A stretch of 64,000 bases of DNA, from NCBI GenBank assembly GCA_016861345.1, contig BOLD01000014.1, positions 1-64,000 on the forward strand, given 5' to 3'. Origin of the DNA: Oligoflexia bacterium. Lineage in GTDB: Bacteria; Bdellovibrionota; Bdellovibrionia; Bdellovibrionales; Bdellovibrionaceae. Shown here piece after piece: positions 1-64,000 of the stretch. A program made the position numbers and the translations under genes. The stretch's first letter is position 1. Every line of letters begins with the position of its first letter. Below the pieces are notes generated by a model. The model was not told the DNA's origin, ran no database searches, and saw only the letters and a program-made list of their open reading frames with translations.

Positions 1-12
1 CTTGATGGGCAT
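1..12 (-). CDS. 5' end of a gene running out of the window
   Basis: On the minus strand an ATG at 12-10 begins M-P-I-K and leaves the window. An AGGAG Shine-Dalgarno lies at 24-20 with 7-nt spacing, which is the only reason to call a start here. Four codons say nothing about the product. It lies outside the 21-bp repeat at 174, so it would belong to the chromosome next to the integrated element. Confidence 0.3.
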
Positions 13-173
13 GGTTGGTCTCCTGTCATTTAAAATGTCGTGTGGTAACAACATGTTAAACACAGATTCCAACCCATGCTTCTTATCTCTTTGACGCTCT
101 ATCTCCCACCATCAACCGTGGAGAACCCAATCTTTTCAGGTACTTAGCAAAATCACCAAGTTTACAACCCCGA

Positions 174-194
174 TTTAGTGTCCACTGGTGACCA
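174..194. repeat. Putative attL core of the 12-kb element
   Basis: A 21-bp sequence (TTTAGTGTCCACTGG followed by TGACCA) recurs exactly at 12,197-12,217 in the same orientation. It lies 13 bp past the stop codon of the tyrosine recombinase, where an attachment site is expected. It contains the interrupted palindrome TGGT-G-ACCA. Similarity continues weakly on the right (aattcccc versus caaatcccc) and stops on the left. Confidence 0.8.
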
Positions 195-207
195 AATTCC
201 CCAAAAC

Positions 208-1260
208 TCACTCTGAACGCTTAATAAAACGTCTGACAACATCTCTTCGTTCATTCAAAGTTTCGAGCATTGAACGCGTATCTTCGATCTTTAAATGCAA
301 ATATTTTTCTGTCGTCTTTAAGTTCGAATGCCCTGCAAGCTGACGTACCTTCTCAAGACTCACATCGCTTTGAACAAGCTCTGTAAGGATCGTATGTCTC
401 ATGCCGTGAAGACCCAGTCCATCGCAGCCCATTCTATGCACCACTCGGTGAACCGCAGTGGACACATGATTTGGCTGAAAGGGCAAATTCTCTTCAGTTA
501 AGAACACATGATTGGTTGGCTTTGAAAGAAAAGGTCTTTTCTTTTTCATTTCTAAAAACCACTCTCGCATGGATACCGTCATTGGGATTTTTCGATCTCT
601 GGATGTTCCGCCTTTGATTGAATGGATGCTAATTGCATTTTTATCAAAGTCGACATCCTTCCACCGAAGGTTAACCGCTTCGCCCCGTCTGACACCTGTT
701 TCATAAATAAAAAACACGATGTCCTTTAACCATTCAGGCGCTACTTGAAAAAACTTAACCACATCTTCTTTTGTCCAAAGTCGCTTTGGATTTGATTCTG
801 TTTTTAAATTTTTAAGTCGCCTTGTCGGTATGGACTTGATTAAGTTCCAGTCTTCGCACTTTCTAAAAAAGTGCCTGATGACGTTAAAGTGACGATTAAC
901 AGATGCCGCCTTGTACTCTCGGCGTTTTTTAAGCTGGTAAGCTTCTAAATCCATCAAGGTGATTTCATTAACAAGCTTGTCTTCAAAGAACTTTAAAAAG
1001 CTTTTAAGTGCTTGTTCATCTATCTCGCCAGTTCGTGGTGCTTTGGTGGGGCTTACTTGACTTAGGTATTTTTCAACTGCCATCTCAAGGCTTACTTCAT
1101 TAATCTGATGATAATCAGTCATCCGATCAATTGGCCTCAGCAAAAGACTTCTTTTAAATTCTTCTGCCTCTGCCCTGGTTGCAAACGATGGACGTTTGCG
1201 AACTCCCGCGATGCGGTAATCCACAATCCATCGACCATCTAATTTCTTTACTTGTGCCAT
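208..1260 (-). CDS. int: Tyrosine recombinase (phage-type integrase)
   Basis: This 350-aa protein should catalyse integration and excision of the element whose left end it abuts. The N-terminal part (about 1-150) resembles an arm-binding and SAM-like core-binding domain. The catalytic domain shows the family residues in order: R191 in TGVRRGEAVNLRW, K216, H285 and R288 in LHGMRH, H311 in AGHSN and the nucleophile Y320 in TTEKYLHL, all intact. The ATG is preceded by AAAGGAA at good spacing. It is the last gene of a minus-strand run, 12 bp after the excisionase-like gene. The 21-bp repeat 13 bp beyond its stop supports an active or recently active element. Confidence 0.93.
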   Translation of the reverse strand: MAQVKKLDGRWIVDYRIAGVRKRPSFATRAEAEEFKRSLLLRPIDRMTDYHQINEVSLEMAVEKYLSQVSPTKAPRTGEIDEQALKSFLKFFEDKLVNEITLMDLEAYQLKKRREYKAASVNRHFNVIRHFFRKCEDWNLIKSIPTRRLKNLKTESNPKRLWTKEDVVKFFQVAPEWLKDIVFFIYETGVRRGEAVNLRWKDVDFDKNAISIHSIKGGTSRDRKIPMTVSMREWFLEMKKKRPFLSKPTNHVFLTEENLPFQPNHVSTAVHRVVHRMGCDGLGLHGMRHTILTELVQSDVSLEKVRQLAGHSNLKTTEKYLHLKIEDTRSMLETLNERRDVVRRFIKRSE

Positions 1261-1272
1261 AGAAATTCCTTT

Positions 1273-1491
1273 CTACGACCCGCTTTTCCGCACATATTGA
1301 GTTTTCAAAGAACCCGACCCTGTGGTCAAAGCTAGTTCTACCTCACTTGCCCGGAACCGCAAATATTTTCCGATCCGCTTACAAGGAATCGTGTGCTTTC
1401 CCACCTGTTCATAGACCCAAGACTTCTTAACTCGTAAGTATTGAGCGATTTCCTCTACTGTCATTAAAGGATCAAGATTCGCCTGTCTCAT
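1273..1491 (-). CDS. Excisionase-like helix-turn-helix protein
   Basis: A 72-aa protein with the compact winged-helix fold typical of AlpA/Xis and MerR-like helix_turn_helix_17 proteins. The core is MTVEEIAQYLRVKKSWVYEQ followed by IPCKRIGKYLRFRASEVE, that is, the recognition helix and the wing ending in an RFR.SEVE motif. Such proteins bend attachment-site DNA and direct the neighbouring integrase toward excision. An upstream ATG at 1503 exists, but its own codons form a GGAGG Shine-Dalgarno for the ATG at 1491, so 1491 is preferred. Immediately upstream is a long structured inverted repeat (1526-1631). Confidence 0.8.
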   Translation of the reverse strand: MRQANLDPLMTVEEIAQYLRVKKSWVYEQVGKHTIPCKRIGKYLRFRASEVELALTTGSGSLKTQYVRKSGS

Positions 1492-1525
1492 AATTTCCTC
1501 CATATATTTAAGTATTTAAAAATAA

Positions 1526-1631
1526 CCCCCTGCGACTGTGTGCAGAGACTGTTTCGTTGCCACTTTCCCAAAACTTTGTGGTGGGAGAGTGGCAACGAAC
1601 CGCAGGAAGGCTCAATCGCAGACGCAGGGGG
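1526..1631. other. Two-tier long inverted repeat (structured RNA, oriT or termination candidate)
   Basis: The outer arms CCCCCTGCG (1526-1534) and CGCAGGGGG (1623-1631) are perfect complements. The inner arms TTCGTTGCCACTTTCCC (1553-1569) and 1583-1599 pair at 16 of 17 positions with a 13-nt loop. The structure fills most of the 178-bp gap between the relaxation-protein and excisionase-like genes. There is no T tract after either arm, so a plain intrinsic terminator is unlikely. A cis site for mobilisation or recombination, or a structured RNA in the leader of xis-int, are the options I see. Confidence 0.6.
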
Positions 1632-1669
1632 AATAAATTTGGCAGTATTTTCAATGAGTAACATCAATT

Positions 1670-2494
1670 TCACTGTGGAACCCCAAGAGAATCTTGAGTG
1701 GACTTGGCTCCATCCATATTATTTGATTGTTCTTTTGCTTCCAGATTCCGAAGCTTATTAATGTATTTGCTAAACTGAATTTTGTAGTCACCAAATTCAA
1801 TTTCAAAGTTTACTGGGTCTGCAATCATATCAATCAACTTACAAAACCCAATAGGCTTATCATCAATAGGAAATAGTCTTCTATTGATGGCCTTTTCAAG
1901 ATTCACTTTTACCGAATTATGGTTATAGGCAATAAGGATAAGGCTTATATTGTCTGCATCCTTATACGCCGAAATAAAATCTAAATATTTACTTTCAGTC
2001 TTTCTTGTACGCTCAATTTCAAGAACCCCGGTTAACTTTTCTGACAATCCAGAGATCGAAAACAGCAGATCAGGAAGTTTATAGTTGGCAGATCCAAAGA
2101 TACTTTTTAAGTCATCTGAAGGTTTAGCTCTAAGACTTCTATCTCCTTGCCAATCAGAATTAATAATACCGACCTTTTGATTCGAGAGTGCAAATTTTAA
2201 AGCTGCATCATCGTGATCAAATTGATTGGGGTATGCAGCCGACACGGGCTCTATACCATAATTTGCAAGAATTCGTTTACCACGTTTTGAAAGTTTGTAG
2301 GTGTCTTCGCCATAGAAAGTACTTTTATAAGAATCTAAAAGTCCACTTTCGATAAGCCTTCCCCAGTTTTTATATTTGCTACTGACTGAAGCTGAAGAAA
2401 GATAATCGAAAAAGAATGCTTTTCGAATGTAGCCACTTTTAGCAACAAAGTTTAAAGCTTCCTTTTGAAAGTCAGGCATTGTTTGATAATCCAT
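1670..2494 (-). CDS. Replication-relaxation (MobC-like) family protein
   Basis: A 274-aa protein with the two-part layout of the Replic_Relax family. The N-terminal winged helix (about 10-80) ends in YKLSKRGKRILANYGIEP. The C-terminal domain contains HDDAALKF, then KLPDLLF and GVLEIERTRKTESKYLDF, the P-D...E-I-E-R-T-x-K signature of this family. Members are found on plasmids and integrative elements and are thought to help open or mobilise DNA; the biochemistry is poorly defined. It starts 2 bp after the two-TM gene, so the two are probably translated together. Assignment is by motif recognition only. Confidence 0.65.
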   Translation of the reverse strand: MDYQTMPDFQKEALNFVAKSGYIRKAFFFDYLSSASVSSKYKNWGRLIESGLLDSYKSTFYGEDTYKLSKRGKRILANYGIEPVSAAYPNQFDHDDAALKFALSNQKVGIINSDWQGDRSLRAKPSDDLKSIFGSANYKLPDLLFSISGLSEKLTGVLEIERTRKTESKYLDFISAYKDADNISLILIAYNHNSVKVNLEKAINRRLFPIDDKPIGFCKLIDMIADPVNFEIEFGDYKIQFSKYINKLRNLEAKEQSNNMDGAKSTQDSLGVPQ

Positions 2495-2496
2495 TG

Positions 2497-2883
2497 TTAT
2501 GTCTCCTTGGCCGCTCGGGCCGCTAATGATAGTTTTTTGGGTCTTGGTATTTCTACTGGTTTGACTGCTGGTGCGACGTCTATCTGCTTTTGAAGCATCG
2601 CCTGTGTTCGCTTTGCCTCAATTAACTGCCTTGTATTTTCTGCTTGTAGAGCTATGAACTTTCTAGTCTCCTCCTGTTTTTCTAAGAATCTAGAATAAAG
2701 CCATAGACCGACTACGACTGCAGCAATCACAGATACAGTAATCATAACCATAAAGATCTCAGATTTGTGACCTTCATAAAATTTCTGAGCATAGTTTATT
2801 GCTTTCGTAATGAGATTGCTTACGAAAACAATTACAGCTAGCCCTAAAATTACAGCAACAAATTGATCATTGTTGTTATTCAT
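2497..2883 (-). CDS. Small two-TM membrane protein with coiled-coil tail
   Basis: A 128-aa protein I do not recognise. Two hydrophobic helices are visible (about 10-32 and 44-66), followed by a charged Q/E/R-rich stretch that should form a coiled coil (LEKQEETRKFIALQAEN onward) and a basic Pro-containing tail. The topology suggests an inner-membrane anchor with a cytoplasmic tail. I chose the ATG at 2883 because AGGAG sits 6 nt upstream; a longer frame begins at 2955 without support. The ATG lies inside the last codons of the preceding small ORF (stop ends at 2876), so translation is probably coupled. It could be a mobilisation accessory or an immunity or exclusion protein; nothing here decides. 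Confidence 0.6.
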   Translation of the reverse strand: MNNNNDQFVAVILGLAVIVFVSNLITKAINYAQKFYEGHKSEIFMVMITVSVIAAVVVGLWLYSRFLEKQEETRKFIALQAENTRQLIEAKRTQAMLQKQIDVAPAVKPVEIPRPKKLSLAARAAKET

Positions 2884-3124
2884 AATTTCTCCTTTCGCAT
2901 CCACAAGCGACGAATTGCATAGATTTGCACGAGAATTCAAATAAATATTTTCCACCTTGAGATCTCAAAATCCGAATTTTGTCCCTATAGGTCCCCGCAT
3001 GACCCCCTAGGACCCTTCGTGACCCCAAGCTGGGGACAAAAAATATTTTCAACTTCAACATTGCGCACCAGGAATTAATCCGAAATTTTCTGCGATAATA
3101 TTCTACTAAAGATTCGCTATTCAT
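2876..3124 (-). CDS. Small ORF, second copy of a duplicated coupled module
   Basis: An 82-aa frame beginning MNSESLVEYYRRKFR with an AGGGAGA Shine-Dalgarno. It overlaps the upstream small ORF by 8 nt and the downstream two-TM gene by 8 nt. Its last 14 residues (MQFVACGCERRNYE) nearly repeat the C-terminus of the upstream small ORF (MQFVACKCKGRNNE), because the DNA carrying each next gene's start signal is duplicated. A middle stretch (KFRI...KLKIFF) also resembles the neighbour. It may be a real small Cys-containing protein or a decaying copy whose C-terminus only transmits ribosomes to the next gene. No family recognised. Confidence 0.35.
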   Translation of the reverse strand: MNSESLVEYYRRKFRINSWCAMLKLKIFFVPSLGSRRVLGGHAGTYRDKIRILRSQGGKYLFEFSCKSMQFVACGCERRNYE

Positions 3125-3161
3125 TATTTCTCCCTTTGCACTTACAAGCGACGAATTGCAT
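2881..3161 (-). repeat. Duplicated ~40-bp start-signal module
   Basis: 2881-2920 and 3122-3161 are about 80% identical and each contains the ATG and Shine-Dalgarno of the next gene plus the invariant core ACAAGCGACGAATTGCAT. The surrounding 240-286 bp are more weakly similar (for instance the AAAATATTTTC blocks near 3040 and 3267), so an older tandem duplication is likely. Confidence 0.6.
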
Positions 3162-3407
3162 GTCTTGTGTAAGAAAGGCAAATGAGAAATTTCGACTCTG
3201 ACTTCTGAAAAACACAGAAAGTGTTACTGGGCGTAACAGCACGTTACTAAACATAACTACAGTGCTGAAAAATATTTTCGAGGTCGACATTGTGTGTAAG
3301 AATTTGAGCCGGAAATTTATAGGAAAATATTCCGTTATGGCGCCTTGGACATTGTGATGGAAATTAATTGTAACATTCGAGAAAGAATTCTTCTGTTTTA
3401 TTTTCAT
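3117..3407 (-). CDS. Small ORF, first copy of the duplicated coupled module
   Basis: A 96-aa frame starting MKIKQKNSFSNVTINF after a purine-rich GGGGGAA. The central part (NFRLKFLHTMSTSKIFF) aligns loosely with KFRINSWCAMLKLKIFF of the next ORF, and the C-terminal MQFVAC motif is shared. The stop overlaps the ATG of the next ORF by 8 nt. It appears to head the minus-strand run toward the integrase. No family recognised, and it may be non-coding. Confidence 0.3.
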   Translation of the reverse strand: MKIKQKNSFSNVTINFHHNVQGAITEYFPINFRLKFLHTMSTSKIFFSTVVMFSNVLLRPVTLSVFFRSQSRNFSFAFLTQDMQFVACKCKGRNNE

Positions 3408-3490
3408 TATTCCCCCTGAAAATTCGCAGGCAGTAATAAATGAGTTTTATATTTTTTCACAAATAGATTTTTTTGAGTGATGTCCAATCA

Positions 3491-3550
3491 ATCTAAGTAA
3501 ATCGCAATCGATCTAACTAAATCTAAATTGACCTAAGTCGATTTTTTTTC
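3491..3550. repeat. Iteron-like 20-bp repeats
   Basis: ATCTAAGTAAATCGCAATCG (3491-3510) is followed immediately by ATCTAACTAAATCTAAATTG (3511-3530) and then by ACCTAAGTCGAT, a strict 20-bp phase of 2.5 copies followed by an 8-T run. They lie in the 288-bp AT-rich gap between the NACHT stop (3696) and the small ORFs, which otherwise shows nothing. An operator array or a replication-initiator (iteron) site are both possible. Confidence 0.5.
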
Positions 3551-3695
3551 ACTATTTTTGTTTTTGTGGCGCGGGGTACCTAGAGGAGATATGCGATTTT
3601 TGCTTTGCTGCAAATGAAACATTTATTTCAATCTCGTGATTGGATTAGAAATAGTTCTATATTCGAAAAGTGTTTTAAAATTCATAGTCTGTAGT

Positions 3696-6600
3696 TTAAT
3701 TTACAAGTAATTCGCAAAAGTTAAAGTAGCGCCTAAAGAGCTTTAAACACATTTCACGATCATCATTAACACCGAATGATTTGATCAAATTTGAAAAGCC
3801 TCCATGGCCTGTACTATCCTTGAGATAGTTGAAAATCTCGGAGCGGGCCGATGGACTTTTGAGGGCTGCCCCTAATCCAAAGTGCATGTAGCGGGAATTC
3901 GTTGTCATAAAGTCGGTATGTGGGAAGCTATTCTTCGACAAATACCAAGTAAGGGGCTTGAGATCACCAAGTTGGGTAAAAACATGGTCTACAATTGCGT
4001 CCCAACTCTCTTTGTTCTTTAATACGATGCGATTCTCGTATTCATTTAGCATCTGAAATAGTTTCTCAATTTCCTCCCGAGACTTAGAAGATTTGATCTT
4101 ATCAACAAAGTCATTTTCCGCAAACAATGCTTTCTTCTCTACTTCTTCCTCTTTGACCTCAAACGCAGGTTCAAGACCTCTCAGAACGCAGAGTGCGTTC
4201 ATTCGCCTTTTCTCTTCATCATCTCGTAAGAATGCGAACTCAACCTTCATTCCCGCCTCTACAACCGATTGAGCTTTAGTGAACGCCTCATCTCGAACAT
4301 TATTTGGGTAGAGCGAGCTTTCGGCAATTTCTAAATATACCTTCAGCTTTTCTCCAAAAACTTCACCGTCTCCATGCCGTCTTCGATACCTCTCAAAGTA
4401 AGACTCAATTTCCTCTATCGAAACGCCCACCGAAACCTTGCCAAGAAGTAATATTGTAATGGCGTCATTCCATGTGTTGTATGGATCATTTTCGAAAAGC
4501 AGATCACATAATGTTTCAGCAAGAACTACGTCGTGTTTCGCTACTAATCTGAGTAAATGATAGGGGCCATGAGACGTCCCCTTGCCGTCTGTAATATTAG
4601 CAACCCTGACCGTTAAGTTGAATAGTGCTTTTACGGTTTGCTCGAGAACTTCTCCATCAAGGTAATTGTGGTCCCAGAGTACTTCAAGAGCATCAACGAG
4701 AAGGTGACTGACAATGTGGTCCTTGCGGACACCATGCCTTAAGATGTCGTCGAGGATACCTTTCCTAAAGTATTTGGCAGCAGCTTCTGTATTTTGCTCT
4801 CCAAACAGAATCGATAGCTCAAAACATCGATCAATGTAGGATGGAAACTCACCGTCCCATTTCAACAACTCGTTTTCGAGAGGAACGAGGTAAGTAGAAC
4901 TAACGATACGGGCAAATGCAACTTCATTGCCCGCTTTGATTGGAAGCAGGGCAACTGTGGCAATAACTCCGTTTTCTTCGTCAAATAACGCATTTCTGCA
5001 AAGCTGAACGCTGGTGTCACTCTGAAAGCCCGCCGCAACTATTTTGCCAATTAGTCGCGAGGTATCTCTCCTGATTTGATTGTCACCTTTCCCATGGGAA
5101 GCCCGAATATATTTGAAGTAGTCTCTCAGTATCTCTTCGAGAGTGACTTCCTTCTTAAGTAGACCAATGAACGAGGAAAAGAGGGCTGCATAAAGAAGAT
5201 GGTCAATAAAAAAGTTATTCAATGTCCCGTTGAGAATTTCAGCGAAAGAATATTTTCCTCGGGTGTAACAAGTAATGCCATACGTGAAGGCATGACTCCT
5301 AAAGTGCCAATCTATTTTGCGGGTGTTTTTAATTTCTTCGTTCTGCAATTCAACCTGCTTAAGCTCGTCCTCTGTGAGAGCGATACCAAACAGTTTTTTG
5401 AGAAAGGCATACTCTAGACCAAAACTTCCAGCGCTGGAGTTTCTTCTTTCAGAGATTCGCTTCTTTATCTTCGATGCCAAGTCCAAACTCTGAAAAAGAT
5501 GTTGAATGAAATTTAATCTAACCAGGGTTCCGACAAGAATTAAGAACTCGCTGTCCTCTAGCTCGTCGAATATGCCGACGACTGCCACACTGCCTTTAGT
5601 TAGGAGCGCCTCAAAGAATGCTGAGACGATTCTCTCTTTGGCAGAGAGCTCATAAGGCAAGCTCCTATGATCAGAGAGGCTTTTGACATTTGGACGGATA
5701 AGTTCCTCGAGAATTTTTTTTGGATCTAGTTTGTCTTGAAAAAGTCGAAGATAAACCCAATCCTCGATTTTGCTCCAGAAAGGATCATTCGGCTGTTGAT
5801 GTTCTTCGAAGCTTTCGTCGAATTTATACGCTTTAAAAAGGCTCAGTGCATCTGCAAGATTTTGCCTTATCGTCTTTGCCGCGTTGGTTTTTCCGGACTC
5901 ATGGAACAGACGACAAAGAGTAATGGCGTCGCTTAATCCCTTTCCTCGAATTGAGAGCAATCGCTGTTCAAGCTGATAGTCTTTCTTTTCGGAATTCCAC
6001 TTCTTTAAGTCTGACTCTAGTGCCGCCAGATCGATCGCAATCTTCGCACCGAGATTCAATTGTTCGTCAGACATCAACTCCATGAATACTCGATTTGGTA
6101 AAGCTGAAAGAGCTTGTGGAAACTGATTTGAGTTCTGGTAATAGGCATCATCCACTCCAAACCCAGAATGTTTCCCAAGATAGACATCGATTAAATTGAG
6201 CTCGGTTACTCCAACGATGTCATGGTTGGATTCATAGGATGACCGGAGGTAGGGCAAAAATAGCTTTTCAAGAAGATCTTGGTTGGCGAGGACGTCCCAT
6301 TGCCTAAGTGCAGAGCAATTTTTTTCATATTCTTGTTTCAAATGTTGGACAAAAAAGAATTCTTGGTACCGACGATGTTGGTACACATATGAGGGCTCGG
6401 AAGGCGTGCTGGATCCGTGATTATCGAAGAACACTGTGGCTAAGTAAGAAATTATCTCATTTACGTCACTGTAGTTCAGACGACGGTATTTGTTTAAGAG
6501 AAGCGACTGGAGATCCTTAAGTGGAAATCTAAATTGATACTTTTTCTGAAAGAAAGCTGCAATCTCTCGATTAATCAAATTCAACTCAAAACCCTTTGGA

Positions 6601-7871
6601 TCGGGAAGATTTAAGTTAACCAGATTACGTTTGTGATGAGGCAAGTTGAGCAAGAGTGAGCTTTTTCGTTCTAAAAGTTCGAGAACGGATCCATTATCTC
6701 GCAAATCTAGTATTGTGTCCCAAAGTAGCCGCACAAAAAGAACATCCCGAATCTCTTCGAGAAGAAGAGGATTTGCTATTTTGAGATTATTGAGTTTGTT
6801 CTCCTTAGCCTTGTCACCCTTGCTTACAAAATACTGATCGACTTGGGCTTCCTGTAGATCGCCAATACGGTATTCAACAATGTTTGGAAAATGGAGTTTT
6901 GCCTTTGTGCGATTGTGATTTCCCAATCTGCATGTCATTACTATTTTTTGAGTTGTATTTGCCCGAGATAGCTCTTGTATGTAGCAAAGTGTATACTCCG
7001 CGGTCTCTTCAGAGAGTTCATCCAGCCCATCAAACAGATACACGAAATTCAATGATTGACCGTTCAGAACACTTTCTGACTTCCTTGCAGCAATTAAGCT
7101 TTCAAGTGTTTGCCCAACACAGTTACGCAGGTTAACCAACATCGGAAATGCACCTTGGGAAACCAAGGCTGACAGCATCTTGTTAGCCGTACTTTCTCTA
7201 GTGCAGGCTAGATCTGAAAATAGGCGATGAATATGAACACTTTTGCCTGATCCAGGGCTACCAACTAATAAATGGACTCTCTCCGTTGCTCCTAAAACTG
7301 TTGCCTTAAGATCGGCGACTTGATTGGATCCCTGGTGCACTTCTAATGCGATATACTCCTTGGAAGCAAGTAGAGTCAGGGTTTCCTTGTTCGTGCTGTT
7401 TTCGATGAATTTTAAAACGTCACTAACGCCAAAATAGAATTGTGCTAGGTCGAGATTAGATGCCTTGCTCAATAGAGTTTTGAAATGAGACGGGACAACC
7501 CAATCAATGTCTATTCCAGCCTTTTTCGCGGTCTTTTCAATTTGAGCTCTAGCCTTCGACGCCTGCCCAAGAGGCCTATTTACATAAATGTGAATGCGAT
7601 GAAGGCGCCCCTTATAGGTTCGGATCGCTGTCTCAATTGAATCCTTAATTTGCTGATAGTCGATCTTGTTGTCAAAAAACTTAGATTGAAAGCCAACATA
7701 CTTTCTAGAAATCTTAACTGGCTCAGTTTCAAGCCCTGCCTGATTGAAATCAACTTTGACACCATCGCTCAACCTATATTTGCGGCAAAAGAGGTGATAG
7801 CAAAGATCTTCAAATGCCCCCGTGGCATCTTTATTACGAACACGAAATTGATTCCAGTCTATTGAAATCAT
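3696..7871 (-). CDS. NACHT NTPase with N-terminal nuclease-like domain (antiphage STAND candidate)
   Basis: This 1391-aa protein looks like a STAND/NACHT defence ATPase. Residues 1-135 resemble a PD-(D/E)xK nuclease of the Mrr/Cap4 type: FEDLCYHLF with E21, then GLETE with E48, and VGFQSKFF with Q62-x-K64. The NACHT module has Walker A GSPGSGKS at 204-211 and the typical acidic Walker B FVYLFDGLDEL at 276-286. The remaining ~900 residues are helical and repeat-like, the usual place of the sensor. By analogy with Avs and bNACHT proteins it should oligomerise after sensing an invader and cut DNA. It is the third gene of the AbiEi-AbiEii operon: its ATG overlaps the toxin stop as ATGA, so it is translationally coupled. 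The trigger cannot be told from sequence. Confidence 0.85.
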   Translation of the reverse strand: MISIDWNQFRVRNKDATGAFEDLCYHLFCRKYRLSDGVKVDFNQAGLETEPVKISRKYVGFQSKFFDNKIDYQQIKDSIETAIRTYKGRLHRIHIYVNRPLGQASKARAQIEKTAKKAGIDIDWVVPSHFKTLLSKASNLDLAQFYFGVSDVLKFIENSTNKETLTLLASKEYIALEVHQGSNQVADLKATVLGATERVHLLVGSPGSGKSVHIHRLFSDLACTRESTANKMLSALVSQGAFPMLVNLRNCVGQTLESLIAARKSESVLNGQSLNFVYLFDGLDELSEETAEYTLCYIQELSRANTTQKIVMTCRLGNHNRTKAKLHFPNIVEYRIGDLQEAQVDQYFVSKGDKAKENKLNNLKIANPLLLEEIRDVLFVRLLWDTILDLRDNGSVLELLERKSSLLLNLPHHKRNLVNLNLPDPKGFELNLINREIAAFFQKKYQFRFPLKDLQSLLLNKYRRLNYSDVNEIISYLATVFFDNHGSSTPSEPSYVYQHRRYQEFFFVQHLKQEYEKNCSALRQWDVLANQDLLEKLFLPYLRSSYESNHDIVGVTELNLIDVYLGKHSGFGVDDAYYQNSNQFPQALSALPNRVFMELMSDEQLNLGAKIAIDLAALESDLKKWNSEKKDYQLEQRLLSIRGKGLSDAITLCRLFHESGKTNAAKTIRQNLADALSLFKAYKFDESFEEHQQPNDPFWSKIEDWVYLRLFQDKLDPKKILEELIRPNVKSLSDHRSLPYELSAKERIVSAFFEALLTKGSVAVVGIFDELEDSEFLILVGTLVRLNFIQHLFQSLDLASKIKKRISERRNSSAGSFGLEYAFLKKLFGIALTEDELKQVELQNEEIKNTRKIDWHFRSHAFTYGITCYTRGKYSFAEILNGTLNNFFIDHLLYAALFSSFIGLLKKEVTLEEILRDYFKYIRASHGKGDNQIRRDTSRLIGKIVAAGFQSDTSVQLCRNALFDEENGVIATVALLPIKAGNEVAFARIVSSTYLVPLENELLKWDGEFPSYIDRCFELSILFGEQNTEAAAKYFRKGILDDILRHGVRKDHIVSHLLVDALEVLWDHNYLDGEVLEQTVKALFNLTVRVANITDGKGTSHGPYHLLRLVAKHDVVLAETLCDLLFENDPYNTWNDAITILLLGKVSVGVSIEEIESYFERYRRRHGDGEVFGEKLKVYLEIAESSLYPNNVRDEAFTKAQSVVEAGMKVEFAFLRDDEEKRRMNALCVLRGLEPAFEVKEEEVEKKALFAENDFVDKIKSSKSREEIEKLFQMLNEYENRIVLKNKESWDAIVDHVFTQLGDLKPLTWYLSKNSFPHTDFMTTNSRYMHFGLGAALKSPSARSEIFNYLKDSTGHGGFSNLIKSFGVNDDREMCLKLFRRYFNFCELLVN

Positions 7872-8746
7872 CTAGACCCCTCACTTAATTTAACTCCATC
7901 CAAATACTCCTGTAACACCCCAAACCCCACCTCAATACTAGTATCGATGCCACACTCCTCTGCCAAATCGGCATAGGGTGCAGCCCAAGATTTTGGTGGG
8001 GCTTCAACTTTTAAAGTTAATGGGTGAGTATTTCTTAGCTTAAAGGTTGTCTCTAGAGCTTTCATCAAGCGTTTCTGATCAAGGCCATCTTCAATAAGTA
8101 GATTCATATCAATCAAGTCTTTGACACGTGAATTTTCACGCCCGTCTTTTCGAGGCAAAGTATAAGCATGAAGCTTTTCTGCAAACTGCTGCTCTTTTGG
8201 AATGGCTGGCAATTTCTGCTGCTCAAAACCAGCAAATGACAAAATATCACTTGAATCAAGTTGATCCAGCGGATCACTCCACACATCACCCATTCCAACA
8301 TCTAAAAGAAATTTTTGAAAATCACGATCCGCAAGTTTTGCAGTAACATGGAAACGAGTTCCGCCTTCAGGGGCAGCATTTGAATCCTGAGTAGGCTCTG
8401 AAATTAAAAAGGAAAAGAAATCACCCAAGTCCAAAGCCGCTTGCTTAATTATTAGCTCACGAATGGCATGGTTTCGCTTACTTTCATCACTCGAAAACAG
8501 CTTTGCCTCTTTCAGTGCCAAATCAATATCTTTAGTCGTTCGAGCACTATCGGTTCGCAATTGCATTGCGTAACCGCCTTTTAATGCCCAAGGTGGTGAT
8601 TGCATCTTAAATAGCCTTACTAGCAAGCGGTCAAAAGCTACATCTCGGCGAAGGCGCTGAACATCAATGCCTTCTTTCTTAGAAAGATTAGCAATTCGAT
8701 CCTCAAGAGCTTTTCGAAGAGATTCTGCGTTTGTATACTTTTTCAC
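7868..8746 (-). CDS. abiEii: AbiEii/AbiGii-family nucleotidyltransferase toxin
   Basis: A 292-aa member of the type IV toxin family with a DNA-polymerase-beta-like nucleotidyltransferase core. ALKGGYAMQLRT (54-65) gives the conserved KGG, and TTKDIDLAL gives the metal-binding pair D73/D75. Known AbiEii toxins act by nucleotidyl transfer and cause reversible growth arrest during infection. The start is a GTG with AAGGAG upstream, inside the end of the antitoxin gene. The downstream NACHT gene overlaps by ATGA. Active-site residues look intact. Confidence 0.9.
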   Translation of the reverse strand: MKKYTNAESLRKALEDRIANLSKKEGIDVQRLRRDVAFDRLLVRLFKMQSPPWALKGGYAMQLRTDSARTTKDIDLALKEAKLFSSDESKRNHAIRELIIKQAALDLGDFFSFLISEPTQDSNAAPEGGTRFHVTAKLADRDFQKFLLDVGMGDVWSDPLDQLDSSDILSFAGFEQQKLPAIPKEQQFAEKLHAYTLPRKDGRENSRVKDLIDMNLLIEDGLDQKRLMKALETTFKLRNTHPLTLKVEAPPKSWAAPYADLAEECGIDTSIEVGFGVLQEYLDGVKLSEGSR

Positions 8747-8747
8747 T

Positions 8748-9368
8748 CTACTTAATCTCCTTCAGAAGTCGCTGAAGTTGCTTTCGCATATCATCAGCAA
8801 CCTGAACATGACTGATAATACTTTCAATTTCCCACTTTTGCAGTAGCCCCTTTGACAACGACTGATGAACCGCTTGTTCAATTATATCAAAAGATACCCA
8901 TCCACATTGGATCACATCGCTGATTGTTCTTCCAGGCTTTGTTACCAAAAAACCGCGACTTTTATGAATCATCGCAGCAGTTAGATCTGCATAATGTAGT
9001 TTCAAAATTTTAGGAATTTTTGAGTTTCGACGAAAGGATTTAGGGACAGTCATGTGAAGTTTAGATGGATTCACGTCAGTCAGCTCATAATGGGCCAGAG
9101 CTGTCTCATGAGAGTAAACGCCCTGAATCTCCCCTTCTCGATTTTTACTCCAAAGGGCATATAGTACTTTTTGTTCATCAGGGCTTTTGGGAAACATCGC
9201 CAAACGATAAAGCCCACGGGCTTCGCGAATCCAATGACCTTCATGAACATGATAAGCATGATTTTTATTTGAATAACCCACTTCTTCAGCTTGTTTGGCG
9301 GTAAATAGACCCTGCTGCTGGCTAGCTAGTTCAAATAGCTCTCTTGCCTTCTCAATATTTTGCCCCAT
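8748..9368 (-). CDS. abiEi: AbiEi-family antitoxin / transcriptional repressor
   Basis: A 206-aa protein with the AbiEi plan: an N-terminal winged-helix (LFTAKQAEEVGYSNKNHAYH...GHWIREARGLYRL) followed by the antitoxin domain with HETALAHYELTDVNPSKLHM and GRTISDVI. Family members bind inverted repeats in their own promoter and neutralise AbiEii without a stable complex. Two matching inverted repeats lie just upstream (9383-9405, 9424-9460). The ATG follows AGAGGTG. The gene heads a three-gene operon ending in the NACHT protein, so it probably sets the level of the NACHT protein as well. Confidence 0.9.
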   Translation of the reverse strand: MGQNIEKARELFELASQQQGLFTAKQAEEVGYSNKNHAYHVHEGHWIREARGLYRLAMFPKSPDEQKVLYALWSKNREGEIQGVYSHETALAHYELTDVNPSKLHMTVPKSFRRNSKIPKILKLHYADLTAAMIHKSRGFLVTKPGRTISDVIQCGWVSFDIIEQAVHQSLSKGLLQKWEIESIISHVQVADDMRKQLQRLLKEIK

Positions 9369-9382
9369 TTACACCTCTGCAC

Positions 9383-9405
9383 AATACCCTTAATATTTAA
9401 GTATT
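9383..9405. promoter_or_regulatory. Putative AbiEi operator, proximal
   Basis: An imperfect palindrome, AATACCCTTAA...TTTAAGTATT, 15 bp before the abiEi start. It shares the half-site ACAATACCCTTAA with the distal site at 9424-9460. AbiEi proteins are known to repress by binding such paired repeats. Confidence 0.65.
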
Positions 9406-9423
9406 ATATGCTATATCGGCAGA

Positions 9424-9460
9424 TTACACAATACCCTTAAGTTTTAAGGTATTTGTGTAA
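9424..9460. promoter_or_regulatory. Putative AbiEi operator, distal
   Basis: A 37-bp near-perfect palindrome: left arm TTACACAATACCCTTAA, right arm the complement of TTACACAAATACCTTAA. It lies in the divergent control region, so a repressor bound here could also touch the plus-strand cyclase operon. Confidence 0.7.
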
Positions 9461-9524
9461 ATTCAAAGCTGTAGGCCGAAGTCTATGTTGTTGAAATATA
9501 TGGGTTTTTGCATACAGCAATGGC

Positions 9525-9550
9525 TGCTATACTAAGCAATAAGTATAGCA
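9525..9550. promoter_or_regulatory. Palindrome over a candidate promoter of the cyclase operon
   Basis: Perfect 9-bp arms TGCTATACT (9525-9533) and AGTATAGCA (9542-9550) with an 8-nt loop. The left arm contains TATACT, a plausible plus-strand -10 box, although no good -35 is seen. It differs from the AbiEi sites, so a separate regulator may act here. The rest of the 9369-9690 gap shows nothing else clear. Confidence 0.45.
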
Positions 9551-9690
9551 TGAATTTACATATGCCCTGGATGATATGCAGAGATTTCAAACTGGATATA
9601 TGTCCTGATTAAAAAACAAAACACGAATGCATTTATGAACTGTCTCGATTCTTAATAGAATATATTGAAGTAATTTACTTGAGGATTTTT

Positions 9691-10479
9691 ATGGATTACA
9701 CACCCCACGTGGTCGCATTTCTCGATATTCTCGGCTTTTCAGAAATTTGCATGAAGTCTGATACTTCAAATGAACATCGGGAAAGCCTAAACATCATATT
9801 CGATCTATGCCAAACGATCTCCTCAAGATTCGAGCATCTAAAAGGCAAGAAAGAGATTAAATCAATGATTGTCAGCGATTCAATCGTACTTACACTTGCG
9901 CTTGAGAGCAGAAAACCCACTCTTCAAGAACTTGCTAATTTCTTTTTAGCGTGTGGTCAATTTCAGTACTATTTAGGCAAAAGTGGCTTTTGGCTACGAG
10001 GGGGAATTTCCATCGGATCTCTTAATGTAAACTTCGATCAAAAGCACGTTGTCGGCCCCGCTTTAATTCGTGCTGTAAATTTGGAAAAGAAAGTTGCTCG
10101 ATACCCACGAATAGTTGTTGATCCGCTTGTAATGGCAGAGCATGGCATTGCAAATTCCACCGAGTTCAGAAACAAAATCAATGATCTCTATACCGGGGAT
10201 GGCCAACGATCATTATTTGAATGGCGCGGATTTATGGATGACTGGGGAGAAGCTAACATCCCGAAAGATGTCCCCCTGTTTATCGATTTCATGCGAAGTG
10301 TTCTTAATGAAGATGGAGACATCGATATCGTAGCGGAATCTGTCGCCAAAGGATTGCGAGGCCCCATGGAGCACTATGAAAAATACCGCTGGCTTGGTGA
10401 CTACATATTAGCTGGACATCGACAGCGATCTGCCGGAATTTCTCAACATACTGACAGATTAAAGGTCCTGCTTGGTTAA
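9691..10479 (+). CDS. Class III nucleotidyl-cyclase-like protein
   Basis: A 262-aa soluble protein with the motif order of class III nucleotidyl cyclases. VVAFLDILGFS (7-17) carries the first metal-ligand Asp at D12. MIVSDSIVLTL carries the second at D63. FWLRGGISIGSL matches the R-x-G-I-x-x-G strand, and VVGPALIRAVNLEKKV matches the G..vN.A.rl helix. Pycsar uridylate/cytidylate cyclases have this fold and show up in defence operons, so a signalling nucleotide is possible, but substrate residues cannot be read with confidence. The ATG at 9691 follows GAGGA; a TTG at 9679 is less likely. The stop overlaps the next gene by 8 nt. The class is fairly sure; activity is unproven. Confidence 0.7.
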   Translation: MDYTPHVVAFLDILGFSEICMKSDTSNEHRESLNIIFDLCQTISSRFEHLKGKKEIKSMIVSDSIVLTLALESRKPTLQELANFFLACGQFQYYLGKSGFWLRGGISIGSLNVNFDQKHVVGPALIRAVNLEKKVARYPRIVVDPLVMAEHGIANSTEFRNKINDLYTGDGQRSLFEWRGFMDDWGEANIPKDVPLFIDFMRSVLNEDGDIDIVAESVAKGLRGPMEHYEKYRWLGDYILAGHRQRSAGISQHTDRLKVLLG

Positions 10480-11134
10480 AACGTCTAAAGAAATGCTTGA
10501 AGCACTAAAAGAAAATGGGTGGGCAGAAACCTCAGGCCCCCTTTGCAACTTTGACGAAATATTACTTTCTATAGGTAAAAATCTAGGGCGTCCAATCTCG
10601 GCAAGAGGTGGTATCGGACTCGTTCAGCAGCTTTCACCACTCGATAAGGCGAACGGTTATCCGCGATCATTGACTTCAAAATTTGGTATGTCCTCATTTC
10701 CATTCCATAGTGACACTTCACACTGGCTAACGCCATGTCGCTACATAATTCTCGGATGTATCTCGCCTGGCGCAGGACACAGAACAACTGAACTTGCAAG
10801 GTTAGATAAACTTGATCTGACGTCTTCAGAAATAAAATTTCTTCACAACCATCCCTTTCGAGTAATCAATGGAAGCAAGTCATTCTTCAGTTCAATTCTC
10901 GGGCATAACAGACCTTTTATCAGATACGATCCCGGATGCATGCAAAGCGCTTCATGTCGCACGGATCTATCTAATGAAATCCTCTCTCCACAACGCCTTG
11001 AAAACATATCAGAACAAATATCCTGGTTTGCAGGAAAGATAATCGTGATAGACAACTGGAGAGCTCTTCACAGAAGAAGCTTCTCCGCTACTAACGACAA
11101 AGATCGAACACTGAAAAGAGTATTAGTTATATGA
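10472..11134 (+). CDS. Fe(II)/2-oxoglutarate-dependent dioxygenase-like protein (TauD-like fold)
   Basis: A 220-aa protein with the full metal and cosubstrate signature of TauD/clavaminate-type oxygenases: H79-x-D81 in FPFHSDTSHW, the distal His H200 in DNWRALHRR, and R212/R216 in DRTLKRVLV for 2-oxoglutarate. It is shorter than TauD (about 280 aa) but has the core double-stranded beta helix elements. The likely start is a TTG overlapping the cyclase stop, with AAAGGT 6 nt upstream; an ATG at 10493 is the alternative. The 3' end overlaps the next gene as ATGA. Its substrate is unknown. The place between a cyclase-like and a HEPN-like gene is not one I know for this family. Confidence 0.72.
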   Translation: MVKTSKEMLEALKENGWAETSGPLCNFDEILLSIGKNLGRPISARGGIGLVQQLSPLDKANGYPRSLTSKFGMSSFPFHSDTSHWLTPCRYIILGCISPGAGHRTTELARLDKLDLTSSEIKFLHNHPFRVINGSKSFFSSILGHNRPFIRYDPGCMQSASCRTDLSNEILSPQRLENISEQISWFAGKIIVIDNWRALHRRSFSATNDKDRTLKRVLVI

Positions 11135-12075
11135 CAGTCATTAATCCAAGCCTTGATGCTAGCTCTCTATTTTCTAAATCACAGGTCTATATAGAGCGAG
11201 GACTCATTGCTAAAGATACCAACAACATGGAAGTATATCAATTATGGGCTTCATTGGCGATCGAACTCCTAGCCAAGTCTTCCTTGAGCCATGTCCATCC
11301 GGCTCTCGTTGCAGACCCAACACATGTGGAATCACTTTTTGCTGCTTGTGGAAAACAAATCTCTCCAGATGTTAAGACAATCACAGCAAAAACCCTATTT
11401 GAACGTTTAAGCACCCTGCTTCCAAGTTTCGATCAGCGATGCAAACATTTTTGTGTGCAACTTGCCCTAAGACGAAATTCAGAACTGCATTCAGGTGAAT
11501 CGCCGTTCTCAGGAATGAATGCTGATACCTGGGAAGGACAATTTTGGTATGCTGCCGAACTTCTACTTGTCTACCAGGACAAGAACTTAGATGATTGGCT
11601 AGGAGCAAAAGAAGCAAATGCACCAAAGAGGATATTAGCTCAAGCAGAGTCATCTCTCACTTTGATTGTTAAAGAAAAGTTAAAGCACGCAAAAAAAGAC
11701 TTTTCAAAAGAGGCACCCAACGCAAGCGCAAAAAAAGCAAAAATGAAGAGCTCAATCGATTTTTCAAAAAATCAATTTGCTGAAAAATTCGCTTATGACT
11801 TAGACATAGTCGAACGTATAAAGTGCCCGGCATGCTCTTGTTTAGGTGGATTGGGCGGAGAGCTAATTGACGAGGAAGTAGATAGCTCGATCGATAATGA
11901 TGATCCCTTTATCGAAAATTTAGTCCAAACTTATAGCAGTGAAGAATTCCTTTGCCTGATTTGCAATCTTCACTTGAAGGGAAAAAGAGAGCTTAATGAA
12001 GTTGAAATTGAAGATACCTTTACTAGGATTACTGAACGGGAACGGGAATTTGAACCGGATTATGGAAATGACTAA
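11131..12075 (+). CDS. HEPN-like protein with C-terminal zinc ribbon
   Basis: A 314-aa protein with no name I can give. The first ~160 residues are helical and contain WASLAIELLAKSSL followed by LALRRNSELHSG, where R115-x4-H120 with the adjacent Asn matches the HEPN RNase motif. A Lys-rich linker (about 180-210) leads to a probable zinc ribbon: C232-P-A-C235-x-C237 and C275-x-x-C278 flanking an acidic loop. HEPN proteins often act as ribonuclease effectors in defence systems; the ribbon could bind nucleic acid or the partner. It starts as ATGA on the stop of the dioxygenase-like gene and ends the operon. HEPN assignment is by motif and is tentative. Confidence 0.55.
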   Translation: MTVINPSLDASSLFSKSQVYIERGLIAKDTNNMEVYQLWASLAIELLAKSSLSHVHPALVADPTHVESLFAACGKQISPDVKTITAKTLFERLSTLLPSFDQRCKHFCVQLALRRNSELHSGESPFSGMNADTWEGQFWYAAELLLVYQDKNLDDWLGAKEANAPKRILAQAESSLTLIVKEKLKHAKKDFSKEAPNASAKKAKMKSSIDFSKNQFAEKFAYDLDIVERIKCPACSCLGGLGGELIDEEVDSSIDNDDPFIENLVQTYSSEEFLCLICNLHLKGKRELNEVEIEDTFTRITEREREFEPDYGND

Positions 12076-12196
12076 CTAACTTTAAATAGATTGATAGGGA
12101 TTAGCTTTGGTAGCGACATAAGAGTACATGCCTATCTCACTTTTCGGGACAGTATTCTTAATGTAAAACTCCGTTTCCCTGTAATCTCCCCCAAAT

Positions 12197-12217
12197 TTTA
12201 GTGTCCACTGGTGACCA
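12197..12217. repeat. Putative attR core of the 12-kb element
   Basis: Exact 21-bp copy of 174-194 in direct orientation, 12,023 bp away. It closes the unit that contains int, the excisionase-like gene and the two defence operons. Confidence 0.8.
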
Positions 12218-12376
12218 CAAATCCCCGAAATACGCCAAAACAGGAACTAACAAAACAGAACAAGATGAAAATGTAACTCGTTGAAAAAAGACAATAATAT
12301 GCAAAAAAGCGAGTCGATTTAATTGTTTATGTTTTCTATACGAGGGACACTTTCACGGAGGATACAGGGGTTCAAA
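12205..12376. repeat. Right-flank repeat, copy A
   Basis: About 170 bp resembling 16,690-16,862 in order and spacing. Both go from CACT(GG/AG)..ACC through CCCGAAA, ACAGAAC and GATGAAAATG to an identical 26-bp end, TTTCACGGAGGATACAGG then GGTTCAAA. The overlap with the att core suggests a former att-containing flank that was duplicated by tandem integration. Confidence 0.6.
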
Positions 12377-12420
12377 ATACGCGCCAAGTAAACTAAAGGA
12401 AAAATAAATTTTCAACGAGT

Positions 12421-12533
12421 AGGTATAAGGAATATAAAGCCCATTTCTGGCAAAGATCAAAGTATTCGCGGATTAAAATACCAATAAGATGTCATTATGT
12501 TACGGGCAATTTGAGCACCCGACTCTATTTACT
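12421..12533. repeat. 113-bp direct repeat, copy 1
   Basis: Identical to 13,300-13,412 except one C/T change (near 12,499). It begins AGGTATAAGGAATATAAAGC and ends GACTCTATTTACT. The pair brackets the secreted-protein gene at 12,670. Confidence 0.9.
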
Positions 12534-12669
12534 ATCAAACACGCTCCAAACTCCCTGCACAAGCATAGCAACTCGCCTCGCAGTAGCACCGCCCAATTAA
12601 TAATTTCTTCTCGCCCTAACGATGGGGAGGCTACTGCGTGATCGAAATTGAATTACCAGACTCAAAGCA

Positions 12670-13197
12670 TCACGGACATGGTTTTCTTGATACCTTGCTC
12701 TCATAAGCAGGATAAACAGGCTGGGTCTTTGAATTGATCCAATCTGCGATTACAGTCTGCCCTTCAAAAATTTGAATCTGAAAACGTTTGGTGTGTACGT
12801 AATCACGTTGAAAGAATCTTTTACCAAGGGGTCCATCCACCCGGTTACAGAACATTTCATCAGGCCCCCAAGTAAAGGCCATGGCCATGTCGAAATCCGG
12901 GTGAAGCCTGAGCTCAAAGGCAGTTTCATGGCGATTTGCTAGCGCACCAATTTCCGTTGCGGCCCCATCCTCGACCAGATACACCGATCCCTCAGCACCC
13001 ACTCTTAAGAGCAGAGCTGAGTCTAACGCAACCTGCTGTTGGTTCATCTGAAGCACGTCAAGGTGACCACTCTCTCCAACAACAGCACAAACCTTCCAAG
13101 TTTTTTTGCAGTCAGCATAGCTGTCATAGTTGGCGCTGGCCTTTGTAGTAAAAGACAATATCATTAATAATCCGCTTATAATTTTAAGACCTTTCAT
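12670..13197 (-). CDS. Secreted protein of unknown function
   Basis: A 175-aa protein with a Sec signal peptide (MKGLKIISGLLMILSFTTKA, cleavage likely after ASA) and a mature part with five cysteines, consistent with disulphides in the periplasm. I do not recognise the family. The ATG follows GGGAGGA. A perfect 11-bp-arm hairpin (13,262-13,287) lies about 65 bp upstream. Gene and hairpin sit between two copies of a 113-bp repeat next to an IS91-like transposase, so the unit may have been carried here as a passenger. Confidence 0.7.
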   Translation of the reverse strand: MKGLKIISGLLMILSFTTKASANYDSYADCKKTWKVCAVVGESGHLDVLQMNQQQVALDSALLLRVGAEGSVYLVEDGAATEIGALANRHETAFELRLHPDFDMAMAFTWGPDEMFCNRVDGPLGKRFFQRDYVHTKRFQIQIFEGQTVIADWINSKTQPVYPAYESKVSRKPCP

Positions 13198-13261
13198 TAG
13201 ATCCTCCCTTTTTAATTACTAAGAAGATAGACCTCCCAAATCTAAGAGGCAAAATCTATCG

Positions 13262-13287
13262 CTGACAAATTTACTGAAATTTGTCAG
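13262..13287. promoter_or_regulatory. Perfect hairpin upstream of the secreted-protein gene
   Basis: CTGACAAATTT, loop ACTG, AAATTTGTCAG: 11-bp arms without mismatch. No T tract follows on the minus strand, so an operator or a mobile-element end is likelier than a terminator. Confidence 0.5.
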
Positions 13288-13299
13288 GCGACTTAGAAG

Positions 13300-13412
13300 A
13301 GGTATAAGGAATATAAAGCCCATTTCTGGCAAAGATCAAAGTATTCGCGGATTAAAATACCAATAAGATGTCATTACGTTACGGGCAATTTGAGCACCCG
13401 ACTCTATTTACT
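13300..13412. repeat. 113-bp direct repeat, copy 2
   Basis: Second copy of 12,421-12,533, offset 879 bp. It ends 85 bp before the 3' end of the IS91-like transposase. The rest of the 13,198-13,497 gap shows only the hairpin above. Confidence 0.9.
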
Positions 13413-13497
13413 GGTAAAATAAACGCCTGTTTTCGCTGTAATTTTCTAGATTTTCAACTCTCAAGACATAGCTTCGCCAGTCGATGCCAGTTCAACA

Positions 13498-14986
13498 TCA
13501 AAACTCTTCTTCAAAAAACTCTTGGAAATAATCATCCGCCTCTGGCGGCCCACGCACTGGCTCTGCAATCAACGGTTTAAAAACTGTGACCTCGCCAATA
13601 TTTTCAAGCAATGCTTTGATCGCGACTCGGTCCTTGATCACAGCTATCTGCTCAAGTCTACCCTTGCACTTTGGGCAAATCGTCACGTCAATTTCAAATA
13701 CCCTCTTTAACATCTGAGCCCAGCGCATTCGCTCACGCTTAGAGTTTGCCGCAAGCGTAGGGCTTACGCTTTCATCAGGCGCAGTCATGGCCACAGGTGT
13801 TTTTGCAACAGACTTTGGAACAATCTTTTTCCTATCCTTGAAATTTGGTGCGAACACGCCATGGTATCTCATCATATTAAATCTTGGAGGCGGAATCACC
13901 GCGATAAGTCTTGCTATAAAATCCAGGTGTGAAAATTCAATTTCCCGTGTGCCGTCCCGCCACGGCGTTTTTAATTTATACAACAAAGAATTTGGAAAGC
14001 TTTCGCGTAGTCGATCTGTTGCGATTGGTCCACGAGCCATGTACCTGACTAAATGTTCAAGTTTTTTCCTGTCGTGGCCACTGATCCAGACCCTGGCGTT
14101 CAAGCTAAAGCCTTCGACATTTGCAGAATATGGATTACCTTCAGGATCTACTTCGATTTTCTTTATGCCATATCGTTTTAGACCCCCGGCCTTCCCTCTC
14201 TCCAAAGGCTGATTTATGCTGAATCGAAATTGTTGAAATATCACCAAGTAGATTTTGATTGAAATCTGTCTGATCAGTTTCATTAAAACCCATCTTTTCA
14301 ACTGCTACCTGAACCTTGTTTTTAACTTTTTCTGCGAGCTCAAAAAGCTCTTCTTGTGAAGGCTCTTGCAAGCGATAAAATATATACTCGTCGCCTGATT
14401 TGTAAAACACACCATCAGCAAATAAAGAGTGGAAGTGAATATTTAGATTCAATGCTGAACCAAAACGCTGTATGAATGTCACTACTCCAGGCTTTGAATT
14501 TTTGATCCCACTGCGACGAGCTTTCTTTTTCAAGTATGAACCGATCACTGCAATAAAAATCGAAAGTGCTTTATTCGTGAGCTTCGGACTATAAGCCATC
14601 ATATAACGAAGCTTGTATGGAAATGAAATCACCCATTGTCTATAGGTGATTTTTGGCAGTACCTTATCCACCAAGTGTGCTGCCTCATCATTCATACGCC
14701 GGGCGCAACAGCTTGGGCAAAATCCTCTGCGTTTACAGCTAAACGCCACGATGCCCGAGTACTGGCATTGGTAGCAGTATGTTCTGACCACGCCAAATTC
14801 TGGGATACCGCACTTTAAAAAATCTTCGAACTCGTCCCTTATAAAATGCGGAACTGGCTTCCCAATTCGCTCTTGCTCACGCAAAAAGATTGGCCAGTAG
14901 GTAGCTACTGTCCGATAAACAAGTCCCTGTTCGGGACGATGTCTGATATACGGATTTATAAATGAATCGGGAGCCACGGCAGCCAT
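13498..14986 (-). pseudogene. IS91-family transposase, split by a single-base frameshift
   Basis: Two overlapping frames together make one IS91-type protein. The 5' frame (14,986 to 14,141) holds the N-terminal zinc domain (TYCYQCQYSG...KRRGFCPSCCARR) and the HUH-type core NIHFHSLFADGVF. The 3' frame (ending 13,498) resumes at AGGLKRYGIKK, with ARVWISGHDRKKLEHLVRYM and a C-terminal CPKCKGRLEQIAVI zinc pair. The switch is near 14,205-14,210, where one extra G after GERs codon run restores the order A-F-G-E-R / K-A-G-G-L. IS91 elements transpose by rolling circle and can carry adjacent DNA. A hairpin (GCCACGGCAGCC ATAA GGCTGTGGC, 14,975-14,998) followed by CTTG lies just upstream and may mark an end. 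Probably inactive unless the shift is programmed. Confidence 0.85.
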
Positions 14987-15030
14987 AAGGCTGTGGCTTG
15001 AGCAAAGTAAGTGCCGAAATCCTCTGCAAT

Positions 15031-15339
15031 TTAGGCAGCCTTTTCTTCAGCCTCCCAAATATCAAGCTGCACTTGAATATTCATCCACATTTTAGGACTA
15101 GTTTTTAAAACCTTACTAATAAGAACCGCAAACTCAGCACTCATAGATCGCTTTCCACTTATGACTTCATTCAACTTTGTTTGCATAGTTGATTTTTTAA
15201 GAGCCTCGCCAGAAGCCTCCACAAGCAATTCTGCAAAGTGAGCTTGGCTGTATCCAAGCTCATCGAGCCAAACATTTTTTAAAATCTCACCTGGATGCGA
15301 AGGTTTTCGCGTAGGTCTTTTCTTTGGATAATTTTCCAT
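15031..15339 (-). CDS. higA: HigA-family antitoxin
   Basis: A 102-aa XRE-type helix-turn-helix protein beginning near HPGEILKNVWLDELGYSQAHFAELL (shown here only in part: HPGEILKNVW), the classic HigA start, with ISGKRSMSAEFAVLISKVL in the recognition region. It should bind the toxin encoded 10 bp upstream and repress the pair by binding the promoter palindrome at 15,675. The toxin-first order is typical of higBA. The ATG follows GAGGTGAGG. Confidence 0.85.
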   Translation of the reverse strand: MENYPKKRPTRKPSHPGEILKNVWLDELGYSQAHFAELLVEASGEALKKSTMQTKLNEVISGKRSMSAEFAVLISKVLKTSPKMWMNIQVQLDIWEAEEKAA

Positions 15340-15349
15340 GCCTCACCTC

Positions 15350-15646
15350 TTAATGATAATCCTCAACTTTAACATCTATAAACTCACTATTTTCAAACCG
15401 AAATGTAATTCTCCAGCCGGAAGTTTTATGAATATCGATAGCCCACTCTCCTTTTCTATTACCAGACAACTGGTGCAGCCTTATGTTTGGAGGAAAGCCT
15501 TTTCTTTTTAACTCTTCTAAATCTTCAACAGCTTCCATTATTTCGAGTAAATGTATGGCTCGTTTCCAAAATTGCCGCGGAAGCGTCCTACAAACTCCCT
15601 TATGGTACAGATCTGAAGCAATTTTATTTCCAAAGTATTTAATCAT
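15350..15646 (-). CDS. higB: HigB-like RelE-family mRNA interferase toxin
   Basis: A 98-aa toxin of the RelE/HigB fold: MIKYFGNKIASDLYHKG, then RLHQLSGNRKGEWAIDI and GWRITFRFENSEFIDVKVEDYH, which give the basic and aromatic residues used for ribosome-dependent mRNA cleavage. The ATG at 15,646 fits family length; an in-frame TTG at 15,670 would add eight residues. First gene of the higBA pair. Confidence 0.85.
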   Translation of the reverse strand: MIKYFGNKIASDLYHKGVCRTLPRQFWKRAIHLLEIMEAVEDLEELKRKGFPPNIRLHQLSGNRKGEWAIDIHKTSGWRITFRFENSEFIDVKVEDYH

Positions 15647-15674
15647 ACTGCCGCCATTCAAAAATCTCAAGATT

Positions 15675-15689
15675 TAATATACTATATTA
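15675..15689. promoter_or_regulatory. Putative HigA operator in the higBA promoter
   Basis: Perfect 15-bp palindrome TAATATACTATATTA, 28 bp upstream of the toxin start and overlapping AT-rich -10-like sequence. HigA proteins repress through such sites. Confidence 0.55.
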
Positions 15690-15859
15690 CGGTAAGTCAG
15701 TAAAGATAAATACATCACAATTATATAATCAAAAAATTCAAAGCGAATTCAGTGGTTTATTATATGTTATAGAAATTCACTACAAAGCTAAAACACATCC
15801 ATATTGACCTAGCCACTGAAAAGGAAGCCAAAAGTTGTGAAGTTTAGACTTGTTAGTGA

Positions 15860-16255
15860 CTATTTCAACCGCGATGAGATCTCAATAAATGTTGCTTCAG
15901 CAAGTGCTATACAATCATCAGCGATTATTTTCGTAATGAGTATCTCTTCACCGTGACTGGCCGGATAACGAATACTGACAGCAAATTTACTGAGAATTTC
16001 TGTCTTACCCAACATTCGTGCAAGTTCTGCATCGACTGTTTGCACGTAACTCAATAGTGCTCCGATATCATGAGTCTTTGAAAATGCGATTTTATGAAAA
16101 CTCAAATAGCCTTTGATTGCTTTTTCTACACTTTGTTGACATTGAAAAACGATATGAGCGTAAAACTTTTCTTCCAACCCCAATGCCGCTTTTGCAAAAC
16201 GTAAATCCTCACTAGACTTGGTTAACCATTGATCTACAATTTTGGTTTTAGCCAA
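15860..16255 (-). CDS. HEPN-domain protein of a HEPN-MNT toxin-antitoxin pair
   Basis: A 131-aa helical protein with the HEPN signature: FQCQQSVEKAIKGYLSFH in the second helix, THDIGALL after it, and RYPASH, an R-x4-H motif. In characterised HEPN-MNT pairs the HEPN protein is an RNase toxin that is AMPylated by its partner. It overlaps the MNT gene by 8 nt, the usual coupling. Confidence 0.82.
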   Translation of the reverse strand: MAKTKIVDQWLTKSSEDLRFAKAALGLEEKFYAHIVFQCQQSVEKAIKGYLSFHKIAFSKTHDIGALLSYVQTVDAELARMLGKTEILSKFAVSIRYPASHGEEILITKIIADDCIALAEATFIEISSRLK

Positions 16256-16586
16256 GATCTAACTCCCGCCCCTCGCGAACAGCTAATTCTGGGAGTGAAC
16301 TAAACTCATTCTTCCAGTCATCAAATTTTTCTTTTGAGTAAAAAAAGACATCCGCAGTAACACCTAATGGCTTTAAAACTTCAGAAGCCCTCATCATTCG
16401 ATCAATAACGGATAAGTTTGACTGTGCATCAACCAAAATAAGATCATAATCAGAATCGGAGCGATTATCACCACGCCCCCTTGATCCAAATAAGTAGATT
16501 TTGGAAGGCTTAAATTCTGCCTTCAAGCACTGTACAATTTGATCTAATTTCTGATCTGAATTTGCCATAAAACGAATATAGCCCAC
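16248..16586 (-). CDS. MNT-type nucleotidyltransferase antitoxin
   Basis: A 112-aa minimal nucleotidyltransferase with YLFGSRGRGDNRSDSDYDLI, the G-S-x-G-R-G...D-x-D signature, all intact. Partners of this kind neutralise HEPN toxins by adding AMP to a tyrosine. The longest frame starts at a GTG (16,586) right after GGGAGG; an ATG at 16,568 gives 106 aa and is nearly as likely. Confidence 0.82.
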   Translation of the reverse strand: MGYIRFMANSDQKLDQIVQCLKAEFKPSKIYLFGSRGRGDNRSDSDYDLILVDAQSNLSVIDRMMRASEVLKPLGVTADVFFYSKEKFDDWKNEFSSLPELAVREGRELDLG

Positions 16587-17202
16587 CCTCCCTAAGGGTC
16601 AACACCGAACAGAATTTTATGCCCAACGCTTAAATAAGCAATAAGTAATCACGATAGCCTCAAGCGTAGATTCGCACATTTTTCTGCTACCACTAGCTAC
16701 CAGAATAACCCGAAAAACACCGAAACAAGACCTATCAAGACAGAACACCGTCCAGGGTCAAACTCTTTGAAATATTTGATGAAAATGAAAAAAAGCTGGC
16801 CAATTTAATGACTTAATTTTTTTATAAACGTGGCTCTTTCACGGAGGATACAGGGGTTCAAATGCAAGAGCCCAGTTTAATAAAATCGACAGGGATATAC
16901 CTAGAGTATATTCCCAAATCCTATCTCAAACTGAGACAGTATAGACTCTCGTCCACATAACTAACCATACGAACGTGAATTTGAAGAAAATAAAAAAAAC
17001 TGGGAGCTATTCGCAGAAGACAAAAGGCTATCTAATGAAATATTTGAGCGATATTGAACTAAGACTAGTGGAACACATATATAGACATTTAGATACAACC
17101 AAACTCTTGAATTATCGGAAATCCGAAAATATCTTGCGAGAAGGACTGCCGACGATTTGAGGACAAAACTACGGGCCTAACTCATATTGGTGTTATCGGG
17201 TC
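16587..17202. other. Gene-poor stretch with copy B of the right-flank repeat
   Basis: 616 bp with no gene I can support. It contains copy B of the flank repeat (16,690-16,862). A 61-codon GTG-started frame at 16,975-17,160 has no Shine-Dalgarno and no recognisable motif; it may be debris. Confidence 0.6.
16690..16862. repeat. Right-flank repeat, copy B
   Basis: Diverged copy of 12,205-12,376 ending in the same exact 26 bp. The 4.3 kb between the copies (secreted gene, IS91-like, higBA, HEPN-MNT) has the size and content of a second, decayed island. Confidence 0.6.
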
Positions 17203-17373
17203 CTATTGTATTGGCGCTAAAAGCTCCAAACCCCATGCCCGCGATTTACGATAAATTGCAAATTTCACGTAATACGCCTTAAGGGCGGCTGCTTTGATCT
17301 CTGGAATCTTCTCCAACTGTAGCTTTTGCCAGTCCAGGATGAGCTCGCGCTCAAGCTTTTTGATAAACGTCAT
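17203..17373 (-). CDS. Small basic protein, unknown
   Basis: A 56-aa frame (MTFIKKLERELILDWQKLQL...) with a GGAG 8 nt before the ATG at 17,373; an upstream ATG at 17,385 itself contains that Shine-Dalgarno. It looks helical and Lys-rich. It could be a fragment. No family recognised. Confidence 0.35.
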   Translation of the reverse strand: MTFIKKLERELILDWQKLQLEKIPEIKAAALKAYYVKFAIYRKSRAWGLELLAPIQ

Positions 17374-17436
17374 ATTCGGCTCCATTCTTGTTTAAAGTTG
17401 CCTCTAATACCTTATCGGTAGAACCATGGCGGATCT

Positions 17437-17469
17437 TTAGCTAATAATTATTTGATAATTATTAGCTAA
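17437..17469. promoter_or_regulatory. Perfect 33-bp palindrome (operator candidate)
   Basis: Arms TTAGCTAATAATTAT and ATAATTATTAGCTAA (15 bp each, no mismatch) around TTG. It lies 18 bp before the next ATG and immediately upstream of a consensus -10 box, so a repressor bound here would block RNA polymerase. Confidence 0.75.
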
Positions 17470-17475
17470 TTATAC

Positions 17476-17481
17476 TATAAT
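17476..17481 (+). promoter_or_regulatory. -10 box for an apparently leaderless transcript
   Basis: TATAAT at 17,476-17,481 places transcription start at about 17,488, which is the ATG itself. There is no Shine-Dalgarno between them. Confidence 0.5.
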
Positions 17482-17487
17482 AAAAGC

Positions 17488-17715
17488 ATGGGAATACGTA
17501 AGAAAAGTAATGATATCAATGCAAACTACCCTATATTAGGCTACAGAATCACTAAGGACGAGAGAGATGGCTTTCTCAGCGAGTTCGATGCGGTTTTGGA
17601 ACTTCTGCGCAGCCAACCGGAATACCGACGGATAAACCTGAAAAAAAACGCGGTTTTTCTTCGTGCCCTCGAAATAGGGATCGAGCAAATCAAGAAGCGG
17701 AAGTCACTTGGGTAA
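17488..17715 (+). CDS. Small probable DNA-binding regulator
   Basis: A 75-aa protein: a possible beta strand (LGYRITKDE), then two helices ending LKKNAVFLRALEIGIEQIKK. Size and strand-helix-helix pattern suggest a ribbon-helix-helix protein, an antitoxin, or an element regulator, but I see no family signature. It sits behind the 33-bp palindrome, which points to autoregulation. The message seems leaderless. Confidence 0.5.
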   Translation: MGIRKKSNDINANYPILGYRITKDERDGFLSEFDAVLELLRSQPEYRRINLKKNAVFLRALEIGIEQIKKRKSLG

Positions 17716-17974
17716 TAAATTTATATCAGGAGTTGGATTCCAGCCACTTTCGACGCCAAGGTGTTCTATTATCTCCGCCGCTTCATTCCTCGGAGGATTT
17801 TTCTGGAACTGCTTTTCGCGACCCTCCCCAAGGTTAGGCTGTGGGCGAGAAGGTATACGAATCGAAAGATTGAAAGAGCATAAATTTCAAAAATGCCAGT
17901 TCGAGTCGGACGTCCACCTGAATATGATATTCCAGTAGCTCAGTTCTAAGACGAGACACTAGGGAACGCCAACT

Positions 17975-18024
17975 AACCCTTTTGGGTGATCACTCGATGA
18001 GTGGTTAGCCAAAAGGGTTTTTTT
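17975..18024 (+). terminator. Branched intrinsic terminator
   Basis: Stem AACCCTTTTGG (17,975-17,985) with CCAAAAGGGTT (18,009-18,019), an inner stem CACTC/GAGTG, and a T7 run at 18,018-18,024. The 17,716-17,974 stretch before it has no gene I can support. Confidence 0.75.
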
Positions 18025-18040
18025 AGGGGAATTGATCCTG

Positions 18041-18075
18041 AGATTTTAGGGTTGCGTATATGCAACTCCTAATCT
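18041..18075. repeat. Inverted repeat with 6-bp spacer
   Basis: AGATTTTAGGGTTGC (18,041-18,055), spacer GTATAT, GCAACTCCTAATCT (18,062-18,075). Two ~11-14-bp half-sites around 6 bp is the geometry of a Xer/tyrosine-recombinase core site. No sequence match to dif is claimed. Confidence 0.4.
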
Positions 18076-18112
18076 TTCCGCCACTTTCAAAATGACGGAA
18101 AAGTGGCGGAAA
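18075..18112. repeat. Perfect 13-bp inverted repeat
   Basis: TTTCCGCCACTTT (18,075-18,087) and AAAGTGGCGGAAA (18,100-18,112) with a 12-nt loop. It directly follows the previous inverted repeat. Possibly an element end or a hairpin terminator for Rnk on the minus strand; no T tract is seen. Confidence 0.5.
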
Positions 18113-18153
18113 CCCTGATCTTCTGTTGCCCAGGCCTCATTGGTCGACTGGCT

Positions 18154-18537
18154 CTATATAGATTGCGCTAGGACCGAAACAATCCTTAGTTTTTTTTCTT
18201 TCCCGTTGGGAAGGGGCCAGTTGATGTTCTGCCCAACCCGCAGACCGATGAGAGCGATACCCACTGGAGCTAAAATGGAAATTCGATTTTGCTCAATATC
18301 AGCTTCGTGTGGATAAACTAATGTGACAACAGATTCTTTACTTGTGTCAATATCGACGAACTTCACCGTTGAATTCATAGACACGGCATCCAAAGGAAAC
18401 TTCTCGGGTGCCACAACCACGGCTCGGGAGATCTCTTCTTCCAAAAGAGCCGACATCTCTGAGTCGATAGACCTTGTTAAAGCTAACAGTTTTCGAAAAT
18501 CCGTTTCTGTAAGTACAATACTAGGATCATTCTTCAT
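18154..18537 (-). CDS. rnk: Rnk-type nucleoside diphosphate kinase regulator (GreA/B C-terminal fold)
   Basis: A 127-aa protein with a short N-terminal coiled coil (IVLTETDFRKLLALTRSID) and the GreA/GreB C-terminal FKBP-like domain: VSMNSTVKFVDID, YPHEADIEQNRISILAPVG, ALIGLRVGQNINWPLPNG. Rnk proteins bind RNA polymerase near the secondary channel but have too short a coiled coil to stimulate cleavage. I start it at the ATG at 18,537 (GAAGAGGT upstream); a longer frame to 18,684 has no support. Confidence 0.88.
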   Translation of the reverse strand: MKNDPSIVLTETDFRKLLALTRSIDSEMSALLEEEISRAVVVAPEKFPLDAVSMNSTVKFVDIDTSKESVVTLVYPHEADIEQNRISILAPVGIALIGLRVGQNINWPLPNGKEKKLRIVSVLAQSI

Positions 18538-18912
18538 AATAAACCTCTTCTCCCTGCAGAGAAATCTCGCAAGGATATTCATGAATTTTTCTGAAATTAG
18601 AAATTGGAACTCTGTGGTGGGCGGTTGAAGTCTACGATCTTCGTCCTCAACCGCCAGATGAAATAAATTTGAGACCCAACCCATAGATCAGGGTAAGGGA
18701 TTGTTCTCCGAAATTTCTCGTGTAATTGATGGATCTCATAAATTAAATACTATCAAAATTCTAATGGGATCACAAACGGCGAGACATAAATCCCGCACAA
18801 AATGACTTAAATAGGACTTAATGCATAATTCCAATCGAATACGTAAATCATGGGGGAAAAATGATGGATAAGCCTTAATATGGCATAGGTGTAAATTTAC
18901 GCTATACCATAC

Positions 18913-19983
18913 TTAAGGAGATTTACTAGATACTGTTTTATTCTTCAAATTCATCGTTCGAATTCGAGAGTTTGCAGAAAGTAACTTTTTTGGATCTTCA
19001 TCTTCGTCGTACATTTCACCAACAACCTCTTCAAAAATGTCTTCGACAGTCACCACTCCTATGGGCTCTCCATCTTTCATGATCACTGCTATGTGGCTTT
19101 TATTTTGCTGAAACTTTTTGAGAGCGTTTAAAATGAGTTCATTAGAATTAAATGTCAAAATAGTTCTTATTAACTCGGTCCAATCAATTTTCGAAATTTC
19201 ATGTTCGGAAACAAATTCTTTGGTATGCAGAAGTCCAATGACTACTCCCTCCTTGATAACTGGCAATCGCGTGTGACGCGACTGTCTGATTTTCTCTAAC
19301 ACACTATAATGATGTTCAGAGTAATCCACCTTAACAACTTTATCCCAAGGGATCATAATGTCTTTAATCGTTTTTTTTGTCACATCAATAATGTTAAACA
19401 CATACTGCTTATGTGCATCGCTAAGCGGATCTAAGTCGACTTCGCGGGCAGGATCAAATGTTTTCTCCGGAGTAAGTCGTACAAAAAAAATCTGGGTTAT
19501 CAGTTTAGTTGAAATTTCGAGAAGATAAACAAATGGGGCAAACAATCGATCAAGCGCCACTAAGAGCACTCCCCCAAGTAAAGCAAACTTTAATGGAAAT
19601 CTTAAAGCTAAAGACTTTGGCACCAATTCACCAACAACGACACTCACATAAGTCAAAGGCATAACAATAATTGCAATCGCAAACATTTCTGCTGTATCCG
19701 AATCAACTTCTAAAGTTCTGACAAAATAGGGGCCCAATGCTTCCTCTGCCCCCGCTCCGCCGACGGCAGCAGAAATCGCACCAACTAATGTAATCCCAAT
19801 TTGGAGAACTGAAAGGGCTCTTTCAGGATTCTGCCTGAGCTTCAATACTCGAGCGGCTGGAACTGATCCCGTGCTTGCCATTTGTTTAATCAATGGCTTT
19901 GATACAGTGACAAAAGCCATTTCAACACAGGATAAAATTGCATTTAAAATTAAACAGATAACGATAACTATAAGCTCAACCAT
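18913..19983 (-). CDS. CNNM/CorB-type membrane protein with DUF21 and CBS pair
   Basis: A 356-aa protein: an N-terminal DUF21 transmembrane domain (about 1-180, four hydrophobic helices including LQIGITLVGAISAAVGGAGA) and two CBS domains (about 200-325, with DIMIPWDKV at the start and GVVTVEDIFEEVVGEMYDE at the end). Relatives are linked to Mg2+/Co2+ transport. It lacks the C-terminal CorC_HlyC domain of longer members. Monocistronic in appearance, minus strand. Confidence 0.88.
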   Translation of the reverse strand: MVELIVIVICLILNAILSCVEMAFVTVSKPLIKQMASTGSVPAARVLKLRQNPERALSVLQIGITLVGAISAAVGGAGAEEALGPYFVRTLEVDSDTAEMFAIAIIVMPLTYVSVVVGELVPKSLALRFPLKFALLGGVLLVALDRLFAPFVYLLEISTKLITQIFFVRLTPEKTFDPAREVDLDPLSDAHKQYVFNIIDVTKKTIKDIMIPWDKVVKVDYSEHHYSVLEKIRQSRHTRLPVIKEGVVIGLLHTKEFVSEHEISKIDWTELIRTILTFNSNELILNALKKFQQNKSHIAVIMKDGEPIGVVTVEDIFEEVVGEMYDEDEDPKKLLSANSRIRTMNLKNKTVSSKSP

Positions 19984-20349
19984 GAAGTGGGGACTCTACC
20001 GAAGAAACCACTTTTCGTCACTCTTCTTAGATGGCAGTGGCCCATGATGCATGCGGCCACCCATCCGTGTACATTTCGCCTCACCTTTTGTAACTGACGT
20101 TGGACTAACAGATAAATATTTAACTTTGGATGTCCATATGGAATTACATCACGCTATAATTAGCGTATTCGTCTTATGTCTCAATTCAGGACAGAAGAAA
20201 CAGATAGTAAGAGGAGAGCACTAAAAAATTCCCTATTCGGCGCCCTGTATAACACTTAGTCAGTGCATGCACTTTTAAGCAAATAGAATGGGTTTACGCA
20301 CTGGCATCCTTGCTGCAATCTCATAATGCAATCTAACACGGAGGAATAA
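19984..20349. other. Divergent intergenic region
   Basis: 366 bp between the CNNM gene and the plus-strand secreted genes. I see only a weak hairpin (ACGCTA-TAAT-TAGCGT near 20,153) and the CACGGAGGA ribosome site before 20,350. Confidence 0.5.
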
Positions 20350-20757
20350 ATGAAAAGATTCTTCATCGGGCTATATATACTCATTTTAAACCTGTCTGCC
20401 TATGGTTCAAATATTACTTTGAATGATGTTGTCCTCGGTATTGATGATGAGGAAATCACCCAAAAGACGCACTTTCCTTCAATATATTTCATGGGACTTA
20501 TTTTCTTTGAGGGCAGAGATATCTTTCTTGAAAAAGAGTGTCGCGATTCATTAAAAATCACAAAAGACTCTCTTCTTTGCTCAAAGTCTAATCACGAAGT
20601 TGTCCTCGCCACTCGCACAGGACAAACTGTCCACGACAGTGATCAACCCTGGCTGATCGGCGAAAAGCTTCAATTCTCGCCATCTGTTCGAATCCGTGAA
20701 ATTCCTCACCCAAGTGGAAATGGCAGCGTGATCAGAGAAGTTTGGATACAAGAATAA
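20350..20757 (+). CDS. Secreted protein, unknown
   Basis: A 135-aa protein with a signal peptide (MKRFFIGLYILILNLSAYGS) and two cysteines in the mature part. The family is not recognised. A strong GGAGGA precedes the ATG. It is followed after 37 bp by another secreted gene, so the two may be one transcript. Confidence 0.65.
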   Translation: MKRFFIGLYILILNLSAYGSNITLNDVVLGIDDEEITQKTHFPSIYFMGLIFFEGRDIFLEKECRDSLKITKDSLLCSKSNHEVVLATRTGQTVHDSDQPWLIGEKLQFSPSVRIREIPHPSGNGSVIREVWIQE

Positions 20758-20794
20758 TTAAGGTCTCGCATTGATCGGCAGTGTGGAGGTGAAT

Positions 20795-21598
20795 ATGAAA
20801 AACAGTATTCCATATTTCGTCTGTTGCTTTACCCTATTCATCCTCTCAAGCATTAGCTCAGTAGCTAAAACCGTAGTTCCCGATCGCCCCACCTTGATTG
20901 TCGTACATGCTCAAGACACTTTTGACGAGGATAGGCAGGCAAAAAGTCAGATTGATCGATACATTTCTCATTTTAAGCAGAGTCAAAATCCAGTTCTTTT
21001 TTTATCCAGATCAAAACGTGACCTATTTGATCCATCTAACTTTCAAGAGAAATGGTATACTGAAGACCAAAATCCTACCTTTAAATTTGAATCAGCAGGA
21101 GGAGAATATACAGCGCAAATTCAACATCCAGAGGTTTACATTACAGGTGGTTATTTCATCTTATCTGAGAATGGCTTTGCATGTGCTGTGACAGCGATGA
21201 GCCATACCATCAATAATTATTTTATTCACGCAAAAGGAACACAGAAGTTGACAATCCACCTTCCAATTTTTGCTCTTTACCATGAACCTGATGAAATGGG
21301 ACTAGCTTTAGAAATTAAAGCTCTTTTAAAAAAAGACCCCAAAAGATTTATGACATTTGTTCGCGATCGATATGAGATTTTGTTTGTTAAGATTGATGAT
21401 GAAAAAAATTATCAACTGAAAACTGGTTATGAGTCATGGAAACTTGTGAATGGTAACCCCCAGCCATCACGGATGATTATCCCCCCAGATACTAAAAATT
21501 ACACATTCACTCTCCAAGTCGACGGTGATACGTTTGAAATAATGGGAGTTGGTTCACGTCAAGTCGTTCTCAATTTTAAGACAGATAAGCTTCAGTAA
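20795..21598 (+). CDS. Secreted protein, unknown
   Basis: A 267-aa protein with a signal peptide (MKNSIPYFVCCFTLFILSS) and a mature domain beginning RPTLIVVHAQDTFDEDRQA. A later stretch, GFACAVTAMSHTINNYF, is reminiscent of an enzyme core but I cannot name one. I start at 20,795 because GGAGGTGA lies 4 nt upstream; the frame is open to 20,771. Confidence 0.65.
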   Translation: MKNSIPYFVCCFTLFILSSISSVAKTVVPDRPTLIVVHAQDTFDEDRQAKSQIDRYISHFKQSQNPVLFLSRSKRDLFDPSNFQEKWYTEDQNPTFKFESAGGEYTAQIQHPEVYITGGYFILSENGFACAVTAMSHTINNYFIHAKGTQKLTIHLPIFALYHEPDEMGLALEIKALLKKDPKRFMTFVRDRYEILFVKIDDEKNYQLKTGYESWKLVNGNPQPSRMIIPPDTKNYTFTLQVDGDTFEIMGVGSRQVVLNFKTDKLQ

Positions 21599-21788
21599 AA
21601 TTAGATCAAGAGTCCCAGCAAGGGTCGAACAAATTTTGGCCCAATTCGTCAATTCGCGACTAAACCATCAAGAATAATCTGACATGACCACGAGTCAGTT
21701 TGTCACAGAGTCTATCTATAATGAGGTTAAATTCTCTCTCTCTGCGCATAGGTTTTGCTGATACCGAGAATGTCCCAAGGGGGGATAT

Positions 21789-22232
21789 ATGGGCTTGTAT
21801 AAAATTATTATCACCATCATCATTCCTATCCTATTCTCAGCCTGCAATAACTCGAGCGGAGGTGGGGGTGGCACAAACGTTCCTGCAAAAGAATCAAACC
21901 CCTCGGAAGGTGGCCCAAGAGCCGGAGGGAGCAGCGAAACCCGCCCCCCTGAAAGTGAGAACATACGCGGCGCCTGTTTTTCTGAAGGCGAGTACCTATG
22001 CACTGATTATATTGGTAATGGATGGCCAGCCATCAATGATTTAATCAAAGAGTGGTGCACACGTAGCCGTGGACAATTCATTAATTTTTGCCCTCGGGAA
22101 AATATCGTTGGCTCCTGCCTCATTCACACAGAAAATCCAAACGCATCATACGTTTGGCGACATTATAAAATCACAAATATTGACGATCTGAAAACTGCTT
22201 GCGCTCAAGCAAAGGGACAGTGGCTGCAGTAG
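21789..22232 (+). CDS. Small lipoprotein
   Basis: A 147-aa protein with a lipobox (ILFSACNN, Cys18), a Gly/Ser/Pro-rich linker (about 20-55) and a cysteine-rich C-terminal domain with six cysteines. Surface or outer-membrane location is likely; function unknown. A run AAGGGGGG serves as ribosome site. Confidence 0.65.
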   Translation: MGLYKIIITIIIPILFSACNNSSGGGGGTNVPAKESNPSEGGPRAGGSSETRPPESENIRGACFSEGEYLCTDYIGNGWPAINDLIKEWCTRSRGQFINFCPRENIVGSCLIHTENPNASYVWRHYKITNIDDLKTACAQAKGQWLQ

Positions 22233-22238
22233 CCCGTC

Positions 22239-23720
22239 TCATACCTTCTTTTTGAGCTCCTCAAGATAATAAATAACCTTTGATGAACACCGATTGTAGG
22301 AGCTTGATAAATCCACCAGTTGTCGCAGAAGTCCCCCCTCGCCCCGGTCACTGCGACGAACAAGATCTGCTGCTATTTTATGAAATGTCTTATGCTCATC
22401 TTTAAGCTTCACAAATAATTCCGACTCTTTCTGAGACTCATGGCCATGGCCATATATCCATTTACCCAAACTGCACAAATGATCTTGCTCAATCTGCTCT
22501 GGATGAAGCGACTGATCTGGTTTTGCAAAATACGACCTGAGCTTATTTTTCCATCCCAAATGAGCCTGAATGGCTTCTTCAATATCAAGAGGGATAAGCG
22601 ACTCACCTTTTTGCTGAATCGGTATCCGGACTAAAAACTTTGTATGAGGCGAATTTGAATCAAGCTTAATCGTTCCTCGATGCTGCTCAATCAGTCCACG
22701 GGCAACACTGAGACCTAAACCCACTCCTTTTTTTTCAAATTTTGTTGTAAAAAAAGGCTCCATCATTCTTTTTTGCACATCGACAGGAATGCCTGACCCA
22801 CTATCAATGATTTCGATCTGAACAGAGTCTTGCAAAAGTGTGAATCCAATGCGAATCCACTTCTCTTTTAATTCATCAACCGCTTCGATGGCATTCTCCA
22901 AAAGACTGAGCAAAACTTGAGGAATCTGTACGGATCTGCATTCAATCGAAACCGACGGAATAGTGTCCACAGTTAATTGAATTTGGGATTCTCGACACCG
23001 CTCTTCGCACAACATCAGCGCCACCTTAACAACTTCAGCTAGAGAAACAATCTGAAAGGTTTCTTGATCTGCATTGTGCGAAATCATACGAAGGCTTGAA
23101 ACAATATTAGCAATTCGCTCAACTGTTCCCTGGATTCTTTCTAGCCCTGCGATAAATTTTTCTTTTTCATTAATATCTTCTGACGAGATTTTATTTTTTA
23201 TTTGTTGAGCTGATGAGCTAATGATCGCCAAGGGATTGTTGATTTCATGAGCAATGGCTCCCGCCATCTGGGCTAATGATGACATCGTTGTCGTATACAT
23301 CATTGATGATTGTCGCTCGAGTGCGATTTTCTCCTGGATCAATCGATCAGTCTCATCAATCAAAGTAATTAGCTTACAATGCTGATTACCGTCTGCGTCC
23401 GACCGAATTCGAGACACAATATATCGACACGTTATTTTCGTCTTGTTTCTATCCAGAAGGTGCACTTGCCCTTCGGAAGCCTGGTGTGAATTCACCAGAA
23501 GATCATGACGAACAACCTCTTGATCCTCTTCCGCAACTATACCCAAAAAAGAGGATTTGATCATTTCTGGGGGCGAATAGCCCAGTAAGCTGATTGCCTG
23601 GTCATTCACTTGCTGAATAAGTCCATTCGAAGACACAGTGATCAATGCCAAAGGGAAAACTTCATACAAACCCTCAACACCGCATGATAAGGAGGAAGCT
23701 TGTTTCCGAACCCTACCCAT
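22239..23720 (-). CDS. PAS-containing sensor histidine kinase with C-terminal CZB zinc domain
   Basis: A 493-aa soluble kinase. A PAS domain (about 20-130) leads to HisKA with the phospho-acceptor H158 in AIAHEINNPLAIISSS and the HATPase domain with N276 (LLENAIEAVDEL), DSGSGIP (306-312) and GVGLGLSVARG. Residues 387-490 match the chemoreceptor zinc-binding (CZB) domain: H387, the hallmark C416-S-L-G-K-W and H443/H447 in DEHKTFH. CZB domains sense zinc or hypochlorous acid, normally on chemoreceptors or diguanylate cyclases. No response regulator is adjacent. No membrane helix, so cytoplasmic. Confidence 0.87.
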   Translation of the reverse strand: MGRVRKQASSLSCGVEGLYEVFPLALITVSSNGLIQQVNDQAISLLGYSPPEMIKSSFLGIVAEEDQEVVRHDLLVNSHQASEGQVHLLDRNKTKITCRYIVSRIRSDADGNQHCKLITLIDETDRLIQEKIALERQSSMMYTTTMSSLAQMAGAIAHEINNPLAIISSSAQQIKNKISSEDINEKEKFIAGLERIQGTVERIANIVSSLRMISHNADQETFQIVSLAEVVKVALMLCEERCRESQIQLTVDTIPSVSIECRSVQIPQVLLSLLENAIEAVDELKEKWIRIGFTLLQDSVQIEIIDSGSGIPVDVQKRMMEPFFTTKFEKKGVGLGLSVARGLIEQHRGTIKLDSNSPHTKFLVRIPIQQKGESLIPLDIEEAIQAHLGWKNKLRSYFAKPDQSLHPEQIEQDHLCSLGKWIYGHGHESQKESELFVKLKDEHKTFHKIAADLVRRSDRGEGGLLRQLVDLSSSYNRCSSKVIYYLEELKKKV

Positions 23721-23906
23721 AGATCAGTTCCTCATTTCCTCTCCGTTTTTAAAAAGAGATCTTTCTGAGTAAAGTTTATGATAGGTTTTAAGGCTTTTCC
23801 AGAGGTATCCGTGACAGGTAGGGTATTGATTTGCACCACAGGACCCATCTTTTCACTATCTTTATGGATTTCGTGACGTTAGCCCAGGAGCATCAATCAA
23901 AACTAT

Positions 23907-24596
23907 CTAGTATGTTAGTTGAATATCTCGCACTCCACCATTTGGTGGCAACCACCGTGTCCATGTCCGAATAAAAGCACGACGAATCTGTTGATACTTT
24001 TCATCTTGCAAAATCCACATTCCATTGATCTTTCGACAAAACAGATGGGCCACTCCCCATGAATTTGCACTGAAATCTTGCAAGTACTGAAATTGTAAAG
24101 TCCCACCAACTTCAGGAGCGAAATAAAAGCCTTTTACAACTAGTGCAGGCGCTTTCATAACTGGAACAAAGCCGATACCCTTAACCAGAGCGTTTAAACT
24201 GATCGCACGCAAATAACTTCGCTCTTCATCGTCATAGTACTTTCCTTTTTCATAGAAAAAACCAATCAAATTTCCCATCTCATCCTGAAGCACGTTCAGC
24301 CTTACCCATAAATCTTTCTGGTAATCATTTTCAACCAGTAAAACTTCATTCATAGCACCTAGGGCCTTCCATCTTTCAACAAAGGCATCCTGTTTTAGAT
24401 TAAAATTGTGAATCTGCTGTTCATCTGATCGATACCTGCCAAACTGATCAAAACGTTTGTTATAATCTGCGTAAAGATCACGCAATTCTTCAATTCGTGA
24501 CAAGAACGGGGTCGATGACTGGATATTTGCTCGACAATCCAGACTCAATGTGATCGCCTGAATACTTATGAGCAGAAGCACTTTAGCCTGATTCAT
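23907..24596 (-). CDS. Secreted protein, unknown
   Basis: A 229-aa protein with a signal peptide (MNQAKVLLLISIQAITLSL). A helical N-terminal part (about 25-60) precedes a beta-rich part ending RTWTRWLPPNGGV. Start at 24,596 chosen for GGGGGAGG upstream. No family recognised. Confidence 0.6.
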   Translation of the reverse strand: MNQAKVLLLISIQAITLSLDCRANIQSSTPFLSRIEELRDLYADYNKRFDQFGRYRSDEQQIHNFNLKQDAFVERWKALGAMNEVLLVENDYQKDLWVRLNVLQDEMGNLIGFFYEKGKYYDDEERSYLRAISLNALVKGIGFVPVMKAPALVVKGFYFAPEVGGTLQFQYLQDFSANSWGVAHLFCRKINGMWILQDEKYQQIRRAFIRTWTRWLPPNGGVRDIQLTY

Positions 24597-24740
24597 GTCC
24601 CTCCCCCTCAGACACACCAAGACGCTTTTACCTGACGAACTTGCGAAATGATAAGCGAAATTATTACAAACAAAGGATTCTAGAATCATTGGAAAAAGGG
24701 GTTGTTTTTTCTGGAAGCTTCAGTTAAACCCTTTCCCACT

Positions 24741-25709
24741 ATGAATATACGTCAATTTATCGATACAAATTATAGGCACTTCAACGCTGCAGCACTTCGC
24801 GATGCAGCTGTTGGATATGAACAACACCTTTCTTCTGGCGGTCAAATGCTCGTGGCTCTTGGTGGAGCAATGAGTACAGCCGAGCTGGGGATTTCTTTGG
24901 CGGAAATGATCCGACAAAATAAAGTCCACGCCATCAGCTGTACTGGTGCCAATCTTGAAGAAGATATCTTCAACTTGGTTGCCCACAAGCACTACAAGCG
25001 CCTTCCCAACTACCGTGATTTAACCGGACCTGATGAGAAAGCTCTGCTTGACAGCGGGCTGAAGCGAGTCACTGATACTTGCATCCCTGAGGGCGAAGCT
25101 GTTCGTCGTATCGAAGGGGCAGTCATGGCTCAGTGGTTGGCTGCTGATAAATCTGGAGAGGCTTACTTCCCTCACCAATATTTCTATAAAATTCTCTTGT
25201 CTGGTGAGCTGAAAAAATATTACGAGATCGACCCTAAAAACAGCTGGATGTTGGCTGCTGCTGAAAAGAATTTGCCAATCTTCTGTCCAGGCTGGGAAGA
25301 CTCTTCAATTGGAAATATCTTCGTTGCTCGCGTTCATGATAAAACTATTAAGAACGTCCACACTGTTCGAACCGGTCTTGAGTATTTCAACGAAATGTTC
25401 ACTTGGTATCCTGAAACTGTGAAAAAAGGCTCAATCGGCTTCTTCCAGATCGGCGGAGGAATCGCTGGAGACTTCCCAATTTGTGTCGTTCCAACATTAA
25501 TTCAGGACCTGAACAAGCTTGATACTCCACTTTGGGGATATTTCTGTCAGATCTCTGATTCTACAACAAGCTACGGTTCATATTCAGGAGCTGTACCGAA
25601 TGAGAAAATCACTTGGGCAAAGCTTGGTGTTGAAACTCCGAAATTTGTCGTCGAGTCAGATGCAACAATCTGCGCTCCTTTAATTTTCGGTTATCTTTTA
25701 GGTTGGTAA
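24741..25709 (+). CDS. Deoxyhypusine-synthase-family protein
   Basis: A 322-aa member of the deoxyhypusine synthase family, recognisable from GGAMSTAELGISLAEMI, AISCTGANLEEDIFNLV, the stretch VGIFQIGGG-like GFFQIGGGIAGDFPI, and SGAVPNEKITWAKLG. The last holds the Lys (K294) that forms the enzyme-imine intermediate in eukaryotic enzymes. Bacteria lack eIF5A, so bacterial members are thought to transfer the spermidine aminobutyl group to another acceptor, for example in homospermidine synthesis. I start at the ATG at 24,741, where homology begins; a TTG at 24,702 is open. A strong terminator follows. Confidence 0.85.
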   Translation: MNIRQFIDTNYRHFNAAALRDAAVGYEQHLSSGGQMLVALGGAMSTAELGISLAEMIRQNKVHAISCTGANLEEDIFNLVAHKHYKRLPNYRDLTGPDEKALLDSGLKRVTDTCIPEGEAVRRIEGAVMAQWLAADKSGEAYFPHQYFYKILLSGELKKYYEIDPKNSWMLAAAEKNLPIFCPGWEDSSIGNIFVARVHDKTIKNVHTVRTGLEYFNEMFTWYPETVKKGSIGFFQIGGGIAGDFPICVVPTLIQDLNKLDTPLWGYFCQISDSTTSYGSYSGAVPNEKITWAKLGVETPKFVVESDATICAPLIFGYLLGW

Positions 25710-25725
25710 TTCATCAATCGAACAA

Positions 25726-25764
25726 ACCGATCAGTTTGGGGTTCCAAACTGATCGGTGTTTTTA
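25726..25764 (+). terminator. Intrinsic terminator after the deoxyhypusine-synthase-like gene
   Basis: ACCGATCAGTTTGG (25,726-25,739) pairs with CCAAACTGATCGGT (25,744-25,757), followed by GTTTTTATTTT. 14-bp perfect stem. Confidence 0.9.
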
Positions 25765-25766
25765 TT

Positions 25767-25955
25767 TTAGAACACTAAGACTTTAAAGTAAGAACTCATC
25801 GCAAACGCAAAAAATCCAAAAAATATAACCCAACCGTGTTGAACTAGCGATTTATAGGCTGAAAGCAACTGTCTACGAAAACGCAAATCAATTTCTTTCA
25901 CTTGTCTTTGATCTACCGCGAAACCACTCTGCGTGATGATGTTTCCATGAGTCAT
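25767..25955 (-). CDS. Short paralogue of the Pro/Gly-rich protein's N-terminus
   Basis: A 62-aa protein whose first 55 residues match the N-terminus of the protein encoded at 26,140-26,808: MTHGNIITQS versus MIHGDIIKQN, and LLSAYKSLVQHGWVIFFGFFA versus LLIAYGGMVQRGWVIFLAVLA (quoted in part). It has one membrane helix and ends there. Either a small membrane protein or the stump of a truncated copy. Confidence 0.5.
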   Translation of the reverse strand: MTHGNIITQSGFAVDQRQVKEIDLRFRRQLLSAYKSLVQHGWVIFFGFFAFAMSSYFKVLVF

Positions 25956-26139
25956 AAATCCCCCTCTTGCGTCATCCGTACCATTTAACCCTACTGACCC
26001 TTATTGCATTTTTGTTGCCATCTTAAACCGCAAATAATTTGGCTTGAGAGCGATCATCGAGCCATCTTGTCAGAAGGTGCATTTGAGTTGTCATTCGTAG
26101 AATAATGACAACGGACATGTTTTAAAGATATGCTGCTGG

Positions 26140-26808
26140 CTAGTATTTCAAACGACAATAGCCCTCTGGAACATAGCATTCGTTCCAATAATAGAACCCA
26201 CCACAGTCATATAGTGCGTTGTAAGCAGCCTCGTTCAAAGTTGGAGCTGAGGCCGAATATCCATATCGATAGTAATCAAATGCTGTGCACTGCCACCAGT
26301 AAAAGGGTGACTGATAATACCAAACGAACATCGGAAAAAATATTCCAGGATACCACCAATAGGGGCGCAAGTATGGATCCCAATACCAATCATATCTCCA
26401 TCCCGGACGAGGTCCACCACCATGCCACCCCGGATAACCTGACCAGGGACCATGTCCATACCCGTATCCAGGCTGCGGCCCAGGGCCCGGATACGGCCCC
26501 GGCCCTGGCACTGGCCCAGGGTGCGAACCTGGAGGTGGGACAGGTGGATGTGGCCCAGGGTGATGCCCGGGATGAAGCATGCCTTCATTCAAGATGCTGG
26601 TGTCACCCTCGTCCCAAAATGCCTGAGCTTGAGACTGCAAGCTTGTCAGAGCAACAGCCAACACTGCGAGAAAAATAACCCAGCCACGTTGAACCATACC
26701 ACCATAGGCAATCAACAAGCGCCTTTGTACAAATAATGAAAATGAATCAAAACTTTTTTCTAGATCTTTCTTCAAACTGTTCTGCTTAATTATATCCCCA
26801 TGAATCAT
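26140..26808 (-). CDS. Pro/Gly/His/Tyr-rich exported protein
   Basis: A 222-aa protein. After a cytoplasmic-looking 45-residue start comes one hydrophobic helix (GWVIFLAVLAVALTSL), a low-complexity segment rich in HPG, PGP and GYG (about 78-125), and a Trp/Tyr-rich C-terminal part with cysteines (YWWYPG, WYYQSPFYWW, YDCGGFYYW). It looks like an adhesive or surface-structural protein. The opposite strand is open for 549 bp, which is a composition artefact. Confidence 0.6.
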   Translation of the reverse strand: MIHGDIIKQNSLKKDLEKSFDSFSLFVQRRLLIAYGGMVQRGWVIFLAVLAVALTSLQSQAQAFWDEGDTSILNEGMLHPGHHPGPHPPVPPPGSHPGPVPGPGPYPGPGPQPGYGYGHGPWSGYPGWHGGGPRPGWRYDWYWDPYLRPYWWYPGIFFPMFVWYYQSPFYWWQCTAFDYYRYGYSASAPTLNEAAYNALYDCGGFYYWNECYVPEGYCRLKY

Positions 26809-26970
26809 GAATCCCCCTCAGGACACATATTTTTCGATGCAGTCGAAGAGGACCTCATGCATATTCTTTGCCACATTGAAATTAAAAACAATTTGATTCC
26901 AGTAAGTAATCGAGTCACTTTGTCATCAAATCAAAATTGATTGTCATCTCATTGAAAGACTATCGACGAG

Positions 26971-28077
26971 CTAATACGATTTTGACAGAATTTCATCGAC
27001 TAAATTTATATCAATTTCTGGATTCCAACTTTTTCTAACAATCTGTGAAGTCGGCGGCACCCAAATCAGATAATCAGGATGAGATCGCCTAGAATCCACA
27101 CCATCTGGCCCCTTCACCCAATAACCTGATTCAATAACTAACTGTCCCTGACTGTTCCTTTTTCCCTGAAGAACGTAATCATATTCGCGCACGATCTCGT
27201 ATGTCCCATGATAATTCACATCATTGGTTCGGGTAGGCTCTGCTGTGTAGATCCACGTCCGAACAAAAATCGCATTAGGGTCATTCGGAACTCGGTCAAT
27301 GACATAGTTGGCCTTATACACTGGCGTATTCCAAATCTGAATACCAGCATCATGATCCATGATAAACGGTCGCCTCTGTTGAAAGAGAATCACCTCAACA
27401 AATCGATGAAACTGATCTGGAAAAATATCAGGATATATCCATCCATGATTATCTCCGGAAAATTTTTGTCCATAAAACTTAAAGTGGGAGTCATCCACAG
27501 CTTCATATGTCTTCAGAAGCAATGCCTTAAGCTCACCAATATTAAAACTGAATGATTTTCCATCAATGACATAGGTCACAGGTCTTTTGGGCTCAGGATG
27601 CGCTATCGAGGCAATGGACCAAGCATCACACAGTCCCTCCCACGATAAGGCCTGTGGATTATAATGTGCTCGTTCATATTCAGCCGCTGACCCTGGTCGT
27701 GGCCCCCTGGGATTTTTTTGATACTTTATTTGTCTGATTAAATCATACTTGGAAAGAACTGATTTCCCCCCTGCACTTGCATCCTCAAACATCCAATCTT
27801 CTCTCTTGGGATACCACCAGGATGACCAAGGAATTTTCTCACTGACGACAACTTCAGAACGTATCGGCAATTGAGTTGTGCTCAACACTGTTGGACCAAA
27901 TTCTGTTGTCACAGCAGAAAGTGAAGGATCATTTAAAAATTCAGATCCATCATAATTATCCAGAAAATCATCTTCTGATAAATACTCAATGTAGTCATAA
28001 GTGTAAAAATCTCCAGCCACTGCCTGCTGACTGAATAAGATGACAAAATAGACAACTGTTGAAACTAGCGAATTCAT
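26971..28077 (-). CDS. Secreted transglutaminase-elicitor-like protein
   Basis: A 368-aa exported protein (signal peptide to about residue 21). LSWEGLCDAWSIASIAHPEP (C150) followed by a segment with DGKSFSFNIGELKALL, then PDQFHRF and IQIWNTPVYKA, matches the layout of the transglutaminase-elicitor family (W-x-G-x-C-x-A-W, then N-P-x-x-F-H, then E/I-x-W-N-x-P-V). Those proteins cross-link Gln and Lys side chains outside the cell. The His that usually follows the Cys (C-H-A-W) is Asp here. Motif-based call, moderately sure. Confidence 0.6.
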   Translation of the reverse strand: MNSLVSTVVYFVILFSQQAVAGDFYTYDYIEYLSEDDFLDNYDGSEFLNDPSLSAVTTEFGPTVLSTTQLPIRSEVVVSEKIPWSSWWYPKREDWMFEDASAGGKSVLSKYDLIRQIKYQKNPRGPRPGSAAEYERAHYNPQALSWEGLCDAWSIASIAHPEPKRPVTYVIDGKSFSFNIGELKALLLKTYEAVDDSHFKFYGQKFSGDNHGWIYPDIFPDQFHRFVEVILFQQRRPFIMDHDAGIQIWNTPVYKANYVIDRVPNDPNAIFVRTWIYTAEPTRTNDVNYHGTYEIVREYDYVLQGKRNSQGQLVIESGYWVKGPDGVDSRRSHPDYLIWVPPTSQIVRKSWNPEIDINLVDEILSKSY

Positions 28078-28098
28078 CTTTTGGCTCCCCTACCAAAG

Positions 28099-28133
28099 CA
28101 AAAGCCGAAGGTATAACCTTCGGCTTTTGTTGT
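28099..28133 (-). terminator. Bidirectional intrinsic terminator
   Basis: CAAAAGCCGAAGG (28,099-28,111), loop TATAA, CCTTCGGCTTTTG (28,117-28,129). On the minus strand it ends the message of the gene at 28,147; A/T runs on both sides allow both directions. Confidence 0.85.
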
Positions 28134-28146
28134 TTAATTATGATAC

Positions 28147-28833
28147 TTAACGACCTCGAGCATCTAATGGATTGCGAGGACCATAGCGTCCGTTATTTGG
28201 ACCATTTTGCCCAGAACGACCCTGATCTTGATCTTGTCCTTGATCACCCTGGTCTTGATCTTGGCGTCCATCTTGCTTTCCATCCTGGTTCTGATCTCCA
28301 GGAGATTTCTGTCCTACATCAGCTCGGCAATAATCAACAACTTGTCCAGTTGCTTCAACTTTGATAGCTTTGGGATTGGCCGCACGAAGTGAATTTGTCT
28401 TCGCCGCACAGAAGTCCATCAAACTACCAGTAAAGGACACTAATTCCTGACAAGTTACTGCATACACAGACTCAAGAGTCTCTGCGACCTGTTTAAACCG
28501 AGGGCAAGTTGCCACCTGATCGGCTGACACCAAAACCGCAGTTACAGCATCTGATGTATATTTGTCTGAAATGATCGTTCCCGTCATGTGTCGCCCATTT
28601 GGCATTTTCATTGATCCATCCGAGTCTGCGACCCATTTAATTTGTAGGTCACGACAGGCAATTTGAATGTCAGTCGGCGCAACCTGGTTATGATATTTTG
28701 CTGGATTCAGACAGGCTTCTCTAATCTCTTCAAAGCCTAGCTTCTGTTGGGTTTGATCCTGCTTAGGACCTGCGTATGCTGTGAGACCCGTTGCCAAACA
28801 TAGCCCAAATAGTGAGTGCGTCATTCTTTTCAT
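28147..28833 (-). CDS. Secreted protein with Q/D/G-repeat tail
   Basis: A 228-aa exported protein (signal peptide MKRMTHSLFGLCLATGLTAYA). The folded part (about 25-172) has six cysteines; the tail (about 175-228) is made of Gln, Asp, Gly and Asn repeats such as QDQDQGDQGQDQDQG, then a basic end. Such tails are often disordered surface linkers. A Gln-rich tail beside two transglutaminase-like genes could be a cross-linking substrate; this is inference only. Confidence 0.6.
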   Translation of the reverse strand: MKRMTHSLFGLCLATGLTAYAGPKQDQTQQKLGFEEIREACLNPAKYHNQVAPTDIQIACRDLQIKWVADSDGSMKMPNGRHMTGTIISDKYTSDAVTAVLVSADQVATCPRFKQVAETLESVYAVTCQELVSFTGSLMDFCAAKTNSLRAANPKAIKVEATGQVVDYCRADVGQKSPGDQNQDGKQDGRQDQDQGDQGQDQDQGRSGQNGPNNGRYGPRNPLDARGR

Positions 28834-29127
28834 AAAAACATCCTTTTGTTGGAATCCAAATCCGAAGATCGGAATCGACCATTTACGTTTTTGGATTATT
28901 GCGTCCGTCTACCTTGGCAAAAAGAGAACCAAGCTAAAGTACCGTCCAATAATGGCTATATTCGTTTTAAGAAATGTTTTGGACGATCTGTCTCACTGAT
29001 TTGTGAAAGGTTGGCACATGACAATTCATTATCGTGCAACAATAATGCAGAAAACCGTAGCTAGACTTGTGGCCCAAGTGATGGGCTTTTCTTTGTCAAA
29101 GCTTGATGATCTGACTAACATAATGCA

Positions 29128-30321
29128 ATGAAAAGCACTTTCCTCTTCTCGCCGTTGTTGATTCTGCTTGTGTTTTCTCTATCCGCCTGCTCGGGGCCCC
29201 AGACAAAACCCATCTCACCACAACCCGATCAAAAAGCAGAAGGGATACGGTTCTCCTGCTCCCTTGAGCAAATCACTAATATAGAAGTTGATCTCGAAAA
29301 ATATTTTCAATCCCTCTCAATTGGGACCAATTTATTTACGGTAATTAAAAATCTTGAGGGCGGCACTCTTACCTACACATTAAATACTGATCCATCTGAT
29401 ACAAACACCTTGGACTTTCACAAAAGACCTGAGTTCAAACTTCAAGATGAAGTTATTTTATTACCATTAAAAAATAAAAAAAATCGGAAAGTCAGCACTG
29501 TTTCAAAAAAAGAAATCGTTCTTGCGCTGATGCAGCATGGCCGACTGACAGAGTTCAATAAAGAAAATTGTTCAGCCACAGCCCTAATTGATCATGTCGG
29601 TATTCGACAAAATATTGTTGCTTGGACTGAAAAATTAAGTTGGGTCTGGCCCGATGGAGAACCTGCCTTCTGGAATAAGAAATATTGGAACAAGGGCGAC
29701 CCTGTCGGAAACGAACCTCTTCATGTCATGATCAATGACATGTTTATGAACCAAAATAAGTATTCAATCGGCTGTTATACAGCCACAAAAATTGTCGTCA
29801 TCCAAGGAGTACTTGATTACTACCATCGGGTTAAAAAAGATCCCATTCAGCTTCAAAAAATCGAAGCTCGCCTGATGGCGGATCATGATCCTCTTGTGAA
29901 CACAGAACCCGGTTGCATGTGGAGTTTTGAAGACGATTATGACATAAAAAAATTGTCCATACCCGGAAAATTGCTGACCATCCAATACGGTATCGCTGCC
30001 CGCAATGTGGTGCCTGGCGACTGGATTTACCTTTTAAACACAGACATCAAAACAAAAACTAAAATTGGATACGAGGGCTCAAATGCCATCTATCTTGGAA
30101 GAAATAAATTGGATGACTATTACGCAGACCACAACCACAGCTACCAATTTGATGAAAAAATGAATGAGGTCTACCAATGGAGAAATGGTGTTTTTAGCCG
30201 GTCACGAGATTTTAAAAAAATAAAGCCCCTCTCTTCAGAAGAGAAGCAAAGACTCTACAACACTCCTGAAAAAGGAGGGCTCTTAATGGATCTTCGAGTC
30301 TTTCCCTATTTCTTTATTTAA
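29128..30321 (+). CDS. Tgl-like protein-glutamine gamma-glutamyltransferase lipoprotein
   Basis: A 397-aa lipoprotein (lipobox SLSAC, Cys21). The C-terminal half lines up with Bacillus Tgl, the spore-coat transglutaminase: RQNIVAWTEKL with Tgl RMNIVAAAKTL, YSIGCYTATKIVVIQGVL with the catalytic-Cys region YAFECATAIVIIYYLAL (C216 here), then GDWIYLLN with GDCLYFKN and AIYLGRNKLDDYYADH with VILLGEDKYFAHG. Tgl's catalytic Glu in RGEN is shifted: here EGSN. It would act at the cell envelope rather than on a spore coat. The homology claim is from memory of the Tgl sequence and should be tested. Confidence 0.65.
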   Translation: MKSTFLFSPLLILLVFSLSACSGPQTKPISPQPDQKAEGIRFSCSLEQITNIEVDLEKYFQSLSIGTNLFTVIKNLEGGTLTYTLNTDPSDTNTLDFHKRPEFKLQDEVILLPLKNKKNRKVSTVSKKEIVLALMQHGRLTEFNKENCSATALIDHVGIRQNIVAWTEKLSWVWPDGEPAFWNKKYWNKGDPVGNEPLHVMINDMFMNQNKYSIGCYTATKIVVIQGVLDYYHRVKKDPIQLQKIEARLMADHDPLVNTEPGCMWSFEDDYDIKKLSIPGKLLTIQYGIAARNVVPGDWIYLLNTDIKTKTKIGYEGSNAIYLGRNKLDDYYADHNHSYQFDEKMNEVYQWRNGVFSRSRDFKKIKPLSSEEKQRLYNTPEKGGLLMDLRVFPYFFI

Positions 30322-30706
30322 GACTTTCTAAAGCTTTTTGAAGATGCGCATCGGCGACTTCCGCTAACTTAACGAGCGCAGGCTCATTGAGAAATTCCAT
30401 CATTTTTGATGGCTTGATCATCTCAATGGAAACCTTCGAAGGACCAAGAGATCGAACAACCACATTACAAGGCATCAAACTTGTCACGTCTGTGTTTTTC
30501 TCAAAGGCCTCAAAAGCTAACTGGGGATTACATGCACCCAGAATCACAACTGGCTCCATGTCTTTATTCAGTTTCTCTTTCATCTTTGTGTGAAAATCAA
30601 TTCTTGTGAGAATTCCAAAACCCACAGGCTTTATAGCCTCGGTCACCTTTTCAACAGCTTGGTCAACACTGAGATTCATTTCGCGTTTAAAATTAATTGA
30701 ACTCAT
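30314..30706 (-). CDS. DUF302-family protein
   Basis: A 130-aa protein of the DUF302 family, seen in MNLSVDQAVEKVTEAIKPVG, DFHTKMKEKLN and VVILGACNPQLAFEAFEKN. Members often sit with thioredoxin, rhodanese and sulphur-handling genes, as here; their biochemical role is not settled. Start at the ATG (30,706); a GTG lies two codons upstream. It follows the rhodanese gene by 26 bp in a likely operon. Confidence 0.85.
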   Translation of the reverse strand: MSSINFKREMNLSVDQAVEKVTEAIKPVGFGILTRIDFHTKMKEKLNKDMEPVVILGACNPQLAFEAFEKNTDVTSLMPCNVVVRSLGPSKVSIEMIKPSKMMEFLNEPALVKLAEVADAHLQKALESLK

Positions 30707-30732
30707 TCCCACCCCACTTTAGATTTCAGACC

Positions 30733-31119
30733 TTATGTTTTCTTCCCTGCGATGTCGAGCAAATTGACCCAACCCCCAGCATTAACAACTTCAGAAAACC
30801 CCTTTGAGCGAAGCATTGTCGCCCCAACCCCACTTCGAGCTCCTGATGCACAACAAATCAAAATGGGTTTAGTTTTGTCCAATTTTCCCATTGAATTTGG
30901 CAATTCCGACAATGGAATATTTAAGCTGCCTTCAACGTGTCCCATTTTATATTCTTCAACGCTTCTCACGTCGACAATGACAGCGCCACGCCTGATCATG
31001 TCAGGAACCAATTTTAAAACCTGCTTTTGGCGAAGCCATCTCCATCCAAAAAAGAACAGAATAGCCCCACCAAATAAAAGATCTTTTTGATTCATCATTT
31101 GATCAAGGAACTGAGACAT
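30733..31119 (-). CDS. Membrane-anchored rhodanese-like sulphurtransferase
   Basis: A 128-aa protein with one N-terminal membrane helix (LLFGGAILFFFGWRWL) and a rhodanese domain: VIVDVRSVEEYKMGHVEGS and the active-site loop ILICCASGARSG with the nucleophilic Cys. It should carry persulphide sulphur at the membrane. The start at 31,119 (GGAAG upstream) overlaps the end of the thioredoxin gene by 17 nt. Confidence 0.85.
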   Translation of the reverse strand: MSQFLDQMMNQKDLLFGGAILFFFGWRWLRQKQVLKLVPDMIRRGAVIVDVRSVEEYKMGHVEGSLNIPLSELPNSMGKLDKTKPILICCASGARSGVGATMLRSKGFSEVVNAGGWVNLLDIAGKKT

Positions 31120-31462
31120 TGAGCACTTCCAGAATCGCTTTTTGTAATTGTTCTTTTGGTGCAAATCCTGCTGCCATTGCAGGCTCCCCTTTAAGTGGAA
31201 CAAAAAGAAGACTTGGAATACTTCTCACTCCAAACAGCTCAGCTAACTCAGGAGTCTTCTCGGTGTTGACCTTATATATATGCAACTTACCCTTATACTC
31301 TTTCGAAAGTTCCTCTAACACAGGAGAAAGCATTCGGCAGGGACCACACCAGTCGGCATAAAAATCCACGATCGCAGGCACATCTCCCTGATAGTCCCAT
31401 GTTTTTTTCGTCTCATAATCAAAGACTTTCGCTTTAAAGGACTCCACACTTAAAGTTTCCAT
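31103..31462 (-). CDS. Thioredoxin
   Basis: A 119-aa thioredoxin with the redox motif WCGPCRML, preceded by VDFYAD and followed by GVRSIPSLLFVPLKG with the cis-Pro. No signal peptide, so cytoplasmic. It heads a three-gene minus-strand operon with rhodanese and DUF302 and faces an ArsR-type regulator. This suggests service in persulphide or thiol stress rather than being the housekeeping thioredoxin. Confidence 0.93.
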   Translation of the reverse strand: METLSVESFKAKVFDYETKKTWDYQGDVPAIVDFYADWCGPCRMLSPVLEELSKEYKGKLHIYKVNTEKTPELAELFGVRSIPSLLFVPLKGEPAMAAGFAPKEQLQKAILEVLNVSVP

Positions 31463-31481
31463 AAAAATCTCCTTTACGTTT

Positions 31482-31501
31482 ATATTAATATATTATAATA
31501 T
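31482..31501. promoter_or_regulatory. Divergent ArsR-type operator/promoter
   Basis: Adjacent AT palindromes ATATTAATAT (31,482-31,491) and ATATTATAATAT (31,490-31,501) in the 45-bp gap between thioredoxin and the regulator. A TATAAT (31,494-31,499) inside the second puts the regulator's transcript start at about its ATG (31,508), so that message is probably leaderless. Confidence 0.6.
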
Positions 31502-31507
31502 CGTAAT

Positions 31508-31858
31508 ATGTCAAGTCCGCGATCAAATTTTAATAAAGAACAGGTTCCGATCAGGCCAAAATCCCTTTCTCTGACTAAAATGGAGAAGAACTGCTCCCTT
31601 GTCTCTCATTACCTAAAATCTCTCTCTCACCCCCAACGCTTGATGATCTTAGGACACCTGACCCAGGGCGAGAAAACTGTCACAGAGCTTCAAGAACTCT
31701 GTGATATTTCCCAGTCTCAACTTTCTCAATTTTTAGCCCGAATGAAATTAGAGGGCCTGATTCACTGCGAACGAAAAGGAAGATATCAGGCCTATCGCAT
31801 CACCAACCCTCAAATTGTCCAACTTATTGAATCTATTCATAAAATTTTCTGCACTTGA
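31508..31858 (+). CDS. ArsR/SmtB-family regulator, BigR/SqrR-like
   Basis: A 116-aa winged-helix repressor: YLKSLSHPQRLMILGHLTQG, ELQELCDISQSQLSQFL and GRYQAYRITNPQ. The C-terminal IFC (C115) falls where BigR and SqrR have one of their two persulphide-sensing Cys. The usual partner position is Gly here; C65 may replace it. The divergent thioredoxin-rhodanese-DUF302 operon fits a sulphur-stress regulator. No Shine-Dalgarno precedes the ATG. Confidence 0.82.
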   Translation: MSSPRSNFNKEQVPIRPKSLSLTKMEKNCSLVSHYLKSLSHPQRLMILGHLTQGEKTVTELQELCDISQSQLSQFLARMKLEGLIHCERKGRYQAYRITNPQIVQLIESIHKIFCT

Positions 31859-31881
31859 CGACCTAAAAATAGAGCCCATGT
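31854..31881 (+). promoter_or_regulatory. RpoH (sigma-32)-like promoter of hsp20
   Basis: CTTGACG (31,854-31,860), 13-bp spacer, GCCCATGT (31,874-31,881), close to the CTTGAAA / CCCCATNT consensus. The -35 overlaps the stop codon of the ArsR gene. The same CTTGACG with 13-bp spacing precedes dnaK. Confidence 0.6.
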
Positions 31882-31915
31882 TTCCTTTGAGAGAACTAAT
31901 AACACGGAGGAAAAC

Positions 31916-32395
31916 ATGAGAAATCTCACTCGTCATACATACACAAGTCCACTTTCATTACTCATGAGCCGAGACATTGATGATATTTTCAACCGCATGC
32001 TCTCAGATTGGCCACAAGTTGGTTTAACAGAACCAAAAGAGGCGGCCAATTTGGCAGAGTGGACCCCTAAAATTAATTTAAAAGAAACTGAGACTGATTA
32101 TGCTGTCGAGGCCGAGTTACCAGGTCTTGAGGAAAATCAAATCGAGGTTTCCATAGAAAACAATACTCTTTTCCTTAAAGGAGAAAAGAAACTGGAGAAA
32201 AAAGAAGATAAGGAGAATTATCACAGATACGAGTCAACCTATGGGGCCTTTTATAGAGCGATCCCTTTTCCAGGTAAAATCAATGCTGAAAAAGTGGGCG
32301 CCACTATGAAAAATGGGGTTTTAACTGTCACCGCAACTAAGGCCCAAGAGGTTTTAAATAGCGCACGAAAAATTACTGTGAAAAAATCCGAGTAA
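31916..32395 (+). CDS. Small heat-shock protein Hsp20
   Basis: A 159-aa alpha-crystallin-domain chaperone. WTPKINLKETETDYAVEAEL begins the domain, and GVLTVTATKA gives the conserved A-x-x-x-n-G-v-L signature at its end. It holds unfolded proteins for DnaK/ClpB. A GGAGG ribosome site and an RpoH-like promoter precede it. Confidence 0.93.
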   Translation: MRNLTRHTYTSPLSLLMSRDIDDIFNRMLSDWPQVGLTEPKEAANLAEWTPKINLKETETDYAVEAELPGLEENQIEVSIENNTLFLKGEKKLEKKEDKENYHRYESTYGAFYRAIPFPGKINAEKVGATMKNGVLTVTATKAQEVLNSARKITVKKSE

Positions 32396-32425
32396 AACTA
32401 GCCAAACTCGTAAAAATAGGAGAAA

Positions 32426-32476
32426 ACAACCCCTTGAAAGCAGATATATCTTCTGCCAACAAGGGGTTTGTTTTTT
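32426..32476 (+). terminator. Hairpin after hsp20 that also holds the next gene's ribosome site
   Basis: ACAACCCCTTG (about 32,423-32,433) pairs with CAAGGGGTTTGT (about 32,460-32,471), then a T6 run. It looks like an intrinsic terminator, yet AAGGGG in the 3' arm is the only Shine-Dalgarno for the TTG at 32,475. Confidence 0.7.
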
Positions 32477-33779
32477 GAAAACGAGAACTTGGCATCTTGT
32501 CCAAATATCCACATTGGGGCTCGCTGGTCTATTAGCACTTTTAGTAGGAATTGCTCGAGTTCCTGCACTTGAAGCCCTTTTACCAAAATCCTATTTCCAA
32601 ACAGCCCTGGTGGGGCATGTCGATCTCTTTCTAGTCGTTTGGTACGTCATTATTCCCGTTTTATTTTTAAAAAATAAAAACCTGATCCCTGAGAAAAGTG
32701 AATGTCTCACATTTGGTTTGATGGGTCTTGGCACCCTTGGAATTGTAATTTCCTCTGTTTTTGCACTTGGACAGCCCGTGATGGCCAACTATGTTCCCTT
32801 TATCGTGAATCCCATTTTTGTTGGCGGTTTTTTTGCCTTCATGGGTGGTATTGCTGTTGCCACAACTGAGGCCAGACGAAATACCAATAAACTTTCGCCG
32901 TTGATTAAAAACTCGATCTCATCTGCCACTCTATGTTATTTGGGCACAACATTAAGTTTGATTTTTATTGGAGTAAAAATTGTTTTTGAAGGCGAAGCTC
33001 TTTTTAGCCATCAATCCCTCACTCGCCTTTTTTGGTTTACCGGCCACATTCTTCAATTTGCTCATGTCAGCTTTATGCTTCTCATCTGGGCTGAGTTTTT
33101 ATCTGACCTCGGTGTCTCTGAAAAAGAACTCACCCCTTTACATAAACTCATTCAACAACTGCCCATCGGTGTCTTCCTCGGTCTTCTCACTGTTTTTTTT
33201 AGGACCAGCGAAGAACTTCTGACGACAAAACTTTTAACTGATTTGAAAAGCTACGGCATCGGAATTCCAACGGCGATTGCGGCAGCTTACACTCTTTGGA
33301 TCATGTTTTCTGCCAAACTGCGAGGCCCTGGCCAATTTCGCTTGGCGACTCTTATTTCAGCCCTAGCTCTGCTCATCCTTGGTGGGGTGATTGCCATTGC
33401 AGCCAATATGCAAGTGCAAACGACCCTGATCCCTGCTCACTATCATGCTGTTCTCACAGCTGTTGGAGTCACCTTTATGGGATACACCTATGCTTTGCTC
33501 GAAAAAGAAAAGATCCAACTTCCAAGTCCCCGATTTGCAACTCTTCAACCCTACCTGTATGGATTTGGAACTTTCGCCCTTGCTGCAGGAATGGCATGGG
33601 CAGGTCTTCATAATGCCCCTCGAAAAACGCCTGGAATTAGTTATATTCAAAGTGGTGACATCAATCTCATTCTTTCATTGTATATGTGGGGAGCTGGGGT
33701 GATTTTATCTGTTCTGGGTGGGTTTGCGTATTTGATTAATGTTGGACTGAGCTGTCTTCGCTGGAGAGAAAAGAAATGA
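32475..33779 (+). CDS. Haem-copper-oxidase subunit-I-like membrane protein
   Basis: A 434-aa protein with about 12 membrane helices. Histidines sit where subunit I of cytochrome oxidases carries metal ligands: GHVDLFLVVWYV in helix 2, FTGHILQFAHVSFMLLIW mid-protein and PAHYHAVLTAVGVTFMG near the end. The pattern suggests a divergent member of the COX1 superfamily; no subunit II or III gene is next to it. The only plausible start is a TTG just after the hairpin above. It overlaps the ABC-F gene as ATGA. Confidence 0.65.
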   Translation: MKTRTWHLVQISTLGLAGLLALLVGIARVPALEALLPKSYFQTALVGHVDLFLVVWYVIIPVLFLKNKNLIPEKSECLTFGLMGLGTLGIVISSVFALGQPVMANYVPFIVNPIFVGGFFAFMGGIAVATTEARRNTNKLSPLIKNSISSATLCYLGTTLSLIFIGVKIVFEGEALFSHQSLTRLFWFTGHILQFAHVSFMLLIWAEFLSDLGVSEKELTPLHKLIQQLPIGVFLGLLTVFFRTSEELLTTKLLTDLKSYGIGIPTAIAAAYTLWIMFSAKLRGPGQFRLATLISALALLILGGVIAIAANMQVQTTLIPAHYHAVLTAVGVTFMGYTYALLEKEKIQLPSPRFATLQPYLYGFGTFALAAGMAWAGLHNAPRKTPGISYIQSGDINLILSLYMWGAGVILSVLGGFAYLINVGLSCLRWREKK

Positions 33780-35398
33780 TTCACGTATCAGGCATTACGA
33801 AACAGTACGGAAATAAAATTCTATATAAAAATGGAACTTTCCAGATTAATCCAGGCGAAAAAATTGGTCTTGTCGGACCCAACGGCGCCGGAAAAACAAC
33901 CATTTTTCGAGTCATCGTTGGCGAAGAAGGGGTTGATTCGGGATCAATTTCAAAACCAGATAAGGTTGTGATCGGATATTTCTCTCAGAATATTGAAGAA
34001 ATGAAGGGACGATCCGCCATCGACGAAGTCATATCTTCAGTTGGAAATTTTTCTGCAATCAAAACTCGTATTCAAGAAATTGAGCAAAAACTATCGGAAC
34101 CTATGGATGATGACGTCATGGCTAAAATTCTTGAAGAGTACGGAGATCTTCAATCCGAGTTTGATCGCATCGGTGGCTACAGTCTTGAATCAAGAGCCGC
34201 AGAAATTCTCACTGGATTAGGCATCGGCCCTGAAGACTACCACCGCCCGACTGAAAGCTTTAGCGGCGGTTGGAAAATGCGAATCGCGCTAGCGAAAATT
34301 CTTTCCATTAAACCCGATGTCCTACTGATGGACGAGCCCACCAACCATCTGGATCTTGAGAGCATCATTTGGCTTGAAGAGTGGTTGACGCATTTTGAAG
34401 GCTCTATTCTGATGACAAGTCACGACCGCGAATTCATGAATCGCTTAGTCTCTAAAATCGTCGAGGTCGCTCATCAAGCGATCACTGTCTATTCTGGAAA
34501 CTATGATTTCTACGAGAGAGAAAAAGAGATCCGAAAAGAACAGCTTCTCGCCAGCGCGAAACGCCAAGAAGAAATGCTCGCCAAGGAACAAGAATTCATT
34601 GCGCGGTTTGCAGCCCGTGCTTCGCACGCGGCCCAAGTTCAGTCCCGCGTTAAAAAAATTGAGAAAATTGAGCGAATCGAAATACCCGTCGACGAAAAAG
34701 TTATTGATTTTGAATGGCCGGTTCCCCCTCGAGGCGGTGATGAGGTCTTAAAGATTGAGAACCTGGGAAAAACTTGGATCACTCCCGAGGGAAAAGAAAA
34801 ACTTGTCTTCAAGGGTGCTAACGCTCTTGTTAAACGATTAGACCGCGTGGCCGTTGTGGGCGTGAACGGGGCCGGAAAATCCACACTGATGAAAATAGTC
34901 ACCCGACAAACAGATGCCACCGAAGGCAAATACACCATCGGGGCCAGCGTTGAAGTGGGATATTTCAGCCAGAACTCGCTTGATGTTCTTGATCCCAAAC
35001 TGACAATTATTGATGAAATTCATAATCGCATCCCTAATTCAAATCTGGGATATATTCGAAATTTATTAGGCACAATGAAGTTCTCTGGAGAGGATGCTGA
35101 GAAAAAAATCTCGATTCTCTCAGGAGGCGAAAAGAGCCGAGTTGTTTTAGCGACCATCTTAGCACGACCTGTGAATTTCCTAGTCCTTGACGAGCCAACG
35201 AATCACCTGGACATCGTCTCAAGGCAAGTTTTGTTGGATGCGATAAAAAACTTCCCTGGCACTGTCATGATCGTGAGCCACGACCGCCACTTCTTGCGCG
35301 AAATCACCACTCGAGTCTTTGAGTTGGATAAAAACAAACTCACCGTCACCGACGGAACATTTGATTATTATCTCGAGAAGAAAAAGCAGCTTCAGTAG
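33776..35398 (+). CDS. ABC-F family ATPase
   Basis: A 540-aa protein with two ABC ATPase domains and no membrane part. Walker A GPNGAGKTT and GVNGAGKST; signature motifs SFSGGWKMRIALAK and LSGGEKSRVVLA; Walker B LLMDEPTNHLD and LVLDEPTNHLD. The linker (about 240-300) is the basic P-site tRNA interaction motif. ABC-F proteins act on stalled ribosomes. Translation is coupled to the preceding membrane-protein gene by ATGA. Confidence 0.93.
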   Translation: MIHVSGITKQYGNKILYKNGTFQINPGEKIGLVGPNGAGKTTIFRVIVGEEGVDSGSISKPDKVVIGYFSQNIEEMKGRSAIDEVISSVGNFSAIKTRIQEIEQKLSEPMDDDVMAKILEEYGDLQSEFDRIGGYSLESRAAEILTGLGIGPEDYHRPTESFSGGWKMRIALAKILSIKPDVLLMDEPTNHLDLESIIWLEEWLTHFEGSILMTSHDREFMNRLVSKIVEVAHQAITVYSGNYDFYEREKEIRKEQLLASAKRQEEMLAKEQEFIARFAARASHAAQVQSRVKKIEKIERIEIPVDEKVIDFEWPVPPRGGDEVLKIENLGKTWITPEGKEKLVFKGANALVKRLDRVAVVGVNGAGKSTLMKIVTRQTDATEGKYTIGASVEVGYFSQNSLDVLDPKLTIIDEIHNRIPNSNLGYIRNLLGTMKFSGEDAEKKISILSGGEKSRVVLATILARPVNFLVLDEPTNHLDIVSRQVLLDAIKNFPGTVMIVSHDRHFLREITTRVFELDKNKLTVTDGTFDYYLEKKKQLQ

Positions 35399-35406
35399 CT
35401 TACTAA

Positions 35407-35512
35407 CTGCAATAGCTTTTTTTCTACAATAGCTTGCGTACTTCAATAGCTTTTTTTCTGCAATAGCTTTTTTTTCTGCAATAGCTTATTGATTGCAATA
35501 GACTTACTGTTA
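35407..35512. repeat. 17-bp tandem repeat, six copies
   Basis: CAATAGC occurs at 35,410, 35,427, 35,444, 35,461, 35,479 and 35,496, each mostly followed by a T run: unit about TGCAATAGCTTTTTTTC. The copies differ in T-run length. Confidence 0.85.
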
Positions 35513-35552
35513 AATGAGGTCTCATTCGGTCGTTCGATCTTGATCGAACTAT

Positions 35553-35582
35553 CCCATGCCCATGCCCATGCCCATGCCCATA
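35553..35582. repeat. CCCATG hexamer run
   Basis: Four exact CCCATG units plus a fifth (CCCATA). A short slippage-prone repeat in non-coding DNA. Confidence 0.9.
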
Positions 35583-35808
35583 CTCTTCTCTCTGGCCCTA
35601 CACTAAAAATTGTTACACTTACGCTCACCAACAAACATTCCCGAAAAATTTTTTCTAGTGCAACTTTTTGAGATACTGACGTGAGTTAAGGATAGTCACC
35701 TGACGGACCATTTGCGACTCATTTTTTCCAACGAAATAGGTTAATATTCTATCCCAACCCCTCTTATTTGTTGACTTTTTATTTGTTTGCAATAATACTG
35801 CCCCTGTT

Positions 35809-36402
35809 ATGCAGTTAAAATTGATTTCAAATCAGGAACTCAGATATGTTAAATCTTGGACTCATGGAGGAGTCCGCCTTTCAAAAAGACGCAAAATAAA
35901 GAGGCCCTTGGTTCCTGGAAAATCAACCCATGTGGTCTTTAAATCCACCCAGGCCAGGGGAAAATTAAGCTTTTACACTCACAAAATTCTTATTCATCAG
36001 ACGATTCAAAAACTCTCCAAAAAATACCTTGTGCAAGTCCAGGACTACGTCAACATGGGGAATCATCTTCACCTTAAAGTCAGGTTTAAAAACCCTGATC
36101 ACTTTAAGAATTTCATTCGTGTTTTCGGAGCCCTCATTTCACGGCAAATCACAGGAGCAAGAAAGGGACGACCCTTTGGAAAATTTTGGGATTCTCTTGT
36201 TTATACGAGAGTTCTTCATAGCTCTCTCGAAGAGCTGCAACTAAAAGGCTATTTTGAAGGAAATCACCGAGAAAGAGAGCTGGGATATTCGGAACGCCTA
36301 GTGTATCTGAAAAATTGGAATGCCTTTATTCAAAAGCTAAAGCATGTCAAGGCCGTCACAAGGCAGGAATCTGAACTTATTCTGAATTTACCAAGCGGTT
36401 AA
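35809..36402 (+). CDS. RAYT-like (REP-associated tyrosine) transposase
   Basis: A 197-aa protein of the Y1/IS200-related superfamily. HVVFKSTQARGKLSF is the first conserved strand, VNMGNHLHLKVRF holds the H-x-H of the HUH nuclease, and a Tyr-containing helix follows (LKGYFEGN). Single-copy proteins of this kind are usually domesticated and act on nearby hairpin repeats. A short hairpin (ACCTAGA/TCTAGGT, 36,463-36,481) lies 60 bp downstream. A diverged paralogue is at 54,717. Confidence 0.78.
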   Translation: MQLKLISNQELRYVKSWTHGGVRLSKRRKIKRPLVPGKSTHVVFKSTQARGKLSFYTHKILIHQTIQKLSKKYLVQVQDYVNMGNHLHLKVRFKNPDHFKNFIRVFGALISRQITGARKGRPFGKFWDSLVYTRVLHSSLEELQLKGYFEGNHRERELGYSERLVYLKNWNAFIQKLKHVKAVTRQESELILNLPSG

Positions 36403-36462
36403 AGAAGATCTTCGATTTGACTACTTGATATCGAGCTGAAGAACATTTGATTTCAAGGTGCC

Positions 36463-36481
36463 ACCTAGATGCTGTCTAGGT
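36463..36481. repeat. Short hairpin downstream of the RAYT gene
   Basis: ACCTAGA, loop TGCTG, TCTAGGT. Could be a REP-like target or nothing; a single copy is seen here. Confidence 0.35.
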
Positions 36482-36522
36482 ATTAACAGTTGATATCTGT
36501 ATGATGACCAGTTGATGTCTAA

Positions 36523-36864
36523 TCATTTCTTCGTTGCAATTTCTTTCACAATAATCTTTCCAATCATGCCATTACCCTTGTGTTGACGACACTGATATGG
36601 GAACTCTCCAGGAGTATTAAAGACTACTGAAAATTCTTTCTCTGGTTTAATTTTATCATTTCCTTGAATTTTAGGATCTTGAAAAATAACCGTGTGGATC
36701 GTGTCATCATCATTCACCCAGGTGACCTTATCTCCCACGCTGATTGTCAATACCTCTGGAGTAAAGACCCACCCCTGAGTTGTTATTCGATGTTCTGCCG
36801 CCAAAACCTGTAAACCTGAAACCATAAGAAAACTGATGAATAGAAACTTCATTATTGTTTTCAT
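36523..36864 (-). CDS. Exported cupredoxin (plastocyanin/azurin-like)
   Basis: A 113-aa protein with a signal peptide (MKTIMKFLFISFLMVSGLQVLA). A type-1 copper site is visible: His in DTIHTV, then Cys, His and Met in YQCRQHKGNGMIG. It should shuttle electrons in the periplasm. The ATG follows GAGG. Its upstream DNA is the heptanucleotide repeat, so promoter strength may vary with repeat number. Confidence 0.88.
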   Translation of the reverse strand: MKTIMKFLFISFLMVSGLQVLAAEHRITTQGWVFTPEVLTISVGDKVTWVNDDDTIHTVIFQDPKIQGNDKIKPEKEFSVVFNTPGEFPYQCRQHKGNGMIGKIIVKEIATKK

Positions 36865-36883
36865 AGCTACCTCATTTACCCTG

Positions 36884-37066
36884 TCCTTTATCCTTTGTCC
36901 TTTATCCTTTATCCTTTGTCCTTTATCCTTTATCCTTTATCCTTTGTCCTTTATCCTTTATCCTTTGTCCTTTATCCTTTGTCCTTTATCCTTTGTCCTT
37001 TGTCCTTTGTCCTTTGTCCTTTGTCCTTTATCCTTTATCATTTGTCCTTTATCTTTTGCCCTTTAT
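36884..37066. repeat. Heptanucleotide repeat (TCCTTTA/G), about 26 copies
   Basis: Uninterrupted 7-bp units alternating TCCTTTA and TCCTTTG, with the last four units degenerate. On the minus strand each unit reads (T/C)AAAGGA, a Shine-Dalgarno-like word. It lies upstream of the cupredoxin and its distal end supplies the last codons of the GMC oxidoreductase gene. Confidence 0.95.
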
Positions 37067-38632
37067 ACCATTAGCCCAATACTCAGCCAAGGCGGCTATT
37101 GTCAGACTAGGATTCACTCCCAAATTCACCGGAACCACTGACCCATCGCAAACATATAAGCCTGGATAACCATGAACTTCAAAATTTTGATCAATCACAC
37201 TACTTACTGAGTCATTGCCGACTCCGACTCCGCCCAAAATGTGTGCTGTCGCAGGAATCCCCAGCATCACTTCCGAAAATATATTTTGCGGAACACCGCC
37301 TATGATTTTTGCCAGGTCTCTTGATGCATGTTGAGCCACAGGCAGATAACTAGGAATTTTCTCTGAACCTCGATCTAATTTTAAGTTTTTTTGAAAAAAA
37401 TGGAGCCAACATCTACCATAAGTTAGGTTTAATTTTTGATCAATCGTTTGCATCACTAACAAAATTACTGTGCTCTTTGCCCAATCTCGAATCAGCAGAA
37501 GGCGCAAAACAGATGCTATCCCAAAACACATGGTAAGAAGCATTTTTAGCGGACGCGTGATCATATTACCTGCACCCGTTAATGGCACAGCTAAAAAACG
37601 CAAAAAATCAGATCCTTGACTATAACGTACAGGTTCAATCTTGATATTTTCATCAGGGTGAATGGCGGAACCGATAGCAATACCTTTGGAAAAATTATTC
37701 GATTTATCAAATGAGGTCGCACCACACAAACTTTCACCGTTCGTGCGTACATTTTTTCCAAGGTCCTGAGATATGTTTGAAAGCGTTTTGTACTCATCTC
37801 GATTTCGAAAGAGAAGTTTGAGCGTCCCAAGAACTCCAGCGGCAAGAATGACATTTTTTGCTTGATAACCTTTATTCCGAGTTTCAACACGATATCTGTA
37901 GTCCTGACCAAATTGAGGGAAAATTCTATCCACTGGTGAATCAGGAAGTATCTTTGCTCCCAGTTTTTCCGCAAGATAGAGATAGTTTTGATCCAGTGTG
38001 TTTTTCGCACCCACACGACATCCAATCATACAACCACCACAACCCGTGCACCCAGTTCGACGAGGCCCTTGTCCACCAAAATAAGGATCCGAGACCTCTT
38101 GCCCCTCTTGACCCACTTCTCCAAAGTAAACACCCACTTTGGTGCGATGATAGGTGTGATCAATATTCCAATCTTGACTTAATTTTTCCAGTGCTTGATC
38201 TGCCGGACCTAGAATTTGATTCTCTGTTACACCCAGCATCTTTTCTGCTCGATGATAACAATCTTTCAGTTGCAACTTCCATTCTGAAGATTGTCCCCAC
38301 TCAGGTTGATCAAACACGGATTCTTGAGGCCGCATCAGAGTATTGGCATAAACCAAACTCCCCCCGCCTACTCCTGAACCGTGAAGAACCATAACACCCT
38401 TGAGAAGGCTAATCTCTTGAATGCCAAAACACTTTAAGATCGGTGCCCAGAGATATTTTCGAATATTCCAATTTGTCTTTGGAAAATCCTCTTTATGGTA
38501 ACGACGGCCTTTTTCAAGAACCAATACGGAATATCCCTTCTGAGATAGACGCAGAGCTGCGACCGATCCCCCAAAACCGGAACCAACGATAATATAATCG
38601 TACTTTGATTCAAAGTCCCTTGCTCGCTTCAC
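37049..38632 (-). CDS. GMC-family FAD oxidoreductase
   Basis: A 527-aa flavoprotein of the glucose-methanol-choline family, closest in feel to cholesterol-oxidase-like members. The FAD motif [17 protein letters not shown] is near the N-terminus; [17 protein letters not shown] follows; a Cys-rich [14 protein letters not shown] stretch (about 193-206) is typical of a subgroup; the C-terminus has [20 protein letters not shown]. Its last codons lie in the heptanucleotide repeat. Confidence 0.88.
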
Positions 38633-38656
38633 AGGATTATTCTAGCCTCAAGACGT

Positions 38657-39367
38657 GTGGAAAAAAAAGCAATCTTTGCAGCCAGGCAGTTAGTAAAGAC
38701 TTACCATGTCGGTGAAGTCGAAGTTCAGGCTCTTCGAGGGGTTGACCTTGATCTATATGAGTCCGAGTTCGTGGTTTTACTTGGCCCCTCTGGAAGCGGC
38801 AAATCAACACTTCTCAATATCCTGGGTGGCTTAGATCAACCCACTTCTGGTGATGTCACCTATCGAGACCATGACTTAATGAAAATGACAGAAACCACGC
38901 TGACTGATTTTCGTCGAGATCATGTGGGATTTATATTTCAGGCCTATAACTTAATCCCCAGCTTAACAGCAGCGGAGAATGTTCAACTCGTCACCGATAT
39001 CGCCGATCATCCGATGACGCCCATTGAGGCTCTTCGCGTAGTGGACATGCATGAGCGAAAAGATCATTTCCCAAGTCAACTTTCCGGAGGAGAACAACAG
39101 CGAGTGGCCATTGCTCGTGCGATTGCAAAACGCCCCGATGCTCTTCTTTGTGACGAACCCACTGGAGCACTGGATAACGCCACAGGAAGAATTGTTCTCA
39201 AAGCAATCGAAGCCGTTAATCGCGAATTAAAAACCACTGTCGTGGTCATCACCCACAATGCTGCTATTGGGAAAATGGCTGACCGGGTTATTTATTTTGC
39301 CAACGGATTAGTTTCAAAAATCGAAACCAATCATCATAAAATCAGTCCTGATGAGATTGTATGGTAA
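38657..39367 (+). CDS. ABC transporter ATPase (LolD/MacB type)
   Basis: A 236-aa ATPase: Walker [11 protein letters not shown], signature [15 protein letters not shown], Walker [12 protein letters not shown], switch His in VVITHN. It pairs with the FtsX-like permease that overlaps it by 7 nt. A GTG start is the only in-frame choice. Together with the HlyD-like gene it forms an exporter operon. Confidence 0.9.
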
Positions 39368-41721
39368 GCTCGCTGACGAAAAAAGCCTTTCGCGATCTTT
39401 GGGGAATTCGACTGCAGGTTCTCACTGTTGCTCTCGTCGTAGCCAGCGGCATTGCCGTTTTGATTTCTTCTTGGTCTACCTATGATTCATTAAAAAAAGC
39501 TCAATCTGTCTTCTATACTCAATCCCGATTTGCAGATGTGTTTTGTGATTTCAAACCCACACCCTCAACCATTGTCGAGGAACAAAAATCCATCTCTGGA
39601 GTTCTTGAAATTGAAGGCCGCCTGAATTTAGAGGCCATGCTCGCATTCCCAGATATCAATGAACCCATCTCTGGACGATTTATTTCTTTCCCTGATACAG
39701 CAGAAACGACTTTAAACCAACTCTACCTGCGAAATGGACGATTACCTGAAGGAGTGAATGAAGTCTTGGTTGGGGAAAATTTTGCCAAAGCTCATCGATT
39801 AAAACCCCAAGATGAACTCAATGTGATTATCAATGGGAAACTTCGCCATCTTGTTATTTCAGGAGTTGGGACTTCGCCGGAATTCATTTATGTGCTCAGG
39901 GGTGCTGCCCCAATGCCCGATGACTTTCACTATGGTGTTTTCTGGATGCGACATTCAAGCTTAAGTCAAATGACGGGGCAAACGGGTTTAATCAACAGCC
40001 TGATTCTCACAACTGCGACAGGAATAAATCCGAAACAAGTGATCTCTGAGCTTGATGAAAATTTAAAAAAAGCAGGTGGCCTGGGCTGTTATCCAAGAGC
40101 TGACCAAACCTCTCATTTTTTTCTCTCGGACGAAATTAACCAACAAAAGGTCATGGCAACATTGCTGCCAACCATCTTTCTTTCAGTCTCAGCCTTTTTG
40201 CTCCATATCATCATGGGTCGAATGACAAGCATCCAACGCTCACAGATTGCCACACTGAAGGCCTGTGGGTATTCGAATCTAAAAATCACCCTACACTATT
40301 TTCTGGTCGCAGGTTTAATTGTCACGATCGGTGCCGTGATCGGAATACTGGCTGGGGCTTGGCTCGGAAATCAAATGAGCATTCTTTATACCGATTTTTT
40401 CCACTTCCCCATTCTACAATTCACTCTGCGCCCAATTTTACCTATCAGCGGAATTTTAATATCACTTGGAGCGGCTCTCATCGGAACTCTCAATGCCCTC
40501 AAAAGCGTCTTTCAGCTTGCCCCCGCAGAAGCCATGCGGCCGCCAAGTCCCCCACAGTATTCAAAAGGATTATTTGAAAAATTTATGATCCTTTCACAAA
40601 TTAAATCCGAAACTCGAATGATATTTCGCAACCTGGCTTTAAGACCTTTTCGAACTTTTCTGTCAATCATTGGCATTAGTCTTTCTTCTGCCATTATGAT
40701 CAGTGGAACATTTTGGCAAGATTCTCTTGAATTTATTCTTTACGCCCAATTTCAGAAAGCTGAACTTTATGACATGATGGTGACTTTTCAATCGCCCCAG
40801 TCTGCTGATGCTTTAACTGAAATTGAAAGCATCCCAGGAGTCCTTTTAGCCGAGGGCTACCGATCCATACCGGTTCGGATTAAATATCAGAACCATTCTG
40901 ACTTAGGAGCAGTCACGGGGCTTCAAACAAAAAACAAACTTCGACGAATTATTGATCGTCAGTTAAATGAAGTCGTTGTTCCTGAACATGGTATCCTGCT
41001 CAGCACACAGCTTGCTAAAAAACTAGGCGCCAAAATCGGAGATCCACTGGAAATTGAAATCATGGAAGGATCAAGAGATCTACTCACCCTTTCTCTCGTG
41101 GGCCTAGCCGATGATTTTATCGGAGCTGGGGCCTATATTCACGCCAACAATATCCCGCAAATCCTGAAAGAGGGTCCCAGGTTTACAAGTATTGCTCTGA
41201 AAGTTGATTCTCTTTATGAGGACGAGATCCAACAAAAACTGAGAAATACCCCAAGAGTAGCTGGAATTCTCTCCAAGAAAGGCTTGTTGAAATCATTTAA
41301 CGAAACCACTGCAAAGTTTATCGGCATTTTTTCATTTATTCTCAGTGGGTTTGCCTTTCTGATTGCACTCGGAGTGGTCTACAACAACGCTCGAGTGATT
41401 TTTTCTGAAAGAACCTGGGAGCTTGCTACATTGCGAATTGTTGGCTTTCATCACCTTGAAGTTTTTAAACTGCTCTTTTCGGAAATTGTCGCCCTGGTTT
41501 TTATATCCATACCTGCAGGTTGGGCATTGGGTTATGGATTAGCATGGCTCAGCGTGAACGCAATTCATACAGAGGCCATTCAAATCCCCCTTGTGGTTGA
41601 ACCAAAGTCCTATGCTATTGCAACTCTTGTCGTTCTCTTGTCGACAGTGGTATCAGCTGGTATGATTTTACGTAATGTTTATAAACTAGATATGGTATCT
41701 GCTTTGAAGGCGAGAGACTAA
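39361..41721 (+). CDS. FtsX-like ABC permease (MacB-type, fused double repeat)
   Basis: A 786-aa permease with two FtsX-type modules: TM helix at about 15-40, an extracytoplasmic domain, three TM helices (about 265-385), then a second set starting near 425 and ending with three TM helices at about 645-775. Such ten-helix proteins use ATP at the cytoplasmic side to push substrates from the periplasm or inner membrane outward. Overlaps the ATPase gene by 7 nt. Confidence 0.88.
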
Positions 41722-41737
41722 ACTGAAGGACGCAAAA

Positions 41738-42631
41738 ATGACCGCTACACACAAGCCATTCTTTGTTCGAACGAAAATAGTTACCGGTATTGCAATCTTT
41801 CTTAGTCTTGGCGCCATTGCTTACATGCTTGTGAAACCAAAAAGTTACAATGTCGAAACTTACAAGGTGACCACGAGTACATTTATTCAAATTATCAAAG
41901 AAGACGGCATGACCAGATCCAAAGATCGATTTCTTGTCACTTCTCCCTACACTGGTCAGATGGATCGGATCACTCTAAAAGTCGGAGATCGTGTCCGAAA
42001 AGGTCAAAAAGTGGCTCATGTGAGTTGGGATCGCGAGTCCGATATTTATGCTCCTGCGGACGGAGTTATTTCCAAAATTATTCGAGACAGCGCTGGAGCT
42101 ATTAACCGAGGCGAATCTCTACTTGAGATTTCAAATCCAAAAAATCTTGAAGTCGCTGTCGACCTACTGACAAAAGATGCCACTCAAGTGAAAGAGGGCT
42201 TTGACGTTGAAATTAAAAACTGGGGCGGACCAGACTCTTTAGTGGGTAAAGTGAAACGTGTTGAACCCACAGCTTTTACAAAAGTCTCATCACTAGGAGT
42301 TGAAGAACAAAGAGTAAACGTCTTGATTGACATCACCACACCAAAGGAAAAATGGGAAAGCTTAGGTGATTATTTCCGTGTTGAGTGCCAAATCCAGATC
42401 TACAAGGCCGACAATCAACTGCTTGTTCCTCTTTCAGCCCTTTTTCGCCTCAAAGATGACTGGGCCGTTTTCACTGTCGAAGGAACGAAAGCAAAACTAA
42501 AGACCATTCAAATCTCTCGAAAAAATCAGACGGACGCTATTGTAGAAGCGGGACTAAACAAGGGGGAAGTGGTGATCCTTTACCCCGGAGATTCCATCCA
42601 CGATGGGACTCTTGTTCAGGTCAGTAAATAA
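41738..42631 (+). CDS. HlyD/RND-type membrane-fusion protein
   Basis: A 297-aa periplasmic adaptor: one N-terminal membrane helix (IVTGIAIFLSLGAIAYMLV), a biotinyl-lipoyl-like domain (GQMDRITLKVGDRVRKGQKV ... IYAPADGVISKI) without a long coiled coil, then beta-barrel and membrane-proximal parts. It completes an ABC exporter; no TolC gene is adjacent. Confidence 0.85.
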   Translation: MTATHKPFFVRTKIVTGIAIFLSLGAIAYMLVKPKSYNVETYKVTTSTFIQIIKEDGMTRSKDRFLVTSPYTGQMDRITLKVGDRVRKGQKVAHVSWDRESDIYAPADGVISKIIRDSAGAINRGESLLEISNPKNLEVAVDLLTKDATQVKEGFDVEIKNWGGPDSLVGKVKRVEPTAFTKVSSLGVEEQRVNVLIDITTPKEKWESLGDYFRVECQIQIYKADNQLLVPLSALFRLKDDWAVFTVEGTKAKLKTIQISRKNQTDAIVEAGLNKGEVVILYPGDSIHDGTLVQVSK

Positions 42632-42662
42632 AAAGCCCAGATCATTTCTGACCTGGGCTTAT
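42631..42662 (+). terminator. Terminator between the exporter operon and dnaK
   Basis: AAGCCCAGATCA, loop TTTC, TGACCTGGGCTT, with A and T runs either side, so it can serve both converging genes. Confidence 0.85.
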
Positions 42663-42690
42663 CTTGATTTATTCTTTTTGGACTGATGAC

Positions 42691-44607
42691 TTAGTTCACG
42701 TCCTTGTAATCTGCATCAATCACATCATCTTTGCCACCCTTAGCATCAGCTCCAGGCTGCGCTCCTGCGTCGCCCTGAGCTCCGCCCTCTGCACCAGGCT
42801 GACCGCCGGTCTTCTTGTACAATTCAGAAGTGATCTTGTGTGAAGCTGCCTGCAGTTTTTCAAATGCAGTCTTTAATTCGGCAACCGCTGCAGACTTGTT
42901 CTCAAGAACCTTCTTCGCAGCATCAACTTCTTCCTGAGCAGACTTTTTGTCAGCCTCTGCAAGGTCTTTGCTGTCCTTGATCAACTTTTCAGTCTGATAA
43001 ACCAAGTTATCTAAGTTATTACGAGCTGAAGCTGCCTCTTGCTTTTCTTCGTCGTCTTTACGGTGAGCTTCAGCTTCGTTCACGGCTCGCTTGATCTCTT
43101 CTTCACTGAGACCTGATTGAGCTGTGATCTTGATCTGCTGTTGCTTTCCGCTCGACATGTCCTTCGCCGATACGCTCAAGATACCGTTAGCATCGATATC
43201 AAAAGTTACCTCGACCTGAGGCACTCCGCGAGGAGCTGGTGGAATTCCCATCAGCTCAAACCGACCAAGGGTCTTGTTGTCTGAAGACATCTTTCGCTCA
43301 CCTTGTAGAACATGAATGTCCACAGCAGGTTGATTGTCTGCTGCTGTTGAGAAGACCTGAGACTTCTTCACAGGAACAGTGGTGTTTCTCTCAATCAGAA
43401 CCGTCATTACTCCGCCTAAAGTTTCAATACCCAAAGACAGTGGAGTCACGTCTAAGAGAAGAACGTCTTTCACATCACCAGCAAGAACTCCACCCTGAAC
43501 TGCTGCACCAACGGCAACAACTTCATCTGGGTTCACTGTTCGATTAGGTTCTTTACCAAAGTAAGCTTTGACTGCTGCTTGGATAGCAGGGATACGAGTT
43601 GATCCCCCGACAAGAACCACTTCATCAATCTGAGAAAGTGACAAACCAGAGTCAGCCAGAGCTTTTTTGCAGGGTTCAATTGAGCGCTTCACAAGATCAT
43701 CCACCATCTGTTCAAATTTTGCTCGAGTGAGCTTCATTTGAAGATGCTTTGGACCACTTTGATCAGCTGTGATGAATGGAAGGTTGATTTCTGTCTCTTG
43801 GGCAGTTGAAAGTTCAATCTTTGCTTTCTCTGCAGCTTCTTTCAAACGCTGAAGAGCCATCTTGTCATTGCGAAGATCAATCGCCTGATCCTTTTTAAAC
43901 TCTGTGATCATCCACTCAAGGATTCGGATATCGAAGTTATCACCACCAAGGTGAGTATCTCCGTTTGTTGATTTCACCTCAACAACACCGTCGCCCACTT
44001 CAAGGATCGAGATATCAAATGTACCACCACCGAAGTCATAGATCGCAATTTTTTGCTCTTTCTTTTTATCCATTCCGTAAGCCAAAGCCGCTGCAGTTGG
44101 CTCGTTGATAATACGCTTCACATCAAGACCCGCAATTCGACCAGCATCTTTTGTTGCTTGTCGCTGAGAATCGTTAAAGTAAGCAGGAACTGTGATCACA
44201 GCCTCGGTCACGGGCTCACCCAGATAGTCCTCTGCAACTTTTTTAAGTTTTGCAAGAACTCCGGCTCCGATTTCTTCTGGAGAAACTGTCTTTCCGTCTT
44301 TCAGTTTGAAAGCGCAGTCATTCCCTTTTTCTGTCACAGTGTAGGGAACAAGTTTAATTTCATCCTGAACTTCGTTAAAGCGTCGCCCGATAAAACGCTT
44401 TGAAGAGTAAATTGTATTTTCTGGATTTGTAACCGCCTGGCGCTTAGCGATTTGTCCCACCAGACGCTCACCGTCTTTTGTGAAAGCCACAACTGAAGGA
44501 GTCGTTCTTGCCCCTTCTTCGTTGACGAGAACTTTGGGCTCTCCGCCTTCCATGATGGCCACACACGAGTTGGTCGTACCTAAGTCGATTCCGATAATTT
44601 TTCCCAT
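42691..44607 (-). CDS. dnaK: Chaperone DnaK (Hsp70)
   Basis: A 638-aa Hsp70 with [17 protein letters not shown] at the N-terminus, the phosphate loops [20 protein letters not shown] (in part), the linker region [16 protein letters not shown], and the conserved C-terminal tail [12 protein letters not shown]. Full length. It folds nascent and damaged proteins with DnaJ, encoded immediately upstream, and GrpE, not in the window. Confidence 0.98.
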
Positions 44608-44653
44608 AATTCCTCCGTCTATAATTTAAAAAACTTAAATCTTACATAAACTA

Positions 44654-44681
44654 ATCTGGGTTGCCTGAAACATTCGTCAAG
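44654..44681 (-). promoter_or_regulatory. RpoH (sigma-32)-like promoter of dnaK
   Basis: On the minus strand CTTGACG (44,681-44,675), 13-bp spacer, ACCCAGAT (44,661-44,654). The -35 and spacing equal those of hsp20. No CIRCE element was seen in the gap. Confidence 0.5.
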
Positions 44682-44701
44682 GTCCCAATTTTAGAAAAAT
44701 C

Positions 44702-45820
44702 TTATTTTTTCTTTCCCCAGAACGAGCCCTTTTCATTTGATACATCAATACCTTTGATCTGGGCCACTTGACGCAAGAGCTTCTCCTCATCTGCATTTAA
44801 TCGATCAGGAAACTCAACCCCAATCGTAATATAGAGGTCCCCACGACGGCTCCCCTTAAGGCTTGGCAAACCCTCGCCAGAAATTTTCAATGACTGACCA
44901 GGCTTGGTTCCCTTTGGAATCTCAAGATTCTTTTTCCCCGTCACAGTTGGAATTTCAACCTCGGCTCCCAAAAGTAGCTGCAAATAATGAAGATCTACTT
45001 TCGTGATCAGATGATCACCACGGCGCTCAAATCTTTCATCTTCTTGAACATGAATTTCAACGTACAAATCCCCAGCCGGGCCACCTTTGTATCCGCCCTC
45101 ACCTTCGCCCGAGACACGCAATCGAGTCCCCGTGTCCACACCACCAGGAATCGTCAGGCGAATTTTACGATGATTTTTTTGTCGCCCACGACCCTTGCAT
45201 GATCCACAAGGATTTTTAATAATTGTGCCTTCACCATTACAAGTTGGACAGGTTGAGGCCATTGAGAAAAACCCTTGCGCTCTGATCACCTGACCCCGAC
45301 CACCGCAGGTCTGACAAGTGGTCGGAGTTGACCCCTTTTCAGCCCCTGATCCATTACACTTGTCACAGTTGTCATCCGTATCAAATTCAATTTCTTTTTC
45401 TACACCCTCGATCACTTCTTTTAAAGTGACCTCAGTCACGTACCGAAGATCAGCTCCTCGACGTGGACCACTGCTTCGACGCTGGGTTCTACCGCCCCCC
45501 ATGCCTCCGCCAAAAAGGTCTCCGAAAATATCTCCAAAATGAGAGAAGATGTCTTCGGCATTGGAAAAACCACCACCAAATCCGCCACCCTGCTGAAAAG
45601 CCTGATGACCAAATCGGTCGTACTGAGCTCGCTTTTCTGGGTTAGAGAGAATTTCGTATGCTGATGCGGCTTCTTTGAATTTATCTTCGGCCTCTTTATC
45701 CCCAGGATTTTTATCAGGATGAAATTGCATGGCCATCTTGCGATAGGCCTTCTTAATTGTGTCCGCATCTGCGTCCTTAGCGACGCCTAAAACTTCGTAA
45801 TAATCTCTGGGATTTGCCAT
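44702..45820 (-). CDS. dnaJ: Chaperone DnaJ (Hsp40)
   Basis: A 372-aa type I DnaJ: J domain with HPD ([10 protein letters not shown]), G/F-rich linker (QGGGFGGGF), and four zinc motifs [32 protein letters not shown]. The ATG at 45,820 begins the family's [12 protein letters not shown]; a TTG three codons upstream is unlikely. dnaJ precedes dnaK, the reverse of the common dnaKJ order. Confidence 0.97.
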
Positions 45821-45852
45821 AGATGGCAATATGGGAACTCATCTGCCAGCAG

Positions 45853-46521
45853 TCAAGGCGAGGACTGATTTAATTTGTCTTTAATTCGCTGCAAAATTTC
45901 TGGTGGTAAATTCTGACTTTCCAATCCTTGAACCATCCGCTCAGCGACCTCTTTTTTGCCGGACTCGGTGTAAAGGCGGGCTGCCAAACCATAGATCCAA
46001 GCCGGAGCCCCCAATTTTGCTGCTTTTTCAAGCAATCCTGCAGCCTTTAAAGGATTTTGTTCCTCAACCAACGAGTGATAGGCCGCTCGATACAAAATGG
46101 GCCAATCCTGAGAAAAAGCTATAACCGCCTTGTCAAACAACCTTGATGCCCCAGGTATATCATTCACAATCACCGAAAGAACCAAGGGACCTGTTGCATA
46201 AGGCATTCGGAAATGAGGCGACAAGTCCGTAATCGTCTCAAGCATTTTAGATAGCCATCCATTACCCTGGCATCTTTGGTTTGCAATCTCGGTTTCACAA
46301 TAGTCAAAATCTTGAATCGCCCGAATCCACAAACCATCTGCAAGCGGCTCTGCATATCCAAAATGAAAATGTTTAAGAGCTGGCGGTGGAGGTATCAGCT
46401 GTCGCTTCTGCTCAGTTTCACTTTGATGAAAGTAAAAATGAGTTGCGGCGATAACTAGAAATAAAAAAAGCCCCAAGGAGAGGGGCTTTTTTTCAATATC
46501 AAGAAACTTTCTGATCATCAC
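45853..46521 (-). CDS. Membrane-anchored TPR-like protein
   Basis: A 222-aa protein with one N-terminal membrane helix (LSLGLFLFLVIAATHFYF), a Pro run (IPPPPALKHFHFGY) and a C-terminal helical part with TPR-like spacing (PILYRAAYHSLVEEQNPLKA, APAWIYGLAARLYTESGKKE). I know no named family. The start lies 2 bp after the pilA stop, and codons 10-20 double as an intrinsic terminator. A role with pili or envelope assembly is only suggested by position. Confidence 0.65.
   Translation of the reverse strand: MMIRKFLDIEKKPLSLGLFLFLVIAATHFYFHQSETEQKRQLIPPPPALKHFHFGYAEPLADGLWIRAIQDFDYCETEIANQRCQGNGWLSKMLETITDLSPHFRMPYATGPLVLSVIVNDIPGASRLFDKAVIAFSQDWPILYRAAYHSLVEEQNPLKAAGLLEKAAKLGAPAWIYGLAARLYTESGKKEVAERMVQGLESQNLPPEILQRIKDKLNQSSP
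46463..46495 (-). terminator. Terminator of pilA inside the next gene
   Basis: Minus strand: AAAAAAAGCCCC TCTCCTT GGGGCTTTTTTT. A strong stem with a T7 run about 30-60 nt after the pilA stop, yet within the coding region of the TPR-like gene. Confidence 0.8.
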
Positions 46522-46523
46522 AC

Positions 46524-47063
46524 TCAGTCGATACCGTTTAAATCCTGCTTAACCATTTTATTTTCATTGATGGTCCATACATCAACTTTATTCGGGTCTT
46601 TTAATAAACTCGACCTTGCTCCTGCAGTAAATGTTGTATTTGTCGCTACCCAGCCAGAGTCCATAGCTCCAGCAAGATCACTTTGTCCCTCCGCAAGCAC
46701 GGTGCACTTTCCATTCGATGCCCCACAATATCCAACAGAACTGTTATATGTTCCTGCAGGCCCTGAGTATCCAGAAATCGCAGCAGCAGCGCCACCGAAT
46801 CCTGTGTTGTATCTCATTTGTCCCTCCGGAGCATAGCCGATGACTTCAAACATGACATGATACCCATTGTACTCGGTAAAGAACGCTTTGTTCGCTGTGT
46901 AGATCGCGGCAAGATTTGATTTAGCCTCTGACTGACGAGCTTTAGCCATGAACTTGGTCACCTGCGGAACCGCCATCGTAGCAAGAATTCCAAGGATCGC
47001 CACAACAACCATCAACTCAACAAGCGAGAATCCTTTTTGTGATTTAATCGTATTGGTTTTCAT
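46524..47063 (-). CDS. pilA: Type IV pilin / pseudopilin
   Basis: A 179-aa prepilin with the class III signal QKG^FSLVELMVVVAILGILA: Glu at mature position 5 and the hydrophobic N-terminal helix. The globular part has Cys pairs near the end (YCGASNGKC). It should be cleaved by PilD and assembled into pili. Followed by a strong terminator. Confidence 0.92.
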   Translation of the reverse strand: MKTNTIKSQKGFSLVELMVVVAILGILATMAVPQVTKFMAKARQSEAKSNLAAIYTANKAFFTEYNGYHVMFEVIGYAPEGQMRYNTGFGGAAAAISGYSGPAGTYNSSVGYCGASNGKCTVLAEGQSDLAGAMDSGWVATNTTFTAGARSSLLKDPNKVDVWTINENKMVKQDLNGID

Positions 47064-47372
47064 TTTTAATTTTCCCCCACCAAATTTAGATTTTGATAAC
47101 CGAATTTGAAGACAAACCTAGTTTGCCAAAAATTCATTTTTCTTCCAAGGAAAATTAAGAGAGAAATCACCGGGAATTCAAGTGGTTGACTTAAGTCCAA
47201 CTCTTGACGTTCAACATATGACTCTTATTGATACAGTCTTGATAAAGGTCCAGTCAGATGCCTTGACAGAATTTTTTTTGTTCTCATATTGAAACAGGTT
47301 CTTGGCGAGGACCAGTCCCCTTGAATCTTCGCCAAGGGCCCACATATACTGAGTAAAAGGGGTATTTTTACA
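47064..47372. promoter_or_regulatory. Divergent pilA / clpS control region
   Basis: 309 bp. On the plus strand TTGACA (47,263-47,268) with CATATT 16 bp later is a good housekeeping promoter for clpS. In its leader a hairpin CTTGGCGA (47,301-47,308) / TCGCCAAG (47,329-47,336) can form. I see no clear pilA promoter. Confidence 0.5.
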
Positions 47373-47729
47373 GTGCAGCACCGTGATTTCATTTGTTCTC
47401 ACTCTGACAACTCTTCCACACCCCATCAAGGTGGGACTGAGTCTGAGGGGTCTATCGAGACGATTAATCGTGTTGAAACACCTAAGATGTATAAGGTTGT
47501 GCTGCTTAATGATGATTATACTCCGATGGATTTTGTGATTTTAGTTTTAAAACGCTATTTCTCGAAAAACGAAGAGCAAGCCACTCAGATTATGCTTGAT
47601 GTTCACAAAAAAGGGGCTGGGGTTGCAGGGGTTTTCACTTTGGAGATTGCCGAAATGAAAGTCATGCAAGTGAACCAGTTTTCAAGGACGAACCAACATC
47701 CGTTAAAATGCACTCTTGAAGCAGAGTGA
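47373..47729 (+). CDS. clpS: ClpS adaptor of the ClpAP protease
   Basis: A 118-aa N-end-rule adaptor: [19 protein letters not shown] with the NDDYTPM substrate pocket, [17 protein letters not shown] and a C-terminal beta strand. The N-terminal ~38 residues are a disordered extension, slightly longer than usual. GTG start after AAAGGGG. clpA follows after 30 bp. Confidence 0.95.
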
Positions 47730-47759
47730 TGGGGATGAAAAAGAGAAAGGAGCTTTCTC

Positions 47760-50063
47760 ATGATGACAAAAAATCTGGAAAGAAAATTGGCAGAAGCCGC
47801 TGAGATGGCCAAGGTACAAAAATCTGAATTTGTGACGCTAGAGCATATCCTTCTTGCTCTGACAGAGTCTCCTCCCGCTGTTGAAGTTCTGACTGGAGCT
47901 GGCTGCAATGTTCAATCGTTAAAAAAAGATCTGCGCGATTACATTAAGAAGCACTGTCAGCAAATTACGCCAGAGCAATTAGGATCCTATGGCGGTTTTG
48001 AGCAGTGGCAACCCGAATTTACACTGGCTTGTCACCGTTTGCTTCAACGAGCGGCCATGCAGGTCCGCAGTGCGGGAAAAGATAAAATCACCGAGGGTCA
48101 CTTGCTGGTTTCTTTTTTCTATGAACAGGATTCCCACGCTGTTTATGCGATGACAAAACAAGGGGTTTCCCAATTTGATTTGATCAATTATGTCTCTCAC
48201 GGAGTGGAAAAAGACGGCGAAGACCTGGGCTTTGGAGACGCCAGCCCCCCTGCAGTGCCACCACAAACTGACATTGATGGACTACCAGTTGATGAAAGTA
48301 AAAAAGACGAAGGAAAAAATTCTCCTCTTGAATCTTTCTGTGTGAACCTGAATGAAAAAGCCAAGGACGGCAAAGTTGATCCTTTGATTGGCCGAATCGA
48401 TATTCTCGATCGAACAATGCAAGTGCTCTGCCGACGAACGAAAAATAATCCCCTCCTTATTGGTGAGCCCGGCGTTGGTAAAACAGCCATCGCCGAGGGT
48501 TTAGCTGCCAGAATCGTGAAGGGCGAGGTACCGGAAATTCTCAAAGATAAGATTATTTATTCTCTGGATATGGGAACACTTCTAGCCGGAACGAAATTTC
48601 GCGGAGATTTCGAGGGCCGCATCAAGGGCGTCATGAAAGACGTTAAAAAAAGAAAAAATGTGATTTTGTTCATTGATGAAATCCATACGATTGTTGGCGC
48701 AGGTTCCACTAGCGGTGGCTCTATGGATGCTTCAAATTTGTTAAAACCCGCTCTGGCCAGCGGAGAAATTTCTTGCATCGGCTCAACAACTCATAATGAA
48801 TACCGACAACAGTTTGAAAAAGATCGGGCTTTAAACCGTCGCTTTCAAAAAATTGATATCAAAGAGCCAACCCCTGGCGAAGCTCTTGATATCTTAAAAG
48901 GATTAAAAACAAAATTTGAAGATCACCACCAAGTGAAATTCACTGACGAGGCTCTCAAAAGCGCTGTCGATCTCTCTGTGAAATACATGCACAACAAGCT
49001 TTTACCAGACAAAGCCATTGATGTTCTGGACGAGGCCGGCGCCCATGCTCGACTGAAGGGTCGGCTAGGTACAACCATCACCGATAAGGATATTGAAGAA
49101 ATTGTTGCCAGCATTGCTCAAGTGCCTGTCGCCAGCGTCAGCCTGAATGATCGAGAACAACTGAAAAATTTAGATGGCCGATTAAAGGCTTCTATTTTTG
49201 GTCAAGATGAGGCCATTGATAAACTCGTCGCCAGTATTAAGTATGCCCGCACTGGCTTGGGCAGAGAAAATAAACCCATCGGTTCATATTTGTTTACCGG
49301 TCCAACGGGTGTGGGAAAAACAGAGGTCTGTAAACAATTGGCCGAGATTATGGGCATCCCTCTTGTTCGGTTTGATATGAGCGAGTACATGGAAAAACAC
49401 ACTGTGGCTCGCCTTGTGGGAGCTCCTCCGGGATATGTGGGTTATGAAGAAGGCGGTCAATTAACAGAGGCCGTGACCAAGTCCCCCTACTGCGTGCTTT
49501 TACTTGATGAGATTGAAAAAGCTCACAGTGATATTTACAACATTCTTCTTCAAGTTATGGACGCAGGACGCCTGACTGATGCCAATGGCAGAACAGCTGA
49601 CTTTAGAAATGTCGTTCTCGTGATGACTTCGAACGCCGGGGCTCAAGATGTGGCAAAGGGAAATATCGGTCTTGTCCAACACTCGACAAAACACTCATCA
49701 ATGGAAGCTATTAAAAAGGTCTTTACCCCAGAGTTCTTGAACCGCTTAGATTCCATTGTCAGCTTTAAAGATCTTGATGAATCGATAGTTCTTCGCATTG
49801 TTTCGAAATTCATTGAAGAAGTTCAGATGCAGCTTCAGAAAAAAGGTGTTGAACTGGTTGTTTCTCAAGAAGTCAAAGAGTGGCTCCTTAAAAAAGGTTA
49901 TGACAAAGTTTACGGAGCAAGACCTCTTCATCGCACAATTGATGAGCATATTAAAAAGTCACTGGTTGACGAACTGCTGTTTGGCAGATTGAGCCAGGGT
50001 GGGCGCGTCGAGGTGCAACTGAAGGATAATGCCCTTCATTTCGAGTTTATGCCAAGGCCTTGA
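47760..50063 (+). CDS. clpA: ClpA unfoldase of the ClpAP protease
   Basis: A 767-aa class I Clp ATPase: double Clp-N repeat (about 1-150), AAA-1 with GEPGVGKTA and AAA-2 with GPTGVGKTE, Walker [14 protein letters not shown] and [10 protein letters not shown]. The IGL loop that docks ClpP is present (GNIGLVQ). Full length. Feeds ClpS-delivered N-degron substrates to ClpP, which is not in the window. Confidence 0.97.
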
Positions 50064-50124
50064 CAATTCACTATCGATCATCAAAATTATCTCGTGGTTC
50101 CTATGGAACTGGAGGTCTTTTGAT

Positions 50125-51024
50125 ATGAAATGGTTTAAGCGAATTAGTCTTTTTGTTTTGACGAACATCCTGGTGATGGTGACGATTAGCATTGCCTTTA
50201 ACATCGTCGTCAATGTCTTTGGACTTCGTCAACTTGACTCTTATTTTGGATACATGCTGGTCTTTTGTTGTTTTTGGGGCATGGGTGGCGCCTTTATCTC
50301 TCTTCTGATTTCAAAATTTATGGCAAAAATGGCCATGGGCGTTCAAATCATTGAACCCAACACTCAGGATCCTCGATTAAGAGACCTGGTTAACATGACC
50401 TATGACCTAGCTCGAAAAGCTGGACTTCAAAAAATGCCCGAGGTTGGAATTTATGAAGCTCCAGAAATAAATGCCTTTGCCACTGGTCCCTCGCGATCAA
50501 ATTCTCTTGTGGCGGTCAGCACTGGACTGCTTCAGGCCATGGATCGAAATGAAGTTGAAGGTGTTATTGGACACGAAGTCGCCCATATTGCCAATGGCGA
50601 CATGGTCACCATGACGCTCATTCAAGGTGTTGTGAACTCTTTTGTGATGTTTCTGGCTCGAATCATTGCACACGTTGTCTCATCTCAGGTCGAGGAAAAA
50701 TCTCGAAATGCGGTCCATTTCGCCGTGGTGATTGTTCTGGACATCCTGTTTACAATTTTAGGATCTATTTTAGTTAACTATTTCTCACGCCAACGCGAGT
50801 TCCGCGCGGATAAAGGGGGCGCAGTATATGCAGGACGCGATAAAATGATCGCGGGACTTCGCCGACTTCAGTCGCAATTTGACATGATTGATGGCGATAA
50901 CGGTGGTATGGCCACAATGAAAATCTCAAATAAGTCTACTGGACTGATGGCATTATTTAGCTCCCATCCTCCACTCGAGGAACGAATTCAACGTCTAGAA
51001 CAACTCACTTACGATAAAGCCTAA
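50125..51024 (+). CDS. htpX: Membrane metalloprotease HtpX
   Basis: A 299-aa M48 protease: two N-terminal membrane helices, zinc motif VIGHEVAHIANGD, two further helices around 150-195, and the third zinc ligand region FRADKGGAVYAGR. It degrades misfolded inner-membrane proteins. Start at 50,125 behind a perfect GGAGGT; a longer frame opens inside clpA. Confidence 0.95.
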   Translation: MKWFKRISLFVLTNILVMVTISIAFNIVVNVFGLRQLDSYFGYMLVFCCFWGMGGAFISLLISKFMAKMAMGVQIIEPNTQDPRLRDLVNMTYDLARKAGLQKMPEVGIYEAPEINAFATGPSRSNSLVAVSTGLLQAMDRNEVEGVIGHEVAHIANGDMVTMTLIQGVVNSFVMFLARIIAHVVSSQVEEKSRNAVHFAVVIVLDILFTILGSILVNYFSRQREFRADKGGAVYAGRDKMIAGLRRLQSQFDMIDGDNGGMATMKISNKSTGLMALFSSHPPLEERIQRLEQLTYDKA

Positions 51025-51036
51025 AGTGACAACCCC

Positions 51037-51064
51037 GCACCTCTGATTGTACAATCAGAGGTGC
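51037..51064 (+). promoter_or_regulatory. Perfect 28-bp palindrome that holds a ribosome site
   Basis: GCACCTCTGATTGT (51,037-51,050) followed by its exact complement to 51,064. The second arm contains AGAGGTG, the Shine-Dalgarno of the gene whose ATG is at 51,065. In RNA the site would be hidden in a hairpin. Confidence 0.8.
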
Positions 51065-53167
51065 ATGCGATTTCTGATCTACTCAACTCTCTTTTCATAT
51101 TTCTGGCTGGTGCTCAGCTGCTCGAGTATTTCAAAATACGAAGAAGGTGTCGATCCCCGATCTGAAGTTTTTCTTCTCACTTATAAAAAAGCAAAAACCC
51201 TTGAGATCACAAATCCGAAAGAATCCTGTGAACTCTACACAGCCCTAGCAAAAGAAACTGATTTTCGTCTAAATCAACTCGCGCACTTTCGGTCTCAGCT
51301 TCTGTGTCAAACCACTGAAGATCATTCCAATGTAAATTTAAAAATTAAATCTGAAAATCCCTGGCTCACTCCACTTTGGATTGAGGTGAGTCTTAAAGAA
51401 GCTCAAGCTATAAAAAACCCTCTTATTCAAGCTCAGGTCCTAAGTGAAAAAGCTCGGGCCTCTGATAAAATCCGCGAAAAAGAAAAGCTTCTTCTTCAGG
51501 CCATTGAACTTGCCAAAGAAGCCCGAGATCAAGCTTTCGTCTCTGAACTGGAATCCCGACTTTATAAAATTTCTCCCCGTTTAAACCCCAAACCTCAACC
51601 CCAGGATTATATTAAAATAGGGCAGGATCTTCTTAGTCAGAGAGAGTTTAAATCCGGACGTGATTATTTGTGGAAGAGCTTTCATTTATCAAACTCGACA
51701 TTAGAAGAAAAAATTTTCGCCCGAAAGCTGATCCGAAATTCCTATAAGGTTGAGCAAAATAAAGATGCTCATATTACAGAAGCAAAAAAATACGCCATCT
51801 GGGTGCAAACATTAAATACCCCCCCTAAGCTTCACGAAGCACTTTTAACTCTCTCTCGAGCTCAATGGACCGAGGGACAAGTAAGTGAGGCCAAAAAGAC
51901 TCTTACACGCGCAGAAAAATTACTCAAAGGACAACATCCTCTGGATGAAATCTATTTCATCCGAGGGCGCATGAGCGAAGAAGCACAAAACTTTGAAGAG
52001 GCCATTCATCACTACACACGCGCAGAAAAAGAGGCTCTCGATAAATCCCTCATGAAAGACAAGGCGATTTCTTATAAAGCCTGGTCTCTTCGAAAAATAA
52101 AACTCTATCAGGATGCCGCAAATTCATATGCTCAGCTTGTGAGCAAAGCTGAAGATCCTGCAGAGAAAAATAAATACCGTTTCTGGCAAGCAAAATCTCT
52201 GAAGCAAGCTGGTGATATTGATGGAGCCAATGGATTATTCCTTGTTGTGAGCCAAGAAGATCCCCTTGGCTACTATGGACTTCTCGCGCACCGAGAAATG
52301 GGTTGGCAGCTTCCGCCATTGGATATCAAAAATGGCCAATCGATCAAACCAAACTCTCAACTAAGTCTCAATCTCAAAAACCAAAATATGATTCGAGATC
52401 TGATCTACGTTGAAGAAAATCAAATCCTTGAAAAATTCCTCAACGATCAGGCCCAACAATTAAGGAACTCTTCAACAACTGATCCCAATACTTGGCTCTT
52501 TCTCATGAAAGCTTATGCCCAGGCGGGTCTCTATCTCCCTCTCTTCTCACAAATTGGAACTCTGGATTCTAAAGTGAAAGAAAATCTTCTCAAAGATCAT
52601 CCCGAACTTCTTTTCCCAAGAAAGTTTCTTCCGCTAATTGAAGAATGGGCTGCAAAATTTGAAGTTCGACCTGAACTGATGCTCGCCATCATCCGACAAG
52701 AATCGGCTTTTGATCCTTTTGCCCGAAGCCCTGCTGACGCCTTTGGATTGATGCAACTACTCCCCTCTGTCGCAAAACACTATCAAGAGAAAACAAAGAT
52801 CAACATAGGCCACTATGAAGATCTCTTCGCACCAGAGAAAAATATCCCATTTGGTGCAGCTCTTTTAGCCTCGCTATCAAAAAAATACCGTGGCCAATTT
52901 GTTCTGACTGCCGCGGCTTACAATTCAAATGAAAAAGCCATTCAAAACTGGCTCAAAACCCGCTTAAAAGAGGATCCTCTTGAGTTTATTGAAGACATAC
53001 CCTACGAAGAAACCCGGGGCTATATCAAATTAGTCTTAAGGAATTTTGTGTTTTATTCTCGTCTCAAAGAGCCACAAAAAAGCATTTCCTTTCCTGACTG
53101 GTGTTTAGAAGATCTTCAGTCTTTTAAAGAATCAAAGACAAATATGCAGTCTCAGAATGAGATTTAA
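51065..53167 (+). CDS. Lytic transglycosylase lipoprotein (Slt-like) with TPR region
   Basis: A 700-aa protein with a lipobox (LVLSCSS), a long helical TPR-like solenoid (about 50-530) and a C-terminal SLT domain: LMLAIIRQESAFDPFARSP with the catalytic Glu, FGLMQLLPSVA and AAAYNSNEKAI. It should cut peptidoglycan glycan strands from the periplasmic side of the outer membrane. The start is fixed by the ribosome site in the 28-bp palindrome. Confidence 0.92.
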   Translation: MRFLIYSTLFSYFWLVLSCSSISKYEEGVDPRSEVFLLTYKKAKTLEITNPKESCELYTALAKETDFRLNQLAHFRSQLLCQTTEDHSNVNLKIKSENPWLTPLWIEVSLKEAQAIKNPLIQAQVLSEKARASDKIREKEKLLLQAIELAKEARDQAFVSELESRLYKISPRLNPKPQPQDYIKIGQDLLSQREFKSGRDYLWKSFHLSNSTLEEKIFARKLIRNSYKVEQNKDAHITEAKKYAIWVQTLNTPPKLHEALLTLSRAQWTEGQVSEAKKTLTRAEKLLKGQHPLDEIYFIRGRMSEEAQNFEEAIHHYTRAEKEALDKSLMKDKAISYKAWSLRKIKLYQDAANSYAQLVSKAEDPAEKNKYRFWQAKSLKQAGDIDGANGLFLVVSQEDPLGYYGLLAHREMGWQLPPLDIKNGQSIKPNSQLSLNLKNQNMIRDLIYVEENQILEKFLNDQAQQLRNSSTTDPNTWLFLMKAYAQAGLYLPLFSQIGTLDSKVKENLLKDHPELLFPRKFLPLIEEWAAKFEVRPELMLAIIRQESAFDPFARSPADAFGLMQLLPSVAKHYQEKTKINIGHYEDLFAPEKNIPFGAALLASLSKKYRGQFVLTAAAYNSNEKAIQNWLKTRLKEDPLEFIEDIPYEETRGYIKLVLRNFVFYSRLKEPQKSISFPDWCLEDLQSFKESKTNMQSQNEI

Positions 53168-53237
53168 TTAATACCTCAACTTTTTTCCAGGAATTCCGAT
53201 CTGATGAGAGTCAGTTATGGTCATTCGGAGGCCCGGC

Positions 53238-54566
53238 ATGAAGCTTAAAGTTGCAATCCCCTCTCTCATCATTGTTTCAGCTTGCGGATTAGCATACTGG
53301 TACACAGTTCACACGGCAGGCTCTTATGACTTTGCTTCAAAAAAGAAGAATGGCCGCCCCTTAGAAATGTCAGAATCCTACAACAAAACATCGAAAGTCA
53401 CCGATGAGCCCACAGTGATGCTCAATGATCCAGCTATTGCCCAAGCCTGGGGATTAAAAAAGATTGATGCTTCACGAGCTTGGGAGCTTTCCAAAGGCAG
53501 CAAGAAAATTGTTGTGGCCGTTGTCGATACAGGCTGCGACATCAAACACGAGGACTTAGGGAATAATTTCTGGAAAAATCCAGGAGAGATTCCAGGCAAT
53601 GGAATTGATGATGATGGAAATGGATTTGTTGATGATGTCTCTGGATGGAATTTTGTCTCCAATAACCCCGACTTGACTGATAATCACGGGCATGGAACCC
53701 ACATTGCGGGCATCATCGGAGCCGAAGCAGGAAATGGAAAAGGTATTGCCGGGATCTCTCCCCAAGTCAGTATTATGTGCCTTAAATATTTTGATCCTAA
53801 AGTGCCCAACACAGACAACTTAAAAAACACAATCCTGTCCATTCACTACGCGATTAAAATGAAGGCCAATATTATCAATTACTCTGGCGGCGGCACTGAA
53901 TATAGCCAAGATGAAAAAGATGCCATTGAAGAAGCGCGCAAAAGTGGAATCCTTTTTGTCGCCGCGGCGGGAAATGAGAAGTCAAATTCTGATAAACATA
54001 AATATTATCCCGCTGATTATGGGTTGGACAACATTATCTCAGTCACAGCCGTTGATCCCTCTTTGCAGGTTCTAGCCTCGAGCAACTATGGAACTGAAAC
54101 TGTGGATATTGCAGCTCCCGGACAAAACATCCTCTCCACACTTCCGAATAACTCTTACGGGTATATGACAGGAACGTCTCAGGCGACAGCTTTTGTCACC
54201 GGCGCTGCAGTTTTAGTGATGGCCCACAAAGACAGTGTCAATCCAGATCAGGTGAAGAAATATATTCTCGCTACCGGTGATAGCGATCAAAGTCTTCTTC
54301 AAAAGACACGAACATCCCGAAAACTAAATCTCTTTAAATCCCTGGCCATATTAGACGGCGGAGTGTCGGCCTCTGGCGTGGTTGCGGCCAATGCAGACGG
54401 AATGAAAAATCAATTTGTGGTAGATCCCAACAGTGTCAAAACAGATTCTCCAACGGCAATGAAAAACTTTGGTCAAAAACTGATGGGCTCATTTGAAAAA
54501 ATGTCTGAAAAATACAATTTGAATCCCGCAGAGAAGAAACGCCTGGCTAGTGAGAAGCCCCAATAG
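53238..54566 (+). CDS. Exported subtilisin-like serine protease (S8)
   Basis: A 442-aa protease with an N-terminal hydrophobic helix (VAIPSLIIVSACGLAYWY), and the catalytic triad motifs VVAVVDTGCDIKHEDL (Asp), DNHGHGTHIAGIIGA (His) and TGTSQATAFVTGAAVL (Ser). NPDQVKKYILATGD closes the domain; the last ~80 residues are an Asn/Lys-rich tail. SACGLAY could be a lipobox, so membrane or lipid anchoring is possible. Start at 53,238 after GGAGG. Predatory bacteria encode many such enzymes, but the target here is unknown. Confidence 0.9.
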   Translation: MKLKVAIPSLIIVSACGLAYWYTVHTAGSYDFASKKKNGRPLEMSESYNKTSKVTDEPTVMLNDPAIAQAWGLKKIDASRAWELSKGSKKIVVAVVDTGCDIKHEDLGNNFWKNPGEIPGNGIDDDGNGFVDDVSGWNFVSNNPDLTDNHGHGTHIAGIIGAEAGNGKGIAGISPQVSIMCLKYFDPKVPNTDNLKNTILSIHYAIKMKANIINYSGGGTEYSQDEKDAIEEARKSGILFVAAAGNEKSNSDKHKYYPADYGLDNIISVTAVDPSLQVLASSNYGTETVDIAAPGQNILSTLPNNSYGYMTGTSQATAFVTGAAVLVMAHKDSVNPDQVKKYILATGDSDQSLLQKTRTSRKLNLFKSLAILDGGVSASGVVAANADGMKNQFVVDPNSVKTDSPTAMKNFGQKLMGSFEKMSEKYNLNPAEKKRLASEKPQ

Positions 54567-54716
54567 CCAGAGGGTCTGCATTTCTCGCCATAAAAATCCT
54601 TCGATACTTTGCATTTAATGGATTTTTTACACTCCAATAGTACTTCCAATACCTCTCTGTATATTTCTATGCTTTACAATATTGACATAGCTACAAATCA
54701 TAATTAAAAGAGTCCC

Positions 54717-55253
54717 GTGAGAAAGAAACAAAAATACTTAAGTGATGAATTCAAAGTTGAAAAGGACTTCGGTGGCTCACTGCTAATGAAGTCACATGCC
54801 AAAAAGCCAAGGCCCATTAGCACGAAGCACGCCATGCATTTGACACTAAGATCCTCAAAAGCTCGCGGAGAAAAATCTTTCTTGGCCAACCGAAAGCGCT
54901 CAATACTGATAGAGTCAAAGGTAAGATCGATTGCTAAAAAATTTGGAGTTCAGACATATAGGTACGCCAATGTGGGTAATCATATTCATATCCTAGTCAG
55001 AGCCACCTACAGACGGGGTTTTATCTCATTTCTAAGAGCTATTTCAGGAGTGATTGCACGAATTGCACTCGGAGCTGAGAGAGGACAAGCCAAACTCAGA
55101 GAATCCACTCAATTTTGGGATCAACGACCATGGACAAGAGTCCTTGCATGGATGAAGGACTTTGAGAACGTGAAAAAATATGTGGTTCAAAACTTTAACG
55201 AAGCCATGGGATTTGTGCCCTATAAACCGAGAAAATACCCCTCAACAGCATGA
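54717..55253 (+). CDS. RAYT-like transposase, second copy
   Basis: A 178-aa paralogue of the RAYT at 35,809: AMHLTLRSSKARGEKSF and YANVGNHIHILVRATY match HVVFKSTQARGKLSF and VNMGNHLHLKVRFKN. The HUH pair is H-I-H. A Tyr in VKKYVVQNFNE is the likely nucleophile. GTG start. Too diverged from the first copy for recent transposition. Confidence 0.75.
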   Translation: MRKKQKYLSDEFKVEKDFGGSLLMKSHAKKPRPISTKHAMHLTLRSSKARGEKSFLANRKRSILIESKVRSIAKKFGVQTYRYANVGNHIHILVRATYRRGFISFLRAISGVIARIALGAERGQAKLRESTQFWDQRPWTRVLAWMKDFENVKKYVVQNFNEAMGFVPYKPRKYPSTA

Positions 55254-55317
55254 AAACACTTTTTCAAAAAGACATGCAGTTAGCTGAACTCTATTCACAA
55301 CTATCCATGAATACGGT

Positions 55318-55704
55318 CTAACAATCCCCTTTTGGATTAACCCACTCGATAAATATATTTTCAGCACAGTGTGAACATTCAATTCGCGTTGGAAGTTCTT
55401 TGATCCACTCATTAACTTGAAATTCTTTTTGACATCGAGAACACCGAACCTGGCGAATCATCAAATGTTCCGTTTTCTGATATTGAAAAAAGCCCACTAT
55501 AGGCGCAAGCAGTAAAAAAAGAGGAACAAGCACAAAATGCAAAACCGGCACAAAAATCGCGGCAAGAGCTAGACCAAAGAGAAAGAAAAAGCTTTTCCCT
55601 GCTCTTTTGACTCTCTCTTTTTGACTGAGCTGCTGAAGCTCAAGATTTGTATGAACTAGGTCCAACTGATCTGGTCCACAATAGGCAAAACGCAACTGAG
55701 ACAT
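55318..55704 (-). CDS. Small membrane protein with C-terminal zinc ribbon
   Basis: A 128-aa protein: hydrophobic hairpin at about 38-78 (FFFLFGLALAAIFVPVLHFV...) and a C-terminal zinc ribbon CSRCQKEFQVNEWI / CSHC. Function unknown. Its ATG overlaps the acs stop as TAATG, so it is the second gene of that operon. Confidence 0.7.
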   Translation of the reverse strand: MSQLRFAYCGPDQLDLVHTNLELQQLSQKERVKRAGKSFFFLFGLALAAIFVPVLHFVLVPLFLLLAPIVGFFQYQKTEHLMIRQVRCSRCQKEFQVNEWIKELPTRIECSHCAENIFIEWVNPKGDC

Positions 55705-57638
55705 TATTTATTCAAACGATTCTTCACAAGATCCTCAACCACCGCTGGATCGGCCAGTGTTGATGTGTCACCGAGCTGATCCGGATGATTCTCTGCGATT
55801 TTGCGCAAAATTCTTCGCATGATTTTTCCCGAACGTGTTTTGGGTAAGCCAGGGGCCCACTGCAAAAGATCAGGTTTTGCAATTGGCGAAATCTCTTGTG
55901 ATACCCACTGAATGAGCTCTTTTCGTAGAGCATCGCTTGATTCAATTCCCTGCTTCAAGGTTACATAGACATAAATCCCTTGACCTTTAATGTCGTGGGG
56001 ATAACCCACCACTGCGGCCTCTGCCACTGACTTGTGCGCCACAAGTGCGCTTTCAATTTCAGCCGTCCCCAAACGATGTCCAGAAACATTCAAAACGTCA
56101 TCCACTCGGCCTGTAATCCAATAGTACCCATCTTGATCTCGACGGCATCCATCGCCTGTAAAATACATTCCCTTATATGTTGAGAAGTAAGTTTCTTCAA
56201 AACGCTTGTGATCCCGGTAAACTGTTCTCATCTGACCTGGCCATGAATCTTCAAGAGCAAGAACGCCTTCGCCCTCGCCCTTAATTTCAACTCCTTCAGG
56301 AGTCAACATCCTTGGCTTAACGCCAAAGAAAGGTAGCGTGGCTGACCCAGGTTTTAAATCCGTTGCGCCTGGCAGGGGGCTAATTAAAATTCCGCCGGTC
56401 TCGGTCTGCCACCAAGTGTCCACCACAGGACATCTGCTATCGCCCACTTCGCGGTGATACCAAAGCCAAGCTTCAGGATTAATCGGTTCACCCACTGAAC
56501 CTAAAAGTCGAAGTGACTTTCGAGATGTCTTTTTCACATAGTCGACGGACTCTCTCATCAACGCACGAATAGCCGTTGGAGCTGTGTAGAAAATAGTGAC
56601 TTTGTGTTTATCAATGACTTCCCAGAAACGAGAGAACGTCGGATAATTGGGAATTCCCTCAAACACAACTGTGGTCGCCCCATTTGAAAGTGGTCCGTAG
56701 ACAATATAACTATGACCAGTCACCCAGCCCACATCCGCTGTGCACCAGTAAATATCATTCGGCTTGTAATCAAAGACCATCTGATGGGTCAGGCTTGCGT
56801 AAACCATGTAGCCACCCGTGGTGTGCAAGACTCCTTTAGGCTTTGAGGTTGATCCCGAAGTGTAGAGCATAAACAAAGGATCTTCGGCATCCATGTGCTC
56901 TGGTGGGCACTCGTTGGATACAGTTTTTACTTCTTCATGCATCCAGAGATCTCGCCCCTCTTTCCATGGAATTTGATTCCCCGTGTGACGGACACAGAAT
57001 ACTTTTTTTATGGAGGAAACTTTTTGAAGAGCATCTTCAACATTTTTCTTCAGGGGAATTTGTTTTCCTCCCCTGAGACCTTCATCGGCCGTAATCACCC
57101 ATGTCGAATCTGCATCTTTAATTCGATCCACAATAGAATCTGGAGAGAATCCACCAAACACAACCGAGTGCATGGCTCCAATTCGAGCGCACGCCAGCAT
57201 GGCGTATACCGCATCAGGAATCATGGGCATGTAAATGGTGACACGATCACCTTTTTGCACCCCATGTTTTTTAAGCACATTCGCAAATTGACAAACTGAG
57301 TGATAAAGCTCCTGATAAGTGATGTTTCTCGATGGTGTAGCAGGGTTATCAGGCTCAAAAATCAGGGCGACTTTATTTGCGAGTTGGGGCAAATGACGAT
57401 CGATGCAATTGTAAGAGGCATTTAACTTTCCCCCCTCATACCACTTGATTTGAACAGGAGAATGGAAACTGACATTTTTAACCTTGTCCCACTTTTTAAA
57501 CCAAGTGATTCGCTCCGCCTGATCAGCCCAAAATTTTTCAGGATTAGAAATCGACTCCTGGTACATTTTTAAATATTTCTCTTTGTTGATATGGGCTTTG
57601 GACGCGAACTCAGGACTAACAGGTATTAATTGAGACAT
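55704..57638 (-). CDS. acs: Acetyl-CoA synthetase
   Basis: A 644-aa AMP-forming ligase: acyl-adenylate motif [19 protein letters not shown] (in part), [17 protein letters not shown], and the C-terminal catalytic Lys region [18 protein letters not shown], the site of regulatory acetylation. Full family length. Converts acetate to acetyl-CoA. Confidence 0.97.
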
Positions 57639-57760
57639 TCCGATTCTCCTCTCTCTCTAGTGCAATCGCTCAAGAGCAAAAGGTCAATTCATGATGCAAG
57701 TGCTCATAACTCTTGAGAAATGATGCGAGCTGCCGGTCTCTCATGTAGTCTTAGCGGTAG

Positions 57761-59314
57761 GTGAACTTAGTGAAAAATTTGAAACAAATTTTTAGAAATA
57801 TGCCGACCTGGTACAAGTGGAGTCTTGGGCTGATCCTATTCCTGAGGCTCGTGATCATTTTCAATGTCGGCCTAATTGATGATGAGGCCTATCACTGGTC
57901 ATGGACCCTGAATCTTTCTTACTCATACTATGACCATCCTGGGATGGTCGCGTGGATGATTTGGCCCTTTATTAAAATTTTTGAAAACAATGAGTGGGCC
58001 ATTCGAATGCCTGCCTTTCTCACTCTGATCACTATGAGTTTTCTTCTGTATCAGTTAGGAAAAGAGATCTTTGATGAAAAAGTTGGGCAGTTAGCATCTC
58101 TTCTCGTGTACTTCATTCCACTTTGGGGATTTGCGGGACTGGGCACAATGCCTGACACACCACTGGCTCTTTTTTGGATGTTGATTTTTTATTTTTTCTG
58201 GCAATCAGTTCGCCCTGATGAAAAAGCCTGGTCGGTAAAAAAATCCTGGCTTCTGATTGGCCTTGCGATGGGGCTGGGAATGAACTCAAAACTGACCTGC
58301 TGCTTGATCGGGCTGGGAATTGGTTTCTATCTCCTTGTCACCCCGCGAGTTCGCCATCACTTAAAAAATCCCTGGCCTTATGTTGCAATCATCATCACTT
58401 TTTTGATGATGGCCCCCATTTTTGTCTGGAACTCAAAACATCAATGGGCAACTTTTGAATATCAATTTTTCAGACGTCATCACGAGGCCCTGGGAACAGA
58501 TTGGAATCGCTGGCTTCAGTTTTGGTCTTACCAATGGATTTTCATGAGCCCCGGGGTCTACTTCACGATGCTTCTCACTTTTCTGGCTGGTCTTCTAAAA
58601 TGGAAAGATGAAAAATGGCGGCTTTTTTTCTGTGTCACTTTTCCAACTCTGGCTCTATTTTATTATCAACCTTTGAAATCAGCCTACAAACCCCACTGGT
58701 CTGGCCCTGCCTATATGATTCTTCTGATTGGAGCTTCAGCCTTATTTCTTCAGGGCCTTCGTCATTTCAACATTCAATGGGTTAGACCCAAAAGCAAATG
58801 GCTCGCCGTCGCCACGGTGATTTTTTTAATTCCCTTTAATCTTCTCTACATTCCACTTTTCACTCCGATTATTCCCAAAATCTATTCCAGTTTTAATGAT
58901 CCCAAAAATTGGGAACCCAAATGGGATTTTTCAAACGAGTTTTATGGATGGATCGACGTTGGCGACAAGGTTAAATCTCTTCGAGATCAAATCGAGAAAG
59001 AAACTGGTAAAAGACCCTTCGTGGGCGCACAACGCTATGAATTGATTGCTCAGCTCACCTGGGGAATGAAAGAAAAAGTTTGGCAAATGACCAATGAAAT
59101 GGACCAATACCATTTTGACCAACCCGATTCGGACAAAGCAAAACTGATTGGACAGGATGCTTTGATTGTGAATAACGACAAGTATCCAAGAGATCCCCGC
59201 GAGGTCACCAACTTTGACTCTTGCACCCAACAGGATTACCCCATTTTCCGAGGCGAGGTCTTGGCTCGTACCTTTTATATTTATCACTGCAAAAACTATC
59301 AGGGAATTAAATAA
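57761..59314 (+). CDS. ArnT/GT39-like membrane glycosyltransferase
   Basis: A 517-aa protein with about 10-12 membrane helices and the GT-C signature LIDDEAYHWSW in the first periplasmic loop, where the acidic pair serves catalysis, followed by YYDHPGMVAWM. It should transfer a sugar from a lipid-linked donor to a protein or lipid in the periplasm. GTG start at 57,761 or 57,770. Confidence 0.85.
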   Translation: MNLVKNLKQIFRNMPTWYKWSLGLILFLRLVIIFNVGLIDDEAYHWSWTLNLSYSYYDHPGMVAWMIWPFIKIFENNEWAIRMPAFLTLITMSFLLYQLGKEIFDEKVGQLASLLVYFIPLWGFAGLGTMPDTPLALFWMLIFYFFWQSVRPDEKAWSVKKSWLLIGLAMGLGMNSKLTCCLIGLGIGFYLLVTPRVRHHLKNPWPYVAIIITFLMMAPIFVWNSKHQWATFEYQFFRRHHEALGTDWNRWLQFWSYQWIFMSPGVYFTMLLTFLAGLLKWKDEKWRLFFCVTFPTLALFYYQPLKSAYKPHWSGPAYMILLIGASALFLQGLRHFNIQWVRPKSKWLAVATVIFLIPFNLLYIPLFTPIIPKIYSSFNDPKNWEPKWDFSNEFYGWIDVGDKVKSLRDQIEKETGKRPFVGAQRYELIAQLTWGMKEKVWQMTNEMDQYHFDQPDSDKAKLIGQDALIVNNDKYPRDPREVTNFDSCTQQDYPIFRGEVLARTFYIYHCKNYQGIK

Positions 59315-59381
59315 AAAAGCCAGAAACTCTAGCCATTTGTCTAGTCAATCCTTAGCCCACTTTTTCCGATACGTTTATGCT

Positions 59382-61556
59382 ATGAAATATCTTATTCCAT
59401 TCATTTTATTTCTCAGTGTCTCTTGTACCACAACGACTCGTCAGCCAGCAGGCTGGTCTCAAGCTTATGAGCTTCAAAAGCTTTATGACCTAGAATTCAA
59501 TTATCGACTTGCACTTGAAGAAGAAGCCTATTTCAAGCGACTGGAGCGTCTCAGTAAAAAATATGGACAAGAGGTCCCCCTTCTTGCTCCTGATCACAAC
59601 CTAGTTGAGAAATACAAAAAAGAGCTCGCTCAATTTAAAGATAAATACCAACAAGAATATTTTAAAAAATATGGCTCCGAAAATCTGCCTCAATCTGCGC
59701 CCTCGTTCTTTCAAAAACCTTGGCGAACACAGCGCGAACGTCTTTCGCTGAGATATATTGAGCATTTTGATGTCACCAGCGGAATATCACCCAAACTTTT
59801 CCCAATGGATTTGAGCAACGCAAAGTCTTATGAGCTCGAAATCGAAAACACATATTTTTCTCGGCATAACAAACAAGCAACTGATGTCCTAAATGAAAAA
59901 CCTCAGCCCTATTTTGTAGCCCAAATGAGTTGTGATGGCCCCTTTGAAATCAAAGAAAGTTTTTCAACGAAGTCAGGAAATCAGAATCAGCCTGTTCAGG
60001 TTCGAATATATGATAATGCCTGGAACGGACAGCGGGTGCATTTTTACCCAGATCTGCAGCGACTGACTGCCTGCTCATTAGAAGTTAAAAATCCAGATTC
60101 GCCAGAACTAAAGTACGCAGTTCGCCTCGTTTCGCATGAAAAAATGTATCCCAATACTTTGCTTTACCAAAATTATGTAGACGGATGCTTGCTGCCATCA
60201 AATCAAAACTTAAAGGGCGTTGAAAGGTTTTTTCTAACTCCAGATTATTATTCGATGACCTGTCCACAACCTGTCTATAACATTCAAACTCTGGAAAATC
60301 CTCTGGATGGACTGAGGGCAAAACTAAAATCACTGCTTGGATACGATCTGACAGATGCTGAACTCAACAAACAAGATCCCTATTTGGATTTGGACTTCTC
60401 GCGCGTGCCCCAACTTGATGAGATTATGATCTCCTACCTTGTCTTTCGAGGCGACTACTCTGGCACTTTGATTCGACGTGCACTCGAGCACCATGCTGCA
60501 AAAGGCACGTTGATTCGCATTTTGATTTCCGATTCGATCGCACTTGATAAAGATCGTGAAATCTTCTCAAAACTGATTTCTCAATATCCAAATATCAAAC
60601 TGCTTGAGTTTCGATGGAAAGCCCCCGACTGGGCAAGCTTGGGAGAAATTTTTGATCAACTGCATCGCTCCATGCATACAAAACTGCTTATCGCCCTTTC
60701 AAACTCTGACCCCTCGCAGAATTCGGTGATCATCGGTGGTCGAAATATTCATGATGGATTTTCATTTAAAACTGCTCCGGACCTAACCAAATACCCTGAC
60801 CTTGTTCACTGGGGAAAGGATGAATCTTTTGCCCATTGGCGTGACTTTGAATTAAAAATCACAGACCAACTTTTTGCACACAAAGTGGCCTCACACTTTA
60901 TGACATTATGGGAGATGGATGCAGATACCTTTTTCCAAAGAAGTGTGAATGTGAATATGCAAGCAAGAACCCCTGTTAACTCTCAATATTTTAATGAAAA
61001 TGCTCAACTTGTCCGGCATTTCACCTCGGTCCCCTATAAGGATAGCTTGAGTCTTGAAGAAATTTACACTCAAGCTTTTGCCAGTGCTGAAAAGGAAATT
61101 CTCATCTCGACACCTTATTTCCACTTAACAGAAAAAATATCTAATGCACTGTTGGCTGCCGCTAATCGTGGAGTTAAAGTGACAGTTCTGACACGGCTAG
61201 ATTTAGATGGTGACACCATTGATTTCGTTCTCAGTGATGTGAATAAAAAAACGGTCAACAAATTTTATCAGCTGATGTCGATTTATGAGTACACAGAACC
61301 CAAGGTGATCTTACACACCAAAGCTGTGATCATTGACGATAAGCTTGTTCTCACAGGTGGAGTCAATCTGAACAAGAGAACATTTCTCCATGATCTTGAA
61401 AATGGAGTGATGATTTATAGCCCAGAATTCAGCAAAAAAATGAAATCAATCTATTCAGAGTATATGAAAACTGCTCGCAAAATTGATTCAACACAAAAAA
61501 TTAAGTGGCTCAATAAAATCATCCTGGGCATTCCCCTGCTGGAAGAAGCTCTGTAA
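59382..61556 (+). CDS. Phospholipase-D-family lipoprotein
   Basis: A 724-aa lipoprotein (lipobox FLSVSCTTT). After ~330 residues with no family I know come two PLD half-domains. The second has a complete H-x-K-x4-D motif, HTKAVIIDDKLVLTGGVNLN. The first, MHTKLLIALSNSD, has H and K but Leu at the Asp position. Cardiolipin-synthase-like or nuclease-like activity is possible. I start at 59,382 where the signal peptide begins; the open frame reaches back into the preceding gene. Confidence 0.78.
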   Translation: MKYLIPFILFLSVSCTTTTRQPAGWSQAYELQKLYDLEFNYRLALEEEAYFKRLERLSKKYGQEVPLLAPDHNLVEKYKKELAQFKDKYQQEYFKKYGSENLPQSAPSFFQKPWRTQRERLSLRYIEHFDVTSGISPKLFPMDLSNAKSYELEIENTYFSRHNKQATDVLNEKPQPYFVAQMSCDGPFEIKESFSTKSGNQNQPVQVRIYDNAWNGQRVHFYPDLQRLTACSLEVKNPDSPELKYAVRLVSHEKMYPNTLLYQNYVDGCLLPSNQNLKGVERFFLTPDYYSMTCPQPVYNIQTLENPLDGLRAKLKSLLGYDLTDAELNKQDPYLDLDFSRVPQLDEIMISYLVFRGDYSGTLIRRALEHHAAKGTLIRILISDSIALDKDREIFSKLISQYPNIKLLEFRWKAPDWASLGEIFDQLHRSMHTKLLIALSNSDPSQNSVIIGGRNIHDGFSFKTAPDLTKYPDLVHWGKDESFAHWRDFELKITDQLFAHKVASHFMTLWEMDADTFFQRSVNVNMQARTPVNSQYFNENAQLVRHFTSVPYKDSLSLEEIYTQAFASAEKEILISTPYFHLTEKISNALLAAANRGVKVTVLTRLDLDGDTIDFVLSDVNKKTVNKFYQLMSIYEYTEPKVILHTKAVIIDDKLVLTGGVNLNKRTFLHDLENGVMIYSPEFSKKMKSIYSEYMKTARKIDSTQKIKWLNKIILGIPLLEEAL

Positions 61557-61603
61557 TTCAATATCTCAACCGTAGACCCTTCATCGAATGGCCACCAATT
61601 TCC

Positions 61604-61636
61604 GTCACTGTCTTATTTTAAGACAGTGACCTTTTT
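61604..61636 (+). terminator. Intrinsic terminator
   Basis: GTCACTGTCTTA, loop TT, TAAGACAGTGAC, then CTTTTT. Ends the PLD-family gene message. Confidence 0.88.
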
Positions 61637-61727
61637 ACGGACGAACCTCATTTCAATGGGTTAGAACCTCTTTTAGAACCCCGTGATCACTTCAACTCAG
61701 CACGATTCTTGATACAAAATCCCCTAG

Positions 61728-62903
61728 ATGAAGAAGGTATTGCTTTATCCTCAGCCAGTTCTTGCTTTTATTTTGGGCGCCTGCCTAGGGCTTCCCCATG
61801 CTGTTTTTGCCCACGCACTTTCTTCTGAAACAACAACATTAAGCCTGACCCAACCCACAGAAATCAGAGCCAGCTCTGGGCAAAAGAAAATCACCTGGTC
61901 TCTCAGCCTTGGCGGAGAAAAAAGACAGGATGAGTTTTCAAATCAGAAATCACAGTTCTCGCTTGGTTTAAATATGCAATTTGATTTTGAGTTGAATTCT
62001 TGGCTCAGTCTGAATGTATCACCTCTTGTTTTTTCAAAAAGTGGATACATCCAAAGTCAAGACATCAGCTCCGCTGAGGGCAGTGGTATTGAACTGAAAA
62101 ATGCAGCCCTGATGATCCAACCGTATTCAGGAGGTTCAGTCTTATTGGGCGCCTTGAATCAACAAAAAACTCACACCACTTTGCTTGTTGATGATAAAGC
62201 CTTTCCCGCTGCCAAGCTGATTCTGGGAAATAACCCTCAGTCGTTGAATCAATTTGGTGGCTACGGCCAGGCCGCTATCCCATCTGCGGCAAGTTCAACA
62301 AATAGCTCGCACGATACAGAGAAAAATCCAAGCCTTTCTGCTGTAGGAATTTACTATAACTTCAATGATGTCTATTTAAAGTGGAAAAATAAAGTGGGAC
62401 GATTTCAATACCGAAGTCTTCCTCTTTCTGTTTCGACAAAAAGTGTTCTGATTGGCAACTCTGGGGTGAGCACCAGCGGAACGGATATGCTGTTTGCTCA
62501 TGATTTTGAAGGCACTGAATTTCAAACTCAACTAGATTGGACTCTTTCAAAAATCGAGTTTACAATCAAAGGCGAATCGGTGAAAAACGATAAAGCTCCA
62601 TCTGGATCGAACGAAGCTCTGCTGGGTAAAATTTCAGGAATTTATCGTATGAACCGACACTGGGCTATCGTTCCTGAGTACACTTACTACCGAATTCAAG
62701 AAGATGCTGTTGTTGCTTATTATAATGGTTCATTTTTGAATTCAAATTACGCAGGTTACAAAGGTGGACTTGGTCTTGAGTGGTCAAAATCAATGAAATT
62801 CTCAGTCCTTGGCGGAGAAAGAGTTCCTTTAGTTGAAAAAACCACTCAATCAAAAGAGACAACTTTTATGTTACTCATGGAGACTTACAATGCAGCGATT
62901 TAA
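61728..62903 (+). CDS. Probable outer-membrane beta-barrel protein
   Basis: A 391-aa protein with a signal peptide to about residue 30 (AHA) and an alternating polar/hydrophobic pattern with aromatic strand ends (GIYYNFNDVYLKWKNKVGRF, WAIVPEYTYYRIQ). It fits a small barrel of porin type, but I recognise no family. The stop overlaps the start of the next lipoprotein gene by 14 nt. Confidence 0.6.
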   Translation: MKKVLLYPQPVLAFILGACLGLPHAVFAHALSSETTTLSLTQPTEIRASSGQKKITWSLSLGGEKRQDEFSNQKSQFSLGLNMQFDFELNSWLSLNVSPLVFSKSGYIQSQDISSAEGSGIELKNAALMIQPYSGGSVLLGALNQQKTHTTLLVDDKAFPAAKLILGNNPQSLNQFGGYGQAAIPSAASSTNSSHDTEKNPSLSAVGIYYNFNDVYLKWKNKVGRFQYRSLPLSVSTKSVLIGNSGVSTSGTDMLFAHDFEGTEFQTQLDWTLSKIEFTIKGESVKNDKAPSGSNEALLGKISGIYRMNRHWAIVPEYTYYRIQEDAVVAYYNGSFLNSNYAGYKGGLGLEWSKSMKFSVLGGERVPLVEKTTQSKETTFMLLMETYNAAI

Positions 62904-64000
62904 GGCAAAATCATTCATACCTGTTCTCCTGAGCTTAAGCCTTGGAGCTTGTACTCTTCCTAAAACAGAGAAAAAATCTTCACAAGACGATTCAGCTACC
63001 TTTTTTATCTCCAAAACAGAATCTAAATTTGTCAACACTCAATTGAGTGATTCATATTCAATCCCGAAATCCAAGACTTTAAGTATCAAATCTTGCCTGA
63101 AAGACATTCAGTATTCAAAAGAAGTTATCGGTCACTCCTTTAATATCGAGGGCACAGAGACAGGACAAACTTTAAAAACTAACGAAGCCGGTTGCCTGAC
63201 TTGGAAAGAGGAAATCGCTTATAATCATTTAACCTCTGCGACTTATGTGACCTTTGAGCGCACCATCATTGCTCAAGGAGTTCAAAAGGGCCGACGAACA
63301 ATTCAGCTTGCCATTAATCCATGGGAAAATGTTAGTTATGATTTAAAAGAAACAAAGGTCCCTCAGCTTGTCCCAGCTGATCAAGCCCGAATCAAACTGT
63401 TTGAAACCACAGACAAAAATCCTCTCTCTCTACAAGACCTAAGAGTTGTTATTGACGAAAAACAATTGAAGCAAGGGGAGCAAACACTTCATGTTGAAAT
63501 TCGAACTGAACCTAAACTTCTCTTAAAAAATTCTGCAGGAGAACTTGTCCCCGTACCTCTAAGCAAAGGAACTTTTCAAGGTCAGATATACCTACTTCAC
63601 TCAATTGCAGAAAATGAAAAGGATAAAAAACGAATCCTTTCTCAATCACCCGTTCTGCCTCAACAACATATCATTGATAACCAAATTTTCTTTGAAACGG
63701 ATTTGAAATTGGAAAACATCTGCACGAGGGGACAATTGCAGCTGGGCTTTAAGTTGATCCCCATCCATGCCCCAGCTGGGTTAAAAACTTTTGAAGGAGT
63801 CTACCATCTAGCGGAATGTGACCGGCTCAAGGGTTCTCATTTTTCACGGTTAAAAAACGGTGCTGTCTTGGCTCAGAATGAAAAAACACCTTTTTCAATT
63901 GAAAACTATGCCCAAACTCTTAATACAGAAGATCTACAGAATAAAGAGGCCTACCAATCAGCACGCATTGAAATTCTTCCTTTAAATATCCGCCATGTTC
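62890..64000 (+). CDS. Large lipoprotein, 3' end beyond the window
   Basis: An open frame from ATG at 62,890 through the last base (370 codons so far). It begins MQRFKAKSFIPVLLSLSLGA with lipobox LGAC, so it is a lipoprotein. The visible part has a Cys pair (SCLKD..., GCLTW) and beta-rich stretches; no family recognised. It overlaps the barrel-protein gene by 14 nt, so the two are translationally coupled and probably work together at the outer membrane. Confidence 0.75.
   Translation, partial: MQRFKAKSFIPVLLSLSLGACTLPKTEKKSSQDDSATFFISKTESKFVNTQLSDSYSIPKSKTLSIKSCLKDIQYSKEVIGHSFNIEGTETGQTLKTNEAGCLTWKEEIAYNHLTSATYVTFERTIIAQGVQKGRRTIQLAINPWENVSYDLKETKVPQLVPADQARIKLFETTDKNPLSLQDLRVVIDEKQLKQGEQTLHVEIRTEPKLLLKNSAGELVPVPLSKGTFQGQIYLLHSIAENEKDKKRILSQSPVLPQQHIIDNQIFFETDLKLENICTRGQLQLGFKLIPIHAPAGLKTFEGVYHLAECDRLKGSHFSRLKNGAVLAQNEKTPFSIENYAQTLNTEDLQNKEAYQSARIEILPLNIRHV

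What the first reader, a model, noticed from the sequence alone, without database searches (positions are those of the whole stretch)
9691..12075. Cyclase-like / Fe(II)-2OG dioxygenase-like / HEPN-zinc operon: candidate new defence or signalling system
Three genes overlap by 8 and 4 nt and sit in an integrative element beside known defence genes. The first keeps both metal Asp residues of class III nucleotidyl cyclases (D12, D63). The second has the complete H-x-D...H...R set of 2-oxoglutarate oxygenases. The third has an R-x4-H HEPN motif and a zinc ribbon. Pycsar pairs a cyclase with a TM or TIR effector; here the candidate effector is HEPN and an oxygenase lies between. I know of no described system with this trio. 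A working model is that the cyclase makes a signal, the HEPN protein is the RNase effector, and the oxygenase modifies signal, RNA or effector. The model is inference.
Basis: partly seen in the sequence, partly recalled or inferred. Interest (0 to 1): 0.93.

Follow-up and report, generated by a model that had tools for sequence, protein, structure and literature searches.

The report
Oxygenase-gated RNA-cutting toxin gene pair
Next to a cyclase-like gene lie two genes, predicted to make an iron-dependent oxygenase and an RNA-cutting HEPN protein, that sit side by side in all 31 loci examined across several bacterial phyla and likely form an anti-phage or toxin module for which our searches found no description, while the cyclase-like gene is likely only a local neighbour.

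Summary
In detail: three tightly packed genes with the stated motifs. The fold calls hold up. P1 models as a class III nucleotidyl cyclase, P2 is a short clavaminate-synthase-like Fe(II)/2-oxoglutarate oxygenase, and P3 models as a HEPN domain plus a four-Cys zinc ribbon.

The trio fails as a unit. P2-P3 is a strict two-gene unit, in the same order in 31 of 31 loci (window included) on chromosomes, plasmids and viral contigs from several phyla. P2 and P3 trees agree (distance correlation 0.85; 0 of 2000 shuffles reach it). Iron ligands, the Arg pair and the HEPN N/H are kept in every readable copy. P1 is absent from the fetched flanks of the other 30 loci; its family is common elsewhere without P2-P3 and mostly lacks the usual cyclase transition-state residues.

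Best model: P3 is an RNase toxin and P2 an enzyme that keeps it silent, resembling HEPN/MNT but with an oxygenase. Pairing, conservation and a defence-rich neighbourhood are shown; RNase activity, gating and phage defence are inferred. No Pfam HEPN or PADLOC model catches P3 convincingly, and open-access paper searches found no description.

The parts
9691..10479 (+). P1, 262 aa, class III nucleotidyl-cyclase fold; metal Asp codons D12 (9724-9726) and D63 (9877-9879). Local neighbour, likely not part of the conserved unit
   Evidence: absent from the fetched flanks of the 30 other P2-P3 loci
10472..11134 (+). P2, 220 aa (213 aa if ATG 10493 is the start), short clavaminate-synthase-like TauD-family Fe(II)/2-oxoglutarate oxygenase; H79 10706-10708, D81 10712-10714, H200 11069-11071, R212 11105-11107, R216 11117-11119
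   Evidence: Pfam TauD 2.2e-8; profile to clavaminate synthase 7.5e-12; residue conservation
11131..12075 (+). P3, 314 aa, HEPN domain (about residues 1-167) plus C-terminal four-Cys zinc ribbon; R115-N116-x3-H120 at 11473-11490; C232 to C278 at 11824-11964
11131..11134 (+). 4-nt ATGA overlap of P2 and P3; with longest-ORF starts the same 4-nt overlap is seen in 17 of 31 loci
7868..9368 (-). AbiEii / AbiEi pair, divergently placed upstream (context, not part)
3696..7871 (-). 1391-aa STAND/NACHT protein whose first about 220 residues match Avs4 (context, not part)
208..1260 (-). tyrosine recombinase/integrase (context, not part)

Best explanation
The second and third genes (P2 and P3) are a conserved two-gene module in which P3 is predicted to be a HEPN RNase toxin and P2, an oxygenase by sequence, likely acts as its enzymatic antitoxin, while the cyclase-like first gene is likely an unrelated neighbour. 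Step 1 (shown): P2 and P3 are adjacent, in the same order, in every locus examined, and are co-inherited. Step 2 (shown by conservation): both active sites are kept, so both proteins probably work as enzymes. Step 3 (inferred): when active, P3 cuts cellular RNA and stops growth. Step 4 (inferred, the least certain): P2 hydroxylates P3, as its relatives hydroxylate Arg, Lys or Asn side chains of amino acids, and this keeps P3 silent. Step 5 (inferred): infection, by shutting off P2 synthesis or by limiting iron, oxygen or 2-oxoglutarate, releases P3 and gives abortive infection. Two copies sit inside type I restriction operons, where such a pair could act as a second line if restriction fails.
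Confidence: 0.42

Rival explanations
1. RNA-level restriction-modification: P2 oxidises a site in the cell's own RNA (for example a tRNA) and P3 cuts RNA that lacks the mark.
For: Two conserved active sites, one of a modifier and one of a predicted nuclease; a C-terminal zinc ribbon suits nucleic-acid binding; two copies embedded in DNA restriction operons.
Against: The nearest solved relatives of P2 are named as amino-acid or antibiotic-pathway hydroxylases, not RNA enzymes.
Confidence: 0.22
2. Activator model: P2 makes or unmasks a signal (a hydroxylated metabolite or hydroxylated P3) that switches P3 on during infection.
For: Would explain conservation of the P2 active site and the tolerance of an intact P3 beside a damaged P2 in L034.
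Against: Needs a trigger that neither gene supplies; no third gene is shared by all loci.
Confidence: 0.14
3. One reading: P1 makes a cyclic nucleotide that controls P3, with P2 modifying signal, RNA or effector.
For: Tight spacing in this window; cyclase fold with both metal Asp.
Against: 0 of 30 other P2-P3 loci have P1 in the fetched flanks; P1 family free-standing elsewhere; canonical transition-state residues mostly missing.
Confidence: 0.08
4. An ordinary stability or metabolic cassette of mobile elements without a role against phages (pure addiction module, or amino-acid hydroxylase with an unrelated HEPN partner).
For: Found on plasmids, 13 of 25 records typed conjugative.
Against: Chromosomal or contig copies inside or beside restriction systems; neighbourhood contrast with control stretches.
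Confidence: 0.14

Closest known systems
HEPN/MNT (HepT/MntA) type VII toxin-antitoxin
   Different: Partner is a 2-oxoglutarate oxygenase, not a nucleotidyltransferase; P3 carries a zinc ribbon; the window protein has no Tyr two residues after the motif His (H120-S121-G122; that HepT has one there is recalled).
ApeA-type HEPN (Pfam HEPN_Apea)
   Same: R-N-x3-H motif; ApeA is reported embedded in R-M operons in some bacteria (PMC3710099, passages seen); a public name for one relative begins Apea-like HEPN (P0046).
   Different: Only 1 of 40 members gives a weak Pfam match (E 0.0054); obligate oxygenase partner, a word that does not occur in that survey's text.
Clavaminate-synthase-like hydroxylases (clavaminate synthase, Arg beta-hydroxylase, asparagine oxygenase, L-lysine 3-hydroxylase)
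   Same: Metal ligands and C-terminal Arg align; best PDB profile match 7.5e-12.
   Different: About 220 aa against 324-364 for these chains; the profile match begins at residue 114 of clavaminate synthase 3; in the loci examined always beside a HEPN gene.
Pycsar
   Same: P1 has a class III cyclase fold with both metal Asp.
   Different: No Pycsar-named PADLOC match for any of 38 P1-family members; the oxygenase-HEPN pair exists without it. Pycsar's own make-up is recalled; its founding paper is not held.
AbiV
   Different: No AbiV-type Pfam match among 40 P3 members; an AbiV gene lies beside the pair as a separate gene in L032.

Membership tests
HEPN superfamily (P3) | HEPN helical fold | tested here: met
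HEPN superfamily (P3) | R-x4-6-H motif with polar residue after R | tested here: met
   R115-N116-x3-H120; N and H in 31 of 31, R in 30 of 31.
HEPN superfamily (P3) | RNase activity | not testable with these tools
   No assay.
Fe(II)/2-oxoglutarate oxygenase, TauD/clavaminate-synthase-like (P2) | H-x-D/E...H facial triad and C-terminal Arg | tested here: met
Fe(II)/2-oxoglutarate oxygenase, TauD/clavaminate-synthase-like (P2) | Pfam TauD above gathering score | tested here: met
   34.8 bits against cut-off 27.
Class III nucleotidyl cyclase (P1) | Cyclase homology-domain fold | tested here: met
Class III nucleotidyl cyclase (P1) | Two metal Asp | tested here: met
   36 of 36 readable rows of 38.
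Class III nucleotidyl cyclase (P1) | Transition-state Asn and Arg (positions recalled) | tested here: not met
   Window has Ile126 and Asn130; Asn in 1 of 38, Arg in 4 of 38.
Pycsar | Match to a Pycsar cyclase model in PADLOC | tested here: inconclusive
   No match at E 0.01 in 38 members except Cas5f in 2; that this library holds Pycsar models is recalled, not checked.
Pycsar | Adjacent TM or TIR effector recurring with the cyclase | tested here: inconclusive
   No neighbour cluster recurs in more than 2 of 18 fetched P1 loci; 6 of 28 plasmid records opened show no common partner; TM/TIR content was not scanned.
HEPN/MNT type VII toxin-antitoxin | MNT nucleotidyltransferase antitoxin | tested here: not met
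   Partner is a TauD-family oxygenase.
Type VII-like (enzyme antitoxin modifies toxin) | Covalent modification of the toxin by the partner | not testable with these tools
   Needs co-expression and mass spectrometry.
Known PADLOC defence family (P3) | Significant PADLOC match | tested here: not met
   None for the window protein; at most 2 of 40 members match any one model at E up to 0.01, best 0.00032.

The most novel reading that the evidence does not exclude
A new class of post-translational toxin-antitoxin and antiphage switch: an oxygen-, iron- and 2-oxoglutarate-dependent hydroxylase modifies the Arg/Asn of its partner's own HEPN active site, so the RNase is silent while the cell respires and makes protein, and fires when infection or metabolic collapse stops hydroxylation. 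The pair is a mobile effector cassette that plugs into restriction operons, TrlF-type operons and, in this window, behind a cyclase-like gene.
Probability: 0.25. Interest if true: 0.9.

Novelty: new variant of a known kind. Interest (0 to 1): 0.72.

Why it matters
HEPN RNases are among the commonest toxins of prokaryotic immunity, and how their partners hold them in check is known for few. An obligate oxygenase partner, found in several phyla on chromosomes, plasmids and viral contigs and not caught by the PADLOC and Pfam HEPN models tested here, would add a new control chemistry and could link immunity to oxygen, iron and central metabolism. It is a two-gene cassette, so it is directly testable in E. 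coli.

Full report
WHAT IS THERE. The three genes lie at the stated coordinates with the stated motifs. P1 is 9691-10479, P2 10472-11134 from a TTG, P3 11131-12075. The 4-nt P2/P3 overlap is plain in the sequence. The 8-nt P1/P2 overlap depends on the TTG, which has an AAAGG at good distance; the length of a public gene call fits the ATG at 10493 instead (P0159). Upstream, on the other strand, are an AbiE pair, a NACHT protein with an Avs4-like start and a tyrosine integrase.

THE CONSERVED UNIT IS P2-P3. P3 has 511 relatives among 2869 candidates (120 listed), P2 has 9, P1 38, the window's own entries included. Two P2 relatives share their contig length with a P3 relative (27259 and 2670 bases). 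The genome scan with the P3 profile gave 11 loci; P2 lies directly before P3 in all 11. Of 25 plasmid records with P3 I opened 12; all 12 have P2 before P3. Five viral contigs found with the P2 profile all have P3 after it. With the window, L036 and L093 this makes 31 of 31. In three loci one partner is incomplete: P2 is cut by the edge of the fetched stretch in L005, P2 is disrupted near its N-terminus in L034, and P3 is split in L030. The P2-P3 overlap is 4 nt in 17 of 31 loci when longest-ORF starts are used. In one set of 368 genomes of the window's phylum, P2 is in 2 and full-length P3 in the same 2. In another set of 390 genomes (order of L003's genome) P3 is in 2, so the module is rare. 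P2 and P3 distances correlate at 0.846 over 28 pairs (the three incomplete loci left out); the highest of 2000 label shuffles was 0.338; 15 of 25 tree splits are shared.

P1 IS A NEIGHBOUR. None of the other 30 P2-P3 loci has P1 in the fetched flanks (several flanks are short). Of the 11 genomes behind L001-L011, 10 show no P1-family match; one has two. P1 relatives are in 22 of the 368 genomes and in 28 plasmid records. Some upstream genes do sit tight against P2 elsewhere, but they differ: hsdS in L008 (8-nt overlap with the longest P2 ORF), a TrlF-type ATPase in L024, a 320-aa protein in L023, P1 here. In 16 of 28 loci with a value, the nearest upstream ORF ends 66-350 nt before P2. The pair therefore looks like a self-contained cassette that lands in different operons. 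P1 keeps both metal Asp (36 of 36) but at the recalled transition-state positions has Ile and Asn; the family has Asn in 1 of 38 and Arg in 4 of 38.

BOTH P2 AND P3 LOOK LIKE ENZYMES UNDER SELECTION. P2: H79 in 30 of 30 readable, D or E81 in 30 of 30, H200, R212, R216 in 31 of 31. P3: E45, N116, H120 in 31 of 31, R115 in 30 of 31 (Gln in L029), four zinc Cys in 30 of 30 readable.

SETTING. I scanned 30 chosen neighbour entries, not all of them (a few ORFs twice in different libraries). Five of the 11 genome loci show a clear defence neighbour: type I restriction genes in L001, L006, L007 and L008, AbiE in L001, an OLD nuclease in L002, a caspase-type protein in L008. In L007 the order is hsdM-hsdS-265 aa-P2-P3-hsdR; in L008 hsdM-hsdS-P2-P3-caspase, with hsdR further on. 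For the other six no such neighbour was identified. On plasmids, counting only genes whose annotated name is a toxin-antitoxin, Abi, SIR2, Fic or restriction gene, 7 of 10 neighbourhoods (L023, L025, L027, L028, L031, L032, L034; not L024, L026, L033) hold one, against 0 of 10 stretches on the opposite side of the same plasmids (against 106-115); one-sided Fisher 0.0015. The list of names was set after seeing the tables. The two other opened plasmids, L029 and L030, show none and were not given controls.

HOW IT MAY WORK. A predicted RNase toxin with an obligate enzyme partner is the architecture of HEPN/MNT, where the partner adenylylates and silences the toxin (PMC7641770, abstract). The solved relatives of P2 hydroxylate amino-acid side chains, so modification of P3 itself is the simplest reading. 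Modification of RNA (an RNA-level restriction-modification) and an activator role are live rivals. L034 (P2 disrupted, P3 intact) counts against a strict antitoxin; L030 (P3 split, P2 intact) counts for it; L029 (P2 intact, catalytic Arg of P3 lost) is neutral to favourable.

NOVELTY. PADLOC 2.0.0 gives no convincing match for P3, P2 or the P1 family. No Pfam HEPN model catches P3 (1 of 40 members, E 0.0054). Searches of 5.39 million open-access papers found no HEPN-oxygenase module (with term finds); the 2013 HEPN survey text has no occurrence of oxygenase. Subscription papers are mostly not held, so this is not proof that it is undescribed.

Noticed in passing
window 2497-2955 and 1670-2494 (-): Two adjacent genes (152 aa and 274 aa); the first gives a weak PADLOC match to KwaA (E 0.0032), the second none. 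Possibly another small membrane-linked defence pair.
   Followed up: no
window 3696-7871 (-): 1391-aa NACHT protein that matches Avs4 only over its first about 220 residues, so the rest may be a new sensor.
   Followed up: no
window 13498-14301 (-): ORF matching only the last part of an ISCR clade Ia / IS91 transposase model, so probably a fragment; the next ORF 14141-14986 was not scanned.
   Followed up: no
L002, L003, L004: P3 of Halomonas (L003), a Rhodopirellula MAG (L004) and Marinobacter (L002) are very close on the P3 tree, L003 and L004 almost identical: recent transfer across phyla, or a mis-binned MAG contig.
   Followed up: no
L029 and L034 (Bradyrhizobium plasmids): Two relatives are each odd: L029 has Gln at the catalytic Arg of P3 with P2 intact; L034 has an intact P3 with P2 disrupted near its N-terminus.
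   Followed up: partly
L024, L025, L026: A TrlF-type AAA ATPase beside the pair in three plasmids, 9 nt upstream of P2 in L024 and L025 and downstream of P3 in L026; a GIY-YIG nuclease follows the pair in L024 and L025.
   Followed up: no
L037-L039 (viral contigs): Three related viral contigs share a 202-267-aa gene upstream of P2; the L037 copy has no Pfam or PADLOC match.
   Followed up: no
L083:275-1108 (+): A longer TauD-family gene (277 aa) beside a 471-aa gene and not beside P3; looks metabolic.
   Followed up: no
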